Positions 1 to 64,000 of a stretch of 64,000 nt of DNA are shown piece by piece. Within the stretch, counting starts at the first letter, position 1; each line of letters opens with the position of its first letter. The notes below the pieces were generated by a model that worked only from the letters and a program-made list of their open reading frames with translations, searched no databases and was not told the origin of the DNA. The translations under genes were made by a program, and so were the position numbers. Source of the DNA: an uncultured Flavobacteriales bacterium (GTDB lineage Bacteria > Bacteroidota > Bacteroidia > Flavobacteriales_G > Salibacteraceae); NCBI GenBank assembly GCA_905479105.1, contig CAJQLE010000002.1, forward strand, positions 1-64,000, in the 5' to 3' direction.

Positions 1-290
1 AGCCTTAGCTTCCTCTTTAGCTTTTGCCTCTGCGGCAGCCTTCTCAGCTGCTGCTTCAGCCTCTGCGTCAGCTTTTGCCTTTGCCTCCGCAGCAGCCTTT
101 TCTTCAGCTTCTTTAGCTGCTTTGGCTTCTGCCTCTGCTTTGGCCTTCGCTTCTTCAGCTGCTTTTGCCTCCGCCTCCGCCTTTGCCTTGGCTTCAACTG
201 CTGCCTTTTCTGCTGCTGCTTCTGCCACAGCGTCCGCCTTGGCTTTTGCTTCTGCCGCAGTTGCAACTTCAGCTTCTTTTTTAGCCTCCT
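1..290. repeat. Low-complexity Ala/Lys/Glu codon repeat
   Basis: This DNA is made of imperfect 12-36 nt units rich in gct/gcc/gca, aaa/aag and gaa/gag codons on the minus strand. It encodes the KAEAEAKA-type tract of the exported protein. Such tracts vary in copy number by slippage, so the repeat number here may be unstable or partly collapsed in assembly. Confidence 0.7.
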
Positions 291-942
291 GTTTTATTTC
301 TTGAATTCGTTTTTCAATAATCGGATCCTTTTTCAACTTTAACGCCTCCTCCAAATTTGAAATAGCATCTGTATAATTACCAGATTTGTTGTTTTTTTCA
401 GCTGAACTTGTCAGGTTAGCGACCTCTTTCGCAGAACTAGCATCCTTCTCAATTTTCTTCACCTTAGCAACTTCGACTTCATCCATAGCTTGGTCAATCC
501 GCGTTTGAATTGACTTCGTATAATCCGTGTCGTAATCAAATTCATAGATCAAGTCACTATATGAGATCTTTCCAACCGGTTGATTGAACACAACCATATT
601 TACGTCATCATACTGCTCAAATAACTCCACAGAAAACCGGAAAGGCTCAAAACCATAATCAACACGATCGCTAGGGACGTGCGTATCAAAACGCAATCTT
701 TTGGTCACAAATCCTTCTTTAACGAATGAGATAACATATATGGCCTGAAAATCTAAACCTACTTCAAATTTTGAATCACCCTCTATTGACTTGACTTGCT
801 GACCATCTTTCTCAACTAATATTTTAGCTCCTCCTACTGAGCCTCCATCTATCTTAAAACGACCTTCAACAATAAACTCATTCTTTTGAGCAACTCCTTG
901 CACGCCAAAAAGTAAGAACAATACAAAAACAAACCACTTCAG
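1..942 (-). CDS. Alanine/lysine/glutamate-rich exported protein (C-terminus outside window)
   Basis: The reading frame is open from the window edge to about 942, so the C-terminus is missing. The N-terminus looks like a signal peptide (KWFVFVLFLLFGVQGVAQ). A beta-sandwich-like segment of about 110 residues follows, resembling the carboxypeptidase-regulatory-like domains of Bacteroidota envelope proteins. After a helical linker comes a long tract of alternating Ala with Lys/Glu (AEAKAKAEAE type), similar in composition to TolA or long periplasmic helices. The frame contains no ATG, GTG or TTG between the upstream in-frame stop and the signal peptide. The best-placed start is a CTG at 942, with an ATT slightly upstream as the alternative. 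Function is unknown; an envelope-spanning or coiled role is only an inference from composition. Confidence 0.7.
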   Translation of the reverse strand, partial: MKWFVFVLFLLFGVQGVAQKNEFIVEGRFKIDGGSVGGAKILVEKDGQQVKSIEGDSKFEVGLDFQAIYVISFVKEGFVTKRLRFDTHVPSDRVDYGFEPFRFSVELFEQYDDVNMVVFNQPVGKISYSDLIYEFDYDTDYTKSIQTRIDQAMDEVEVAKVKKIEKDASSAKEVANLTSSAEKNNKSGNYTDAISNLEEALKLKKDPIIEKRIQEIKQEAKKEAEVATAAEAKAKADAVAEAAAEKAAVEAKAKAEAEAKAAEEAKAKAEAEAKAAKEAEEKAAAEAKAKADAEAEAAAEKAAAEAKAKEEAKA

Positions 943-1094
943 TAAGAAGTGAATGTTAAAAATTAATTGCGTTATTTTAAGTGAACTCGCGATAGTAGAA
1001 TAACTTTGGATTAGATATTGATTATCATTAGCGCGGCAAAAGTAAAAGGACTAGCATATTATTAAGCAATTTCAAAAACCCTATATAAATAGTT

Positions 1095-1553
1095 ATGAAG
1101 TTTTTATCCCTGTTCTTGTTAATTACCTCATTATCAATCATAAGCATAAGCACATTGAAAGCTCAAACTTACGATGAACATTATACAGTGGATTATATCA
1201 ACAGTCAATTAGAAAAGAAGTGCCATGTTTTTACTGAAAAAAAGAATATAAGAGTTGAATTTTATGCTGGTGGTGTGCCAGTAAGAATAGACTATTTATT
1301 CCCTAAATCTTTAGATTTTGACAATGGCATCTATTTTTCAGAATCAGAAGGTTCGGTGATAGTCTCATGCTATGAAAAAGCAGGGAAATGTATCGAAAGA
1401 GATATAATTAAGCGAGATTCAAAAATTGTTTACTACAGAACTAACCTTACCACCACATGCACAAATGGTTGTGCTGGTTTAGTTGAAGCGATGAAGCATC
1501 TAATCAAGCTTTATGTTCTTGACGATGTTGAAAGAACTGAGCCCTTTGAATAA
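1095..1553 (+). CDS. Small secreted protein of unknown function
   Basis: The 152-residue product starts at an ATG and has a typical Sec signal peptide (KFLSLFLLITSLSIISISTLKAQ), so it is probably exported. The mature part is about 128 residues and has five cysteines (KKC, VSC, GKC, TTC, NGC), suggesting disulfides in the periplasm or outside the cell. I recognise no family. It lies just upstream of two further small genes on the same strand, the first being a TPR protein, with about 20 nt between them, so the three may be co-transcribed. The frame and signal peptide make the gene itself convincing. Confidence 0.7.
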   Translation: MKFLSLFLLITSLSIISISTLKAQTYDEHYTVDYINSQLEKKCHVFTEKKNIRVEFYAGGVPVRIDYLFPKSLDFDNGIYFSESEGSVIVSCYEKAGKCIERDIIKRDSKIVYYRTNLTTTCTNGCAGLVEAMKHLIKLYVLDDVERTEPFE

Positions 1554-1574
1554 TAATCTTTGATAATTACTAAC

Positions 1575-2084
1575 ATGGCGCATAAGTTTTCTTTCTGTTT
1601 TTCTGTTTTTCTCCTCTTAACAATTAGCTGTTTTGGCCAAGAAGCAGCAGATCTTATTGAAAAAGGACAAAGAGAAGTGCAAAATGGAGAATATGAAGCC
1701 GCTTTAATTGAATTCAATAAGGCTATTGATGCTGATGCTGAATATTTAGATGCTTATGTCCAAAGGGCCTTTGTATACTCCATGTTGAAAGATTATGAAA
1801 AAGCTATTATTGACTATACTAAACTTATCGAGTTAAACCCGAACTTCGCGACAGCTTATTTAAGTCGAGGAAGCGCATTTAACAAACTCGAACTTTTTGA
1901 CAAGGCGCTCGTAGACTTTGATAAAGTAATTATTTTAGACCCCTTAAACTCTGAGGCCTACAACAATCGTGGTTGGTCAAAAAAAGGTTTAGGAGATAAA
2001 GATGGAGCCTGTTCCGATTGGAAAACCTCCAAAAAAATGGGCAATGGAGAAGCTAAGATAATTTTGAAAAACAACCAATGTTAA
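1575..2084 (+). CDS. Secreted TPR-repeat protein
   Basis: From the ATG at 1575 the product is 169 residues. An in-frame TTG at 1560 would add five residues ahead of the signal peptide and is less likely. The signal peptide (HKFSFCFSVFLLLTISCFGQ) is followed by about three tetratricopeptide repeats (for example AYVQRAFVYSMLKDYEKAI, AYLSRGSAFNKLELFDKAL, AYNNRGWSKKGLGDKDGA) with the usual 34-residue period. TPRs mediate protein-protein contacts. The protein is probably periplasmic, and no partner can be read from the sequence. Its C-terminus ends soon after the last repeat. Confidence 0.8.
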   Translation: MAHKFSFCFSVFLLLTISCFGQEAADLIEKGQREVQNGEYEAALIEFNKAIDADAEYLDAYVQRAFVYSMLKDYEKAIIDYTKLIELNPNFATAYLSRGSAFNKLELFDKALVDFDKVIILDPLNSEAYNNRGWSKKGLGDKDGACSDWKTSKKMGNGEAKIILKNNQC

Positions 2085-2091
2085 GCGATTT

Positions 2092-2535
2092 ATGATGACT
2101 CAAAAAATCATTTTAGGAACATTACTACCACTTATAGCGATAGTGATTTTCTCATTTTCTGACACGCCAAATCCTGTTTCAATTGATGAGGTCAGTCATG
2201 ACTATATATCAGTTTTAGCTGATCAACAAGATTGGAATAGCTGCGTACAAAAAGCAGATTCTGAATGGGGTGGCCAATGCCTTAACTATGGTTTCAGCGA
2301 AGCTAAGTACACTGTGCATCTAGTAAATGGTTGCAGCGAAATGGTAGATTTAATGTCTTGTGTTCAACGAGAAAATGGAGGGTGGCAATGCTTCTATCGA
2401 TTGGATATGAAAAAGAGTGATACTCTGCACGCTTATGCCTGCAGAGGAAATGGAAATTATCTTAAGTGGGTGAGAAAAGCTGGTGACATTACTACTAAGT
2501 TCCCCTCTCTTGCTGAAGTAAATGATGAATACTAA
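2092..2535 (+). CDS. Small exported protein of unknown function
   Basis: The 147-residue product starts at tandem ATGs (2092/2095), 7 nt after the TPR gene, and is probably translated from the same mRNA. A hydrophobic N-terminus (ILGTLLPLIAIVIFSFSDTP) indicates export or a membrane anchor. The mature domain contains five Cys and several Trp/Tyr (for example NSCVQKADSEWGGQCLNYGF and MVDLMSCVQRENGGWQC), which suggests a compact disulfide-stabilised fold. I recognise no family. Confidence 0.65.
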   Translation: MMTQKIILGTLLPLIAIVIFSFSDTPNPVSIDEVSHDYISVLADQQDWNSCVQKADSEWGGQCLNYGFSEAKYTVHLVNGCSEMVDLMSCVQRENGGWQCFYRLDMKKSDTLHAYACRGNGNYLKWVRKAGDITTKFPSLAEVNDEY

Positions 2536-2536
2536 A

Positions 2537-2806
2537 CTATTCGCCAGTTACAATGCATTCATGCGTGTAAACTATTCCTAAAATATTCTTGACCTTGTAA
2601 TCTACAGTGCTAATCTTGGTGATATTGCCGTTTTGAGCCGCTGTGAGAACTGAAGCATCAACATTTCGACAAATATTAAAATAGCATCTTCCTGAAGATG
2701 TTCCAACCTTGCTGCCTATAGGATTTGATGTTGCCGCAACCGGAGTTGTAATGCTGCAAGAAGCTCCTAAAACCGCAATTGCCAATACCGTAAGTATTCT
2801 TTTCAT
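2537..2806 (-). CDS. TRL-like family lipoprotein
   Basis: From the ATG at 2806 the product is 89 residues. Upstream in-frame Met codons would precede the signal peptide and fall in the terminator hairpin region. The N-terminus MKRILTVLAIAVLGASC is a lipoprotein signal with a lipobox ending at Cys17. The rest (PIGSKVGTSSGRCYFNI, ASVLTAAQNGNITKISTVD, YTHECIVTGE) matches the TRL-like small lipoprotein family. That family typically begins with a G-x-K-x-G segment and ends with a conserved strand and short turn. Its function is not established. It ends 2 nt from the convergent upstream gene. Confidence 0.75.
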   Translation of the reverse strand: MKRILTVLAIAVLGASCSITTPVAATSNPIGSKVGTSSGRCYFNICRNVDASVLTAAQNGNITKISTVDYKVKNILGIVYTHECIVTGE

Positions 2807-2841
2807 GTCTTTATTCAATCTTGACATCAAATGTAACGCAT

Positions 2842-2874
2842 AAAAAAGCCTTGCTCGCATAAAGAACAAGGCTT
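2842..2874 (-). terminator. Rho-independent terminator (minus strand)
   Basis: The 8-bp stem AAGCCTTG/CAAGGCTT encloses a 13-nt loop and is followed on the minus strand by a run of T (2842-2847). It lies directly upstream of the TRL lipoprotein gene and would stop transcripts arriving from the decayed region to its right. Confidence 0.7.
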
Positions 2875-2884
2875 AAAATATTGT

Positions 2885-3130
2885 TTGCTCAGCCTGATGA
2901 GACCTCTATTATAGGTTTAAGGCAGATATAAAATTCCGATCATCCGATGTTTCCCTCATTGAGGATCCCACATTTAAGGTTCGGTCCGATCTCGACTACA
3001 TAAAACTACCTGACGAGACTTGAATGTTAAGCTACCAGACGAAACAAACTTGAGTAAGAACTTTCTGAGAGAGGAGGTACTTATTGAATCTAAAAAACTA
3101 AATGCTATTGATCATATAGTTCATAAATGA
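2885..3130 (+). pseudogene. Decayed protein-coding remnant with repeated LPDET-like motif
   Basis: No intact gene occupies 2875-3151. The plus strand keeps coding-like pieces in different frames. One reads ADIKFRSSDV...FKVRSDLDYIKLPDET then stop (2913-3023). Another reads DLNVKLPDETNLSKNFLREE through IDHIVHK then stop (about 3018-3129). A third PDET copy is at 2893-2904 in the remaining frame. The DNA copies CTACCTGACGAGAC (3006) and CTACCAGACGAAAC (3032) are clearly related. This fits a repeat protein broken by small frameshifts. I do not recognise the ancestor, and chance cannot be fully excluded. Confidence 0.35.
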
Positions 3131-3151
3131 ACCTATTTTGTTTGCAATCAT

Positions 3152-3177
3152 AAAAAAAACCGAAGAAAAATCTTCAG
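3152..3177 (-). terminator. Rho-independent terminator after the DUF1883 gene
   Basis: On the minus strand, CTGAAGA and TCTTCGG form a 7-bp stem with one G-U pair around a short T loop, followed by eight T. It sits 34 nt after the stop codon of the DUF1883 gene. Confidence 0.65.
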
Positions 3178-3210
3178 CTTCAAAATATTATAGGGTTTGG
3201 AAGATACTTT

Positions 3211-3594
3211 CTATTGTTCTTTTTCAACTTCCTCCTGCTCACCTTCATTAGAAGTGTCATGATTCACTAACTCATCTGCTTCTTGAAGAGTTGAAGCAAG
3301 TTTCTTAGGAGATTTACGCTCAGCACCTGCGACTTTTTCTAAACTAAAAGATGCCTTGATGTTTTCAGGCTTATGGTAACTACCTTTTTCAACAACAACA
3401 TGCCAAACACCAGACTTTATGGCTGTAAAATCATACGAACCTTCCTTAACACCACCGAAATACGTAAAAGTTTGATTGTTCTTATAGCGCTTAAAGTCTC
3501 TTTCAGTTAGTATCAACACTCTCGTTTTTTTCGAGATTGTCACTGTAATCTTCCCTCCTTTATTCGCTTTTATTTTACCGTGTAGATATCTCAT
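3211..3594 (-). CDS. DUF1883 domain protein with acidic tail
   Basis: This 127-residue cytoplasmic protein (no signal peptide) has an N-terminal segment of about 85 residues matching the DUF1883 pattern. It opens with MRYLHGKIKANKGGKITVTI, has a central TYFGGVKEGSYDFTAIKSGVWHVVVE and ends on a strand (ASFSLEK). The C-terminal 40 residues are a low-complexity acidic tail (SNEGEQEEVEKEQ). DUF1883 occurs alone or fused to effector domains such as TIR in other bacteria; its role is not known. Here it stands alone, flanked by a terminator and ispH, with no defence genes nearby. Confidence 0.7.
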   Translation of the reverse strand: MRYLHGKIKANKGGKITVTISKKTRVLILTERDFKRYKNNQTFTYFGGVKEGSYDFTAIKSGVWHVVVEKGSYHKPENIKASFSLEKVAGAERKSPKKLASTLQEADELVNHDTSNEGEQEEVEKEQ

Positions 3595-3704
3595 AGTGAC
3601 TGTTTTGGTTCTATCAAAGGAATCAAATTTTTCGAATCAATCAAACTTTGAAAACTTCATTCATTAATCTTTGTTCTTAATTAGTTAATTCAGTCCTTTG
3701 ATCT

Positions 3705-4934
3705 ATGAAGCAATTTGAAATCCCGACATTCTATAAAAGTGAGTTTATTGGTCCAATAAAAAACTATAGAAAGGCATTGGATCCGCGCAAACGAGACTTC
3801 ACACCCACTATTGTTGATTTTGGTTCACTAAAAATTACCCTTGCTAGGCATTTCGGCTTTTGTTATGGAGTTGAAAATGCGATTGAAATTGCCTATAAAG
3901 CGATAGAAGAAAATCAATGCAAAAATATTTACATGCTTTCTCAAATGATTCACAATCCAGTGGTGAATCAGGACCTTCAGGATCGAGGATTGTCATTTAT
4001 TTTAGACACTGAAGGCAATCAACTAACTCCTTGGGAAAAAGTTACTTCCAAAGACATTGTAATTATTCCTGCTTTTGGCACTACCCTGGAAATTGAGAAG
4101 CACCTCAAGTCAAAAGGAATTGAAACTCATCAATACAATACTACTTGTCCTTTTGTGGAAAAGGTCTGGAAAATGGCCAACAAGCTCGGAACAGATGACT
4201 ATTCCATTATTATTCATGGTAAATTTAAGCATGAAGAAACCCAAGCCACTTTCTCACATAGTTCGGCAGAATCAAAATCAGTGGTCATTAAGGATATTGA
4301 CGAAGCGAGGGTTATAGGTGATATGATACTTGGACAGCGAAGTAAAGATGAATTCTATTCGAGATTTGAAGGTCGCTACTCTAAAGGTTTCAATATTGAA
4401 TCAGACCTGTTAAAGGTTGGTGTAATTAATCAAACCACCATGCTTGCTAGCGAGACGCATGAGATTTCAGAATATTTTAAATCTGTAATGATTGAGAAGT
4501 ATGGTGAACCAAGCCTAAAAGATCATTTTGCTGACACGAGGGATACGCTCTGCTATGCAACAAATGACAATCAGCAGTCTACCTATGAATTGTTAAATGA
4601 AAAAGCGGATATCGCAATTGTAGTTGGAGGTTATAATAGTTCAAATACGAGCCACTTAGCAGATCTGTGTGCCACTAAGTTTAAGACATACTTCGTAAAT
4701 GGCCCGAACGAGCTATTGGATAATAAAACCATAAGACATTTTGACTATGCTTCTAAGTCTCATCAGACAACAAAAGATTATTTGCCTTTAAAAGATAAAA
4801 TCAATGTTGTTGTTACGAGTGGAGCATCATGCCCCGATAGTGTCATTGAATCAGTGATTGACAAATTATTGTCATTTTACCCATCGGATCTTGATAAATC
4901 CACGGCCCTCAAAAACGCTGGTGTTACTGGATAA
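3705..4934 (+). CDS. ispH: 4-hydroxy-3-methylbut-2-enyl diphosphate reductase
   Basis: This enzyme performs the last step of the MEP pathway, reducing HMBPP to IPP and DMAPP, and so supplies isoprenoid units, including those for carotenoid and retinal. At 409 residues it is longer than the roughly 315-residue enterobacterial form and resembles the long IspH of Bacteroidota, cyanobacteria and plants. The three [4Fe-4S] ligand cysteines are present at C53 (HFGFCYGVENA), C148 (TTCPFVEKVW) and C376 (TSGASCPDS), with the IHNP histidine at about H83. The stop overlaps the convergent cmk gene by 11 nt. Confidence 0.95.
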   Translation: MKQFEIPTFYKSEFIGPIKNYRKALDPRKRDFTPTIVDFGSLKITLARHFGFCYGVENAIEIAYKAIEENQCKNIYMLSQMIHNPVVNQDLQDRGLSFILDTEGNQLTPWEKVTSKDIVIIPAFGTTLEIEKHLKSKGIETHQYNTTCPFVEKVWKMANKLGTDDYSIIIHGKFKHEETQATFSHSSAESKSVVIKDIDEARVIGDMILGQRSKDEFYSRFEGRYSKGFNIESDLLKVGVINQTTMLASETHEISEYFKSVMIEKYGEPSLKDHFADTRDTLCYATNDNQQSTYELLNEKADIAIVVGGYNSSNTSHLADLCATKFKTYFVNGPNELLDNKTIRHFDYASKSHQTTKDYLPLKDKINVVVTSGASCPDSVIESVIDKLLSFYPSDLDKSTALKNAGVTG

Positions 4935-5622
4935 AAGGAAGGAACGCTTCAGTATCAGTGATAGGCCTCAATAAAGCCTTAACAACTTCGAGTTGCTCTT
5001 TCTTAGAGAAGGTTGTCGTGTCAATCGCAATCGCATCCTTGGCTTTTCTCAAGGGCGCTGCATCTCGAGAAGCATCTGCTCGATCCCGTTCAATCAAGTT
5101 GGTCCTCACATACCCTTCAGAAACTTCTTCTCCTTGACCTTTAAGCTGTTTTAAGCGCCTTGAAACCCTTTCGTCTAGAGTTGCCGTTATAAAGATTTTA
5201 AGCTCAGCATCAGGCATGATAACCGTTCCTATGTCACGACCTTCCATTACGACTCCTTTATCAACAATATATTTTAGCTGCAATTGCTTCAAATACTCCC
5301 GAACTGAAGGTACAGAAGCAACTTGGCTTACTGAAGACGCAATCTGTTTATTATTCCGTATTTCTTTCTCAATATCCTCTCCATTCAGCAATAAATTATT
5401 CGATTCAGTTTCAAATATTAGATCTGGACCATCTTCAATAATCTTTGAGATTGCTGTTTGATTAGAAACATCAACTCCTCTGATCAAGCAATAATGAGTT
5501 ATACCTCTAAACATTGCACCAGTATCAATGAATACATAGCCCAGATCTGATGCTAAGTTTTTAGCTAAAGTGCTTTTTCCGCAGCCAGAATAACCATCTA
5601 TGGCAATATTTATCCTTTTCAA
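4924..5622 (-). CDS. cmk: Cytidylate kinase
   Basis: This cytosolic enzyme phosphorylates CMP and dCMP in pyrimidine nucleotide synthesis. The 232-residue product has the P-loop GYSGCGKST near residue 10, the IDTGAMFR segment, the GRDIGT motif and the C-terminal DxxRxxAPLRKAKDAIxIDTT signature of the family. The start is a TTG (5622-5620) overlapping the porQ stop in TTGA, so translation is probably coupled to porQ. No ATG is available nearby in frame. Confidence 0.95.
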   Translation of the reverse strand: MKRINIAIDGYSGCGKSTLAKNLASDLGYVFIDTGAMFRGITHYCLIRGVDVSNQTAISKIIEDGPDLIFETESNNLLLNGEDIEKEIRNNKQIASSVSQVASVPSVREYLKQLQLKYIVDKGVVMEGRDIGTVIMPDAELKIFITATLDERVSRRLKQLKGQGEEVSEGYVRTNLIERDRADASRDAAPLRKAKDAIAIDTTTFSKKEQLEVVKALLRPITDTEAFLPFIQ

Positions 5623-6665
5623 TTCAATGATTTTTTAGAATACCATTCATTGAGATTCGTTGTAATTCCAAAATGATTGGATGTTCCACTCAAATGGTAA
5701 TTGGTGATCGCATATTGAATCCCAAAGCGCTTTATCTTAATATTAGCACCAAATGAAAAACCTACCAAGCCAGGTCTTTCAGAGGTTGCTAGCTCCAATC
5801 TTCGTCTAAAATTATACCCTAGCATTAGGTTGAAATTATCCGAAGGAATCAATGCTACGGAAGCAGACAAGTGTCTAGCCAAATTATCCAGTGTAACTAT
5901 TGGTCTACTTTCTTCTCCGGTTAAAGGGTCTATAGTTGGGTTTGCCAATACATCTCCATCAACGCCCGCTAAATCCCAAGTTTGAATATTACTGTATTGC
6001 AAGCCGAACATGATCGGTGCTTTGTCAAATTTCTTAGAAATAGCAGCATTGATGCTTGCAGGAAAAAAGTTACGCTCACCTCCTGAATAGTCAATAATTT
6101 CTAATCCGAGATTATCGATCGTCAACCCTGCTGTGAAATTGCCATTAGTGCTTTGGTAATAACCACCTAAATCCAATGCGGCACCATAAGCAAAGCTTTG
6201 ATACATACTTGAGAAAACGTTCTTGAGCGTTGCTCCGTAATTAATGTGATCATTAAGTTTTCTGCCAAACGAAATTCCTACTTCGTAATCAACTACTTTG
6301 AATTCACCAAGATCATTTCCTGATTCGTCATACCCTTGAAAGGTTCCATAATCGAAGTATCTTAAATACATCGAGCCAAACCCTATGCTATCGAACATTC
6401 TGCTATATGCTATTGATGCCTGATTGATGGTAGTTAAATAATTGAGATAGTTCAAACTAACAGACTGATGAAGAGAGCTATCAATAAAGGCGGGATTATC
6501 TGACACCTGATTTACATCTCCTCTCCAAGTTGCTACTTGAGAACCACCGAGAGCAGCAGAGACAACTGAAATGGGAATTTGCGTGAAAGCAAATGCGGAA
6601 TTTCCATTCTGAGCAATTCCTGTCATCACTCCAAATACAAATACGACTAATAATGAATACTTCAT
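5619..6665 (-). CDS. porQ: Type IX secretion system protein PorQ
   Basis: The 348-residue product has a signal peptide (KYSLLVVFVFGVMTGIAQ) and a beta-barrel-like sequence with many short amphipathic strands and Gly/Tyr turns (for example VSAALGGSQVATWRGDVNQV, NPAFID and YGTFQGYDESG). These features match PorQ, an outer-membrane protein of the type IX secretion system that works with PorU/V/Z in processing and attaching cargo at the surface. It lies between lon and cmk, an arrangement I recall from other Bacteroidota but have not checked here. It fits the several T9SS cargo genes elsewhere in the window. Confidence 0.85.
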   Translation of the reverse strand: MKYSLLVVFVFGVMTGIAQNGNSAFAFTQIPISVVSAALGGSQVATWRGDVNQVSDNPAFIDSSLHQSVSLNYLNYLTTINQASIAYSRMFDSIGFGSMYLRYFDYGTFQGYDESGNDLGEFKVVDYEVGISFGRKLNDHINYGATLKNVFSSMYQSFAYGAALDLGGYYQSTNGNFTAGLTIDNLGLEIIDYSGGERNFFPASINAAISKKFDKAPIMFGLQYSNIQTWDLAGVDGDVLANPTIDPLTGEESRPIVTLDNLARHLSASVALIPSDNFNLMLGYNFRRRLELATSERPGLVGFSFGANIKIKRFGIQYAITNYHLSGTSNHFGITTNLNEWYSKKSLN

Positions 6666-6746
6666 CTATGGCTCAAAAGTAGGTGCCTAAGGTTTACGTT
6701 GAATATTCTAAATTATTTCATCGCATGATGAATAAACTACTTAAGT

Positions 6747-9200
6747 CTAGGCTACAATCAGCGCATTTTTAACCTTTTTATCTTCTAAGGCAATGTCTAG
6801 AACATCAATCATGCGATCCACAAAATGAAATGTTAAGCCTTTTAAATAATGCTCTTCAATCTCTTTAAGGTCCTTTTCGTTCTGCACAGACAAGACAAGC
6901 TCATTTAACCCTAAGCGCTTTGCAGCAAGTATCTTTTCTTTAATCCCACCTACTGGAAGCACTCGTCCTCGCAGAGTGATTTCACCAGTCATTGCTAAAC
7001 CGTCTTTAAATTTACGCTGTGTAAATACGGATGCCAATGCACTAAGAATAGTAATTCCCGCGGAAGGGCCATCCTTAGGTGTCGCTCCTTCAGGAACATG
7101 AATGTGAACATTGTAGTTATTGAAAACTTCTTGATCTAATCCAATTATTTCTGCGTGCGCCTTTAAGTACTCCAAAGCAATTACTGCAGATTCCTTCATT
7201 ACATCGCCAAGATTACCAGTAAGCGTCAGCTTTCCTTTGCCTTTAGTAATACTCGTTTCAATAAAAAGCACTTCTCCACCTACTGAAGTCCATGCCAACC
7301 CATTCGCTACACCAGGAACATCGTGCTTATTGTTGCGATCACGCATATGACCTGGACCTAGCAATATTTCCAAATCAGCAACTGAAATAGAACTTGAGGC
7401 TTGCTCTTCTTCCATCGCGATTTGCTTGGCTTTCTTTCTAACTATTCCCGCAATTTTCTTTTCAAGCTGCCTTACACCTGACTCGCGAGTATATCCTTCA
7501 ATAACTTGCTGAAGTACATTCTTCGAGAGCTTGACATCACTCTTTTTCATGCCATGCTCCTTGAGCTGTTTTGGAAGTAAATGCTTTGTAGCTATTGAAG
7601 TTTTTTCTTCTACTGTATAGCCACTTAAATCTATGATCTCTAGTCGATCACGAAGGGCAGGTTGAACTGCTCCAATATTATTAGTTGTCGCAATAAACAT
7701 CACTTTAGAAAGGTCAAACTCTTCTTCCAAGAAATTATCATAGAAAGCTCCGTTCTGCTCAGGATCTAATACTTCAAGTAGAGCCGAAGAAGGATCTCCA
7801 TGTCCATTTTGACCAACTTTGTCTAACTCATCCAAAATAAATACTGGATTAGAGGTGCCAGCTTTTTTGATATTCTGAATGATTCTACCAGGAAGCGCTC
7901 CGATATACGTTTTTCTGTGTCCTCGTATCTCCGCTTCATCGCGCAAACCTCCTAAAGACATTCTAATATATTCACGACCAAGAGCTTCAGCGATGCTCTT
8001 ACCAAGAGAGGTTTTACCAACTCCCGGAGGGCCATTGAAACAAAGGATAGGAGACTTCATGTCACCTTTCAGCTTTAAAACGGCCAAATGTTCGATAATT
8101 CTCTCTTTGATTTTTGTCAAACCAAAATGATCTCTATCCAGGATTTTTTCTGCTCTCTTTAAGTCAAACTTATCCTTGCTATACTCATTCCAAGGCAATT
8201 CAACATAAGTATCTAGATAGTTCATCTGAACAGAATACTCCATCCCTGCTGGATTCATTCGTTCTAACTTGCTCAACTCTTTTTCAAATGTCTTAGCTAC
8301 GCGTTCATTCCATTTCTTTTTAAGGGAGCGTTCACGTAAATCTTGTACTTCTTGCTCTGAGGGATTACCGCCCAATTCTTCTTGAATAGTCTTCATCTGC
8401 TGACCTAAGAAATATTCTCTTTGTTGGCGATCAATATCCGTTCTAACCTTGCTTTGAATATCGTTCTTTATCTCCAACATTTGGAGCTCCTTGGTTAGAT
8501 GCGTAAGAAGCACTGTAGCTCGGTCAACTATCCCAGAAATCTCTAGCAATGCTTGCTTTTCCTTTACAGGAGCTTGCATATTAGCCGAGATAAAATTTAT
8601 CAAGAATACCGGACTATCAATATTCTTAATAGCTATTGAAGCTTCAGATGGAATATGCGGTGAGTCATTGATGATTTGAAGCGCCAACTCTTTTATGGAA
8701 TCTACCAAGGCCGTAAACTTTCGATCAGCTGGCTTCTTCTCTTCCTTGGTAAAGACTTCAACTTTTGCTTTAAAGTATGGATCGGTTTGAGTAATCTCTT
8801 TTATTCTCACCCTGCGCATACCTTGAATAATGATCGTAGAACTACCATCAGGCATTTTAAGCATCTTCAAGATTTTAGCAATCGTGCCAATTTCAAACAA
8901 ATTCTCTGGCTGAGGATCTTCATGAGTTTGATCTCGTTGAGCGATTACTCCAATCAGCTTGTCGCCTTTATAAGCGTCTTTAATAAGTTTTATGGACTTG
9001 TCTCTACCAACGGTTATTGGGATTACAACGCCTGGAAACAAAACAATATTCCTTACAGGCAATAATGGCAGTTCATCCGGAGTTTCCTCCTTGTACATCT
9101 GTTCCTCATCCTCTTTACTCATCAAAGGAATAAACTCTGTTCCTTCATCAGATATTCCAGATAATTCAAGAAGCGAAAATTTCAATCTATCGTCAGTCAT
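6747..9200 (-). CDS. lon: ATP-dependent protease La
   Basis: This cytosolic AAA+ serine protease degrades misfolded and regulatory proteins. From the ATG at 9200 it has 817 residues; a TTG at 9221 would add seven. In order it has the N-terminal substrate domain (LPLLPVRNIVLFPGVV), a coiled segment, Walker A GPPGVGKT (about residues 390-397), Walker B FILDELDK, and the proteolytic domain with the Ser-Lys dyad (S713 in KDGPSAGI, K754 in GGIKEK). It is a full-length LonA-type enzyme. About 80 nt separate it from the porQ start. Confidence 0.97.
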   Translation of the reverse strand: MTDDRLKFSLLELSGISDEGTEFIPLMSKEDEEQMYKEETPDELPLLPVRNIVLFPGVVIPITVGRDKSIKLIKDAYKGDKLIGVIAQRDQTHEDPQPENLFEIGTIAKILKMLKMPDGSSTIIIQGMRRVRIKEITQTDPYFKAKVEVFTKEEKKPADRKFTALVDSIKELALQIINDSPHIPSEASIAIKNIDSPVFLINFISANMQAPVKEKQALLEISGIVDRATVLLTHLTKELQMLEIKNDIQSKVRTDIDRQQREYFLGQQMKTIQEELGGNPSEQEVQDLRERSLKKKWNERVAKTFEKELSKLERMNPAGMEYSVQMNYLDTYVELPWNEYSKDKFDLKRAEKILDRDHFGLTKIKERIIEHLAVLKLKGDMKSPILCFNGPPGVGKTSLGKSIAEALGREYIRMSLGGLRDEAEIRGHRKTYIGALPGRIIQNIKKAGTSNPVFILDELDKVGQNGHGDPSSALLEVLDPEQNGAFYDNFLEEEFDLSKVMFIATTNNIGAVQPALRDRLEIIDLSGYTVEEKTSIATKHLLPKQLKEHGMKKSDVKLSKNVLQQVIEGYTRESGVRQLEKKIAGIVRKKAKQIAMEEEQASSSISVADLEILLGPGHMRDRNNKHDVPGVANGLAWTSVGGEVLFIETSITKGKGKLTLTGNLGDVMKESAVIALEYLKAHAEIIGLDQEVFNNYNVHIHVPEGATPKDGPSAGITILSALASVFTQRKFKDGLAMTGEITLRGRVLPVGGIKEKILAAKRLGLNELVLSVQNEKDLKEIEEHYLKGLTFHFVDRMIDVLDIALEDKKVKNALIVA

Positions 9201-9310
9201 AGCATTCAGCTCGTTAATCAATCAATAAAAAAGAAAGATTATTCTCTCTCACTAACCTCAATATGACAATGTGCGTGCCACGAGCATTCTTCTGCTTTTT
9301 TGTCCGATTT

Positions 9311-10465
9311 CTATTTCGACATAGAAAAGTTATTGTGTAAATGGGTGTAAACTGCTACCAATTCTTCGGTTAGTTCAATATTTCTCCGTGACATAACCGT
9401 TTTCGCCACCTGAAGAGCATCAGACAATCGATAATTCTTGAATCCAGTAGCTCCGCCCCAAGCGAAGTCAGGTATATTACGATGGGGGAAATCTCCTCCA
9501 AACACATTTGCAAAAATGCCGCATACTGTGCCCGTATTAAACATGGTATTGATTCCTGCTTTTGCATGATCACCCATGGTCAAACCACAAAACTGAGAGC
9601 CCGTACTTTCACTTCTGCCTAAGGCATAATTATAGATTTTTACATCTGCATAATTATTCTTCAAATTGGATGTATTGGTATCGGCTCCTAAATTGCACCA
9701 CTCTCCTACTACAGTATTCCCTATAAATCCATCATGCGCTTTATTGGAGTAGCCAAATATGACAGAATTATTCACTTCACCACCTACCTTAGAATAAGGC
9801 CCAATAGTAGTAGGTCCGTAAATTTTCGCTCCCATTTTTAAATGTGAGTGATCCATAAGTGCCAAAGAACCACGAATCATTGTTCCTTCCATCACATGTG
9901 CGCCTTTCCCTATATAAACTGGCCCCTCTGAAGCGTTTATAATACAAGGCATAAGCTCCGCACCTTCCTCTATGAAAATATCATCTCCTATTAATGTTAC
10001 CCAAGCAGGAACTGATTGACTTTTTTTCTTAGCTCTCAAAACCTGCATATCAGCTTCGATCGCCAGACCGTTCCATTGAAAAATCTTCCAAGAACGGTCC
10101 ACAATTTTCACTTCGACTTCTTTTCCTGCCACATCGAAGCTTTCAAGAATGTCAGAACTTCTGGTAGCTATCCAATTTCCGTTAGATACCAAACTATCTC
10201 CATCGTTTAAGCTTTTAATTTCTGAAATCAACGTTTGAGTTGGCAAAACCGCTCCGTTTACATAAACATTATCTGCACTGTGATGAGCCGGAAACACTTT
10301 TCTCAAATAATCTTGAGTCAAAAAAGAAACCGTTGCATCCGTATAATTCAGCCACTTTTCTTCAATGGTCCACAAGCCAATGCGAATTTTACCTACAGGA
10401 CGGGTAAAAGTTAGCGGCAAAAGGTGATCACGCTCTGCATGGTCGGTAAGGATGATGTTCAGCAT
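9311..10465 (-). CDS. Alternative GlmU-like sugar-nucleotidyltransferase/acyltransferase-fold protein
   Basis: From the ATG at 10465 (a TTG lies 6 nt upstream) the product is 384 residues and cytosolic. The N-terminal 150 residues begin with MLNIILTDHAERDHLLPLTFTRPV, a divergent nucleotidyltransferase-like domain. The C-terminal 200 residues are a left-handed beta-helix with hexapeptide repeats (YIGKGAHVMEGTMIRG, GPTTIGPYSKVGG). The layout matches the Bacteroidota 'alternative GlmU' group, thought to make UDP-GlcNAc for peptidoglycan and glycolipids. Assignment to that reaction is by family; the catalytic residues of the N-domain are not obvious. Confidence 0.8.
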   Translation of the reverse strand: MLNIILTDHAERDHLLPLTFTRPVGKIRIGLWTIEEKWLNYTDATVSFLTQDYLRKVFPAHHSADNVYVNGAVLPTQTLISEIKSLNDGDSLVSNGNWIATRSSDILESFDVAGKEVEVKIVDRSWKIFQWNGLAIEADMQVLRAKKKSQSVPAWVTLIGDDIFIEEGAELMPCIINASEGPVYIGKGAHVMEGTMIRGSLALMDHSHLKMGAKIYGPTTIGPYSKVGGEVNNSVIFGYSNKAHDGFIGNTVVGEWCNLGADTNTSNLKNNYADVKIYNYALGRSESTGSQFCGLTMGDHAKAGINTMFNTGTVCGIFANVFGGDFPHRNIPDFAWGGATGFKNYRLSDALQVAKTVMSRRNIELTEELVAVYTHLHNNFSMSK

Positions 10466-10513
10466 ATTCAAAAATTGAATTTCAAATGTACGGCAGATGA
10501 AAATCTAGTAAAC

Positions 10514-10542
10514 AAAAAAAGCCCTCTACATTGAGAGGGCTT
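10514..10542 (-). terminator. Rho-independent terminator after rpmE
   Basis: On the minus strand the 9-bp stem AAGCCCTCT/AGAGGGCTT is followed by a T run. It lies 26 nt after the L31 stop and isolates that gene from the GlmU-like gene downstream. Confidence 0.85.
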
Positions 10543-10567
10543 CAATAATTTTATTCAAAAAGATGCT

Positions 10568-10879
10568 CTATTCAGCTGTTCCTTCCGTATTTTCAGTACT
10601 TTCTGAACCTTCTGTAACTTCTCCTTCCTTGATATGACGCTTGTATCTGTTGCGGAATTTGTCCACACGACCTGCCGTATCTATTAATTGCAACTTACCA
10701 GTGTAGAAAGGATGGGACTTGCTAGAAATTTCCAACTTGATAAGAGGATACTCATTTCCATCCTCCCACTTCATTGTTTCTTGCGTATTCGCACATGATC
10801 TGCAAATAAATGCATGACCGTTACTCATGTCTTTAAACACGACCATTCTATATTCTTCTGGATGAATTCCTTTCTTCAT
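10568..10879 (-). CDS. rpmE: 50S ribosomal protein L31, type B
   Basis: This large-subunit ribosomal protein starts at the ATG at 10879 ([20 protein letters not shown]); the in-frame extension upstream is not conserved sequence. It is 103 residues long. The diagnostic type B core [24 protein letters not shown] and [11 protein letters not shown] is present, followed by an acidic, Thr/Ser/Glu-rich tail of about 20 residues. Unusually for a type B L31, it carries a C-x-x-C pair (C26, C29 in [11 protein letters not shown]). Type A proteins use cysteines for zinc. Confidence 0.93.
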
Positions 10880-10975
10880 ACCTACCTTGTTTTGGGGCGG
10901 CAAATATAGAAAGGATTTAAAAGAAAACACTTATAATCTGCAATAATTTAAATAATTGAGGGTTAATTTGCAGTG

Positions 10976-12415
10976 ATGAGAAAAATTCTACTGTTCATAG
11001 GCCTCACCGTCCTACTTTTTTCTGCTTGCAGAAGGGATAATCTATTCTCAGGCAAGGCCCAATTAGAGTTTTCTACTGACACAGTGTTTTTTGACACTGT
11101 ATTTACCACGGTAGGGTCGCTTACTGAAAGGATAAAAATCTTCAATCCATACAATGAAACGGTGGAACTGAAAAGCGTGTATCTCGAATTGGGTAGTGCT
11201 TCTAATTTTAAGCTTAACGTTGATGGCGTTGCAGGCAAACAAGTAAACGATGTAACAATTGCTCCTAGAGATAGCATATTTGTGTTTATTGAGGTGACCG
11301 TTGATCCAAATGGAGGAACCACTCCCATGGTAATTGAAGAAAAATTAATTGTTGAGACGGAAGAAAACTCTCAAAACATAGCCTTGGTCGCTTGGGGACA
11401 AGATGCCTATTTCTACCCTTCTATCAATTTTGGTGATTCAGATGGCAATGGTTCAGGAGATCAGTGGGTTTTGCCCGTAGACAAACCCATTGTGTTTTAT
11501 GGTTATTCAGTCGTTGATACGGGATCTATTCTTACGATTCCTTGTGGCGCTAGAGTGCATTTCCATTCTAATAGTGGTTTAATAGTAGGGCATCAAGCAA
11601 GTCTGAAGATATTAGGCTGCGAAGGCGATCCTATCATTATTCAGGGAGATCGATTGGAAGGCTTTTTCGATGATTTACCAGGTCAATGGGGTGAGTTAAT
11701 CGGTGGGATTTACTTAACGCAAACCAGCATTGATAACGAGGTGCGGAATGCAATCATCAAAAACGGAACGGTTGGAATTATCGTTGACTCTAACACGAAT
11801 GAAAATCCATCACTTATTCTTGAAAACACTCAAATTTTGAATATGAGTTTTTTCGGTCTTCTAGCTCAGGATGCAAGAATAGAAGCTAAAAATACGGTAA
11901 TCGCAAATTGTGGTGATCATGCTGTGGCATTGCGCTATGGAGGCAACTACCTATTCGAACATTGTACTTTCGCCAATTATTGGTCCGAAAATCCCAGAAG
12001 TAAATCAACACTCCTTATCAACAATAATTTTAGAGTTGATGGAATTACCTACGTCCGCGATTTCAATGCTCGATTTGATAATACAATCATTTACGGTGCT
12101 TTAGATGAAGAAGTAGAAATAGACGGTGACGATAAAGAGCCTTTCGAGTATTTCTTTGATCATTGTGTTTTGAAACGAGATACTAACGAACTGAATGACC
12201 CCACGCATTATGCCTCGATCATTTTAAACCCCATCTCACCCATTATTGATGGAATAACGAGGAATCCGCTTTTCGATGATTTATCTCTTGGATACAAGCT
12301 TTATGAAGAGTCGGCAGCTAAAGATAGCGGCAAGCCTTCTGGGGTTATAAATGATATTGATGGAAACTCCAGAGATGCAAGCCCTGATATTGGAGCTTAT
12401 GAATTCCTTCCATAA
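10976..12415 (+). CDS. Outer-membrane lipoprotein with right-handed beta-helix
   Basis: The 479-residue product from the ATG at 10976 (a GTG lies one codon earlier) begins with a lipoprotein signal (MRKILLFIGLTVLLFSAC). An N-terminal Ig-like domain of about 110 residues follows (FDTVFTTVGSLTERIKIFNP). Then comes a parallel beta-helix of the pectate-lyase type (AIIKNGTVGIIVDS, ILNMSFFGLLAQDARIEAKN, HAVALRYGGNYLFEHCTF). It ends with the DIGAYEF motif common in Bacteroidota beta-helix proteins. This fold often binds or cleaves polysaccharide, but no catalytic residues can be named. Its stop is 2 nt from the convergent gene. Confidence 0.75.
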   Translation: MRKILLFIGLTVLLFSACRRDNLFSGKAQLEFSTDTVFFDTVFTTVGSLTERIKIFNPYNETVELKSVYLELGSASNFKLNVDGVAGKQVNDVTIAPRDSIFVFIEVTVDPNGGTTPMVIEEKLIVETEENSQNIALVAWGQDAYFYPSINFGDSDGNGSGDQWVLPVDKPIVFYGYSVVDTGSILTIPCGARVHFHSNSGLIVGHQASLKILGCEGDPIIIQGDRLEGFFDDLPGQWGELIGGIYLTQTSIDNEVRNAIIKNGTVGIIVDSNTNENPSLILENTQILNMSFFGLLAQDARIEAKNTVIANCGDHAVALRYGGNYLFEHCTFANYWSENPRSKSTLLINNNFRVDGITYVRDFNARFDNTIIYGALDEEVEIDGDDKEPFEYFFDHCVLKRDTNELNDPTHYASIILNPISPIIDGITRNPLFDDLSLGYKLYEESAAKDSGKPSGVINDIDGNSRDASPDIGAYEFLP

Positions 12416-12417
12416 AA

Positions 12418-13494
12418 TTAATTTTCTCGGTTCTCAGGATTGGTGATTTCCAAGTAAGACCTTCCTGTGACATTTACTCCATTGCGAGTGCCATTAACTT
12501 CGCACATTCCTTCCCAATAATAGAGTTTCACAAGAGGAAGAATTTTAATCTCTAGCTCTTGTTGCTCCTTGAGCATCTTCAACTCTAATTCAATATTTTC
12601 ATGCGGAATTGATATGGCTAAGGAACTTGGATATCGATCTCCGGAATTATCACTTTTCCAGTAATCAAGATCAGTGATCTGAAGTTCATCACCTTTGAGT
12701 GCTTCATAGGTACCATCCTTGTGTATGAGTGTTCCACCATAAATATTAAGGCCTTCTTTCAACCTCAATCTGTACAGCATCATCTTTTCATTTGTTTCAT
12801 TGAGTGAAAGGCTCATCCAATCCCATCCGGTGGTTCTATTTTGCAATACTGAACCACAGTTCCATTGGCGATCATACCAAATACTGCCCTTAACTTTTCT
12901 GAGCTTACCATCCACCTCAATTTCACCTTCTGTAATAAGATCTGTGTAGCTGTAATAACCTGCTTTAGCATAACCCCCATAATCTTCGTAGCCGGTATTA
13001 TTTCCATGAAAAACCACAGGAGAATTTGGCTTAGTCTTCAAGGAATAATAAAATGACTCACCTTCATGATCAGCATTTGCAATGAACGAATATTCTCCGA
13101 ATTTACCCGACATAGACGCCTTGCTTTTTCCGTGATCAGTTGATAATTGGAGCGGTAAAGTGGCCTCTAATTGATCTTCTAAACCAACCAGGGTATGATC
13201 AAAATAGAATCGATCAGCGGAAACATCAGTGATTGCTACATTGCTAAGTAATCGATCTTTCTTGCCGTTCATTGAAAAGTGAAAAACTACGAATTCAATG
13301 CCGAAAGTGTCGCCTGTTTCCACATCATTTAACCAACCCGTAGCATACCACCACTCCAAAGAATTAGCCACATGAGGAGCTTCATCCCTCTGAATATCTG
13401 CACGATCGCAGAAAACATCACTTTCTAGGCTAGGCGGGGACACACAGCTCGAGAGAATTGAAATAAGAAATAAACAGTTTAAAAACCGCACCAT
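12418..13494 (-). CDS. Lipocalin-like CrtC/AttH-domain lipoprotein
   Basis: From the ATG at 13494 (TTG two codons upstream) this is 358 residues with a lipobox (FLNCLFLISILSSC). The sequence fits the CrtC/AttH superfamily of two lipocalin-like domains: ANSLEWWYATGWLND near the start, FGIEFVVFHFS, KGSIWYDRQWNCG and WDWMSLSLNE in the middle, and RSYLEI at the end. CrtC members hydrate carotenoids, but many AttH-like lipoproteins have unknown roles, so a carotenoid function is only possible. The genome makes beta-carotene-derived retinal, which makes the idea testable. Confidence 0.7.
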   Translation of the reverse strand: MVRFLNCLFLISILSSCVSPPSLESDVFCDRADIQRDEAPHVANSLEWWYATGWLNDVETGDTFGIEFVVFHFSMNGKKDRLLSNVAITDVSADRFYFDHTLVGLEDQLEATLPLQLSTDHGKSKASMSGKFGEYSFIANADHEGESFYYSLKTKPNSPVVFHGNNTGYEDYGGYAKAGYYSYTDLITEGEIEVDGKLRKVKGSIWYDRQWNCGSVLQNRTTGWDWMSLSLNETNEKMMLYRLRLKEGLNIYGGTLIHKDGTYEALKGDELQITDLDYWKSDNSGDRYPSSLAISIPHENIELELKMLKEQQELEIKILPLVKLYYWEGMCEVNGTRNGVNVTGRSYLEITNPENREN

Positions 13495-13546
13495 GATCAA
13501 TCAACAATCATTCTCGGAAATTGATTGAACCTATGGCAATTTTATT

Positions 13547-13912
13547 TTAAAACTGGCTTGTTCGAAGCATAACCAAAGTACAAGCCTCAATCGTTTCAAT
13601 TCCTTGTATATTGGCTAATGCGCTAAATTCCGGATTTTCTGTACCAGGATTGAAAATTATCCTCCTAGGCTTCAGTCCTAGAATATAAGCATAGTGCTCA
13701 GGTTGATTTTTGGGTCCGATATACATCGTCACAGTATCAAGATCAGCAATGGTAGAAGGCCAATCGGTAATAATTGCTTTGCCATTAATTTCGCCAGCTT
13801 TTATACCCAAAGGCAATACCTCAAACTCATTTTCTCTGAGCATATTGGTTGCCAGAAAGCTATAGCGCTCAGGATTACTGCTCGCTCCTATTACAGCCGT
13901 TTTCTTGCTCAT
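13547..13912 (-). CDS. CoA-binding domain protein (YccU-like)
   Basis: This 121-residue cytosolic protein has a Rossmann-like CoA-binding fold. It begins KKTAVIGASSNPERYSFLA (glycine-containing nucleotide loop) and continues with PLGIKAGEINGKAI, VTMYIGPKNQPEHYAYIL and IIFNPGTENPEF, typical of the small YccU/DUF family. The ligand in vivo is not known. It starts immediately after the stop of the acidic-tailed gene upstream, so they form an operon. Confidence 0.85.
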   Translation of the reverse strand: MSKKTAVIGASSNPERYSFLATNMLRENEFEVLPLGIKAGEINGKAIITDWPSTIADLDTVTMYIGPKNQPEHYAYILGLKPRRIIFNPGTENPEFSALANIQGIETIEACTLVMLRTSQF

Positions 13913-13914
13913 GA

Positions 13915-14280
13915 CTAATCTTGATCATCGTCACCGGCATCGTCATCGGCCTTATCATAGCTATCTTCCTCTTCTTCCTCATAAGAAGAAGTGTCATCGT
14001 CACCAGCAGCTTCTTCTGCGAATCCTTCTTTCAAATTACCATCATCATCGTAATCTGCATCATCCTCAATGATCTGCTGCGCTTCAGCCTTGGTCATTTT
14101 AATCAGATAATAGACTTCTTCCGTTTCAAATGGCAAGGCTGAAATCTTCACTCCTTGTGCATTTTTATAACTGATCAGATTCTCCTCAAAACCAAATGGA
14201 TATTCGATTTTGATTTGTGCGACAAGTTCCTCAGAGAGCTTATCATAGTCTTTCGCGATACGTGGTTTTCCTGTTGCCAT
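13915..14280 (-). CDS. Conserved Bacteroidota protein with acidic C-terminal tail
   Basis: The 121-residue product (ATG at 14280; a TTG lies two codons upstream) starts MATGKPRIAKDYDKLSEELV. It has a conserved N-terminal domain of about 65 residues (IKIEYPFGFEENLISYKNAQ, KISALPFETEEVYYLIKMT). The C-terminal half is almost entirely Asp/Glu (DDADYDDDG, SYEEEEEDSYDKADDDAGDD). Related proteins are sometimes labelled 'DNA primase' in databases, but nothing primase-like is visible. The acidic tail suggests interaction with a basic partner; that is inference. It is cotranscribed with the CoA-binding gene. Confidence 0.75.
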   Translation of the reverse strand: MATGKPRIAKDYDKLSEELVAQIKIEYPFGFEENLISYKNAQGVKISALPFETEEVYYLIKMTKAEAQQIIEDDADYDDDGNLKEGFAEEAAGDDDTSSYEEEEEDSYDKADDDAGDDDQD

Positions 14281-14341
14281 TTTCAATTTTCTTTCAGGGA
14301 TAAAGTAATGGCAAACGAAAACATATAAATCAATTTTCTCA

Positions 14342-15877
14342 CTAAGATTTTTTCAATTGTAAGTTATATAGATCCTTTCTACGGTCACGAAGGTTTCTTA
14401 CGCTGCCTTTCGTGTTCAATTCTCTGAGTAAATCAAGATCAACATCAACGATCAAAGTCATCTCTGTATTTGGCGTGGCTTGGGCTTTAATGGCATTCTC
14501 AGGAAAAGCAAAATCTGCTGGCGTAAACACTGCTGATTGAGCGTATTGAATATCCATATTACTAACCTTCGGTAAGTTACCCACACAACCAGCAATCGCA
14601 ACATAGCACTCATTTTCAATGGCTCTTGCTTGAGCACATCGTTTTACGCGATGGTATCCATTCTGAGTATCTGTTAGGAAAGGAACAAAAAGGACCTGTA
14701 CGCCACGATCCGCATATAATCGACCAAGTTCTGGGAATTCAACGTCATAACAAATTACAATACCTATTTTGCCGCAATCGGTATCAAACACCCCTAATTT
14801 TTCGCCTCCAGAAATACCCCATGCTGTAACTTCACTCGGTGTAATATGAATTTTCCTGTATACTTCAAAGCTACCATCCCTGCGGCAAAGGTGAGATTCA
14901 TTGTAGAGTTTTTCGTCTTCTAATACGGGGTAACTTCCGGTAATGATATTAACATTATAAGACACCGCCAACTCTTTAAAATAAGCCAATAATGGTTCTG
15001 AGTAGGTTGCTAACTCACGCATTGCCTTTGCCTCCACCAAGTCATTATACTTTGCCAATAAAGGCGCATTAAAAAGTTCAGGAAAAAGAACAAAGTCAGA
15101 GTTATAACCTGCGACAGCATCTACGAAAAACTCGATTTGTTCTTTAAGAGCTTCCAATGAAGGAGTTGGTCGCATTTGCCATTGTACCAATCCCAATCTC
15201 ACCACCGACTTTTTTCGATTGATAAGTTTATCTTTTTCTTGGTAGTAAATATTGTTCCACTCGATGAGCGTTGCATATTCCTTCGATTGCACATCGCCTT
15301 CAAGGTAGTCGTTCAAGATTTTTCTAACGTGGAAGCTGTTTACTAATTGAAAGGATAAAATTGGATCATACAGCTCATTAACACGCACCTTTTCAATGTA
15401 TTCTTTCGGGCTTAGCTCTTGGACATATTTTCCAAAGCCAGGAATTCTTCCACCAGCTATAATAGCGCGGAGATTTAGATTTTCACACAATTCTTTTCGT
15501 GCATCATAGAGTCTTCTTGCCAGTCTCAATCCCCGGTATTCTGGATGAACAAAGACATCTATGCCGTAAAGTACGTCTCCATCACTATCGTGGGTTGAAA
15601 AACTGTAATCACCCGTCACCTCCTTGTAAGTATGCTCATCACCATACTTATCATAATCGAGAATTAAAGAGAGTGCTCCCGCAACCACCGTACCGTTCAT
15701 TTCTACACAAAGCTGTCCTTCAGGAAATATTTCAAGTAGTTGCGCTATACTTTCTTCGGTCCAATAGCTCATTCGACTGCCTATATAAGCTTGCTCCATT
15801 GCCACTTTTAGATCATTATAATCCCTCAAAGTCAAATGCCTAAGCACCACTTTTCTATCCTCCAATTGTTTACCCAT
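14342..15877 (-). CDS. GNAT acetyltransferase-nitrilase-superfamily fusion
   Basis: This 511-residue cytosolic protein has two domains. Residues 1 to about 210 are a GNAT N-acetyltransferase (EGQLCVEMNGTVVAGALSL; acetyl-CoA loop near HPEYRGLRLARRLYDARKEL). Residues 220 to about 500 are a carbon-nitrogen hydrolase with the Glu-Lys-Cys triad (FVLFPELFNAP, YRKIHITPSE, IVICYDVEFPE). Such fusions are common in Bacteroidota and act on an unidentified amide or amine. One nucleotide separates its start from the stop of the XRE-S24 regulator, so the two form an operon. Confidence 0.88.
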   Translation of the reverse strand: MGKQLEDRKVVLRHLTLRDYNDLKVAMEQAYIGSRMSYWTEESIAQLLEIFPEGQLCVEMNGTVVAGALSLILDYDKYGDEHTYKEVTGDYSFSTHDSDGDVLYGIDVFVHPEYRGLRLARRLYDARKELCENLNLRAIIAGGRIPGFGKYVQELSPKEYIEKVRVNELYDPILSFQLVNSFHVRKILNDYLEGDVQSKEYATLIEWNNIYYQEKDKLINRKKSVVRLGLVQWQMRPTPSLEALKEQIEFFVDAVAGYNSDFVLFPELFNAPLLAKYNDLVEAKAMRELATYSEPLLAYFKELAVSYNVNIITGSYPVLEDEKLYNESHLCRRDGSFEVYRKIHITPSEVTAWGISGGEKLGVFDTDCGKIGIVICYDVEFPELGRLYADRGVQVLFVPFLTDTQNGYHRVKRCAQARAIENECYVAIAGCVGNLPKVSNMDIQYAQSAVFTPADFAFPENAIKAQATPNTEMTLIVDVDLDLLRELNTKGSVRNLRDRRKDLYNLQLKKS

Positions 15878-15878
15878 A

Positions 15879-16664
15879 TTATTTGTTTAATTGCCCTTTT
15901 ATAGAGCTAATTTCTGTTCTTAGTGATCGTAATTCTTGTATTAGTTGTTCTTGACCCAAACCCTGACTTTGAGAAAAATCAAAGGTGGTCATTCCTTCTG
16001 CTTTCCATACTTCCAAAATATCCTCTGCTTTGATGTCATAAGGATCAAATTCTTGATTATCAGATTTCAGCGTGAGAAATTTATCTTTTAAATTATTTAG
16101 CACACGTTTGAAAACAATACCATCCGTTTCTGAAACAATAACATATAAACCATCATTCTTGATGTCATTCCAGTCCATCAGGTAGCTTCCTATGATGTAA
16201 GATTTAGGCTGAATAGGAAGCATACTCTCACCTTTTATTTGAAATACACGATACGTTTTACCCTTTGAAACCTCGATATAAGGCATATCGAAAATTTGGA
16301 GGTTTTCAATATATTCAACATCAGAATATCCACTCAAATATCCAGCGGCTGCTTTAATTGGAACCAATGTAGCTTTTTCACTATTGCTAGATGAATCAAC
16401 GGTTATGGGAAGAATTCGCAAAGTAGAGCCGGTGTATTTTTGATCCAAAACGGACCCTTCTTCTAAGGAACTGCTAACAAGCTGATCCATCGAAAGTCTA
16501 AACTGTTGACATATGAACAGCAAAAACGAAATACGAGGATCGGCCCTTCCTTCTTCATAAGCACCTATTAGCGAGCGCTTAACTCCAAGGTGGCGGGCAA
16601 ATTCCTCTTGCGTCCAGTTTTTCTGCTTCCGTAAAAATTTGAGATTAAATGGAATAAAATGCAT
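15879..16664 (-). CDS. XRE-family regulator with S24/LexA-like domain
   Basis: The 261-residue product has an N-terminal helix-turn-helix (LRKQKNWTQEEFARHLGVKR, residues about 10-60). After a linker comes a peptidase S24-type C-terminal domain with the Ser of FQIKGESMLPI and the Lys of GIVFKRVLNN. Residue 256 onward is a short coiled segment. In phage CI/LexA proteins these residues do self-cleavage, but many chromosomal versions bind ligands or are inactive. No Ala-Gly/Cys-Gly cleavage site is obvious; AAGYLSGY near residue 110 is a candidate. It is the upstream gene of an operon with the GNAT-nitrilase fusion. Confidence 0.85.
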   Translation of the reverse strand: MHFIPFNLKFLRKQKNWTQEEFARHLGVKRSLIGAYEEGRADPRISFLLFICQQFRLSMDQLVSSSLEEGSVLDQKYTGSTLRILPITVDSSSNSEKATLVPIKAAAGYLSGYSDVEYIENLQIFDMPYIEVSKGKTYRVFQIKGESMLPIQPKSYIIGSYLMDWNDIKNDGLYVIVSETDGIVFKRVLNNLKDKFLTLKSDNQEFDPYDIKAEDILEVWKAEGMTTFDFSQSQGLGQEQLIQELRSLRTEISSIKGQLNK

Positions 16665-16693
16665 GTGCTAAAAATAACAACATGCTCATAATA

Positions 16694-16993
16694 TTACCCA
16701 TGATTCCGTAATAAATTTTCAAGAGCGTTGATATGACTTTCAAATGCTTTGCGCCCATCATCTGTTATCCGAAAAGCGGTGTTGGTTTTTTTGCCAATGA
16801 AGCGCTTTCGTACTTCAATGAATTGCTTCTTCTCTAAAGCCGCAATATGGCTTGCTAAGTTTCCATCAGTTACGTCCAAAAGCTTCTTGAGCTCGTTAAA
16901 ATCGACCCACTCGTTTACAGTAAGTACCGACATCAAGCCTAGCCTGATCCGATTCTCAAACGCCTTATCCAACTGATGGATGATCCCTTTCAT
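16694..16993 (-). CDS. Winged-helix transcriptional regulator (HTH_34-like)
   Basis: From the ATG at 16993, which overlaps the upstream membrane-protein stop as ATGA, the product is 99 residues. It is one winged-helix domain: LDKAFENRIRLGLMSVL, VDFNELKKLLDVTDGNLASH as recognition region, and a basic wing (FIEVRKRFIGKKTNTAFRIT). This matches the small one-domain ArsR/MarR-like regulators of Bacteroidota. Its pairing with a membrane protein in a coupled operon is a common layout. The target is unknown, and autoregulation is plausible. Confidence 0.85.
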   Translation of the reverse strand: MKGIIHQLDKAFENRIRLGLMSVLTVNEWVDFNELKKLLDVTDGNLASHIAALEKKQFIEVRKRFIGKKTNTAFRITDDGRKAFESHINALENLLRNHG

Positions 16994-17634
16994 CGGTCGT
17001 GTCGGTAGTACATTAATATTCCATAAACGATGTGTAATAAACCAAATCCAACTGCCCAAAAAATAAGGCCGAACCCTAACATCATGAAGCTCATTAAGCC
17101 CAGGATAATCTCAGATAATCCGAGATAACTGATTTCTTCTAAGCTAAACCTGCCAGCATTAATTAAGGCTAATCCGTAGAAAATTAATGTTGTCGGAGCA
17201 ATTAAACCAATAAGACCATGTGAGAACAATAGAACACAAAACAATCCTCCCGTAACCAATGGAATACTTAGGTTTAAAAGCATGCGCTTGCTATATGTCC
17301 CCCACAGCGGTTGCTGTTTTCGTGAAGCTTTACGCTTGGTGAAATAGTATGATACCAATATGGACGCCAATAACACCAACAAAGCATCTATTCCTAAAAA
17401 TGTGGCTACATCTATATCGATATCTACGATTCGTCCAGTTCCAAAACGAGTGTCTGTATCTCGGACGGCCCAAGGAGCTAAGTTGACCCTCCAATAAGCC
17501 GCTGCAGCACCTATGAGTGCAAAAACACCACTAAAAACTCCTGCTAATCCACTTAATGAAATGAAGCGAGAGCTTCTTTCCATGAGCGACTTGATGTCTT
17601 TTAATGCATCAAGTGATTCGTTGCTTTGATTCAT
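16990..17634 (-). CDS. Polytopic membrane protein of unknown function
   Basis: From the ATG at 17634 the protein is 214 residues. A short cytosolic N-terminus (NQSNESLDALKDIKSLMERS) is followed by about six transmembrane segments (for example LAGVFSGVFALIGAAAAYW, LGIDALLVLLASILVSYYF, LIGLIAPTTLIFYGLALI, IILGLMSFMMLGFGLIFWAV). The stop overlaps the start of a winged-helix regulator by 4 nt. The function is unknown; the regulator pairing hints at a controlled membrane function but does not define it. Confidence 0.75.
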   Translation of the reverse strand: MNQSNESLDALKDIKSLMERSSRFISLSGLAGVFSGVFALIGAAAAYWRVNLAPWAVRDTDTRFGTGRIVDIDIDVATFLGIDALLVLLASILVSYYFTKRKASRKQQPLWGTYSKRMLLNLSIPLVTGGLFCVLLFSHGLIGLIAPTTLIFYGLALINAGRFSLEEISYLGLSEIILGLMSFMMLGFGLIFWAVGFGLLHIVYGILMYYRHDR

Positions 17635-17750
17635 ATAATCTACTTTGAACTGCAAAGTAAGGGGAAATACTTAATCACTCCATTTTTCGTGAGTATTCAT
17701 AAATTGGTGATAATTTATTTCAAGAAAAGGAGTCAAAATCATGATTTAAT

Positions 17751-17758
17751 TACTTTTG
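17751..17758 (+). promoter_or_regulatory. Possible -7 box (TAnnTTTG) of the GH17 operon
   Basis: TACTTTTG matches the Bacteroidota -7 consensus exactly and lies 54 nt before the ATG at 17813. No TTG element lies 17-23 nt upstream, so this is a weak call. It does support the ATG start over the overlapping TTG. Confidence 0.3.
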
Positions 17759-17812
17759 GTGAAATTCACTAAAAGACTTATTTCATTTCTTTCCTTAAAT
17801 CGTCCTACCGAC

Positions 17813-18694
17813 ATGTCAAGAAAACACGATCATATACTCTCATTATCCAACATTGTTCCGGACCTATCTAATGTCAATCTCAATGAGCTTTTCAAAGAGG
17901 TTTTGAAAGATGGAATGCATGGAATCGGATTTAGCCCGTACTTAGAAGGACAAGAACCGGGAGAAGAAATTTCTGAAGAACAAATCCGTAAGCGCATGGC
18001 AATTATTAAGCCTCATGTCAAGTGGGTTCGTTCTTTTTCTTGCACTGAAGGCAATGAATTGATACCGAAAATCGCTCATGAGATGGGCATTAAAACTCTC
18101 GTTGGAGCATGGCTGGGTAAGGATGAAGAGATGAATAGATTGGAAATTGAAAACCTAATCAAAGCTGCAAAGGCTGGATATGTTGACATTGTTGCTGTTG
18201 GTAATGAGGTGATGTACCGCAAAGACTTGACAGAAGATCAGCTTCTAGGGTACATTCAGCAAGTGAAAAACGAGCTCCCGCACATACCTGTTGGCTACGT
18301 TGACGCATATTATGAATTTGAAAATCGCCCGCGTATCACTGAAGCTTGTGATGTGATTTTAGCAAACTGCTATCCTTTTTGGGAAGGCTGCCACATCGAC
18401 TATTCCTTACTTTATATGCAAGATATGTATCGCAGAACTGTGCGTGCAGCCAAAGGCAAAAAAGTAATCATTACTGAGACCGGTTGGCCGAATAAGGGGC
18501 AGTCATTTCACGGAGCGGTGCCTTCTCAAGAAAGCGCTATTCGCTATTTCCTCAACACCCAACTTTGGTCAAAAGCCGATAATATTGAGTCCTTCTATTT
18601 TTCATCCTTCGATGAGCCTTGGAAAATTGGTGATGAAGGTGATGTTGGCGCTTTCTGGGGATTGTGGGATAAAAATGAAAACCTTAAGTATTAA
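17813..18694 (+). CDS. Glycoside hydrolase family 17-like protein (first of tandem pair)
   Basis: The protein starts at the ATG at 17813 (293 residues). A TTG/GTG at 17756 would add 19 residues, but it overlaps a TAnnTTTG box. The TIM-barrel pattern fits family 17 beta-1,3-glucanase-like enzymes. The acid/base Glu is E132 (AVGNEVMYR) and the nucleophile is E222 (IITETGWPNKG), with late aromatic motifs YFSSFDEPWK and GAFWGLWD. There is no signal peptide, so the enzyme should act in the cytoplasm. The second GH17 gene follows after 8 nt. Glucan substrates (laminarin-type) are inferred from the family. Confidence 0.85.
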   Translation: MSRKHDHILSLSNIVPDLSNVNLNELFKEVLKDGMHGIGFSPYLEGQEPGEEISEEQIRKRMAIIKPHVKWVRSFSCTEGNELIPKIAHEMGIKTLVGAWLGKDEEMNRLEIENLIKAAKAGYVDIVAVGNEVMYRKDLTEDQLLGYIQQVKNELPHIPVGYVDAYYEFENRPRITEACDVILANCYPFWEGCHIDYSLLYMQDMYRRTVRAAKGKKVIITETGWPNKGQSFHGAVPSQESAIRYFLNTQLWSKADNIESFYFSSFDEPWKIGDEGDVGAFWGLWDKNENLKY

Positions 18695-18702
18695 TTGAGC
18701 TT

Positions 18703-19623
18703 ATGACGAGACTAAACATTCCTTACGGCCGAGCAATCTGCTATTCAGGTTTTAGAGATGGCCAAAGTCCAGAAACAGGCATCTTCCCTTCGTATGAAGA
18801 AGTGAGGGAAGACCTTCTTTTGCTTCAAGGACATTGGAAATATTTACGCCTTTATGATTGTGACCTTCATGCTGAAACGGTATTAGAGGTAATCGAAAAA
18901 GAAGGTCTCGAATTCAAAGTAATGCTCGGAGTCTATATTGTAGCAGAGGTGAGTAATCACAATTGTCCTTGGGGAGGAATATATCCAGAAGAAGAATTGA
19001 TTGCCAATCGCACTCTGAACGAAAAAAACACAGGCAAACTAATTGAGATGGCGAATCGTTATCCGGACGTTGTCTTTTCGCTGTCGGCTGGAAATGAAGC
19101 AGCTGTGGATTGGACAGATCATCTGGTCCCCGTAGAAAGAATCATGGAATATGTTTCGATGATTAAAGCCGGAGCTAATCAGCCAGTAACTTTTTGCGAT
19201 AATTATGCTCCTTGGCTAGACAAGCTCGAGCCTTTGGTGAATTTGGTTGACTTTATATCCATCCACACCTACCCCGTTTGGGAATACAAAAACATTAATG
19301 AAGGCTTGAGATTCACACAGCAAAACTATTATGATGTAGCCAACAGGTATCCTCATAAACCAGTTTTGATTACAGAAGCAGGTTGGGCAACAAAATCAAA
19401 CGGAAGAGGCATTGAGCCAAATAATGTAAGCGAACGATTGCAACAGATTTACTACAAACAATTGGTGCAATGGAGCGATGAGCAAAACATTATAACTTTC
19501 GTTTTTGAAGCTTTTGATGAGCAATGGAAAGGATCTCCGGAGCCACTTGAGCCCGAGAAGCATTGGGGACTATTCAAGACGGACCGCAAACCTAAATTGG
19601 TGATGCAAGAGCTCTTCAGTTAA
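18703..19623 (+). CDS. Glycoside hydrolase family 17-like protein (second of tandem pair)
   Basis: The 306-residue protein has no signal peptide. The catalytic pair of the GH17 fold is visible: E132 in SLSAGNEAAVDWT and E225 in VLITEAGWATKSN, plus the substrate-wall motif FEAFDEQWKG near the end. The N-terminus IPYGRAICYSGFRDGQSP is typical of bacterial GH17 proteins of this length. It differs clearly from its upstream neighbour, so the pair is not a recent duplication. Together they probably process a beta-1,3-glucan or its fragments in the cytoplasm; this is inference from the fold. Confidence 0.85.
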   Translation: MTRLNIPYGRAICYSGFRDGQSPETGIFPSYEEVREDLLLLQGHWKYLRLYDCDLHAETVLEVIEKEGLEFKVMLGVYIVAEVSNHNCPWGGIYPEEELIANRTLNEKNTGKLIEMANRYPDVVFSLSAGNEAAVDWTDHLVPVERIMEYVSMIKAGANQPVTFCDNYAPWLDKLEPLVNLVDFISIHTYPVWEYKNINEGLRFTQQNYYDVANRYPHKPVLITEAGWATKSNGRGIEPNNVSERLQQIYYKQLVQWSDEQNIITFVFEAFDEQWKGSPEPLEPEKHWGLFKTDRKPKLVMQELFS

Positions 19624-19640
19624 TCCAACTTCATAGACCA

Positions 19641-19674
19641 AAAAAAGGCCGATCAAATTGATCGGCCTTTTTTC
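19641..19674. terminator. Bidirectional terminator between GH17 operon and katG
   Basis: The 11-bp stem AAAGGCCGATC/GATCGGCCTTT (19644-19670) has A and T runs on both sides. It lies 20 nt after the second GH17 stop and 15 nt after the katG stop, so it serves both convergent units. Confidence 0.9.
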
Positions 19675-19688
19675 TCTTCTAAAACTTC

Positions 19689-21995
<2,307 letters not shown>

Positions 21996-22026
21996 TCATT
22001 TAATTAGGTTTTAGAAATAACAAGTG

Positions 22027-22034
22027 CAAAAATA
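22027..22034 (-). promoter_or_regulatory. Candidate katG -7 box
   Basis: On the minus strand TATTTTTG matches the TAnnTTTG consensus, 37 nt before the katG ATG. A TTG (22061-22059) lies 24 nt further upstream, slightly outside the usual spacing. Confidence 0.4.
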
Positions 22035-22077
22035 AAGTACTGCCCTCATCATAAAAATCAATAATATGAATAAGCTT

Positions 22078-22092
22078 ATAGATTCAAACTAT
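22078..22092. promoter_or_regulatory. OxyR-like half-site upstream of katG
   Basis: ATAGATTCAAACTAT fits the OxyR half-operator ATAG-N-T-N3-A-N-CTAT at every specified base. It lies about 89 nt upstream of the katG start and just upstream of the candidate promoter. That fits activation of katG by oxidised OxyR, which is known in other bacteria. The second half-site is not recognisable, so the site could be chance in an AT-rich spacer. Confidence 0.45.
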
Positions 22093-22270
22093 ATCAATTG
22101 CCTATCCTAGTATGAATACAAAATAGGCATTCCACTCGATTAAAACACTCGCACTGATTTCAATTAATTAGTTAACCATCTTCTCGGTGGGACTAAAAAT
22201 AACCCAACCCTAAAAAATGGGGAAGGTGCTAGATTACTCGATATTACAGAATGATCTGAATTTCCTCCGA

Positions 22271-23689
22271 TCAGCGACCTGCTAATCGCTTCAGCATTCC
22301 ATTGAAAATGAATCCATGAAAAGGAAAGACGGCATACCAATACAATCTTCCAGCGACTCCCAATGGTCTAAACGTAGCGGTTTGAATCAATTGATTGTTC
22401 ACCATTTTAAACTCTAACCAGGCTTCCCCAGGAAGTTTCATCTCAGCAAATAGCAGCAGGCGACCTTCTTCTTTATCTGCATACAATACACGCCAAAAGT
22501 CAATAGAATCTCCTACATTAATGGTATTTGGATTGGTGCGTCCTCTTCTCAAACCCACGCCACCAGCAAACTTGTCCATGATACCTCTGATTTGCCATAA
22601 CCAGTTTCCATAATACCAACCTACCGAACCTCCAAGGCTCCAAATTCTTCGAATTGAGAGCTCACGATCTTTCATTTCAATGGCCCTTTGATCCTTAAAA
22701 CAACCAAATGAAGGCACATTGATAAATTCAGAAATATTAAAGCTGATTCCACTGCTTGAATAAGAATCTTTCCAGCTTGATAGGATTTCGTTATTCTCTA
22801 TTTTGCTGAAAGCCCTTTTCAAAGCTTCTCGATAACTGAGTGGTTCAACATCCAAAATTTCGTTGATTTGATTATCCCTACAAACCACTTCTACCTTCAT
22901 GCTGTTGACCAGCGAAGTAGCTAATTGGTAAGAAGTAGATGTGACAAAGTAGAGCCAATACGAAGAAAGTTTAGGCGTCATAACAGGAACAACCATGATT
23001 TTTCTTTTCAAATTCCGAGCCTTGCCAAATTCCAGCAACATGTTTTTGTAAGAAAGCACATCTGGACCTCCAATATCAAAGTTTTGATTGAATGTTTTTT
23101 GATTGAATAGAGATTTGGACAGAAAAGAAATAACATCTGAAATACCAATGGGTTGACACTTCGTGTTGAGCCACTTTGGTGTGATCATAACGGGAAGCTT
23201 TTCTACCAAGTCACGGATAATTTCAAATGAAGCACTGCCCGATCCGATAATTATTCCAGCCCTTAAAGTGGTGAAGTTATACTCACCTTTTCCCAGTTCA
23301 GTTTCTACATTTTTTCGAGAATTCAAATGCTTAGAAAGCTCTTTCTCATTGATGATTCCACTCAGATACACAACATGCTTCACCTTGGTTTTCTGAATTG
23401 CATTTCTGAAATTAATGGCCGACTCTGTTTCCATCGAGCTATAATCTCCTGATGTTGACATCGAATGCACCAAATAATATGCACCATCAATATCCTCTGG
23501 AATATTTTCCAGCGAAGTTTTATCTAAAAGATCGAGTTTTATTACAGAGCAATGCTGCTTTATAGATGCAGGAGGATTGAAACGTTTCACATCTCTCAAA
23601 CAGCACACTACTTCATGACCTGCTTCAATCAATACCGGAAGCAAACGCTTGCCGATATACCCTGTTGAACCAGTGAGAAGTATTTTCAT
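22271..23689 (-). CDS. SDR-family NAD(P)-binding protein with DUF2867 domain
   Basis: This 472-residue cytosolic protein has two parts. Residues 1 to about 290 form an atypical short-chain dehydrogenase Rossmann domain (nucleotide loop GSTGYIGKRLLPVL; GPDVLSYKNMLLEFGKARN). The C-terminal 160 residues match DUF2867 (WSLGGSVGWYYGNWLWQIRG, GDSIDFWRVLYADKEEGRLL, GVAGRLYWYAVFPFHGFIF). The combination is widespread in Bacteroidota. It may reduce or isomerise a hydrophobic metabolite, but the substrate is unknown. It stands alone with about 130 nt between it and blh. Confidence 0.85.
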   Translation of the reverse strand: MKILLTGSTGYIGKRLLPVLIEAGHEVVCCLRDVKRFNPPASIKQHCSVIKLDLLDKTSLENIPEDIDGAYYLVHSMSTSGDYSSMETESAINFRNAIQKTKVKHVVYLSGIINEKELSKHLNSRKNVETELGKGEYNFTTLRAGIIIGSGSASFEIIRDLVEKLPVMITPKWLNTKCQPIGISDVISFLSKSLFNQKTFNQNFDIGGPDVLSYKNMLLEFGKARNLKRKIMVVPVMTPKLSSYWLYFVTSTSYQLATSLVNSMKVEVVCRDNQINEILDVEPLSYREALKRAFSKIENNEILSSWKDSYSSSGISFNISEFINVPSFGCFKDQRAIEMKDRELSIRRIWSLGGSVGWYYGNWLWQIRGIMDKFAGGVGLRRGRTNPNTINVGDSIDFWRVLYADKEEGRLLLFAEMKLPGEAWLEFKMVNNQLIQTATFRPLGVAGRLYWYAVFPFHGFIFNGMLKRLAGR

Positions 23690-23825
23690 TTATTTGAATT
23701 TATCAACCTTTTTTTCAATTGTCTTAAAAACCTTGAAGTTAGATGTTCTGAATGCAATTGATCTTGAACAAGGTTGATTTATTTTAGTCATTGATTGAAA
23801 AATAAAACATTCAACAACCATGACA

Positions 23826-24764
23826 TCAACCCTTCTCCTTTTGCTGGTAGAAGTTATTTCTAAAAAGAAGCTTGTAGAAATGATCCATTACAAAGACATG
23901 CGGCAAAGTGATGGAAGAAATAATGATCAATAAAGCATATCCGTAGGGAATAATAAGAAGGTTGAAGTAAATCAGTGCGAATACGAGACCAAGCCCTAAA
24001 AATGATAAAAGTGAGAAAGGCGCCAGCAACTTCAAGAAGGAAAGTACTGAAGAAACTTCCTTCTCCGCTCGAAGAAAACGAAACTCCTCGCCAAGTACTT
24101 TAAATGAGTGTAGAATAATGAAATATAAGGTGAATCCAATGATCAGAGGTGTTAGATAAAATGCCGCTAGAATCAAAAGAAAAATAAGGCACTCCATAAA
24201 GAATGAGCTGACTGTGAAGGCTCTGTTGTGCAATAGCCAAAATAATGATCCAAAGGTTAGAATTGAAGAAATACCGAATGTCAGCACAAGACTGTTTAAT
24301 TGATGAATTGGACTAAACAAAGCAAATTCAGGGTAATCATTCATCCATGAATGAATTTCACTTAGATTGAATAAAATAAGTGCAGAAAGAATGGATACTC
24401 CCCACAGTAAATATGAAAATTGGTGAATTAACTTCTGTCGTTTGAAATAGTGTGAGAATTGAGATTGGCCAAAATGATAAGCAGAAATACCCAAAAAAAG
24501 CACATACGCCAACAATGGAAAGGACATCCAAAGGATTACATTAAAGCCTATGATGAGGAGATAAACTAAAATAAAATATTGTTTTTGGTGGGGAGCATCT
24601 CTGCCGTGGAGCACATTATCGATGGCCCCGTGTGGAATTCCAATCATGAAAATGAAAGGAGCGCAAAAGAGAAACTGGGTAGAAAAAGAAATCTCACCAA
24701 ATACGGACAATATTGGCATTAACAATAGCACAGATGCTATGAATATGAAGATTTCCTTAGTCAT
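23826..24764 (-). CDS. blh: Brp/Blh beta-carotene 15,15'-dioxygenase
   Basis: The enzyme cleaves beta-carotene into two retinals, the chromophore of the adjacent rhodopsin. It is an integral membrane protein of 312 residues with about eight hydrophobic segments. The iron-binding histidine motifs of the family are visible: PHGAIDNVLHG near residue 45, SAYHFGQSQFSHYF near 105, IILHSFKVLGEE near 215 and ITLPHVFVMDHFY near 290. The ATG at 24764 directly follows the T-run of the rhodopsin terminator, so this mRNA probably depends on read-through and has no room for a ribosome site upstream. Confidence 0.92.
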   Translation of the reverse strand: MTKEIFIFIASVLLLMPILSVFGEISFSTQFLFCAPFIFMIGIPHGAIDNVLHGRDAPHQKQYFILVYLLIIGFNVILWMSFPLLAYVLFLGISAYHFGQSQFSHYFKRQKLIHQFSYLLWGVSILSALILFNLSEIHSWMNDYPEFALFSPIHQLNSLVLTFGISSILTFGSLFWLLHNRAFTVSSFFMECLIFLLILAAFYLTPLIIGFTLYFIILHSFKVLGEEFRFLRAEKEVSSVLSFLKLLAPFSLLSFLGLGLVFALIYFNLLIIPYGYALLIIISSITLPHVFVMDHFYKLLFRNNFYQQKEKG

Positions 24765-24798
24765 AAAAAAAAGGCCGCGCTGTTCCCAACGCGGCCTT
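24765..24798 (-). terminator. Terminator between rhodopsin and blh
   Basis: On the minus strand a 9-bp GC-rich stem (AAGGCCGCG/CGCGGCCTT) with a 10-nt loop is followed by eight T (24772-24765). The hairpin starts about ten nt after the rhodopsin stop. The T tract runs directly into the blh ATG. It should lower blh expression relative to the opsin. Confidence 0.9.
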
Positions 24799-24808
24799 CT
24801 TAAAAATA

Positions 24809-25555
24809 TTAGGCAGTTTGTACTTTCTTGCTAGAAGTAATAGCAATATTGTAAACCACTAATCCAAAACCGATTTTGTTGATCGCGTCAGCAATATTGT
24901 AGAACAAGTCTACATTCTCTGATCCCCATCCGAAAGCAGTGTTCAACCAACCACCAGGCATACACATGTAACCTATTGGGTAAATCGCCCATCCTACCAA
25001 GACAAACCAGGCTAGAATGCGCACACCGCGCTTCACCACTTCATTATCTGATGCAGCAGCCAATTGCGCTACCTCACCAAACCATGCTGTGTAGAGTATG
25101 TAGAGATATCCTAATGTTGAAATGAAACCCCATAATACAGAATGGGTAGAATCTCCACCTTCTGGATTAAATGCTTCACCAATGTATCCTGCTACTAACA
25201 TCCAAACAGACGCTATGATCAATTTCCAAAGAAGCGACAATTTTGCGCCTGCAGCTTTAGTCAATAAGTAGAATTCCACACACATTAAAGGAACAGTAAG
25301 CGTCCAATCAATGTAACGAAGAGAAGTTGGATTCTCTCCAGTCGCCACATAATAATCGCGCATATAGTAGTAATGCACTGCGGCAATAAAAGTAATCAGT
25401 CCAGAAACTAAGAGGGAGGTTTTCCATTTGTCGTCCACTCTGCTCCTTTCGAAGAAAAAGAAAATTGCAGCTGCTAACATAGCCATGTAGCCCGTAAAAA
25501 AGGTGAACGCAACAGCGTCATCTTTAGGAATAATTAAAACATCAAGTAAATTCAT
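24809..25555 (-). CDS. Proteorhodopsin, green-type light-driven proton pump
   Basis: This 248-residue seven-helix opsin pumps protons outward in light, using retinal made by Blh. The DTE motif of proton pumps is complete: D83, T87, E94 in RYIDWTLTVPLMCVEFYLL. The spectral position is M91, as in green-absorbing flavobacterial proteins. The Schiff-base lysine is K227 (NIADAINKIGFG), and H61 pairs with the counterion. Helix E carries G143 in SVLWGFISTL, aligned by eye with F152 of the SAR86 protein. A Gly there opens the retinal pocket to antenna carotenoids in related pumps. There is no cleaved signal peptide. Confidence 0.97.
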   Translation of the reverse strand: MNLLDVLIIPKDDAVAFTFFTGYMAMLAAAIFFFFERSRVDDKWKTSLLVSGLITFIAAVHYYYMRDYYVATGENPTSLRYIDWTLTVPLMCVEFYLLTKAAGAKLSLLWKLIIASVWMLVAGYIGEAFNPEGGDSTHSVLWGFISTLGYLYILYTAWFGEVAQLAAASDNEVVKRGVRILAWFVLVGWAIYPIGYMCMPGGWLNTAFGWGSENVDLFYNIADAINKIGFGLVVYNIAITSSKKVQTA

Positions 25556-26210
25556 TTGATTTTAAGTTAATTGGTTAGTTCAATGTTACAAATTGAATTG
25601 TAATTATGTTCAATATTTTGATAAGATCAATCAATAAAAAGGTTAGGATATTAGACCATATCCAATGAATTTCCATCAGAACTCCAATAAAATATGGCCC
25701 TCCAGAATCTGAAAAAAAAATAATTTTTCTGTGAAATATTTTGTGGCATTAACCTGCTTTTGATTCAAAACCACTTTTTTAAATCACCAAAACGAGAAAT
25801 CAGCGTATAAAATTTTACAATAAAGGCTTCTTCCAATTATTAGAAGATTCAAGTATACTGGCAAGCCAAAGAAATTCTGAGAAATACTTAACTCACCTCA
25901 TCCAAAAAGGCCCGTAGCTTAAAGCTTCTTAACGTATTCGATCTTCACCGCAAAAATTTACTCCGTTTTCAAGCACAAATGAGGTACAATCTGTATCCGC
26001 AGGAGTGAAATTTATCACTGCAATACAAGTTGGTCGAGTGATTGGCTCAAATATGTATAAAGAAACTCTTTAAAAGTAAACCGAAGCAACCAAAACTGCT
26101 CTTCAGTTTGCTGAATGAACGGTCTGTTTTTGCAAAAATCCTCAGATTGCTATTTTGATTTAATTCCTCATCATAAATTTGAAGCAATCAAACAAAGTCT
26201 TGAAACGATA
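25556..26210. other. Divergent intergenic region upstream of proteorhodopsin
   Basis: This spacer of about 650 nt separates the rhodopsin from the LpxL-like acyltransferase. It is AT-rich and should hold both promoters. The best rhodopsin -7 candidate is TCAATTTG on the minus strand (25596-25589), one mismatch from consensus and without a well-spaced TTG. On the minus strand 25929-26069 is an open stretch of 46 sense codons that looks coding (FEPITRPTCIAVINFTPAD) but has no start codon. No tRNA or hairpin-rich RNA stands out. Confidence 0.4.
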
Positions 26211-27089
26211 ATGACAGCAATTCTATACTACGCTTCACTTCCGCTGATGTATCTGTTTTCAATTCTTCCATTCTGGATGATGCATGGTTTATCCAATTTT
26301 GTGTTCGTTTTACTTTATCATGTTTTTGGCTACCGCAGAAAAGTCGTGATGATGAACTTAAGCAATTCCTTTCCTGAAAAGTCAGAAAGTGAGTTGAAAG
26401 AAATCGAAGAAAAGTTCTATCGCTACTTCTGCGATTTGATTTTAGAGACCATTAAGAGCTTGACGATTTCTGAGTCCGAATTGAAGAAACGATTATCATT
26501 TGAAGACTTGACCGTATTCAAAAAGTACCACGCTCAAAATCAGAGCATCATTATTGTAATGGGCCATTGGGGTAATTGGGAATTGGGTGGAGCACGTTTT
26601 GCGCTGGAACCACTTCATCGTTTGTTTGTCATTTACCACCCTCTCAAAAACAAACAATACGATGGGTTAATCTATCGTATGAGAACTCGATTTGGTAATG
26701 GCCTTTATGCCATGAAAGATAGCATCCGAGGAATGATAAAGGACCGAGACTTACTCACAGCAACTGCTTTTATTGCGGATCAAACCCCTTCGGCTAAAAA
26801 TGCTTATTGGATGGAGTTTCTTAACCAAGATACCCCCGTATTTACTGGTACTGGCAAGATTGCCATCAAAATGAATTATCCGGTTGTTTATGTTGGCATC
26901 AAACGCGTCAGACGCGGCTATTATAGTATTTCGTTAGAAGATCTCGTGCCAGAGCCAACTAAGATGACAGCAGATGAGATATTATTTACCTTTACCAAAC
27001 GTTTGGAGAAGGACATCAAATCTCAACCTGAGACTTGGTTATGGACACACAAACGATGGAAGCACAAACGAGAAAAACAAGAGATTTAA
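26211..27089 (+). CDS. LpxL/HtrB-family lysophospholipid (lipid A) acyltransferase
   Basis: From the ATG at 26211 (MTAILYYASLPLMYLFSILP) the product is 292 residues. An upstream ATG at 26115 adds 32 residues that do not resemble the family. One N-terminal transmembrane helix anchors it to the inner membrane. The HX4E acyltransferase motif is GHWGNWELGG, and the later FIADQTPSAKNAYWMEFLNQ resembles the family. It likely adds a fatty acyl chain to lipid A or an ornithine/phospholipid precursor. It overlaps or abuts the damaged desaturase, probably its operon partner. Confidence 0.85.
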   Translation: MTAILYYASLPLMYLFSILPFWMMHGLSNFVFVLLYHVFGYRRKVVMMNLSNSFPEKSESELKEIEEKFYRYFCDLILETIKSLTISESELKKRLSFEDLTVFKKYHAQNQSIIIVMGHWGNWELGGARFALEPLHRLFVIYHPLKNKQYDGLIYRMRTRFGNGLYAMKDSIRGMIKDRDLLTATAFIADQTPSAKNAYWMEFLNQDTPVFTGTGKIAIKMNYPVVYVGIKRVRRGYYSISLEDLVPEPTKMTADEILFTFTKRLEKDIKSQPETWLWTHKRWKHKREKQEI

Positions 27090-27114
27090 GCGTATCGAAC
27101 GGAAAGAGAAAGAA

Positions 27115-27871
27115 TTGATTTTGGCTACAAAAAAGTATGCCTCCGAGGATAGATTCAAGAACTGGGTATTCACCATTTCGACACTTTTGTTTTTAGGCCT
27201 TTCAATGATTGGTGCGCTTTATTCATTTCCTTTAGCCATCCGGATTATTTGTTCCCTTTTGACAGGACTGTTGCTCCTGCGAATGTTCATGCTGTATCAT
27301 GATTATCTGCATAAGGCAATCTTGAAACGAAGCTTTATAGCCAAGACCATATTCACTCTTTATGGTCTTTACACGCTGAACCCACCGAGTATTTGGAAAC
27401 GCTCACATGACTATCATCACAAGCACAACTCTAAACTTCATACTTCCAATATCGGATCATTTCCAGTATTAACGCGCAAAGCCTTTCTGGATTTAAGTAA
27501 ACGTGAGCGCAGAAACTACCTCTTCATAAGACACCCATTCACCATTGCCGCAGGTTACATTTTCGCATTTACTTGGGGCATGTGTATGTTATCGCTCATT
27601 CGTAATCCAACGAAACATTGGGATTCAGCCTTCTAGTTATATGAAGATGAATCCAATTATGAAATGGTTTACAGGTAGCATTGGTTATCATCATATTCAC
27701 CACATCAATGCGCTTATCCCCTTCTATCGGTTAAAGGAAGTTCATGAAGCCTTCCCCGAATTTCAATCAGCGAAAACAACTTCGCTTAACCCTAAAGAAA
27801 TGTGGCGTTGCCTAGAAGTTAAAGTATGGGATGCAGATCAAAACCGCATGCTTAAATTGAGTGAGCTGTAA
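27115..27871 (+). pseudogene. Fatty-acid desaturase gene with internal deletion and frameshift
   Basis: The first part (27115-27636) has two of the three membrane-desaturase histidine boxes: HDYLHK and HDYHHKHNSK. It reads to NPTKHWDSAF and then a TAG at 27634. The second part (in another frame, to 27871) resumes with PSSYMKMNPIMKWFTGSIGY followed by the third box HHIHH, then NALIPFYRLKE. From memory of intact homologues, 50-60 residues separate these, so a segment has been lost and the frame changed. No ATG starts the first part in frame; TTG codons at 27115 and 27121 are candidates. The function is probably lost. Confidence 0.85.
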
Positions 27872-28027
27872 AATTGAAGGCTGAATTTGATTCATATACA
27901 TTTCAACTTAAGACATGTAAATTTCCTTCTTTCCCACACCGTTCAAAATCCGTCTCTAAAAGAAGGATTAAATTCTCAGCCAACCGAATCGGCTACGAAT
28001 AGTCTTTTAACTTTACAGACAGCTATT

Positions 28028-31000
28028 ATGCGACTGAAGAAAGCACTTTTTACCATCGTTTTGCTTGCCCTCTGTGTCAGTGGGAGGTCACAGGGTTTCA
28101 TTGAAAACCAAGGACAATGGGAAGAGGATTTTAACTTCAAAGCAGAATTGAAAGGGGGAGCACTATTTTTAGAAAAGAATAAACTCACTTTTCACTTGAT
28201 AGATGGATCACTTCAAAAAGCCATTCACGACCGCACCATTGAAGAAGGTACGCGCGTGCAACACCATGCTTTTAGCCTCAACTTTATTGGCGCCAATACA
28301 GATATTCAATTTGAAACGCTTGAGCCTTCAGCCAATTACAACAATTACTATCTAGGCGATGATGCCTCTCGGTGGAAATCAAAAATCTATTCTGTGTCTA
28401 CCGTCATTTATAGAAACCTATATAACGGTGTAGACCTGCACGTGATGATCCAAGGCGATGCGCTGAAATATGAATTTCATTTAGAAGCGGGTGTTGATCC
28501 TGCCATTATTCAGCTGGAAGCAGAAGGTGTTTCTGACTTGCATTTAGACCGAGATGGAAACTTAGTCATTCCTACATCGGTTCAAGACATTGTGGAGTTA
28601 AGTCCTTACATCTACCAAACCAAGCGGGACAGAAAATTAGAAATGAACGGTGGCTTTGTGATCAAAGACAACCGCATCTCTTATAGCACCCCCAACTATG
28701 ATCCTAATCTGCCCTTGGTGATTGATCCGGTCATTTCATTTTCTACATTCTCAGGTTCAAACTCAGACAACTGGGGATATACAGCAGCCCCCGACAAAGA
28801 AGGCTTTTTATACGCAGGTGGAATCGTATTCGGGACCCAATACCCAATCACCAACGGTGCTTTTGATGTAACCTTCAATCAAGGTCAATACGACATTGGC
28901 ATTACCAAATATGATACTACGGGAACTTCATTGATTTACTCCACCTATTTGGGAGGAAGTGGATTGGAGCATCCACACAGTATGATTGTGAATGACGATG
29001 GTAATTTATATGTGATGGGAACTACGGGCTCAAGTAATTTCCCCACCACGCCTGGTGCTATCAACAGAACATTCAGCGGAGGACCATCGATATCAATAAT
29101 CTACCAATTCAACGAAGGCGTTGATTTATTTGTATCAGCCTTTAATGCTTCTGGTTCAGCAATGCTAGGCTCAACTTATTTGGGCGGATCTAATACGGAT
29201 GGCTTAAATCTTTCTTCTCAATTGGTTTACAATTACTCGGATGAATTTAGAGGCGAGGTAAACTTAGACGATGATGGCAACATTTATCTCGCCACATGCA
29301 CCTACAGCAGCGATTTTCCTGTTACCACAGGGTCTTTTGACAACACCTTTAATTCTAGTCAAGAAGGCGTGGCCATGAGTTTAAACTCAAGTCTTACGAC
29401 CATACGCTGGTCTGGCTTTTTGGGTGGAGAACGGGATGATGCGGCATTCGGCATTGCAGTAACAAGAGAAGGACATCTCTTTGTGGCTGGCGGAACCAAT
29501 TCACTGACTTTTCCTGCAACGGCAGGTGCTTTTCAAAGTTCGTTTCAAGGCGGCAGATCTGATGGTTTTATAGCACGTATTTCATCCAACGGCCAAACGA
29601 TAGAAAATTGCTCCTATTATGGATCTGCCAGTTATGATCAAATTTATTTACTCCAACTTGATAGGGCGCAGACTCCGCATTTTTATGGTCAATCCGAGAA
29701 CCCAGGAACATCACTCACTTTCAATGCGAATTTCAGCGATCCAGGAGGAGGGCAAATTGTGGGTGTTTTAAATGCAGACTTGAGCGATCGTATTTGGACT
29801 ACACAATTTGGAAGTACCCCAGGAAGACCAAATATTTCACCTACTGCATTCTTAGTGGATGTGTGCAACTCTGTTTACTTAACGGGTTGGGGAGGTCAAC
29901 TTAATTCAAGCCAAAGTAATAATGCAAGTGATGTAGGTGGATTACCAACAACCAACGATGCTTTTCAGGCCAATCCCGACAATGACGACTCAGACTTTTA
30001 TATGGCGGTGCTATCAGCAGATGGAAACTCGTTGGTATTTGGATCATTTTATGGTGGGCAGATTACAGACGACCATGTAGATGGCGGAACATCGCGCTTT
30101 GACCGTGGAGGAAAAATCTATCACTCGGTATGCGCCAGCTGCGGAGGATTTGATGATTTTCCTGTAGTTCCAGATCCAGGTGCTTGGTCAACTACCAACA
30201 ACAGCAATAATTGTAACAACGCAGTTTTCAAAATAGATTTTGAATTGCCCATTATCGTGGGAGACTTCAATATTCCAAGTTTTGTGTGTGCACCATACAC
30301 ACTCAACATTCAAAACAATAGCATTACACAAACAAACACTTCCTTCTCTTGGGATTTTGGTAATGGTGTCACTTCAACCTTGACCAACCCAAGTGTCACT
30401 TACACATCAACAGGGATTTTTGATGTGACCTTAGTAGTAAGCGACCCCACCAGTTGTAATTTGTTTGATACACTCGTAAGAAGTATTTCTGTTGCGCTAG
30501 ACACCAATTATGAACTACCTGATTTGGTGAAGTGCGTTGGTCGATCAGCCATTCTAGGACCAGATCCTGCAAACTACCCTAACTTGGGTAATGCCACTAT
30601 AAGCTGGCTACCAAGTTTAAACCTTGACAATCCAAATATTCTCAATCCAGAAGCTACAGTTACCAATTCAACAGAATACCTATGCATCATTGATTATGGC
30701 GGGTGTCAAGAGCGCATTATTCAACGTTTGGTTATTGATAGATATCCGGTTGATGTGAGCGAGGACACTATAGTCTGCAGCACGTTTGATCCATTTATCA
30801 TTACCGGAAATGCTCCTGAAGACACGGCAACGTATGAATGGAGTTTGAACTCTGATTTCATTAATATTCTTTCTACAAGTAGTCAATTATTGATTGAAAC
30901 CCTCAAAGAGCCATTGAATTATTTCTATTTCAGAGCTACGAAAAACAATGGCTGCCAAATGATGGATACCGTTTTGATTACGGTGAGTGACCGTGATATA

Positions 31001-31798
31001 GAATTAACGCCTGATACTGCATTCTGTAAAAATCAAGTTTCTACCATTAACGCTACTTCTAATAACCCTCTGAATACGTTCGACTATTATTGGACCACCA
31101 GCGGCTTTTCAACGGACACCAGCGATATTATTGCTGAATTGGATCAGAGTTCCATTGAAGTGTTGTTAGATCAAGCAGACACATTCTACTTGGTAGCGAT
31201 AAGCAACGTGGTGGATGGATGCCAAGCGCAAGACTCAACCATTGTAACTGTTTCGTCACTCGATTTTAATGATGTGTTGGCCTATGCAGATCAAGACACC
31301 TTTTACCGCGGAGAATTGGTTCAATTACATGGAGAACCATCTAGCGGAAATATCAGTTTTTACTGGACACCCGAACAATACATCAGTGATATCCGAGATG
31401 CAGATCCGACCGTAAGACCGAAAGAAGAAAGTAGCTATATATGGGTAGTAACAGACAATGATGTGGAAGAATGCACGTTTCGAGATACTGTAACCATTTC
31501 ACCGTACGAAATCGTGTGTGATACGCCCGAAATTTATCTTCCTACAGCATTTTCACCTAATGGCGATGGCATCAACGATGAGCTATTGGTATTTGGCCGA
31601 AACATTACGTCCATTGAATTAATCATTCATGACCGTTGGGGAAAAGAAGTGTTTAGAAGCAATGATCAAGCGATTGGATGGGACGGAACTTTTAATGGTG
31701 TGCCAGCTGAAAAAGCCGTTTACGTATACCAATTAGAAGCACTCTGTATTACCAATCAGAAGTATTACACCAAAGGCAACGTTACGATCATTGAATGA
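28028..31798 (+). CDS. Large SBBP/PKD-containing cell-surface protein, T9SS type B cargo
   Basis: From the ATG at 28028 (MRLKKALFTIVLLALCVSGR; signal peptide) the product is 1256 residues. The first 220 residues (GFIENQGQWEEDF, NYYLGDDASRWKSKI) are the domain usually found before SBBP beta-propeller repeats. The repeats follow (STYLGGSGLEHPHSMIVND, GFLGGERDDAAFGIAV). Then comes a PKD domain (FSWDFGNGVTSTLTNPSVTY), further Ig-like units, and a gliding-motility-type C-terminal sorting domain (LPTAFSPNGDGINDELLVFG, WDGTFNGVPAEKAVYVYQLE). It is secreted by the type IX system and probably attached to the surface. It overlaps the next gene, sprF-like, as ATGA. Confidence 0.9.
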   Translation: MRLKKALFTIVLLALCVSGRSQGFIENQGQWEEDFNFKAELKGGALFLEKNKLTFHLIDGSLQKAIHDRTIEEGTRVQHHAFSLNFIGANTDIQFETLEPSANYNNYYLGDDASRWKSKIYSVSTVIYRNLYNGVDLHVMIQGDALKYEFHLEAGVDPAIIQLEAEGVSDLHLDRDGNLVIPTSVQDIVELSPYIYQTKRDRKLEMNGGFVIKDNRISYSTPNYDPNLPLVIDPVISFSTFSGSNSDNWGYTAAPDKEGFLYAGGIVFGTQYPITNGAFDVTFNQGQYDIGITKYDTTGTSLIYSTYLGGSGLEHPHSMIVNDDGNLYVMGTTGSSNFPTTPGAINRTFSGGPSISIIYQFNEGVDLFVSAFNASGSAMLGSTYLGGSNTDGLNLSSQLVYNYSDEFRGEVNLDDDGNIYLATCTYSSDFPVTTGSFDNTFNSSQEGVAMSLNSSLTTIRWSGFLGGERDDAAFGIAVTREGHLFVAGGTNSLTFPATAGAFQSSFQGGRSDGFIARISSNGQTIENCSYYGSASYDQIYLLQLDRAQTPHFYGQSENPGTSLTFNANFSDPGGGQIVGVLNADLSDRIWTTQFGSTPGRPNISPTAFLVDVCNSVYLTGWGGQLNSSQSNNASDVGGLPTTNDAFQANPDNDDSDFYMAVLSADGNSLVFGSFYGGQITDDHVDGGTSRFDRGGKIYHSVCASCGGFDDFPVVPDPGAWSTTNNSNNCNNAVFKIDFELPIIVGDFNIPSFVCAPYTLNIQNNSITQTNTSFSWDFGNGVTSTLTNPSVTYTSTGIFDVTLVVSDPTSCNLFDTLVRSISVALDTNYELPDLVKCVGRSAILGPDPANYPNLGNATISWLPSLNLDNPNILNPEATVTNSTEYLCIIDYGGCQERIIQRLVIDRYPVDVSEDTIVCSTFDPFIITGNAPEDTATYEWSLNSDFINILSTSSQLLIETLKEPLNYFYFRATKNNGCQMMDTVLITVSDRDIELTPDTAFCKNQVSTINATSNNPLNTFDYYWTTSGFSTDTSDIIAELDQSSIEVLLDQADTFYLVAISNVVDGCQAQDSTIVTVSSLDFNDVLAYADQDTFYRGELVQLHGEPSSGNISFYWTPEQYISDIRDADPTVRPKEESSYIWVVTDNDVEECTFRDTVTISPYEIVCDTPEIYLPTAFSPNGDGINDELLVFGRNITSIELIIHDRWGKEVFRSNDQAIGWDGTFNGVPAEKAVYVYQLEALCITNQKYYTKGNVTIIE

Positions 31799-32808
31799 GA
31801 AGGATCATAGCAGCCATATCATTCTTAGTCATCGCCAATTCAGCAAAAGCACAGGATATTCACTTCAGTGAGTTTTGGGCAACACCAATGTTCAGTAACC
31901 CTGCTCTCACGGGGCATTTTGAAGGTACATATCGTTTTAACAGCATCATCAGAAACCAATGGTCTTCAGTCTCTTCAGAGCCTTTCCAAACCTTTGGCGG
32001 AGGCATTGACATGAATGCGCCATTCAACCTCAAACCATTGGGCGTTGGGCTTTTCATTACAACTGATAATGCGGGACTTTCAGCACTCACTACCACTGAA
32101 GTACAAGGAATGATTGCCGGAAGATTCAAGCTCGGCAATTGGGAGAATATTAAGCTTCATCTCGGTGCTAAAGGGGGGATTATTCAACAGAGCATTGATT
32201 ATTCTAAACTCAATTTTGGCGATCAATTCAATGGTATCCGATTTGACCCCACTTCTATTTCTGGCGACTTAACGAATGGTGGCGCAAGAACGATGGTATT
32301 GAATTTCGGGGCCGGAAGTTTCCTTGAAAGACGCATCAATGAGAGAAGGAGAATTGGCATGGGATATTCGTTGTACAACATCAACCAGCCAGACTTGAGC
32401 TATTCAAAAAGCTTTGAATCACGGGTGGCCATGAGGCATAATGCACTATTCCTTGCTTCATTACAAATGCTAGCTAAATGGGATTTCATGCCTTCAGCAC
32501 AACTCAACGTACAAGGCAAGCAAAACGAGTTGGTATTGGGGGGTGCATTCCGATACCATCTTAATACAAGTCCTATGAATCCTCAAGCAGTTCGTTTAGG
32601 TGCATGGACAAGAGCTGGAGATGCCATAAACATCGCCCTTGGCTTTGAGCTCAACAACCTCTATATCGGTGGTAGTTACGACATCAATTATTCTACCCTT
32701 GAGCCTGCATCAAACTATGGAGGTGCTTGGGAAGCAAGTGTTATATATATCATTCCTACAGTGCGTGAAAAAGTGAAGCGATTAAGACAATGTCCAGATT
32801 ACTTGTAA
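31795..32808 (+). CDS. PorP/SprF-family T9SS outer-membrane protein
   Basis: The 337-residue product starts at an ATG overlapping the upstream cargo stop by 4 nt. A signal peptide (RRIIAAISFLVIANSAKA) is followed by the diagnostic PorP/SprF start QDIHFSEFWATPMFSNPALTG. The rest is a beta-barrel with alternating strands and Gly-rich turns, ending in a short tail. SprF-type proteins are needed for secretion or attachment of type B cargo such as SprB. The partner here is presumably the 1256-residue protein just upstream. It overlaps the next gene by 19 nt. Confidence 0.92.
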   Translation: MRRIIAAISFLVIANSAKAQDIHFSEFWATPMFSNPALTGHFEGTYRFNSIIRNQWSSVSSEPFQTFGGGIDMNAPFNLKPLGVGLFITTDNAGLSALTTTEVQGMIAGRFKLGNWENIKLHLGAKGGIIQQSIDYSKLNFGDQFNGIRFDPTSISGDLTNGGARTMVLNFGAGSFLERRINERRRIGMGYSLYNINQPDLSYSKSFESRVAMRHNALFLASLQMLAKWDFMPSAQLNVQGKQNELVLGGAFRYHLNTSPMNPQAVRLGAWTRAGDAINIALGFELNNLYIGGSYDINYSTLEPASNYGGAWEASVIYIIPTVREKVKRLRQCPDYL

Positions 32809-34775
32809 AATCCATATTCACCTTCTGCCTTGCCCTCATGGTTAGTGGTGGTGCTTTTGCTCAAACAGCCGGGCAATATATCGCCAAGGGAAATAAGGAG
32901 CAAAAAGACGGCTACTTTCAATCTGCCATCTTCTATTACAAGAAAGCCTTAAAGATGGATACCAATCTTTTAGAAGCAAACTTCGAAACGGCACAAGCTT
33001 ATAGAAAGCTAAGAAATTATAAGCGCGCACTTTCTTTTTATGAAGCTACAGTATCCGTTGATGGCCGCGATCTTTTTCCAGAAGCACGCTTTTACAGCGG
33101 ACTTATGCAAAAGCAAATGGGAAAGTATAAAGATGCAAAGAGGAATTTTGAATCCTTCTTGAGTATTTATCGATCGCGAGATGATATGTATCGCTGGGCA
33201 AGAGATGAAGTCATCAGTTGCGACTGGGCATTGGAACATAAAAACGACACAGCCGAATATGAGATTCTAAAGCCTGATAGCGGCATGAATACGATACACG
33301 CTGAAATGAGTCCGTATTTATACGACTCAAATACTCTCTATTTGTCGACCATGCGCTATGAAAAGGATGAGGTAAAAAAGAACAATCCCGTATTTGTAGA
33401 AGTCCAAAAAATGGTCCGCGACAGCGGCATTTGGATCATTGCAGAATTAGACCTTCCCATTGCAGCTGAAGATGCTCACGTTGGAAATGGTGTTTTTTCT
33501 GCTGACTCATCACGTTTCTATTTTTCAAAGTGTCCAGATTTCGGCTCTTGCTCTATTTATGTTACCAAAAACAAAGGAGGCACATGGAATGAGCCTTCTC
33601 CCCTGCCCGAGCCAGTTAATGTTGCAAATGCGACCAATACACAACCCACAATAGCCAAAATCGGAGAAGATGAATTCTTAATCTTCGCTTCGAACAGATC
33701 AACTGGAAAAGGTGGAATGGACTTATGGTTTGTGCCACTTAAAAATGGTGAACCAACGTCTCGCTTGAGAAATATGGGAAACAATGTGAATACGAAAGGT
33801 GATGAAATCACACCCTACTTTGATCGCTCGGACACAACTACTTATTTCAGTTCAAACCGCCATCCAGGATTTGGTGGTTTTGATGTTTTCAAAAGCCAAG
33901 GAAAGCCGGGATCATTTAACGCTACTGAAAATCTAGGAACAGAAGTCAACTCTCCAGCTGATGATTATTATTTAATGATGAAGCGCCAAGATAGCGTGGG
34001 GTATTTTGCTTCAAACAGAATCAGCGGATTGAAGAAAAGTGGCAATGAAACCTGTTGCAACGACTTATACAAAATCAGAGTTCTTCCGCCACCAGTGGAG
34101 ATTTTACCTATAGATACTCTGGAAGTCGACACGCTTGAAGCGGATAGCTTGCCTCCTGCAGCTTTGGTTGAAATTGAGAACCCGAAAAACCTGAAAGAAC
34201 TTCAAACCTTACTGCCGATCAGTCTTTATTTCCACAATGACAGACCAAACCCAAGAACGACTTCAAAAACAACCAAACTCACCTATGTTGAGACAGTGGA
34301 AGAATACGTGGGCTTGAGGCAAGAGTATATTGATGCAGTAAACAACAGTGCATTAGATGGTACCGCCAAAATTGAATTGGGAGATGCGTTAAAACTACTT
34401 TTTGAGCGGGATCTTCAAGCCAGCATTTCAAGGCTTAACAAAGCGCTTGATGTATTATTGATTGAATTGGCAGACAGCGCCACGATTAACTTGGCAGTGA
34501 AAGGTTATGCGAGTCCGCTGGCAGACAGTGACTACAACTTAAACCTAACCTTCCGTAGAATTGCATCCATGGAAAATTACATCAATCAATATGCTAATAG
34601 TGTGTTTAAGCCGTATTTAAAATCGGGTCAAATGACGATTGAAAAGATTCCTTATGGTGAGAGTCAAGCATCAGCAAGTGTATCTGATAGCAAAGACAAA
34701 GCGCTCGAATCGATTTATGGCATCAATGCCATCCGAGAAAGAAGAATTGAAATTTTGAGGATAGAGGAACAGTGA
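32790..34775 (+). CDS. PorE-like TPR/PD40/OmpA protein of the T9SS
   Basis: The 661-residue product has a signal peptide (LLVKSIFTFCLALMVSGGAFA). TPR repeats follow (YIAKGNKEQKDGYFQSAIFY, EANFETAQAYRKLRNYKRAL). Next comes a WD40-like PD40 propeller (MSPYLYDSNTLYLSTMRYEK, YFDRSDTTTYFSSNRHPGFG). A C-terminal OmpA-like peptidoglycan-binding domain ends it (ISLYFHNDRPNP, VKGYASPLADSDYNLNLTFRR). This order matches PorE, which links the T9SS outer-membrane parts to peptidoglycan, except that no carboxypeptidase-like domain is visible. The operon position after cargo and SprF suggests a dedicated accessory copy, not the core PorE. Confidence 0.85.
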   Translation: MSRLLVKSIFTFCLALMVSGGAFAQTAGQYIAKGNKEQKDGYFQSAIFYYKKALKMDTNLLEANFETAQAYRKLRNYKRALSFYEATVSVDGRDLFPEARFYSGLMQKQMGKYKDAKRNFESFLSIYRSRDDMYRWARDEVISCDWALEHKNDTAEYEILKPDSGMNTIHAEMSPYLYDSNTLYLSTMRYEKDEVKKNNPVFVEVQKMVRDSGIWIIAELDLPIAAEDAHVGNGVFSADSSRFYFSKCPDFGSCSIYVTKNKGGTWNEPSPLPEPVNVANATNTQPTIAKIGEDEFLIFASNRSTGKGGMDLWFVPLKNGEPTSRLRNMGNNVNTKGDEITPYFDRSDTTTYFSSNRHPGFGGFDVFKSQGKPGSFNATENLGTEVNSPADDYYLMMKRQDSVGYFASNRISGLKKSGNETCCNDLYKIRVLPPPVEILPIDTLEVDTLEADSLPPAALVEIENPKNLKELQTLLPISLYFHNDRPNPRTTSKTTKLTYVETVEEYVGLRQEYIDAVNNSALDGTAKIELGDALKLLFERDLQASISRLNKALDVLLIELADSATINLAVKGYASPLADSDYNLNLTFRRIASMENYINQYANSVFKPYLKSGQMTIEKIPYGESQASASVSDSKDKALESIYGINAIRERRIEILRIEEQ

Positions 34776-36088
34776 AACAACTTGGATTCAATAACTCGAT
34801 AATTGTTGCGTCCGTTTTATTTCTCTTCGGAACAGGAGCCATATTATTTTTCACCCCTCGGACAGAAACCTTTCAGCTCTGCTTCGTTTACTTTTCATTG
34901 TATGTTGCCTTCATCGCGCTTTACCACGAGGTAAATAAAATCAGAACTGCTGCTGCCATAGGCATCTTTTCACGGTGCGTTGCTTGGCTTGCTTTCCCTA
35001 CCCTCAGCGATGATATCTATCGCTTTATTTGGGATGGAAGTTTATCATTACAAGGAGTGAGCCCTTATTTGCACTTGCCTTCCGAGTTTATTGCCAATAA
35101 CAACTACCCACCTTTTGACCAGCTTTTTGGTTTAATGAATTCACCAAACTATTACTCTGCATATCCAACTATTATTCAGCTTTTTTCAGGCTTTGGAGCC
35201 TTGGCTTCGAATGACATCTATCTTTCATCACTGCTGATCAAACTACCAATACTATTGGCAGAAATCGGCACGATATGGATGCTTCCAAAGGTGCTGATGA
35301 GATTAAACATCAGTCCTAAATACAGTATTATCTATATGCTCAATCCATTGATGATTATTGATGTTGTGGGCAACGCGCACTTTGAAGCAGTGATGATCTT
35401 TTTCACTGTATTGAGCGTCAAGCTCATACAAGATAAAAAACTCAAATTGGCTGGCGTTTCATTGGCTCTGGCTGTGGGTACGAAGCTCATTCCACTTCTA
35501 TTTTTACCCTTTTTACTCAAAGCCCTGCCAAAGAAAGAAAAGTGGCATTTTATTTTGGGCTTTGGAGCACTATTCATTGCGCTGTTCTCTCCATTCCTGC
35601 ATCCAGAGATTGCCTTGAACTTTTTGAGCAGTATTCGTCTTTACCTCCAAACATTTGAATTCAACGCAAGTATTTATTATGTAGCAAGACAATTCTCTTT
35701 TTTAATCGTTGGATACAATGCCATCTTTATCATCGGGCCTGCACTAGGAGTATCTTCACTGGGAGTGATTGCTTATCTCTTTCACAAACAAGAATCGAAC
35801 GATTTACAAAGCGGTCTCAAGTCGAGTTTCTGGGGTTTGATGTGGTACCTTTTACTTGCGACAACAATCCATCCTTGGTATATCGCGCTGCTAATAATAC
35901 TTGGCCTATTTACACGGAATTTCGCAGCCGTTGCTTGGTCAATGCTGATCTTCTTAAGTTATAGTGCCTACGGCAACGAGCTCAATAAAGAAAATGAGAT
36001 TATTCTAGCAATAGAATATGGAGGATTAGCCGTTGCGATGTTCTATCCTAAGCTTACGAGGAGGCTATTTTCATCAGCGATTCAATGA
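34772..36088 (+). CDS. GT-C type membrane glycosyltransferase
   Basis: The 438-residue protein starts with a GTG that overlaps the upstream stop (GTGA). About ten to twelve transmembrane segments are present. A catalytic Asp-Asp motif sits in the first periplasmic loop (D80-D81 in PTLSDDIYRFIWDGS), typical of polyprenol-phosphate-sugar-dependent mannosyl/arabinosyl-like transferases. It probably transfers a sugar from a lipid-linked donor in the cell envelope; substrate is unknown. Being translationally coupled to the T9SS triad, it might glycosylate surface components (inference). Its 3' end overlaps the moxR-like gene by 35 nt. Confidence 0.75.
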   Translation: MKQLGFNNSIIVASVLFLFGTGAILFFTPRTETFQLCFVYFSLYVAFIALYHEVNKIRTAAAIGIFSRCVAWLAFPTLSDDIYRFIWDGSLSLQGVSPYLHLPSEFIANNNYPPFDQLFGLMNSPNYYSAYPTIIQLFSGFGALASNDIYLSSLLIKLPILLAEIGTIWMLPKVLMRLNISPKYSIIYMLNPLMIIDVVGNAHFEAVMIFFTVLSVKLIQDKKLKLAGVSLALAVGTKLIPLLFLPFLLKALPKKEKWHFILGFGALFIALFSPFLHPEIALNFLSSIRLYLQTFEFNASIYYVARQFSFLIVGYNAIFIIGPALGVSSLGVIAYLFHKQESNDLQSGLKSSFWGLMWYLLLATTIHPWYIALLIILGLFTRNFAAVAWSMLIFLSYSAYGNELNKENEIILAIEYGGLAVAMFYPKLTRRLFSSAIQ

Positions 36089-37034
36089 TGCTTTCTGTAG
36101 AAATGCCTTCTGCTTCTGCTTTGTAATTTCTCACTATTCTGTGACGTAATACATTCTTAGCGACTGCTCTTACATCCTCATTGTCAGGAGCATACTTTCC
36201 ACGCAACAAGGCATGACACTTAGCACCCAACACCAAATATTGACTTGCTCTTGGACCGGCACCCCAATTCACAAATTCATTGGTAATATCTGGTGAATAG
36301 TCTTTTCCTGGACGTGTAGCATTGGCCAATTTCACGGCAAAATCAACTACGCCATCAGGCACAGGTACCTTGCGAACGAGTTGTTGGAAATACAATATCT
36401 CTTCGGCACTCATGATATGCTCCAGCTTAACTTGAGTAGTAGAAGTTGTTTGCTTCACAATCGCCACTTCTTCTTCAAACGAAGGATAGTCAACCCAAAT
36501 GTTAAACATGAAACGGTCTAGTTGCGCTTCTGGCAGAGGATAGGTTCCTTCTTGTTCAATAGGGTTTTGCGTTGCCAATACAAAGAATGGAGCATCCAGC
36601 GTGTATCGATTTCCAGCAGCCGTTACAATCCTCTCTTGCATCGCTTCAAGCAATGCACTTTGCGTTTTTGGTGGAGTTCTATTGATCTCATCCGCTAAAA
36701 TAATATTAGCGAAAATTGGTCCTTTAACAAATTTGAAATGACGTGAGTCATCCAAAATTTCAGATCCTATGATGTCTGAAGGCATAAGATCTGGCGTAAA
36801 CTGAATTCGACTAAAGCTTAATCCAAGTACTTCACTCATTGTGTTTACCAAAAGGGTTTTTGCAAGCCCTGGTACACCCACTAATAAACAGTGGCCATTG
36901 CTAAAAATGGAAGTGAGCAATGCATCAATCACTTCATCTTGACCAACAATTACCTTGCTTAATTCTTTCTTTAACAACTTGACTTTTACACCAAAGTCAT
37001 CAGCAGCCTCAACATCGTCCTTATATTCTTTCAT
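36054..37034 (-). CDS. MoxR-family AAA+ ATPase
   Basis: The 326-residue cytosolic ATPase has Walker A GVPGLAKT (residues 53-60), Walker B ILADEINR, the sensor segment FVLATQNPIEQEGTYPLPEA and the lid helical domain (HIMSAEEILYFQQLVRKVPV). MoxR proteins remodel or insert cofactors into partners that usually carry VWA domains. Here no DUF58/VWA partner sits next to it, unlike typical bat operons, so the client is unclear. Confidence 0.93.
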   Translation of the reverse strand: MKEYKDDVEAADDFGVKVKLLKKELSKVIVGQDEVIDALLTSIFSNGHCLLVGVPGLAKTLLVNTMSEVLGLSFSRIQFTPDLMPSDIIGSEILDDSRHFKFVKGPIFANIILADEINRTPPKTQSALLEAMQERIVTAAGNRYTLDAPFFVLATQNPIEQEGTYPLPEAQLDRFMFNIWVDYPSFEEEVAIVKQTTSTTQVKLEHIMSAEEILYFQQLVRKVPVPDGVVDFAVKLANATRPGKDYSPDITNEFVNWGAGPRASQYLVLGAKCHALLRGKYAPDNEDVRAVAKNVLRHRIVRNYKAEAEGISTESIIESLMKIASS

Positions 37035-37136
37035 ACTTATCGTTCAAAGAGCGGTAAAAATAGCAATGCCACGCGAGCATTTTCTTTGTTTAAGATTTTA
37101 TTTAGAATTGAATCAACCAATACCCAATGGGGCGGT

Positions 37137-38486
37137 CTATTTCTTCCTTCTGTTTTGATTTTTATCTCCTCTGGTGAGTGGCTTTTTGTACTTCAAAACA
37201 ATCTCACGTTTATAGCGACTTCCTAAATTCACCTTACTGTTTTTTGCGCTTTTGTCATGAAATGCCGGACCTGGAGCATTTTCACCCGTCAGACTATGAC
37301 CACTGACAATGTTTACTTGCTGTGGCATCTCTTCAGGGATCAACTTCTTTGATATAACTACTTCCTCTGGCAAAGGAAAAATCGCAATTTCTTGGCCCAT
37401 CAAAGTCTCAATCGCTTCTTTGGCGGGAAGTTCCTTTTCAGAGAAAAGTAAGATGGTCTTTCCCATCTCTTCTGCTCTGCCTGTTCTTCCTATGCGGTGC
37501 ATATAATTTTCAGGAAACTTAGGCGTATCAAAATTTATCACGTGGGAAATTTTATCCAAGTCTAATCCACGTGCTATGACATCTGTAGCGATTAATATGC
37601 GGTTTTGCCCGTTGTTGAAGTTCTCAATAGCAGCATTTCGAGTATTTTGAGTTTTGTTCGAGTGGATGATTCCCAACTCAGGACCAAAGTGCTCTAGCAT
37701 TGCCTCTTGCAAGCGATCAGCCATCTTTTTGGTTGGTGCGAAAATGAGCACCTTCGAAAACTCCTTGGCATCATCCAATAAATATTCCAACAAATTGACC
37801 TTTGAGTAGAAGTTTGGAATCTCGTAACTCACTTGAGCGATATTCTCCAGAGGTGTCCCACTAACGGCAATAGAGATTTGTATTGGATCGTAAAAAAAGT
37901 CTTTAATAAGAAGATCAACATCCTCGGTCATTGTGGCTGAAAACATGATGTTCTGTCTTCGCTCGGGAAGCAATTCGAAGATGTTGGTCAATTGAAAAAT
38001 AAATCCCAAATCAAGCATCACATCCACCTCATCAATCACTAGCTTTTTGACACTCTTCAGTGATATCATTCGTGCGATAACCATGTCATATAATCGACCT
38101 GGAGTAGCCACTAAAATGTCAACTCCATCTTTTAAGGTCAGCGCTTGAGTATTGATGTTTGTGCCGCCATATACTCCTATTGTCCGAACGGTAACATATT
38201 TAGAATATAGGGCGATTTGCTCCACTACTTGCTGAACCAATTCACGTGTTGGAACCATTACCAAAACAGTGGGGTTCTTATCGGTTGTGTACTTCATGCT
38301 CTGCAAAATCGGCAGCATGTAAGCGAGTGTTTTACCCGTTCCTGTTTGTGCAATTCCTACTACATTCTTACCCGAAACAATCACGGGAAAAGCCTCTTCC
38401 TGGATCGGTGTAGGCTTAACGAAACCTAAATCATCCAATGCATTGAGCAAGAACTTTGAAGGATTCAATGTCTTAAACATGTTCAT
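37137..38486 (-). CDS. DEAD-box family RNA helicase (DEVD variant)
   Basis: This 449-residue ATP-dependent RNA helicase remodels RNA duplexes or RNPs. The Q motif (KPTPIQEEAFP), Walker A AQTGTGKT (46-53), PTREL, TPGR, SAT (FSATM) and the C-terminal HRIGRTGR motif are all present. Motif II reads DEVD (152-155) where DEAD is standard. Ala is not strictly required, but it is the family norm. The C-terminal tail is basic and lysine/arginine-rich (RYKREIVLKYKKPLTRGDKN), probably for RNA binding. The substrate is not indicated by neighbours. Confidence 0.92.
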   Translation of the reverse strand: MNMFKTLNPSKFLLNALDDLGFVKPTPIQEEAFPVIVSGKNVVGIAQTGTGKTLAYMLPILQSMKYTTDKNPTVLVMVPTRELVQQVVEQIALYSKYVTVRTIGVYGGTNINTQALTLKDGVDILVATPGRLYDMVIARMISLKSVKKLVIDEVDVMLDLGFIFQLTNIFELLPERRQNIMFSATMTEDVDLLIKDFFYDPIQISIAVSGTPLENIAQVSYEIPNFYSKVNLLEYLLDDAKEFSKVLIFAPTKKMADRLQEAMLEHFGPELGIIHSNKTQNTRNAAIENFNNGQNRILIATDVIARGLDLDKISHVINFDTPKFPENYMHRIGRTGRAEEMGKTILLFSEKELPAKEAIETLMGQEIAIFPLPEEVVISKKLIPEEMPQQVNIVSGHSLTGENAPGPAFHDKSAKNSKVNLGSRYKREIVLKYKKPLTRGDKNQNRRKK

Positions 38487-38552
38487 GCGGTAAAGGTAGC
38501 CTCAATTAATGAACACAGAGCCATCAGAATTGACGATATAAACGCATGCCTA

Positions 38553-39257
38553 TTAGAAGTAAAAATGGATTCTCTCTTTGAATTCACCGAGGTATCGCTC
38601 CCGATTGAAACTGTAAAATTTAGGCGGCCTTCCGATAAAATCCTTTTCATGTTTGATCTCTCCAGTAGGATAAATCAAATCACTTTTTCGGATCATCTTT
38701 CTGAAGTTCGGTGAATCCAGTTCAGTATCAAACGCTAAATCATAGATCCTTTTTACGTCAGACAAAATGAATTTCTTTGGCAATATTTCAAACACAGTTG
38801 GGTGCCTTAGTAATCCTTTTCTAAAGCGTTTCAACACAGATTTTAAGATTCGATCGTGATCAAAACACAAACCAGAAACTTCGTAAGCATTGCGCCAGCT
38901 TAGTCCTTCAGCGAGCGGTTCGTTGAACTTTTCAAAATGAATCAATCCGTAATAAGCAAAAGAAATCACACGCCCCATAGGATGACGATTTACATCTGAA
39001 AATGCCTTTAATTGCTTTTTATAGAATTCGTTTGTACCGATAAGATCCGTCATGAAGTTATTCATAGCTTGGTCTGTGTCCTCAATCGGTAATATTAGTT
39101 TACCCGGAAGACCTAATTCTCCTTCATGGGGCGGCTCGTTTTTTTCTTGAAGTAAAACCTTTAGCTCATCATCTATAAAGGTGATCAAAACCATGTCAAT
39201 AGAAAATGCTCCTCTAAAGAAGTGGTCTACAGGAATGGTGGTGATCGGGTTTATCAT
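38553..39257 (-). CDS. NrtR/AraR-like transcriptional regulator with degenerate Nudix domain
   Basis: The 234-residue protein has an N-terminal Nudix-fold domain (residues 15-150) and a C-terminal winged-helix domain (GLLRHPTVFEILPKKFILSD, MIRKSDLIYPTGEIKHE). The Nudix box is lost. Where REUXEEXGU is expected the sequence is NNFMTDLIGTNE (residues 66-77). Hydrolysis is therefore unlikely, and the domain probably senses a ligand. NrtR proteins control NAD genes, and the related AraR controls arabinose genes in Bacteroidetes. The target here is not visible. Confidence 0.85.
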   Translation of the reverse strand: MINPITTIPVDHFFRGAFSIDMVLITFIDDELKVLLQEKNEPPHEGELGLPGKLILPIEDTDQAMNNFMTDLIGTNEFYKKQLKAFSDVNRHPMGRVISFAYYGLIHFEKFNEPLAEGLSWRNAYEVSGLCFDHDRILKSVLKRFRKGLLRHPTVFEILPKKFILSDVKRIYDLAFDTELDSPNFRKMIRKSDLIYPTGEIKHEKDFIGRPPKFYSFNRERYLGEFKERIHFYF

Positions 39258-39472
39258 ATTCTTAATTACAATGATGCATTCAGTATATTTATAATCCGCA
39301 AAATTATTTTCTAAGCTTCAATTAATGGTGATAACACAATTAATTGTTGTACTATTTACGGTATCAATAATTATCATAGGCTCAATGTGGTAATTATTCA
39401 AATTTTAATGAGTCAGAGAGAATGAAACTAACGGATTGATAAAGTCTAAACTTCCATTTTAAATCAAACTAT

Positions 39473-39856
39473 ATGGCATCATTTACAATCAAAAAACAAT
39501 TCAAGGTTTCTGCTAAAACTCTCTATGAGTCATTATTGGACTCAACGAGGCATTCGGAAATGACTGGAGGCACCGCAGAATGTTCACAGAAAGAAAATGA
39601 GTCATTTACTGCTTGGGACGGTTATATCAGTGGCAAAAATCTAAGACTTATACCACACCAGCAAGTAATGCAGTCATGGAGAACCACAGAGTTTGATGAT
39701 AAGGATTCAGATTCAATTCTTGAAATTGAGTTTAATGAAAACAAAGCTGGCTGTGAAATGATTATAAAGCACAGTCATATTCCTGATGGACAATCAGATT
39801 ATAAGAAAGGATGGGAGGAACATTACTTTGAGCCGATGACAGAATATTTCGAATAA
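39473..39856 (+). CDS. SRPBCC/AHSA1-domain protein
   Basis: This 127-residue single-domain protein starts MASFTIKKQFKVSAKTLYES and shows the helix-grip pattern of the SRPBCC superfamily, close to the activator-of-Hsp90-ATPase homologue 1 subfamily (TGGTAECSQKENESFTAWDG, YISGKNLRLIPHQQVMQSW, GWEEHYFEPMTEYF). It lacks a signal peptide. It may bind a hydrophobic ligand; AHSA1 homologues in bacteria have no fixed function. It lies a few kb from htpG, an Hsp90, but not in the same unit. Confidence 0.8.
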   Translation: MASFTIKKQFKVSAKTLYESLLDSTRHSEMTGGTAECSQKENESFTAWDGYISGKNLRLIPHQQVMQSWRTTEFDDKDSDSILEIEFNENKAGCEMIIKHSHIPDGQSDYKKGWEEHYFEPMTEYFE

Positions 39857-39889
39857 AACCAATCGAAAAGCATTTTTTTTAACGACCCT

Positions 39890-40369
39890 CTAACCTATGA
39901 GCTTTGCAATGTCCGACTCAATCTTTATTGGTTCGGTATTCGGTGAATAGCGTTTGAATGGCTTGCCATCAGAATCTACCAAGAATTTTGTAAAATTCCA
40001 CTTGATTCTGTTACCTAAAAAGCCACCTTTCAATTCACCTTTTAAATAGACGAAAATGGGGTGCGTATTCTTCCCATTTACATCAATCTTCTCCGTCAGT
40101 TGAAAGGTAACACCATGATTGATCTTGCATACTTCAGTCATCGTTTCATTCGTTTCTGGCTCTTGATTGAAAAACTGTGCTGATGGAATACCAATAACTA
40201 CCAATCCTTTTTCCTTGTATTGCTCATGAAGCTTTTCAAGACCATCAAACTGAGGCGCCAACCCGCACTTCGTAGCAGTATTTACAATAAGTATCACTTT
40301 TCCTTTGTAAGATTCCATTGAAACCTCTTCTCCACTCGGTTTCCTATAGCTCAAGTCGTAAATATTCAT
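39890..40369 (-). CDS. Glutathione-peroxidase family thiol peroxidase
   Basis: From the ATG at 40369 (a TTG lies 15 nt upstream) the product is 159 residues and has no signal peptide. The peroxidatic Cys is C35 (NTATKCGLAP). The Gln and Trp of the catalytic tetrad are in IPSAQFFNQEPE (Q65) and IKWNFTKFLVD. The usual PCNQFGGQEP sequence is changed to PSAQFFNQEP, so the non-peroxidatic Cys often found there is absent. These Cys-type enzymes reduce peroxides with thioredoxin. The role is probably oxidative stress defence. Confidence 0.9.
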   Translation of the reverse strand: MNIYDLSYRKPSGEEVSMESYKGKVILIVNTATKCGLAPQFDGLEKLHEQYKEKGLVVIGIPSAQFFNQEPETNETMTEVCKINHGVTFQLTEKIDVNGKNTHPIFVYLKGELKGGFLGNRIKWNFTKFLVDSDGKPFKRYSPNTEPIKIESDIAKLIG

Positions 40370-40423
40370 AGTTGGTATTTGCAAGGATTAAACAGCTTTT
40401 TGACTTTTATGTTTCAATTGCAT

Positions 40424-41269
40424 TTATGGAAATGGAATATATGTTTTATCTCCGGGAACTTTAGGGAATTTCTTTGATTGCCATTCTTGTTTTGCTTGTT
40501 CTAATCGCTCTTTGCTATGTGAAACAAAGTTCCACATTAAAAACCGCTCTTCAGGGAATGGCTCTCCGCCAAACAATAGAAGTTGAGTATGCGCCTTTAA
40601 GTCAAGAGTGCACTCATCCTCCGTTTTAGAAATGAGCATTTCTCCTGCTTCAATGATTTCGCCATCATCTACTACCTTCCCTTTTACTACCACTATGGCT
40701 ATTTCACCTTTTACCTGTCCAGCTAAATCAAGCTTAGAGTCTGATTCAGCTTTCACGTCAATCATAAATAATTCTGAGTAGACTTTTAACGGTGATTTCA
40801 TTCCAAAAGCTTCACCTGCGACCAACCTTACTGTTAAACCATTTGCATGCATCGAAGGCAAACTGGTTTTATCAAAGAATTGAAAATGTGGTTGAATTTC
40901 TTCTTTATCAATTGGCATAGCAACCCACACTTGATAGCCATGCATTGTGCGCGTTTGCCCATCGCGCCAATCATCTGGAATGCGCTCGGTATGTGTTACT
41001 CCTTTCCCCGCGGTCATGAACCCAACGTCACCTGCGCTTATCCGCTGAACAGCTCCTGTACTATCTCGATGCATAATAGTCCCTTCAAACAAATAAGTCA
41101 GCGTAGACAAGCCAACGTGTGGATGCTGATCAACATCCATATAACGTCCTTCCTTTACCTCAGAAGGCCCCATATGATCAATGAATGTGGAAAGGTCCAA
41201 CTTGTCTTTTCTTGGCAATAGGCAGCAGTCTTCCCACCATGAAATTGCCAATATCCCTGGTACGCTCAT
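40424..41269 (-). CDS. Pirin family protein
   Basis: This 281-residue bicupin protein carries the N-terminal metal-binding residues of pirins in DVDQHPHVGLSTLTYLFEG and MTAGKGVTHTERIP, with the aromatic-rich HGYQVWVAMP segment. Bacterial pirins can be quercetin dioxygenases or regulators; the substrate is not known here. It lies downstream on the minus strand from a divergent DUF1853 gene, 74 nt away. Confidence 0.9.
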   Translation of the reverse strand: MSVPGILAISWWEDCCLLPRKDKLDLSTFIDHMGPSEVKEGRYMDVDQHPHVGLSTLTYLFEGTIMHRDSTGAVQRISAGDVGFMTAGKGVTHTERIPDDWRDGQTRTMHGYQVWVAMPIDKEEIQPHFQFFDKTSLPSMHANGLTVRLVAGEAFGMKSPLKVYSELFMIDVKAESDSKLDLAGQVKGEIAIVVVKGKVVDDGEIIEAGEMLISKTEDECTLDLKAHTQLLLFGGEPFPEERFLMWNFVSHSKERLEQAKQEWQSKKFPKVPGDKTYIPFP

Positions 41270-41343
41270 TGACGCGAAGCTTATTGTTCATGCATCAAAT
41301 CTAAAACACTCAACTGATTTGTTTAACTTGACATCTTAATAAT

Positions 41344-42174
41344 TTGCTTATTCAAGTGTTCACTCCTGAAGAAGAAATATGGCTCCAATTCTTGGGCTTT
41401 CTGTCAGCCGCATCACCATTGGATGTGCGCATTGATGATGTGGACAATTTCATTATTGAATCGGATAAAATCTCAAGTCACTATGATGAAGCGATCAATG
41501 ATTCATTGATGTTAGGCAAGAGAGCTGAACGTTTCTTAAGCCACTTTTTAAAACATCATCCAAAATATCAAATCCTTGCTGAAAACATTCAAATCATAGA
41601 TCAAAAAGAGACCATTGGAGAATTGGACTTTCTTATCCAGCATCAAGAAAAAGGCTTGTTGCACCTTGAATTAGCCTGTAAGTTTTATCTTTTTAATCCC
41701 AGCGCTTCAAGGAAAGAAGAGGTTTGGTGTGGCCCAAATAATCGTGATTTTTTAAGCTTAAAAAAACAAAAGCTTCAAGAGCATCAGTTTCCTTTACTCT
41801 TTGATGATAGAACTCGAACAGTTTTGCGCACTCTGAATATTGATCCAACAGCATGCAAACAAACGCTACTCTTTCAGAATTTTAGTTTTTTGCCAATGGG
41901 TCATAAGGGCGAGCAGGACAATGTGAATACAACTAATCAGGCTGGAGTTTGGTTGACTGAAACGATATTTAATTCATTGAGCTTCGATAGAGAACTCTTC
42001 TTTCTACCAAAAAAGACAAATTGGCTCATAGATCCTATTTACAATAGAGAGTGGCACACTTTCGATTCTGTAAAGTCATCGGTATTAGATCATCTTGAAA
42101 AGAAAAACTCACCGATGCTTTGGGTACTCTATCCTAACGGACAAACCGAGCGATGGTTTGTGGTTTGGTGGTAA
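41344..42174 (+). CDS. DUF1853 family protein
   Basis: The 276-residue protein has family hallmarks. LGKRAERFLSHFLKHHPKYQ is followed by an ENIQIIDQKETIGELDFLIQ motif, resembling a PD-(D/E)xK nuclease-like core, then HLELACKFYLFNP and a C-terminal region ending in WVLYPNGQTERWFVVWW. The function of DUF1853 is unknown; a nuclease-like fold is inferred from the E..D.....E.K spacing. The start is a TTG at 41344; a GTG at 41356 is possible. Confidence 0.8.
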   Translation: MLIQVFTPEEEIWLQFLGFLSAASPLDVRIDDVDNFIIESDKISSHYDEAINDSLMLGKRAERFLSHFLKHHPKYQILAENIQIIDQKETIGELDFLIQHQEKGLLHLELACKFYLFNPSASRKEEVWCGPNNRDFLSLKKQKLQEHQFPLLFDDRTRTVLRTLNIDPTACKQTLLFQNFSFLPMGHKGEQDNVNTTNQAGVWLTETIFNSLSFDRELFFLPKKTNWLIDPIYNREWHTFDSVKSSVLDHLEKKNSPMLWVLYPNGQTERWFVVWW

Positions 42175-42175
42175 T

Positions 42176-42211
42176 AAAAAAAGCCCTCAGCTTAGTTGCC
42201 AAGGGCTTTTT
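42176..42211. terminator. Bidirectional terminator between DUF1853 gene and htpG
   Basis: AAAGCCCT/AGGGCTTT form an 8-bp stem around a 14-nt loop, flanked by A and T runs. It lies 2 nt after the DUF1853 stop and about 20 nt from the htpG stop. Confidence 0.85.
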
Positions 42212-42232
42212 ATTAATTCGATTTACAATTGT

Positions 42233-44125
42233 TTAGTCGATCAAACTCACACTTCTTTCAATAAAAGCAGTAAGCTTTTCGCCTTTCAACAATCCTTTTG
42301 AAAGCATAGCAAGGTCTGCGGCTTGTTTTGCCATTTGCTGCTTTTTATCTGCATTCTCTTCCAACAATATTTTTGAAATAAGAGGGTGATTGCTATTGAC
42401 GACTAAATTGAATGAGTCCGGCATGTTGCCCATTCCCATCATTCCGCCACCAACTTCCGCTTGCTCCTTCATTCGTCTCATGAATTCACTTTGAGTAATC
42501 ATCATGGGTGGATCAGTTTCATCTAAGCTTTCAAACTGAATACTGAATTTATCCTTTTCAATGATATTTTGAATAACTGGAGTCAGAGCATTCTTTTGAT
42601 CTTCAGACAAATTGCTTTCAACTGCATCTGCTTTTGGAATCAGCTTCTCTAATGCATCAGCATCAACGCGCTTGAATTGAACCTTCTCCATTTTCATTTC
42701 AAACTGCTGCACTAAGTGCGATGTCAAAGGAGTATTCATCTCTAGAACATCATATCCCTTTTTGTTTGCCTTTACAATCAAACTATGCTGCGCTTCAGCA
42801 TCGTTGGTATAGAGCATAATTAGATTTCCGTCCTTATCAGTTTGCTTCTCTTTAATCTGCTCTTTGTACTCATCAAATGTTTTAAATGCATCGCTTGTAT
42901 TCTTGAGCAAATAAGTAGGTTGAATGCGCTCGTAGAATTTCTCATCGGTAAGCAAACCATAATCCATAAACACTTGCATGTCTGGCCACTTCTTCTCAAA
43001 GTCTTCACGGTCATTCTTAAACATCTCCGCAAGTTTGTCAGCTACCTTCTTTGAAATGTGACTGCTTATCTTTTTAACATTAGAATCACTTTGCAAGTAA
43101 CTGCGGCTAACATTCAAAGGAATATCGGGAGAGTCAATTACACCATGAAGTAAAGTCAAGAACTCAGGAACAACATTTTCAACGGAATCAGTAATAAAGA
43201 CTTGATTGCTGTAGAGTTGAATTTTATTCTTCGATAACTCAACCTTATGCTTCGCCAATTTTGGGAAATACAGCACTCCAGTCAAGTTAAACGGATAGTC
43301 AACATTGATATGAATATTAAACAAAGGCTCTTCAAAGGTCATTGGATATAACTCCTTGTAAAACGCTGAGTAATCTTCAGCTGAAAGCTCGGTTGGTTGC
43401 TTCTTCCAAAGCGGGTTTGGATTGTTGATGATGTTATCAACTGCCTTCTTTATTTGCTTTACGTTTCCCTTGTCGTCCTTCTCTCCACTTGGATCATCTT
43501 CGTATTCATCCTTAGTACCAAACTTTATTGCTACTGGTAAGAACTTACAATACTTTTCAAGTATCCTGGAAATTCTGGCCTCTTCAGTAAATTCAATGGA
43601 TTCTTCATCAATGTGAAGAATTATCTCCGTTCCTCTTTCTGTTTTCTTCGACTTGGTAACTGTAAATTCTGGGCTACCATCACATACCCACTTTACGGCT
43701 GATTCATCTTTCCAGCTTTTAGTGATTACCTCAACTTTCTTAGACACCATAAAGGCACTGTAAAAACCAAGTCCAAAATGACCAATTATACCAGCATCAT
43801 CTACTTTACCCTCATACTTTTCTAGAAACTCGGAAGCTCCAGAAAACGCAACTTGATTCAAGTACTTCTCAACTTCTTCTTGCGTCATACCGATTCCTTT
43901 ATCGATGATATGCAAGGTTTTCTTCTTTTCGTCAAGCTTAATTTCAATTGTTATATCACCAAGATCAGTTGGTCCTTCTCCCATTCTGGAAAGAGCTTTC
44001 AATTTCGAAGTCGCGTCAACGGCATTCGATACTAACTCTCTCAGAAATATTTCATGATCCGAGTAAAGGAACTTTTTGATTATGGGAAAAATATTTTCCG
44101 CCTGAACATTAATGGTACCCTTCAT
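42233..44125 (-). CDS. htpG: Molecular chaperone HtpG (Hsp90)
   Basis: This ATP-dependent dimeric chaperone is full length at 630 residues. The N-terminal ATPase has the GHKL residues in FLYSDHEIFLRELVSNAVDA, the DKGIGMTQEEVEKYL box and GHFGLGFYSAFMV. The middle and C-terminal dimerisation domains are present up to the last helices. The tail ends SVSLID without an MEEVD motif, as in bacteria. The gene stands alone with a terminator after it. The 230-nt upstream spacer was not found to contain a clear heat-shock element. Confidence 0.96.
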   Translation of the reverse strand: MKGTINVQAENIFPIIKKFLYSDHEIFLRELVSNAVDATSKLKALSRMGEGPTDLGDITIEIKLDEKKKTLHIIDKGIGMTQEEVEKYLNQVAFSGASEFLEKYEGKVDDAGIIGHFGLGFYSAFMVSKKVEVITKSWKDESAVKWVCDGSPEFTVTKSKKTERGTEIILHIDEESIEFTEEARISRILEKYCKFLPVAIKFGTKDEYEDDPSGEKDDKGNVKQIKKAVDNIINNPNPLWKKQPTELSAEDYSAFYKELYPMTFEEPLFNIHINVDYPFNLTGVLYFPKLAKHKVELSKNKIQLYSNQVFITDSVENVVPEFLTLLHGVIDSPDIPLNVSRSYLQSDSNVKKISSHISKKVADKLAEMFKNDREDFEKKWPDMQVFMDYGLLTDEKFYERIQPTYLLKNTSDAFKTFDEYKEQIKEKQTDKDGNLIMLYTNDAEAQHSLIVKANKKGYDVLEMNTPLTSHLVQQFEMKMEKVQFKRVDADALEKLIPKADAVESNLSEDQKNALTPVIQNIIEKDKFSIQFESLDETDPPMMITQSEFMRRMKEQAEVGGGMMGMGNMPDSFNLVVNSNHPLISKILLEENADKKQQMAKQAADLAMLSKGLLKGEKLTAFIERSVSLID

Positions 44126-44356
44126 AGCTTTCCAATTTTTAGTTTACTCTAATTCTTTCAATTTCTATCGTTGGTAGAAAAATCTCTACCATTCATCGAG
44201 TTCTGCATAAGTCAAAGGGTATGCCAGCCATAAAAAACTGACATTATGACAAGCTTAATTTTCCAAGATGTGACAAATCTTGTATGCCTGAAAACCATTA
44301 ACATGAACTTTAAAGACTATTGAAAGTTATATTTGGAGAACCTAATTAAACTTTTC

Positions 44357-47300
44357 ATGAAGAAATCGTTACTACTGATGGTGTTAACCATCGCCATTGG
44401 TCTACATTCCAAGGCAGAAAATGTACTCACTGGAAGAGCAGCTTACGAAGCTGTGAAAGGCGCTGAAAAAGTTAGAATCAAAGACTTTAGCAGTGTCCCT
44501 GCACACATTAAATTTTATGAATCTGAAAGAATTGCGTTTAGCAATTGGCAAGAATGGATGAAAAATTCGTTCTTCAAAGAAAAGTCATCCATCGGCTTCC
44601 AATTAATAGGTCAGGAAAGTGATAAACTTGGAATGACACATTATCGCTTTCAACAAACAAGTGAAAACTATCCAGTGAGCTTTGGGATTTGGATCGTTCA
44701 CGTTTTGAATGGCCAGGTAGTGAGCATGAATGGTAATGTTTTCGATGATGTTCCAAACTTCAGTCCTTCACTCTCCGAAGAGCAAGCCCTTCAACAAGCT
44801 TTAAACATTATAAACGCAGACACATATAAATGGCAGGTTGAGGAAGAAGAGTCTAGACTGCAATCAGAAGAAAGCAATCCTTCTGCGACATATTACCCAA
44901 CCGGGAGTTTAGAAATAATAACTACTGACCCAAGCCTTTCTAATATTGATTTACAACTTGCTTGGAAATTTAATATTTACGCTCAAGTACCTATGTCACG
45001 AAGAGAAATCTTTATTAATGCGGGTAATGGAAGTGTGGTTTTTGAAAATAATTTAATCCATCATGCTGACAGCACTGGAACTGCGAATACAGGTTATAGT
45101 GGCACTCAAACTATTATTGCTGATTACACTGGATCACAGTTTCGATTGAGAGAAAGCGGAAGAGGAAATGGCATTCAAACGTTTAGCCTAAACAATGGTA
45201 CTAACTATGGTGCTGCCACTGACATTTTTGACAATGACAATAATTGGACATCAACATCAGTAGAGATTTTTGGCACAGACGCCTATTGGGGAACTGAGAT
45301 GACCTACGATTACTTCTTCAACAATTTTGGAAGAAATAGTATCGATAATAACGGTTTTACATTGCGCAGCTATGTTCACTATGGTGTTAATTATGCTAAT
45401 GCATTTTGGGACGGACAGCGAATGACTTACGGAGATGGCCCAGGTGGGAATGCCCCATTCACTGCTTTAGATATCGCTGGACATGAAGTAACTCATGGAT
45501 TAACCAACTTCACGTCCAACTTAGTTTATCAAGGTGAATCAGGCGCATTGAACGAGAGCTTTTCAGATATTTTTGGAGCATCTGTAGAATTTGAAGCGCT
45601 AGGATTTGGCAATGGCGATTGGCTCATGGGTGAAGATCTCGGATTTATAATTCGAAATATGGCAGATCCAAATTCTCAAGGTGATCCAGATACTTACTTA
45701 GGAACCAATTGGACTTCTACCGCCATAGGAGCATTTGACAATGGTGGGGTTCACATCAATAGCGGTGTTCAAAATTTTTGGTATTATTTACTTGTTGTCG
45801 GAGAAACTGGCACGAATGATAATGGAGACAATTTCAGCGTTAACGGAATTGGACTTGCTGATGCAGGTGCTATTGCCTACAGAAATAATATCGTCTATTT
45901 AAGCGTAAACAGTAATTATGCTGATGCACGATATTTTGCCATAGAATCTGCGCTTGATCTTTTCGGGCCTTGCAGCCCTCAGGTTATCAATACCGCCAAC
46001 GCATGGCATGCGGTGGGAATTGGCGAACGTTTTCCTGATGGAGTTGTCGCTAATTATACCTCAAACTCTGTTTCTGGTTGCGTTTTGCCGCATACAGTTC
46101 AATTTTCAAATTACAGTTATAATGGTGCAAATTATTTTTGGGATTTTGGTGATGGTGGCACTTCAACTGCATTTGAGCCTTCACACACGTATACCGTTGC
46201 TGGCACATATGATGTTAGTCTTTTAGTCACATCACCTTGTGGAGCAGACACGGAAATTCAATTAAGTTACATTGAAGTTGGACCTGGCGCGCCATGCGAG
46301 TATACTATTGAATCGAATGGATCTACTACCGAAATAGAATGTACAGGAGTATTATTCGACAATGGTGGTCTTGCAGGTGATTATCAAAACAGTTCAAATT
46401 CAACTTTCATTATAGCCCCGCCCAACACCGGCAGTATAACTCTTGAGTTTGTATCCTTTGACGTTCAGAATGGAGGAAGCAATTGCAATACTGATTACCT
46501 GGAAGTTTTTGAGGGACCAAATACCAATTCACCTTCACTTGGGAAATTCTGTAGTACAAATCCTCCACCGAGCGTTTTAAATTCTCAAAGTGGAGCTGTA
46601 ACCCTTAAATTTTTTAGTAATGGAACTATTTCTGAAGATGGGTTCAGAATAGACTGGAGCTGCAATGCCATAAGCGAAGAACCTGTTGCAGACTTCTCTT
46701 CAAATTTGCTTGAAACGTGCAACGGAATGGTGAACTTTTATGATCAATCATTGAACGGCACAACCTCTTGGTCATGGGATTTTGGAGATGGAAACACCTC
46801 GACTGATCAAAATCCTGTTCATCTATACGTGACCAATGGAGCGTATAATGTCACCCTTGTATCTACCAATCAATTTGGCAGCAGTACGGAAGTTAAACCC
46901 AGCTTTATTAATGTAGATAGACCGATTCCTCCTACTGGTCAGAACGCAAATATCTGTCCAGGAGAAACTGCAGTCTTAACAGCAAGCAGTGCCGGTTTTC
47001 ATCGTTGGTATGATGTTCCTTTTGGAGGAAGCTATATCCAACAAGGAAACTCACTTACCACGCCTGTTATTCAATCGAATACTTCTTATTACGTTGAATC
47101 TATAATTCCAGGAAATTCTCTTGACGGAGGAGCTCCGAACTTCTTTTTAGGTGGAAATCCAATACTTGAAGAATTCCCGAATACCACTCCACTATACTTT
47201 GATGCCTTGAATGACTTTCTGCTTCATAGTGTAAGAGTTTATGCTCAAAGCTCTGGCGACAGAACGTTTGTTGTATCAAATAGCTCAGGAGGCACTGTCG

Positions 47301-47857
47301 CAACAAGAACAGTTAATGTTCAGCAAGGAAATTACCGTGAAGTCGTTCTAGACATTAACATACCTGCTGGTAATGGATATCGCATTTACTTGGCTGGCAG
47401 CAGTGATGTAATTGATCTTTACTATAACACAAGCGGTGCTAATTTCCCTTATGAAACTCCAGGTTTACTGAGTATTTATCAAAGTGGAGGAGCCAACGGC
47501 TTGAGTGAATACTATTTCTTTTATGACTGGGACGTAAAAGAGTATTGTGTAAGCGATAGAACAGAGCTTGAAGCAAGTACATCTATTTGCTTGGGCATAG
47601 AAGAAGAATCAAATGGGTCAGTTTTCGAACTCTATCCAAATCCGTCTCAAGATTTCGTCACAGCCACATGGTCTGAATCTTTAGATGTGAAACAAATCAT
47701 TGCTTATGATCTGAAAGGACAAATTGTTCAGCAAACTGTGATAACGCAACATGCAAATAGCTCCGAAATAAATGCTTCTGAGTTTAGTAAAGGTGTATAT
47801 CTCATCGAACTAAGAACAGAGACTGGTAGTCAAATGAAAAGGTTGATTATTCAATAA
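44357..47857 (+). CDS. M4 (thermolysin) metallopeptidase with PKD/CUB domains and T9SS type A tail
   Basis: From the ATG at 44357 (a TTG is upstream) the product is 1166 residues. The signal peptide is KKSLLLMVLTIAIGLHSKA. An FTP/PepSY-like propeptide is followed by the M4 catalytic domain with HExxH (H376, E377, H380 in GHEVTHG) and the third ligand E400 in GALNESFSD. Then follow a PKD domain (YFWDFGDGGTSTAFEPSH), a CUB-like domain, a second PKD (WSWDFGDGNTSTDQ), and a C-terminal sorting tail (ELYPNPSQDFVTATW, SKGVYLIELRTE). It is likely a secreted neutral zinc protease exported by the type IX system. Confidence 0.94.
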   Translation: MKKSLLLMVLTIAIGLHSKAENVLTGRAAYEAVKGAEKVRIKDFSSVPAHIKFYESERIAFSNWQEWMKNSFFKEKSSIGFQLIGQESDKLGMTHYRFQQTSENYPVSFGIWIVHVLNGQVVSMNGNVFDDVPNFSPSLSEEQALQQALNIINADTYKWQVEEEESRLQSEESNPSATYYPTGSLEIITTDPSLSNIDLQLAWKFNIYAQVPMSRREIFINAGNGSVVFENNLIHHADSTGTANTGYSGTQTIIADYTGSQFRLRESGRGNGIQTFSLNNGTNYGAATDIFDNDNNWTSTSVEIFGTDAYWGTEMTYDYFFNNFGRNSIDNNGFTLRSYVHYGVNYANAFWDGQRMTYGDGPGGNAPFTALDIAGHEVTHGLTNFTSNLVYQGESGALNESFSDIFGASVEFEALGFGNGDWLMGEDLGFIIRNMADPNSQGDPDTYLGTNWTSTAIGAFDNGGVHINSGVQNFWYYLLVVGETGTNDNGDNFSVNGIGLADAGAIAYRNNIVYLSVNSNYADARYFAIESALDLFGPCSPQVINTANAWHAVGIGERFPDGVVANYTSNSVSGCVLPHTVQFSNYSYNGANYFWDFGDGGTSTAFEPSHTYTVAGTYDVSLLVTSPCGADTEIQLSYIEVGPGAPCEYTIESNGSTTEIECTGVLFDNGGLAGDYQNSSNSTFIIAPPNTGSITLEFVSFDVQNGGSNCNTDYLEVFEGPNTNSPSLGKFCSTNPPPSVLNSQSGAVTLKFFSNGTISEDGFRIDWSCNAISEEPVADFSSNLLETCNGMVNFYDQSLNGTTSWSWDFGDGNTSTDQNPVHLYVTNGAYNVTLVSTNQFGSSTEVKPSFINVDRPIPPTGQNANICPGETAVLTASSAGFHRWYDVPFGGSYIQQGNSLTTPVIQSNTSYYVESIIPGNSLDGGAPNFFLGGNPILEEFPNTTPLYFDALNDFLLHSVRVYAQSSGDRTFVVSNSSGGTVATRTVNVQQGNYREVVLDINIPAGNGYRIYLAGSSDVIDLYYNTSGANFPYETPGLLSIYQSGGANGLSEYYFFYDWDVKEYCVSDRTELEASTSICLGIEEESNGSVFELYPNPSQDFVTATWSESLDVKQIIAYDLKGQIVQQTVITQHANSSEINASEFSKGVYLIELRTETGSQMKRLIIQ

Positions 47858-47873
47858 AAAGGCAATCTCAATA

Positions 47874-47902
47874 AAAGCCCGATTGGTGACCAATCGGGCT
47901 TT
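47874..47902. terminator. Strong bidirectional terminator after M4 peptidase
   Basis: A perfect 13-bp stem (AAAGCCCGATTGG/CCAATCGGGCTTT) with a TGA loop has A's on the left and T's on the right. It terminates the M4 gene on the plus strand and the propeller-repeat gene on the minus strand. Confidence 0.95.
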
Positions 47903-47910
47903 TATTTGCT

Positions 47911-50568
47911 CTAATTATTAAGTATGATCAGTGCTTGATCGCTAGTGGACTTGCTTATCTCAATGTTTCCCTCTGAAATTCCCTGTTGGATAAGATAATC
48001 AATCAAGGGCTGGATTACCTTTTGAGAAAGAGTAGCTAGCTTTATTTCTTCAGACTTAGGATTCACTTCTTCAAAGACCCTGATAACGACTTTATTGCCC
48101 AACACAGCTTGATTGACAGCCGAGGATAAAGATCCAAAGTTCTTTGATTCAATATTTTTCACATCAAAGTCATATACATCTCTTAATTCTTCATTAGCAC
48201 CTCGAGATCTTTCTCGAGCTGGTCTATATTGCTCAGACCGTAATTCTGTTTCACGAACATGAGCTTCACTAATAACGACATCCTCCGTTGGAAGCATTTT
48301 AAAAGAAAAAACAGTTTTATCTGTTCTGTTAACCAAGACATTTTTCTGCTGTCCGGAAATGTAAATTTCATAAATATCAGATAATCCTTCTGACGCGGCA
48401 GAAATGAAATAGGTCTTTTCAGGGATGTAGTCTTTGAATTCAAAACTACCATCTTTCTCCACGATAGTTTTTTGAATCACATTTTCCTCTGCATCATGCA
48501 AAGTCAATGTGACAACGGTTTTGGGCAGCTTCTTGTATTGAAACTTGCCTTTAAGCGAAGTCGGAGAGTCAGAAACTACGGCACCTGATTCAGCTTGTGT
48601 TCTCAACGAATAGAGCGTAATTGGCTTATTTCTTGCCAATTTTCTAAAAGCAAACACCCCTGCTCTATCATCATTGAGATAAAACAAAACATCGTTTGGA
48701 TTCTTAGCTAGAAAAATCTCACTTCCCTTGAGATGATTTTGTTCCTCATCAGATAATCTTAGGGAATAATCACCTTCAAGTAATTCCGTATCGATGCTAA
48801 ATTGTCCATTTTCATCAGTAATTGTCGAACCCATCACTTCGTCATCATCATTGATAAGTGAGATCTCCGCATTCATTAAAGGCAATTTATCCCTTGTCAA
48901 GTAACCTGACAATTGATTATTACCCAACTCACTCAGCGCATGCTCTTTGAAAAGATGTTCTGGCATGCTTATATCTTTCTCTTCCAAAAGACGAATTGGA
49001 CTATTCCCTCCATTTATCAAGGACGTGAATTCAAATAGATATTTACCTGTTTTTGTAACTACAATATCCTCTTCTGGATTCTCGTTCGTAAGGTAAACTT
49101 CATAAACATCCACAAGGCCAGATGCATCCTTATCGAGGCTTAAAAAGTAGCTCTTCTCTCTAGCGTCCGTATTAAAGGAGAAGTAACCCTTTTCATCTGT
49201 TTCAATAGTTTTCAGAACCTCATTATTCTGATCAACTATGTTCAGCTTCAACTTTTCTGTGAGTGTACCATGTGACGTTACTTTTCCAGAAATTGTAGTT
49301 TCTCTATCCACTACCTTGCCTTCTCTTGCAAGTTTTTCATAAGTATCATACTCGTCTATTTTCTTTCCCGAAAGTACTTTGAATCCGAAAATTCCAAGTT
49401 TTTCTTCATTCATAAAAATCATTTGCTCTCCCAAGTCATTTGCAAGGAAAATCTCAGCGTTACCCAATTCAGATCGATCTTCTTCATCAAGGGCAATCTT
49501 ATAGTTTCGGTCTGGCAAGAAGGATTGTAGATTGAAATATCCATCCTCTGTGGTGGTCACAGATTGAACAATCTGATCGTTTTCATCGAGCAGGTTTAAT
49601 TTCACACTCATAGCAGGAAGAGCATTTAGCTTCACAAAACCTGTTGCAGACCGATGTGCGTTCAACCTTAAAACCATCGGGTCTAAGCGATAAGAAATGC
49701 TGTATAATCTGCCTTTAGCACTCTCAGAATCAGAGAAAAAATATGCTTCATTGAGCTTTTCGTTTAATGAAAAGTATGCTTCAAATCCTTCACTGTTAAC
49801 GTGCTCGCCTAGATTTATTGGCCTCGACCATGACTGCCATGTTTCGTCCAACCTTTCTGACATAAAAATATCGCCCTTTCCCTTGCTTCGGTGTCCCTCA
49901 CTCGAGAAAAAAAGATGCCTACTATCCTTAGATACGAAAGGTGACATTTCAAAACCACTCGTATTTATGCGCGCACCCATATTCTTTGGAGTTGACCATC
50001 CTTCATCTGTCTTAAGACTTATATATAAATCTTCCTTACCAAAGCTATTCTCTGCATTCATTGAAATGATCACAAATGATTCATCTCGAGCGACATAGAA
50101 ACCAAAATATGAACCCGAAATATTGATTTCAGGAAGATTAAGAAAGTGATCATGTATATATGTTTCACCAATCTTTTTGTAGGCTTCAATAGTTGTTAGG
50201 TCACTAATTTTTGTCTTGTTATATCGCAACAGATAAAAGGTCTTGTTTTCTGACTGTCCAATTATCAAATCATTCTTACTCGAATTTAACCCCTGATATT
50301 TGTTCGAAGGTTTACTCCACGCCCCATCATCAAAGTGACTAAACCAGATGTCTTGATCTAAGACTCCTCCCGTGTTTTCTTCATGTCCAGTGCGAGTAAA
50401 CCACAGAAATGTGCCATTATCACCTACAATAGGGTTGAAATTAGCGGAACCATCATTAAAGACTTCAAATGGAACAGCTGATTGATTGAAGTCACCACTA
50501 CTAAATTGACCATAACTGATGGTCGAAATAGAAAAAATGGTAAGAAATGGAAATATGAATTTATTCAA
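47911..50568 (-). CDS. PD40-propeller protein with four carboxypeptidase-regulatory-like repeats
   Basis: The 885-residue product starts with a TTG (no ATG nearby) and a signal peptide (FIFPFLTIFSISTISYG). The first 300 residues form a PD40 propeller (DQDIWFSHFDDGAWSKPSN, MSPFVSKDSRHLFFSSEGHR). Four CarboxypepD_reg-like beta-sandwiches follow, alternating between two types: type A ends in EIFLA...GIFGFK and type B ends in YEVYLTN...FEFTS. The last 60 residues resemble the start of an OmpA-like domain (LSQKVIQPLIDYLIQQGISE) but end early. It is probably an outer-membrane-associated periplasmic protein; function unknown. Confidence 0.75.
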   Translation of the reverse strand: MNKFIFPFLTIFSISTISYGQFSSGDFNQSAVPFEVFNDGSANFNPIVGDNGTFLWFTRTGHEENTGGVLDQDIWFSHFDDGAWSKPSNKYQGLNSSKNDLIIGQSENKTFYLLRYNKTKISDLTTIEAYKKIGETYIHDHFLNLPEINISGSYFGFYVARDESFVIISMNAENSFGKEDLYISLKTDEGWSTPKNMGARINTSGFEMSPFVSKDSRHLFFSSEGHRSKGKGDIFMSERLDETWQSWSRPINLGEHVNSEGFEAYFSLNEKLNEAYFFSDSESAKGRLYSISYRLDPMVLRLNAHRSATGFVKLNALPAMSVKLNLLDENDQIVQSVTTTEDGYFNLQSFLPDRNYKIALDEEDRSELGNAEIFLANDLGEQMIFMNEEKLGIFGFKVLSGKKIDEYDTYEKLAREGKVVDRETTISGKVTSHGTLTEKLKLNIVDQNNEVLKTIETDEKGYFSFNTDAREKSYFLSLDKDASGLVDVYEVYLTNENPEEDIVVTKTGKYLFEFTSLINGGNSPIRLLEEKDISMPEHLFKEHALSELGNNQLSGYLTRDKLPLMNAEISLINDDDEVMGSTITDENGQFSIDTELLEGDYSLRLSDEEQNHLKGSEIFLAKNPNDVLFYLNDDRAGVFAFRKLARNKPITLYSLRTQAESGAVVSDSPTSLKGKFQYKKLPKTVVTLTLHDAEENVIQKTIVEKDGSFEFKDYIPEKTYFISAASEGLSDIYEIYISGQQKNVLVNRTDKTVFSFKMLPTEDVVISEAHVRETELRSEQYRPARERSRGANEELRDVYDFDVKNIESKNFGSLSSAVNQAVLGNKVVIRVFEEVNPKSEEIKLATLSQKVIQPLIDYLIQQGISEGNIEISKSTSDQALIILNN

Positions 50569-50646
50569 AAGATTAGGCCTAAAAGTCGTTGATTAAGAGC
50601 TGACAAAAGTAGCCAACCGAATAAGTTTGCCTTAATAAAAAACACG

Positions 50647-50674
50647 AAAAAAGCCCAACCGAAATTGAGCTTTT
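50647..50674 (-). terminator. Terminator after TPR-SPOR gene
   Basis: On the minus strand an 8-bp stem AAGCTCAA/TTGGGCTT (one G-U pair) is followed by a T run. It lies about 120 nt after the TPR-SPOR stop, leaving an unexplained long 3' segment between. Confidence 0.7.
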
Positions 50675-50795
50675 AACTAATTTACCTAAATTAACTTCCC
50701 TTGGCGTGAAAGCTAGGTCAATAGTATTTGAAAATCTCGGAATGACTTTCGCAGATTCAGTTAACGGTTGATATGAGCTAGAAAACGGCACTTCC

Positions 50796-52112
50796 TTAAA
50801 AATCAGCTCTTGCCTTTTTCTTTGCTCCTGCATCTTGATGCGTATCACTTTGCTTTTTTTGATTTGATTCTGCAAATTCCTTCGCCTCTTTCAAAGGAAT
50901 TTTATTTCCTAGGTTAAAAGAAACTACAAATGCGTCTTCGATACCTATGGACTTGAGCTCTTCTCTGTAAGCAGCTGCTTGATCATATTGAGCAAAATTA
51001 CCAACCGTCAAGATCACTAAGTCGTTCTGTTGATTCTCTTTTATCCCGTCTACTTCTAAATACTTTTCAGCTACTGAACTAGAGACGATTGTTCTGAAGG
51101 CACCCACTTGGACTCTAAAATCAACTGAACCTTGAATATGCCAATTGATGTTTTCCGCTCCAACACCTAATACTTCTTGTTCGTAGTTTGGTCTGTTCAC
51201 GTCAACGATGAATGCGTCTTCATATCCTCTTTCACGGATTTTTGCCAGTAAAGATTCTGCTTGTTTTTTATATGGAAAGCGGCCAATTACATACCTGAAG
51301 ATTCCATTTTCATCAACATAGACTTCAACGTTCTTGAGGTTTTCAAAATCTCGTGTTGGCTTCAAGTCAATTAATGCTGCTACTTGAATTCCATATAAAG
51401 ATGTCATCGTGGTGTAAATGACTTCTCTTGTTCTCAATTCGTCCCAATCATCAAAAGGAATAAGGCGCTCCTTGATTTGAGGTTCATTTCTTTCCGTTTT
51501 AATTTCTTGTGCAATCTCAAGACTCGCTTCTTGTTCTTTGCTCAAAGCCGCTGTTTTTTCTATTGTTTCAGTTGCTCCTTCGGCATTCTCCTTGGCAGTG
51601 GATTCGGCAGATGCGATAGCTTCCTCTGGCTTTTCCTCCTCTTCTTTTCTATCGAGGTTACATTCCCTTACCCACTTTTGGCCATCTACTAAGTAATACT
51701 CATCATTATAGGTATATACCTGATAAAACTTATTCAGAGACCTCAATGCTTCCTCGCATTGTCCATTTTTAGAATATGCGATTGTCATGTAATAATATAC
51801 ATACTCGGGAGCCCTTCTTTCCGTTTTCGATCCTGACTCATATTCAGAAGTATAAATACTAGATGCTGTCTCTAGCAACTCTACCGACTTCGGAATTTGC
51901 ATATCTTCTTTCACATAGCACAAGCCCAATAAATAGTTGAGATTTGCATTTGCTGAGTCTTTCGCCCATAGTTTTTCAAGAATCGGAATTGCCTGATTGA
52001 GCTTGTGATTAGCCAAATGCAATTTGGCTTTATTGAAATTATTGTCTTGATCTTGAGCAATAGCGCTCGAACCGATCAACAAGACAAGAGAAAGTGCAAG
52101 AATGCGATTCAT
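50796..52112 (-). CDS. Exported TPR protein with two SPOR domains
   Basis: The 438-residue product has a signal peptide (NRILALSLVLLIGSSAIAQ), then TPR-like helices (LHLANHKLNQAIPILEKLWA, NLNYLLGLCYVKED). An acidic/Ala-rich linker separates two SPOR domains near residues 235-305 (GIQVAALIDLKPTRDFENLK) and 325-405 (FRVQVGAFRTIVSSSVAEKY). SPOR domains bind denuded peptidoglycan at division sites, so the protein is likely a periplasmic envelope factor. The tail is basic (DAGAKKKARADF). Its operon start is alone; the downstream gene is well separated. Confidence 0.85.
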   Translation of the reverse strand: MNRILALSLVLLIGSSAIAQDQDNNFNKAKLHLANHKLNQAIPILEKLWAKDSANANLNYLLGLCYVKEDMQIPKSVELLETASSIYTSEYESGSKTERRAPEYVYYYMTIAYSKNGQCEEALRSLNKFYQVYTYNDEYYLVDGQKWVRECNLDRKEEEEKPEEAIASAESTAKENAEGATETIEKTAALSKEQEASLEIAQEIKTERNEPQIKERLIPFDDWDELRTREVIYTTMTSLYGIQVAALIDLKPTRDFENLKNVEVYVDENGIFRYVIGRFPYKKQAESLLAKIRERGYEDAFIVDVNRPNYEQEVLGVGAENINWHIQGSVDFRVQVGAFRTIVSSSVAEKYLEVDGIKENQQNDLVILTVGNFAQYDQAAAYREELKSIGIEDAFVVSFNLGNKIPLKEAKEFAESNQKKQSDTHQDAGAKKKARADF

Positions 52113-52203
52113 ATATTCTTAGGCTTAGGTATCAAACTTAACCCTATATAATGCGCATGTTAAAGATCATATCAAGAGTTTTCGACAGCTTGATGTAGAT
52201 TCA

Positions 52204-53196
52204 CTAAAAGTGGATTGTCGCAACTAAGCCTTTATGGTCTGATGGCGGTTCTTCGCTTATATGGAATGATCGCAATCCTTTATCGTCCCGCATAAATATG
52301 TAATCTAATCGCGTTGGGAAGACCTTATGAGTGGGGTTGAGTGCATTACCATATTCGAATTGGACGTCCATAAACTCATCGCATAACATACGATGGACAA
52401 TCGTACCCGGAGAAGCATTAAAGTCTCCAACAATTACATCGGCACCATAAGCCAATAATAATTTTGTTTGCCGACTTCTTAGCGATATAGCCTCCTCAAT
52501 AGTCGAAATAGACCATGAGTACTTTTCAGAAAGGAGGTTATAACTCTGCAAGTGAACATTTGCTATTGATACAGTATCATCGATCACTTTGATTGTGTAC
52601 ACCTTGGCTTCATTGGTATGAGATAACAATTGAAACACCCTATCAACTGAAATAATTTGATGTTTAGAAAAAATTGCCGTTCCAAATATATTCCCCTGCT
52701 TAGGGCTGAAGTCATGATACTCCATCTCAATCTTTTGAGCAAAATCATTGGCTACGCTTTTCGTGTCTGGCCATTTATAATACAAGCCAAACTCTTGCAA
52801 GCAAACTATATCGGGATTCTCCTTTAAAATGAGCGAAACACATTTTTGAACATTAGCCGTATCATTAGAAAACTGTCCAACATTCAAACTCAAGACCTTC
52901 AACGTTTCTTTTTGAGAATGACGATCCCCATTCGTGAATGAAAAATTGGAATGCCTAAGAAGTAATTGGGCCGTTAGAAGAAAAAATACAATCAATAAAC
53001 CTAATCTTTTCAACCTTGCGGCAATCAACACGATAAGCATTACTAAGACAAAGAAGCAAACCAATAAATCGAAAGAAGGCAGCAACTGAAGCAAGACAAC
53101 CGATTCAAATGCATCCATACTTGCAAATGCATTCAAGATTAAATACAACACTAAAAGTGCTGCACAAATCGTTACTATTGAGTTAATCAACTTCAC
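52204..53196 (-). CDS. Membrane-anchored endonuclease/exonuclease/phosphatase-family protein
   Basis: The 330-residue product starts at a GTG and has three N-terminal transmembrane segments (IVTICAALLVLYLILNAFA, LLVCFFVLVMLIVLIAARL, LGLLIVFFLLTAQLLL). An EEP-fold domain follows with its catalytic motifs: LSLNVGQFSND, DIVCLQEFGLYY, IVGDFNASP and PSDHKGL. Proteins of this layout hydrolyse phosphodiester or phosphoinositide-like substrates outside the membrane; the substrate is not known. Ten nt separate its start from a divergent thioredoxin-like gene. Confidence 0.85.
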   Translation of the reverse strand: MKLINSIVTICAALLVLYLILNAFASMDAFESVVLLQLLPSFDLLVCFFVLVMLIVLIAARLKRLGLLIVFFLLTAQLLLRHSNFSFTNGDRHSQKETLKVLSLNVGQFSNDTANVQKCVSLILKENPDIVCLQEFGLYYKWPDTKSVANDFAQKIEMEYHDFSPKQGNIFGTAIFSKHQIISVDRVFQLLSHTNEAKVYTIKVIDDTVSIANVHLQSYNLLSEKYSWSISTIEEAISLRSRQTKLLLAYGADVIVGDFNASPGTIVHRMLCDEFMDVQFEYGNALNPTHKVFPTRLDYIFMRDDKGLRSFHISEEPPSDHKGLVATIHF

Positions 53197-53205
53197 GCAA
53201 CAAAT

Positions 53206-53736
53206 ATGAACATAGTCAGAATCACTTTCATTTTATGCTTTATCCATATTTCTTTGAGCTCTCTTGGACAAATGTTCCCATCCATTAAAGCAGAAAATAT
53301 AAATAGTGAAGAGATAAATATCCCTATTGATCTCAGCGAAAAAAAGAGCATTGTGTTTCTTGCATTTACAGCACAGGCAGAAGAAATGTTAGACAATTGG
53401 TATGAGCCAGTTTACACCATGTTTATTGATGAGTCAGGCTTCAATTCTATGGCATACGATTGTCACGTAAAATTGGTAATGATGTTCACAGGGACGGGGC
53501 AAGCAGCAGCCGATGGCATCATTAAAAAAATCAAAAGAAATGTAGATGATGAATTCAATGACTATTTGCTATTCTATCAAGGTAGTTTCAAAGAAGAAAT
53601 GAAACTGCTAGAAATGGATAAGAAAAACGATGCCTATGTATTCGTGCTCGATGAACAAGGTGAGATAATATTCAAAGATTCTGGAAGGTATTCGGAATCT
53701 AAACTGGAAAAAATAGCCGACCTGGTGGAACTCTAA
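53206..53736 (+). CDS. Exported thioredoxin-like protein of unknown function
   Basis: This 176-residue protein has a signal peptide (MNIVRITFILCFIHISLSSLGQ). The strands KKSIVFLAFTAQAEEMLDNW and VKLVMMFTGTG and the turn FVLDEQGEIIFKDSG are compatible with a thioredoxin-like fold. No CxxC is present, so it is not a typical disulfide reductase. It overlaps the convergent YggS gene by 4 nt. A precise family could not be identified. Confidence 0.6.
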   Translation: MNIVRITFILCFIHISLSSLGQMFPSIKAENINSEEINIPIDLSEKKSIVFLAFTAQAEEMLDNWYEPVYTMFIDESGFNSMAYDCHVKLVMMFTGTGQAAADGIIKKIKRNVDDEFNDYLLFYQGSFKEEMKLLEMDKKNDAYVFVLDEQGEIIFKDSGRYSESKLEKIADLVEL

Positions 53737-54407
53737 GCATAGTCTCTCGCCCCAAAAATTGAGCTACCAACTCTTACCATATTGCTGCCTTCATCAACAG
53801 CCAACTTATAATCACCACTCATTCCCATTGAAAGCGTTTCTGGGAGCCAATACTCCAAACCTGAGTGCTTTTGGGTTAGCCTATCAAAAAGGGATTTTAA
53901 CCCTGAAAACTCTCGTTTCACTTGAGCTTCATCATCCGTAAACGTAGCCATTCCCATTAGCCCTTTTATCTTAATATTCTTCATCTCTGCTAAAGACGGT
54001 TCCAGCAGCAAGTTTTCGCATTCCTCCTCTGACAATCCAAACTTAGTGTCTTCCTCAGCGATATGAATTTGCAATAAGCATTCAACAATACTATTTGCCT
54101 TTGCTGCTTGCTTATTGATCTCCTTCAAAAGCTTCAGACTATCAACTGCGTGGATCATATGAACGAATTCAGCGATATATTTCACCTTATTGCTTTGCAA
54201 ATGGCCAATTAGATGCCAACGAATATCCTTCGGCATCACTTCTGCTTTTGCTGTAAGCTCTTGAACTTTATTCTCACCAAAATCACGCTGCCCTTCTTCA
54301 TAGGCTTTCATGATGTGCTCAATAGTGTGGGTTTTGGAAACTGCCACTAATGTCACATTACCAGGTAAAGAATCCTTTATACGTTTCAAATTTTCAGCTA
54401 CGCTCAT
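53733..54407 (-). CDS. YggS-family PLP-binding protein
   Basis: From the ATG at 54407 the product is 224 residues. PLP is held by K25 (VTLVAVSKTHTIEHI) in a fold-type III barrel. The family motifs QRDFGENKVQEL, WHLIGHLQSNKVKYI and LSMGMSGDYKLAVDEG are all present, along with a C-terminal VRVGSSIFGARDY. YggS homologues manage the free PLP pool and amino-acid homeostasis without a single defined catalytic role. The protein is cytosolic. Confidence 0.95.
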   Translation of the reverse strand: MSVAENLKRIKDSLPGNVTLVAVSKTHTIEHIMKAYEEGQRDFGENKVQELTAKAEVMPKDIRWHLIGHLQSNKVKYIAEFVHMIHAVDSLKLLKEINKQAAKANSIVECLLQIHIAEEDTKFGLSEEECENLLLEPSLAEMKNIKIKGLMGMATFTDDEAQVKREFSGLKSLFDRLTQKHSGLEYWLPETLSMGMSGDYKLAVDEGSNMVRVGSSIFGARDYA

Positions 54408-54558
54408 TGTGCAAATATCTTCTTTGATATATAAAAACCGAAGCACATCTATTGTTCAATGAGTTCTTAACACACGTCAACAAAAAAGCGTTAACAAAAC
54501 CACAAAGCCCATCTCAAAGAGGCGATAGACAAGCGTAAATTGTGACCGTTTTAATACC

Positions 54559-55350
54559 ATGGCATCAGAATTTGGCATCAGTACATTGAGCGTTATCCCA
54601 TGCAGGGCTGAACCTGCAGACTCTGCTGAACAAGTAAGTCAAATTCTATTTGGCGAATACTATGAAGTAAAGGAAAAGCGTAAAAAATGGATTCGCATTG
54701 TTTGCGCTATAGACGGATATGGCTGCTGGATTGACTCAAAACAGCACCACCCTATCGACATGAAATTTGCTGAACGTCTTCAAAAACAAAAATTTATTCC
54801 TACTAGTCTCGAAATGGCTGGCTTGGCAATAAAAGATTCAGACCAAAGCATCACCCCAATCTTACTGGGAAGTTCACTGCCTTTTTTAAATGATGGGAAG
54901 TTCAAAATCGGAAAAGAAGTCTATTCATTTGAAGGCCAAGCGCAGCTAAGAGCTGAAAAGAAAAACACCCACCTTCTGGTTCAGAATGCCATGATGTATA
55001 TGAATACGCCTTACCTCTGGGGTGGTCGACACCCTTTTGGAATTGATTGTTCTGGAATAGTGCAAGTCTGCTACAAAATGATAGGCCTCAATTTACCTCG
55101 TGATGCATACGAGCAGGCCTCTGTGGGAAATGCCTTGAGCTTCATTGAAGAATCTCAACCGGGCGATTTAGCCTTTTTTGATAATGCTGAAGGAAAAATC
55201 ATCCATGTAGGAATGCTTCTTGAAGACAATTATATCATTCATGCTTCTGGCAAAGTTCGCATAGACCGTATTGATCATCAGGGGATATACGATAACGAGC
55301 ATAGTGATTATTCGCATCGTTTGAGAATCATTAAACGAATAATCGATTAA
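54559..55350 (+). CDS. NlpC/P60 family peptidase with SH3-like N-terminal domain
   Basis: The 263-residue product has no signal peptide. Residues 1-115 form SH3b-like domains (ISTLSVIPCRAEP, EYYEVKEKRKKWIRIVCA). The C-terminal NlpC/P60 domain has the catalytic Cys164 (GIDCSGIVQVCY), His216 (KIIHVGMLL) and the third polar residue in IHASGKVR (H228). Such enzymes hydrolyse the D-Glu to meso-DAP peptide bond of cell-wall fragments. The cytosolic location fits recycling of muropeptides, like YkfC. It lies just upstream of the SAM riboswitch but is not controlled by it. Confidence 0.92.
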   Translation: MASEFGISTLSVIPCRAEPADSAEQVSQILFGEYYEVKEKRKKWIRIVCAIDGYGCWIDSKQHHPIDMKFAERLQKQKFIPTSLEMAGLAIKDSDQSITPILLGSSLPFLNDGKFKIGKEVYSFEGQAQLRAEKKNTHLLVQNAMMYMNTPYLWGGRHPFGIDCSGIVQVCYKMIGLNLPRDAYEQASVGNALSFIEESQPGDLAFFDNAEGKIIHVGMLLEDNYIIHASGKVRIDRIDHQGIYDNEHSDYSHRLRIIKRIID

Positions 55351-55392
55351 TGCGGCTTTGCTTAATCATCTATCTCTTACATTCGAAGCTGA

Positions 55393-55489
55393 CTTATCAA
55401 GAAAGACTGAGGGATATGGCCCGATGAAGTCTTAGCAACCCGGTTGGACGGGTGCTAATTCCAACTCCAAGAAATTGGAGATAGATGAG
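55393..55489 (+). promoter_or_regulatory. SAM-I (S-box) riboswitch aptamer
   Basis: The sequence has the four-way S-box layout. P1 is CTTATC (55393-55398) with GATGAG (55484-55489). P2 is AAGACT/AGTCTT, with the conserved GAGGGA and GGCCCGATGAAG segments. P3 is ACCCG/CGGGT, with a conserved GCAACC before it. P4 is CTCCAA-GAAA-TTGGAG. S-boxes bind S-adenosylmethionine and repress methionine genes. The gene downstream begins as methionine synthase, which confirms the call. No terminator T-run follows, so control may be at translation. Confidence 0.95.
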
Positions 55490-55517
55490 CAAAGAAAGAT
55501 TCCACAAACTTTCTTGA
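55490..55517 (+). promoter_or_regulatory. Possible expression-platform hairpin of the SAM riboswitch
   Basis: AAGAAAG (55492-55498) can pair with CTTTCTT (55509-55515). The same CTTTCTTGA (55509-55517) is also perfectly complementary over 9 nt to TCAAGAAAG (55397-55405), which overlaps aptamer helices P1 and P2. The two pairings exclude each other, as expected for a switch. There is no poly-T after it. This is a structural inference from base pairing only. Confidence 0.45.
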
Positions 55518-55539
55518 AGGTCAACAAAGCAATAAAGCA

Positions 55540-56080
55540 ATGACCATAGACGATCTCGCAAAACAGCGAATTTTAATACTTGATGGAGCCATGGGCACCA
55601 TGATTCAGCGGCATAAGCTCACTGAAGACGATTTCAGAAATGAAGCTCTAAAATCGTATACGACATCTCTCAAAGGCAATAATGACCTTCTTTCCATAAC
55701 TCGTCCTAATATCATTCTAGATATTCACAGGGCATATTTTGAAGCTGGAGCTGATATTGTTGAAACCAACACATTTAGCAGCACTTCCATAGCGCAATCT
55801 GATTATGGACTAGAAGCTTTTGCCTATCAATTAAATGTTGAGTCAGCCAAACTCGCCAAACAAGCAGCTAAAGAATATTCAACATCAGAAAAGCCTCGCT
55901 TTGTTGCCGGATCTATAGGGCCAACAAATCGCACTGCATCATTGAGTCCAGATGTTAATCGGCCGGGATTTAGAGCAATCACAAGAATTGATCGAAGCTG
56001 GAGTTCCCGTTCTTCATTATTATTCCATGGGCAAAGCAAAGAGCATCCAAGAAGTAGCTGAAGAGGTATTTGGTAGTTAA
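55540..56080 (+). pseudogene. metH-metF deletion remnant under SAM riboswitch control
   Basis: The first about 146 codons are the start of the homocysteine-binding domain of cobalamin-dependent methionine synthase ([54 protein letters not shown]). At 55975-55984 the frame changes to 27 codons reading [20 protein letters not shown] then [12 protein letters not shown]. This is the C-terminus of methylenetetrahydrofolate reductase, MetF, ending at 56080. In the metH frame the protein stops at 56061 after 173 residues. The zinc cysteines, cobalamin domains and nearly all of metF are missing, so neither enzyme can work. The riboswitch is intact. Confidence 0.9.
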
Positions 56081-57228
56081 TCTGAATACAATTCAAATAT
56101 TCCATAGCCAAACCATTTTAACGATGGTTCGCTAATTACCAGAAGCACAGCATCTGAAGCTGCAATCTCTTCTTTTCGAATTGCGTCTGACAAAACTTCC
56201 TTCTGATCTAGACTGTCAGTATACATTGACTTGTTATAGTAAAAGTATTTGCTATCCATACTAAACAGACCTTGATGTAAACCGAGGTAATAATAGCTCT
56301 GATAGTAACTATCACCAATTACAGTAACGCGAGGTTTATATCCCTCAGAAAAACTGAACGTTGGATAGGCCAAGTTTTCACTTTTGGGTGGAGCCATGAT
56401 ATTTAAAAGATCATGTAAATCTTTGTCCGTATTTCTGGGGACACTATCTACCTCTTCACTTTCAATACTAAATTTGGGCAGAGAAACCCCTTCTTGAGCG
56501 AACGTCATCCATAGATGATCTGCAGACATCGCGGCTCCAAAAATGCTCCAATGTGTGCCTTGCTTAGAATGCAAAGGATGAGGTGGACGTTGAGAGTGTT
56601 CATATTGAAAAAGATCTATTTCATCGCAAATAGAATAACCACGATGACTCAATTTCTCAATGAAAGATTCATAATTGGTCATTTTAGGTTTGCATTCCCA
56701 ATCCACTTTCTTCTGATACGTGCGCCATTTATTGGGCGGAATAAGGATGATCAGCTTTTTCCCATCCAACAACAATCTATTGCGAAAATCATCGAGGGAA
56801 TCAATCTTAGCATTTATAGCCTCTTCTCCCAGATAATCCAACCCGCATACCGATGACCTATAGCCTTCTTCAAAATAGTAGCCATCCTTTCCAAATACAA
56901 CGTATGGATTATGCTCTTCTAAAAAGGTTAGACGCAGTTGATTCATAAAACGCACCAAGGCAGATCGAAATCCAAATGAAGATTTAACTTGATTCTCTAA
57001 AGCCATTTGGGCATCACGATCAATCCAATTTTCAATGGCACCTCCTTTGAACTCTTTGCTAAACTCGGCTCCGGCAAGAGGAATTTCTTTGATAGGATGA
57101 AAAGCAGACTGGATCAGCATTAGCACCAAAAAGGCTAATGCCAAGAAATACAGTGTTCGGTTAGTATTGCTTTTTTCGATTTCTAATTTGCTTTGTGAAG
57201 AAATATCCAATCTTGAGGTCGATACCAA
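56077..57228 (-). CDS. AlgJ/AlgX-like SGNH-hydrolase-fold O-acetyltransferase component
   Basis: The 383-residue product starts at a TTG (another TTG lies 18 nt on) and has one N-terminal transmembrane anchor (LYFLALAFLVLMLIQSAFH). The periplasmic domain has the AlgX/AlgJ features: a QVKSSFGFR segment, a GKDGYYFEEGY loop, GTHWS with the catalytic His, and the GDS of RVTVIGDSYYQSYYY. These proteins O-acetylate polysaccharides with an MBOAT partner, which is not present nearby. It overlaps the upstream beta-barrel gene by 68 nt and the metF remnant by 4 nt. Confidence 0.8.
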   Translation of the reverse strand: MVSTSRLDISSQSKLEIEKSNTNRTLYFLALAFLVLMLIQSAFHPIKEIPLAGAEFSKEFKGGAIENWIDRDAQMALENQVKSSFGFRSALVRFMNQLRLTFLEEHNPYVVFGKDGYYFEEGYRSSVCGLDYLGEEAINAKIDSLDDFRNRLLLDGKKLIILIPPNKWRTYQKKVDWECKPKMTNYESFIEKLSHRGYSICDEIDLFQYEHSQRPPHPLHSKQGTHWSIFGAAMSADHLWMTFAQEGVSLPKFSIESEEVDSVPRNTDKDLHDLLNIMAPPKSENLAYPTFSFSEGYKPRVTVIGDSYYQSYYYLGLHQGLFSMDSKYFYYNKSMYTDSLDQKEVLSDAIRKEEIAASDAVLLVISEPSLKWFGYGIFELYSD

Positions 57229-57904
57229 AACTATTTAATCGCGCGACAAAAGGATCATTTGAATTGAATTGACCAGAAAAATCGCGTGCATCATGCAATT
57301 GATATCTGTACATCGGCTGTACAATTAAGACTATTCTACTCTTCACATAAGTTGAGATACCAATTCCAAAGTGCGCTCCAACGTAATAGTCTCTAAATAG
57401 ATTCATCTCCACTCCTCCTTCTGATAAATTCCAAATACCTTGAACAGGGTCTGTTTCTCCTGAGAGATAATTGTTTCTAGCACGCTCAGAAAAGACATAT
57501 CCACCCGTAATTCCAGCTGTATATATCATCTCCACTTTGCGCCTCAATCGATGATGCAGGTTTAATGATAAAGGAACAGCTGCGATGTGGATGCTCGCCA
57601 ATGTTGAGCCGGCTCGTGAACCATCTTGGTTCCGAATTTGATTTCGAAATCCCTTATTCATGTATATAGCTCCTACGCTGAAACTCAGTGATGGATCAAA
57701 AAATCGTTTGTATTCCACGCCAAAATTATAGCTCAGCTTGGTTCCGAAACTGTTGTTGTACGTACCCGAATTGATTGATTTACTAAACCTTAACCACTCC
57801 GCTGTTGGGGATAAAAGCAATGTTAGTTGATACTTTTCATCTCCAGCTCGCAAACTTGGAGCCAGGGATAACAGCACCAATAAAAGGCAAATTGCCCTTC
57901 TCAT
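57161..57904 (-). CDS. Outer-membrane beta-barrel protein (PorT-like size)
   Basis: The 247-residue protein has a signal peptide (RRAICLLLVLLSLAPSLRAG) and about ten amphipathic strands (for example YKRFFDPSLSFSVGAIYMNK, VEMIYTAGITGGYVF, FGIGISTYVKSRIVLIVQPM). That fits an eight- to ten-stranded OmpW/PorT-like barrel common in Bacteroidota. Substrate and partners are unknown. Its ATG shares one nt with the E1 fusion stop (TAATG), so translation is coupled. Its 3' end overlaps the AlgJ-like gene. Confidence 0.75.
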   Translation of the reverse strand: MRRAICLLLVLLSLAPSLRAGDEKYQLTLLLSPTAEWLRFSKSINSGTYNNSFGTKLSYNFGVEYKRFFDPSLSFSVGAIYMNKGFRNQIRNQDGSRAGSTLASIHIAAVPLSLNLHHRLRRKVEMIYTAGITGGYVFSERARNNYLSGETDPVQGIWNLSEGGVEMNLFRDYYVGAHFGIGISTYVKSRIVLIVQPMYRYQLHDARDFSGQFNSNDPFVARLNSFGIDLKIGYFFTKQIRNRKKQY

Positions 57905-60321
57905 TACGCAAATAAATCAGGATAATTGATAGGATCTACCTCGCTCATAATTGCATACACCTTCTCGAAGATATCCTCGTTTGATGGCTTAGAGAAATAA
58001 TCTCCATCACTGGCATACGCAGCTCGATGGGCATTTGCTGCCAAAGTCGCTGGTGCTGAATCCAAGTAACGATAACCACCTTGTTCTTCCAATACCTTTT
58101 GCATCATAAAGGCTGACGCGCCTCCAGGAACATCTTCATCCACGAATAACACTCTATTTGTTTTCTTGAGACTTTCAACAATCTCCTGGCCAAGGTCAAA
58201 TGGCAGTAAAGTTTGCACATCAACTACTTCTGCAGAAATACCAACTTCTCGCAGTTGTTTGGATACTTCAACACACATTCTAACCATAGAGCCATAAGTA
58301 ACGATAGTAATATCCTCACCTTCAGTCATTGTTTCCACACGACCCAGTTCAACTTTGAACTCGCCAAAATTATTCGGTTGCTTTTCTTTTAAACGATAGC
58401 CATTCAAAGATTCTATTACCAAAGCAGGATCATCTCCAGCCATCAAGGTATTGTACATTCCAGCAGCTTGAGTCATATTTCTAGGAACACATATATGCAT
58501 TCCGCGCAATGCATGAATAATCATACCCATTGGTGAACCGCTGTGCCATATTCCTTCTAAACGATGGCCTCTTGTGCGGATTATGAGAGGTGCTTTCTGA
58601 CCTCCTTTTGTGCGGTATTGAACCGTTGCCAAATCATCACTGAGGATCTGAATTGCATAAAGCAGGTAATCGAGGTACTGAATTTCCGCAATCGGACGCA
58701 ATCCGCGCATCGCCATACCAATACCTTGACCGATAATAGTACACTCGCGGATTCCAGTGTCAAACACTCTATGAACACCATATTTGGCTTGCAAACCTTC
58801 TAAACCTTGATTCACACCACCAATCTTTCCTGCATCTTCACCGAAGATGATTAGCTCAGGATGCTTGTTTAACAAGGCATCAAAATTGTCTCTCAAGATT
58901 TCACGTCCATCAACCTGAGCGTCATCCGCATATTCAACATCAGTTCCTGAAATTTCTAATGGAGAAAGTTCGGATTCTGAATGCAAATGAGAAGAATAGC
59001 GCGCTCTATTTTCTTCAAATCGCTTGTTTAACCATGAAACCAATGCAGTCTTAGATGCAAGTTTTTCATTGCGTGCATAGCGAATGGACTTTCGTACTGA
59101 CTCATAAATCTCTTTACGCAATGGATCTGTTGATCCAGCAAGAGCATCTTTAATTTTATTGATGAAAGCTGAGTTTTTACTCTCCGTACCCATAGCCGAA
59201 ATCAAATCAACCGCTTCTTTGTGTTCCTGTTTTATCGGTTCCAGAAAACTCTTCCACGCGTTGGTCTTTGCATCACGTGCATCTTTCCTGGCTGTTTTTT
59301 CAATCTCTTCTAATTCTTCTGCTGTACTGAGTTCCTTTGAAAGAATAAATTCCTTCATTTTTTTTATGGGGTCAAAATCTTTCTCCCATTGCAGACGCTC
59401 TGGCGATTTATAACGCTCATGAGATCCACTCGTGGAATGTCCTTGCGGTTGGGTCACTTCCTCAACATGAACCAACACAGGAACATGCTCTTCTCTTGCA
59501 ATTTTAACGGCCTTCTCATAAGTAAGTACCAAATGGGGATAATCCCATCCCTTGGTTTTTAAAATCTCAAAGCCTTTTTTATCCGCGGTTCTTTGAAAAC
59601 CAGATAAAGCTTCACTGATACTTTCTTTGATGGTTTGAAACTCCTTTGGCACAGAAATTCCGTGTCCATCATCCCAAATAGACATCACCACTGGAACCTG
59701 CATAACACCAGCAGCATTTATGGCTTCCCAAAACATGCCTTCACTTGTAGATGCATCTCCAATGGTGCCAAAAGCAACTTCGTTTCCAGCATTGCTGAAT
59801 TGCTTTTTATCTTTTAATTCTGGGTTATTTCTATAAAACTTACTAGCCAACCCCAATCCTAACAAGCGTGGCATTTGGCCCGCTGTTGGCGAAATATCTG
59901 GGGAAGAATTTACTTGTTCGGCAAGATTTTTCCAGTTTCCTTTTTCATCGAGACTGCGTGTTGAATAATGACCATTCATCATTCTACCGGCAGAAGCTGG
60001 CTCACGTTCTACATCAGCATCGGCATAGAGCTGTGCAAAAAATTGCTCACCTGTTAGCAGCCCTGCCGCCATCATCATGGTTTGATCACGGTAATAACCC
60101 GATCTCCAATCTCCTGGCTGCCATTGTTTGGCAAGTGCGATTTGTGCTACTTCCTTGCCATCTCCAAGAATTCCAAATTTTGCTTTTCCTGTGAGCACCT
60201 CTCTCCTGCCCATCAAGCTGATCTCTCTACTAAAACTGGCAAGACGATAATCGTTCAAAATCTCAGTCTTCAACTCGTCAATCGTAATCTCCTTCTCTGC
60301 TTTAGTTTCTGTCTGGGCCAT
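57904..60321 (-). CDS. 2-oxoacid dehydrogenase E1 component, fused alpha and beta subunits
   Basis: This cytosolic ThDP-dependent enzyme decarboxylates a 2-oxoacid (pyruvate or branched-chain) as the E1 of a dehydrogenase complex. The start is the ATG at 60321 (MAQTETKAEKEITID); it has 805 residues. The alpha half has the ThDP motif from FGTIGDASTSEGMFWEA to SIWDDGHGIS. The beta half starts near residue 470 with ILRDNFDALLNKHPELIIFG, then EDAGKIGGVNQG and LLYAIQILSDDLATVQYRTK. The fusion is a Bacteroidota hallmark. The E2/E3 partners are not in this window. Confidence 0.93.
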   Translation of the reverse strand: MAQTETKAEKEITIDELKTEILNDYRLASFSREISLMGRREVLTGKAKFGILGDGKEVAQIALAKQWQPGDWRSGYYRDQTMMMAAGLLTGEQFFAQLYADADVEREPASAGRMMNGHYSTRSLDEKGNWKNLAEQVNSSPDISPTAGQMPRLLGLGLASKFYRNNPELKDKKQFSNAGNEVAFGTIGDASTSEGMFWEAINAAGVMQVPVVMSIWDDGHGISVPKEFQTIKESISEALSGFQRTADKKGFEILKTKGWDYPHLVLTYEKAVKIAREEHVPVLVHVEEVTQPQGHSTSGSHERYKSPERLQWEKDFDPIKKMKEFILSKELSTAEELEEIEKTARKDARDAKTNAWKSFLEPIKQEHKEAVDLISAMGTESKNSAFINKIKDALAGSTDPLRKEIYESVRKSIRYARNEKLASKTALVSWLNKRFEENRARYSSHLHSESELSPLEISGTDVEYADDAQVDGREILRDNFDALLNKHPELIIFGEDAGKIGGVNQGLEGLQAKYGVHRVFDTGIRECTIIGQGIGMAMRGLRPIAEIQYLDYLLYAIQILSDDLATVQYRTKGGQKAPLIIRTRGHRLEGIWHSGSPMGMIIHALRGMHICVPRNMTQAAGMYNTLMAGDDPALVIESLNGYRLKEKQPNNFGEFKVELGRVETMTEGEDITIVTYGSMVRMCVEVSKQLREVGISAEVVDVQTLLPFDLGQEIVESLKKTNRVLFVDEDVPGGASAFMMQKVLEEQGGYRYLDSAPATLAANAHRAAYASDGDYFSKPSNEDIFEKVYAIMSEVDPINYPDLFA

Positions 60322-60405
60322 ATGTCGAATATCTTTGTGGGAGCGCATGGTACGCTAGTGAATCAGAGTCGCGAAGATAGCAAATCGAGAGCGGAAATTC
60401 TAACA

Positions 60406-60444
60406 CAAAAAAGCCCTGTTCCAACAACGATTGAAACAGGGCTT
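60406..60444 (-). terminator. Terminator after PspC-domain gene
   Basis: On the minus strand the 10-bp stem AAGCCCTGTT/AACAGGGCTT is followed by a T run. It lies about 40 nt after the PspC-domain stop and separates that operon from the E1 gene. Confidence 0.9.
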
Positions 60445-60485
60445 TAACCTAACTAAACAGAGAAATTGAAAAGAACGATCTTAAA

Positions 60486-62153
60486 TTATTTAATCCGCAC
60501 GTCTATTGACATGTTGTCTACGTCAATGCTAATTTCATCTTCATTATCACGTCCCTCTTTACAATCAAGGCAAGTCAATCCTTCAGAATTCATAATCCAA
60601 TAATGACTCACCATTTTAGGGTCAAACATATCGGTGACATTCTGAATATCGTCCATAACACGTTTTATACTTGGGTCGAGGTAAACGACTTGACCAACTG
60701 GGATTTTCAATGTTAATCTCACTTCTTGATCTCTAAGCAAATGCATCTGAGGATAAGAAAAGAAGGGGTCAAACGTGATACTGCTCGAGTCCATAGAGAA
60801 GTTATACTGAATGGAATCGGCTCTAATACCTGCTTCTTCATTACTCTCTGCTTGTGCTGACTTTTTAACTTCAAGTTTGACTTGACTATAACTTGATTGT
60901 TGAATATCAAACTCAACATTCCCGACAATGATTCTGCGATTATCTACTTTCATCATAAAGTCGTTGTTCGCATAATAAGCTCGATTTGTTGAGATTCCAA
61001 AAGGATCATGTCCAACATTGAGATTAATGGTATCAGCTATCAAACCTCGATCAGATAATACAACGGTCTTCACTACCTTTTCTTCTTTAGAAAACTCTTG
61101 CCCTATGCTGAAGGCAGTCATTATCGAAAGGACAAGTCCGATGAACCAAAGTCCAAAAAAGCTTGCACCGAGATAAGGAACTTTAAACCTTGGAAAAAGA
61201 AGTTTTACTCCACCGTAAGCCAAGGCTAAAAAAGGCACACCAACCAATAATATAAAACCAACAATGGCTGAAAGTAGCCATGTTCCCGAGGTGAATACAA
61301 TATCACCCCATTCATAGATGTTCATGCTGGAACTCCAATCGTTTGAATCAAAGTGAATCACATCCGCAACACCTATGATTCCTGCAATCATAAAGATGAT
61401 GGTGAAGGTTCCGATCATTAAGAAGATCGCGCCAAGCACCTTACCAAGTACTTTAAAAATCCCGCGAAATATCTCGGCTAAAAAATGGGCAAGTCTGTCA
61501 ATTCCTCGTTCAATTTTCCTGCCGGAGGTTCTTGAGAAGTTGTTCCCCGAATTTGATATTTTCTCTCCAAGGCTTCCAATTTCCTTTTCGATGGTTTTTC
61601 CGATACTACCAATATTGACAGGTTCACCCTTCATATTTAGCTTCTCAGAAGCGCTGCGCGCTTCTGGGATGATTATCCAAAGTAGGATGTAGAATATAAC
61701 TCCTGATCCAAAAAAGATGAATGAAAGGCCGAAAAACAACCTTATCCACACTGGATCAATTCCAAAGTAATAGGCTATTCCGGAGCAGACACCACCGATA
61801 ATTCCGTTATCAGAATCGCGGTATAATCTCTTTTTCGAGCTGTCTGAAGAGTAATTGGTGCGATACGATTCTTCTGTGTCATCCATTGAGTCATCTTCAA
61901 ATTGCTCTGGATTACCCATAATAGCCGTCACAGCCGCTACATCTTCTATGGTTACTACTTCTTTTGATTCACCTTTTCGCTCAATTAATAATTCAGCGAT
62001 ACGAGATTCAATGTCTGAAAGAATCTCATCTTTTCCAGCACTACGATCGTATAATGAAGCAATCCTTTTTAAGTATGCCGATAATACTTCGTATGCGTCT
62101 TCGTCAATGGTGAATACCTGTCCACTTAAATTGACTTGAACTGTTCTTTTCAT
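60486..62153 (-). CDS. PspC-domain membrane protein
   Basis: The 555-residue protein overlaps padR as ATGA. Residues 1-90 form a cytosolic domain (VQVNLSGQVFTIDEDAYEVL, DEILSDIESRIAELLIERKG). The PspC domain is at 108-167 (KRLYRDSDNGIIGGVCSGIA, WIRLFFGLSFIFFGSGVIFY). Several further transmembrane helices follow between residues 230 and 360, then a large C-terminal domain that looks beta-rich. PspC proteins sense envelope or phage-shock stress in other bacteria. The PadR partner suggests stress- or ligand-controlled expression. The long C-terminal domain is probably extracytoplasmic. Confidence 0.88.
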   Translation of the reverse strand: MKRTVQVNLSGQVFTIDEDAYEVLSAYLKRIASLYDRSAGKDEILSDIESRIAELLIERKGESKEVVTIEDVAAVTAIMGNPEQFEDDSMDDTEESYRTNYSSDSSKKRLYRDSDNGIIGGVCSGIAYYFGIDPVWIRLFFGLSFIFFGSGVIFYILLWIIIPEARSASEKLNMKGEPVNIGSIGKTIEKEIGSLGEKISNSGNNFSRTSGRKIERGIDRLAHFLAEIFRGIFKVLGKVLGAIFLMIGTFTIIFMIAGIIGVADVIHFDSNDWSSSMNIYEWGDIVFTSGTWLLSAIVGFILLVGVPFLALAYGGVKLLFPRFKVPYLGASFFGLWFIGLVLSIMTAFSIGQEFSKEEKVVKTVVLSDRGLIADTINLNVGHDPFGISTNRAYYANNDFMMKVDNRRIIVGNVEFDIQQSSYSQVKLEVKKSAQAESNEEAGIRADSIQYNFSMDSSSITFDPFFSYPQMHLLRDQEVRLTLKIPVGQVVYLDPSIKRVMDDIQNVTDMFDPKMVSHYWIMNSEGLTCLDCKEGRDNEDEISIDVDNMSIDVRIK

Positions 62154-62497
62154 TTTTCCTTAGGGGGTTGATTTTCTAATACTAATTTGTCTACGGCATT
62201 CCTGAGTTCCTCCCAAGAGCTTACCAGCTCACCATAAAACATTCGTCCTTGTTCTGTTAAACTGTAATACTTACGCGGAGGTCCAGATTTGGACTCTTCC
62301 CATCGATACGTAAGTAATCCAGCATTCTTGAGCCTGCTTAGCAGCGGGTAAAGTGTTCCTTCCACTACGATCAACTCTGCGTCTTTTAGCGAGTTGAGTA
62401 AATCTGAAGGATACGCCTCTTCCTTTTGCAAAAGAGCCAACGCACAGAATTCTAGGATTCCTTTTCTAAGTTGAGCTTTTGAGTTTTCTATATTCAT
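62150..62497 (-). CDS. PadR-family transcriptional repressor
   Basis: This 115-residue winged-helix protein fits the PadR pattern: RKGILEFCALALLQKEEAYP, SDLLNSLKDAELIVVEGTLY (PadR box), PLLSRLKNAGLLTYRWEESK, and the C-terminal dimerisation helix. It is translationally coupled to the PspC-domain gene downstream. The upstream region has an inverted repeat sitting inside its candidate promoter, so autoregulation is likely. Confidence 0.93.
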   Translation of the reverse strand: MNIENSKAQLRKGILEFCALALLQKEEAYPSDLLNSLKDAELIVVEGTLYPLLSRLKNAGLLTYRWEESKSGPPRKYYSLTEQGRMFYGELVSSWEELRNAVDKLVLENQPPKEK

Positions 62498-62514
62498 GAT
62501 CTTTTATTGCATTA

Positions 62515-62557
62515 CAAATATATATATGTATTCTAAGTTACTATGCAATACATAGTA
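62515..62557 (-). promoter_or_regulatory. padR-pspC promoter with overlapping inverted-repeat operator
   Basis: On the minus strand TATATTTG (62522-62515) matches the TAnnTTTG -7 consensus, and TTG (62548-62546) lies 23 nt upstream as the -33 element. Between and over them sit the inverted repeat TATGTATT-N14-AATACATA (62525-62554) and the nested TACTATG-N5-CATAGTA (62539-62557). PadR proteins usually bind ATGT-N8-ACAT-like repeats, so this is the natural place for repression. The predicted leader is very short. Confidence 0.65.
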
Positions 62558-62668
62558 CTAAAATAAAACATAAGTAACTAGTAATCAAGCTAATTAATTT
62601 TTAAGCTGACAGAGAAAATGATCAAAAAAGTAATGGACCACGGTTTTTCACCGCGCAATAAAAAGTGA

Positions 62669-64000
62669 TTATCGCTTCAAAGTGAACGAACCCGCGAATA
62701 CATTGCGGTCTACATCCACCACTACTTCATCCTGATAATCCAAGGTGAAATAATAAACGCCTTCACCGGCCATTTCACCATTTATATAGCCATCCCAGCC
62801 ATAGGCAATGTTCCTTGTTTCATGGACAAGTTGTCCCCAGCGGTTGAAAATGGTCAATCGATAGCTATATATATTACATGTAGTTGTGGGTCTGAATAAA
62901 TCATTGATTCCATCTCCATTTGGTGTAAAGACATTGCTATACTCAACATCACAATCAATGGAAGGGCATGCAATATCATCCAGATCAAAACGAATTGACT
63001 CCACCTTAGAGCATTCACCTTTGGTAATGGTAACGGAATAGCGTTGTGTTCGATCATCAAGAACTGCCCAAATACTATCTACGGTATCTCCGGTATTCCA
63101 TAAATAAGTTGCCGATGAATCCGTTCCTTTCAGTAACACAGTAACCAGGTCGCAAATGACCGTATCTGGCCCAAAATCCGTCATGAGCTCGCCATTGAAA
63201 AGCACATTCATCGTATCAACGAATGTTCCACAAGCGTTAAAGGCAGCCAGCCACACTATTTGACTTTCTCCTACATCAAAGGTTCTTGAATTGCTTGAGT
63301 CCGACCAAACAAATGAAATGCCTTGTGCGGTCGGTCTTACCAGAGTAAAGCTGGCGTCAAAACAGTTAATGGTATCGGGTGGCAGAAGAGAATCAGGCAG
63401 GTTTGGAAAAAACGATACCTGAATGCTATCTTCTATCGCCCCACAATCACTAAAAATGCTTACGAGGTATTTAGCACTGGAATCAACTTCAATGAATGGA
63501 TCGGTATCACCCGTGTTCCAAAGAACATTATAACCAAAAGAAACAGTATCACCGATAACAATTGACGAAGCTCCACAGACCACTGTATCCAATCCTAGTT
63601 CATAATTCAATGGTGCCAAACGAATCACTTGAACAGAGTCTGTAACCGTATCGCATACTCCAAACAATGTCACTTTCACTAAACCAGAGTCCGTGGCGAT
63701 AAAAGCTGAATCGGTTGATCCATCTTGCCATAAATACGAAATCGCACCTGGCTGGTCTATATCAAACGTAAGTACTTGACCATCGCACAAAATTGTATCA
63801 TCTGGAAAGCTCACTGTTTGATTGGGGAAGATATTGACCTCAACAATCGTTGTATCAGACAAAAAAGCTGAATAGGCAATATGAGTAACTGTGTACGTTC
63901 CCGGAGTTTGATAAATGTGAAATGGATTTATAAGCTTAGAAGTATCATTCACTCCTGAAGTCGGATCTCCAAAATTCCAGAAGACTGAATCAGACGATAG
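62669..64000 (-). CDS. Large Ig/PKD-repeat protein with T9SS type B tail (N-terminus outside window)
   Basis: The reading frame is open to the window end, so only the C-terminal about 440 residues are seen. Repeats of Ig-like domains of about 80 residues follow one another (SYLWQDGSTDSAFIATDSGL, VLWNTGDTDPFIEVDSSAKY, YLWNTGDTVDSIWAV), preceded by a PKD-like unit (FWNFGDPTSGVNDT). The last 90 residues are the gliding-motility-associated type B sorting domain (SNVFTPNGDGINDLFRPTT, RLTIFNRWGQLVHETRN, WDGYINGEMAGEGVYYFTL). It is a cell-surface or secreted protein handled by the type IX system. A GTG at 63952 is not its true start. Confidence 0.9.
   Translation of the reverse strand, partial: LSSDSVFWNFGDPTSGVNDTSKLINPFHIYQTPGTYTVTHIAYSAFLSDTTIVEVNIFPNQTVSFPDDTILCDGQVLTFDIDQPGAISYLWQDGSTDSAFIATDSGLVKVTLFGVCDTVTDSVQVIRLAPLNYELGLDTVVCGASSIVIGDTVSFGYNVLWNTGDTDPFIEVDSSAKYLVSIFSDCGAIEDSIQVSFFPNLPDSLLPPDTINCFDASFTLVRPTAQGISFVWSDSSNSRTFDVGESQIVWLAAFNACGTFVDTMNVLFNGELMTDFGPDTVICDLVTVLLKGTDSSATYLWNTGDTVDSIWAVLDDRTQRYSVTITKGECSKVESIRFDLDDIACPSIDCDVEYSNVFTPNGDGINDLFRPTTTCNIYSYRLTIFNRWGQLVHETRNIAYGWDGYINGEMAGEGVYYFTLDYQDEVVVDVDRNVFAGSFTLKR

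Follow-up and report, generated by a model that had tools for sequence, protein, structure and literature searches.

The window analyzed here, a stretch of 64,000 nucleotides from an uncultured Flavobacteriales bacterium, contains at positions 27115-27871 a gene that is orthologous to a membrane fatty-acid desaturase of Bacteroidota and carries one lesion. We consider it highly likely that this membrane di-iron desaturase gene, co-transcribed with a neighboring LpxL-like gene, was recently inactivated by one real deletion of 200 nt that probably arose by slippage. We infer the co-transcription, the slippage, the loss of activity and the fixation of the loss in the population; the desaturase locus itself is an ordinary recent pseudogene by internal deletion.

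The front and back of one PF00487 fatty-acid desaturase lie in two open frames that overlap, 26974-27636 and 27545-27871. The 5' remnant (27115-27636, plus strand) extends for 173 codons from a TTG to an out-of-frame TAG at 27634-27636 and is approximately 86-87% identical to the intact gene of locus L007 (86% over residues 1-176). It includes His box 1, HDYLH (27298-27312, plus strand), which corresponds to the invariant H62 and H66 of a 29-row alignment, and His box 2, HDYHHKHN (27406-27429, plus strand). The 3' remnant (27632-27871, plus strand) lies in a different frame, which ends at TAA 27869-27871, and contains the C-terminal part (81% identical to L007 residues 236-318) with His box 3, HHIHH (27689-27703, plus strand). 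Unlike a functional PF00487 desaturase, the window therefore does not present three His boxes in a single reading frame. The PF00487 match is likewise split into a front piece of 28.4 bits (profile positions 5-106), which falls below the cut-off of 29.7 bits, and a piece of 38.3 bits in another frame (198-241). No whole-domain score above the cut-off was obtained for the window, in contrast to intact L007, whose match reached 93.9 bits and spanned positions 7-240 of 253.

L007, the nearest intact relative, derives from a Flavobacteriales metagenome-assembled genome and is the same record as contig C85 of G012, a member of the window's genus. Among 12 genus mates, the desaturase is whole in three (G004, G010 and G012), cut by contig ends in two (G006 and G008) and lacking in seven, with a weak 35% match in G011 scored as lacking. 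Intact orthologues are thus present in near relatives, where the partner gene is orthologous too. The original prediction had also counted an absent start codon as damage, which we rejected as a sign of decay: intact L007 has the same upstream ...RIERKEKE-LILATK region with no ATG, which indicates that the missing ATG is not a lesion and predates the deletion. Many other relatives start with MLEGK or MREGK. The TTG at 27115 is probably the start of both the window gene and the L007 gene.

Extent and content of the deletion

Alignment of the window DNA to intact L007, L008 and L009 revealed a single gap of 200 nt between HWDSA and SYMKMN, which amounts to a loss of 66 2/3 codons. Since three does not divide 200, the frame is shifted after the deletion. 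The predicted internal deletion between the second and third His boxes was therefore borne out, while its proposed size of 50-60 residues proved somewhat low. In the window, 286 nt (95.33 codons) separate box 2 from box 3, as opposed to 162 residues in 61 of 62 distinct loci from relatives and 161 in the remaining one, which agrees with the earlier description of boxes in different frames and too close together. Counted by row, 67 of the 68 rows that bear the motif have a spacing of 162 codons, and the remaining one has 161. For this count, 24 loci (the window's own and L070-L088) were excluded beforehand and 80 loci were examined, 12 of which have no exact box-2 motif; the 68 rows comprise the 62 loci and six whole-genome rows, which are mostly second copies of the same genes. 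No intact homologue without the segment was present among the 68 rows.

The lost stretch contains 15 of the 58 columns that are invariant in an alignment of 29 intact proteins, drawn from 62 found: H178, P201, G209, Y211-Y214, Q216-P220, W230, Y232 and A235. Among these residues is the QHNFP motif, which is invariant in intact relatives and deleted from the window, and whose H217 may be an iron ligand by analogy with the EHYG-type motif of AlkB. An AlphaFold2 model of the protein encoded at L007:5001-5957 (mean pLDDT 88.4, pTM 0.88) places two long helices, 169-189 and 191-217, in the lost stretch, with the second ending at QHNFP. The window thus lacks the two further helices and the QHNFP motif that lie between boxes 2 and 3 of a functional PF00487 desaturase. 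A protein search of the 7-contig assembly, which is 99.85% complete, did not find the missing stretch elsewhere in the genome and matched only the two halves.

The ends of the lost stretch in L007, CTCAGCCTTC and TTCAGTCATC, are exactly 200 nt apart and alike at 7 of 10 bases, and the window retains one TTCAGCCTTC. This 10-base stretch at the junction (27624-27633, plus strand) matches the two ends of the 200 nt of L007 at 9 and 8 of its 10 bases. The best placements of the junction in the DNA alignment fall between 27623 and 27635, an ambiguity caused by the 10-base repeat. Of 750 pairs at this offset in the gene, 5 are as alike, a rarity that is overstated because the alignment itself selects the best junction and that we regard as supportive only. 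The 200 nt were probably removed by replication slippage at these short imperfect direct repeats, although recombination between them would fit as well. Translation in the shifted frame would then stop at TAG 27634-27636, and the predicted product would be an N-terminal piece of 173 residues with boxes 1 and 2, which should not form a di-iron site since box 3 is absent from it, as are the histidine of QHNFP and two membrane helices. From the frame shift, the 15 invariant residues lost and the two modeled helices lost, the proposed inactivation appears correct. Ordinary internal-deletion pseudogenes show the same single frame-breaking deletion at a short repeat within otherwise good coding sequence, and nothing distinguishes the window's from them.

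As in PF00487, intact L007 has three His boxes. Its best NCBIfam match is NF052548, the equivalog Delta(5) desaturase DesA, at 169.5 bits over nearly the full length, which is below the cut-off of 500 bits and indicates that L007 is not a member of that equivalog. The fold of the L007 model resembles those of AlkB (8f6t, 8sbb; Z 14.5, rmsd 4.5 over 271) and stearoyl-CoA desaturase SCD1 (4ymk, 6wf2; Z 8.6, rmsd 4.5 over 196), at only 10-12% identity, and the fold does not imply a substrate. These matches came from the fold comparison; a profile search against the sequences of solved structures gave no match at E 0.01. Among solved structures, the model comes closest to a chain of the chloroplast FtsHi motor complex of Chlamydomonas (8xks_K, Z 28.1), presumably, from the title of the entry, a plastid desaturase held in that complex.

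Age of the loss and constraint on the remnants

Neither desaturase remnant contains a further stop or frame shift. Comparison of the window with L007 by the NG86 method gave dN/dS values of 0.056 for the 5' part and 0.043 for the 3' part, which are only rough because dS is close to saturation (1.5 for the front and 2.6 for the back). The flanking parts are thus still constrained, with dN/dS near 0.05, which suggests a recent loss; the original view had been that good flanking sequence points to recent or artefactual damage, and its recency is upheld. By these sequence measures, the deletion is young relative to the split from L007. Some relaxation is possible, because the numbers of lineage-specific residue changes in the window and L007 depend on the outgroup (13 versus 11 with L008, and 15 versus 3 with L009). 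The same count with L008 for the neighboring LpxL-like protein gave 8 changes in the window and 6 in L007.

A long-neutral gene with old remnants is scarcely credible to us. Such a history would fit the departure of the window at 12 of the 116 sites conserved at 80% or more, compared with 8 for L007, and the N186S change at a nearly invariant site. However, by rough arithmetic the approximately 0.7 dS on the window branch would predict hundreds of non-synonymous changes, when the excess seen is 2 to 12, and neither the dN/dS near 0.05 nor the freedom from additional stops and frame shifts accords with long neutrality.

Constraint on two open remnants with no further lesions could also mean that a short or split desaturase is still active, through frameshifting or as two polypeptides. 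We consider this highly improbable, since none of the 68 rows has the spacing of the window and a protein read across the junction would still be without the two helices and the 15 invariant residues. The lack of the short spacing in every relative among these rows was the ground for rejecting both programmed frameshifting and a short variant that still works.

Gene loss in the window's genus

A second internally deleted gene, metH, lies in the same window. At 55540-56061, only MetH profile positions 2-142 remain, and the remnant runs into what appear, by comparison with the MetF tail of G011, to be the last 32 residues of MetF in another frame. The SAM riboswitch (SAM-I) ahead of the remnant is kept (55391-55491; whole region 55391-56080). 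No other MetH, MetF or MetE was found in the window's genome, where a weak 18-bit match to the MetH profile within a 1149-codon frame was taken as a different protein. Remnants of metH, metF or both are placed differently in the window's genome (G000) and in three genus mates: G012 retains the SAM riboswitch, followed by MetH 1-173 and by pieces matching MetH 1079-1181; G011 has MetH 1142-1181 and MetF 194-285; and G001 has MetF 137-283 only. It appears that methionine synthesis is being lost repeatedly within the genus, and the desaturase and metH together represent two internal deletions in the window that point to ongoing gene loss.

These data bear on whether the desaturase deletion arose as an artefact during assembly or sequencing, or reflects a minority variant in the consensus, such that the organism has an intact gene. 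The window comes from a single assembly, the remnants are still under constraint, and two internally deleted genes within one 64-kb window would be in keeping with a fault of this kind. On the other hand, a 10-base imperfect repeat is much shorter than what would mislead an ordinary assembler, and the assembly, with 7 contigs and 99.85% completeness, does not contain the missing stretch at any other place. Furthermore, the metH and metF remnants of the genus mates, themselves known from assemblies, have other end points; because assembly faults would hardly produce differing end points in separate assemblies, real gene erosion is likelier. We therefore judge an artefact unlikely and favor a real deletion.

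A search for a second desaturase revealed four more PF00487 proteins in the window's genome, and a protein search found none of the same subfamily as the window desaturase. Two of the four (367-369 residues) are, judging by motifs, presumably front-end desaturase-like, and one is presumably AlkB-like on the same basis. The last is a 250-residue open frame with NF049918 as its best NCBIfam match, below the cut-off. The presence of these four proteins suggests that the effect of the loss on lipids may be limited.

Elsewhere in the window, a rhodopsin gene (PF01036) lies on the minus strand at 23826-25555 beside a gene for a Brp/Blh-type beta-carotene dioxygenase (PF15461; TIGR03753 above cut-off). 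The two probably encode a light-driven pump with its retinal supply.

The LpxL-like partner

The upstream partner of the desaturase is an intact LpxL-like acyltransferase gene (26211-27089, plus strand; PF03279, 140 bits), whose frame is open from 26115 and whose L007 homologue starts at the place matching 26211. Its protein is 93% identical to the partner in L007. In the 62 loci (L007-L068), which were fetched using the desaturase as sole bait, an LpxL-like gene precedes the desaturase in 54, so that the adjacency is conserved across Bacteroidota: it lies immediately upstream, no more than 150 nt away, in 50, and no more than about 350 nt away in 4. Two of the 8 loci without such a gene, L049 and L063, have just 7 and 614 nt of upstream sequence. 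Within the genus, G004, G010 and G012, and no other mates, carry an LpxL-like protein that shares 74% or more identity with the window's, and the partners fall on one side of a weakly supported branch (50/0) that separates them from 14 other LpxL-like proteins of the genus.

Conservation of this pair suggests a desaturase that works on the acyl chains used by the acyltransferase, or that supplies them. A more speculative proposal, which we hold only tentatively and think somewhat doubtful, is that the LpxL-like acyltransferase and the desaturase form a conserved two-gene Bacteroidota module by which lipid A, or some other acylated lipid of the outer membrane, receives an unsaturated acyl chain. 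On this view, the window's species retains the acyltransferase but has only just lost its desaturase, and the same lineage is losing its methionine synthase operon as well. If the module exists, the window's species would be a natural knock-out of one step. Though just another recent pseudogene in itself, the locus offers a natural test of the conserved acyltransferase-desaturase pair. The sources covered by a literature search yielded no report of an LpxL-desaturase pair or of metH loss in Flavobacteriales, which is not proof of absence from print.

The window's genome also encodes a second LpxL-like acyltransferase (G000:C2:158461-159321, L115), which is 37% identical to the window's and falls in a clade of genus mates lacking the desaturase.
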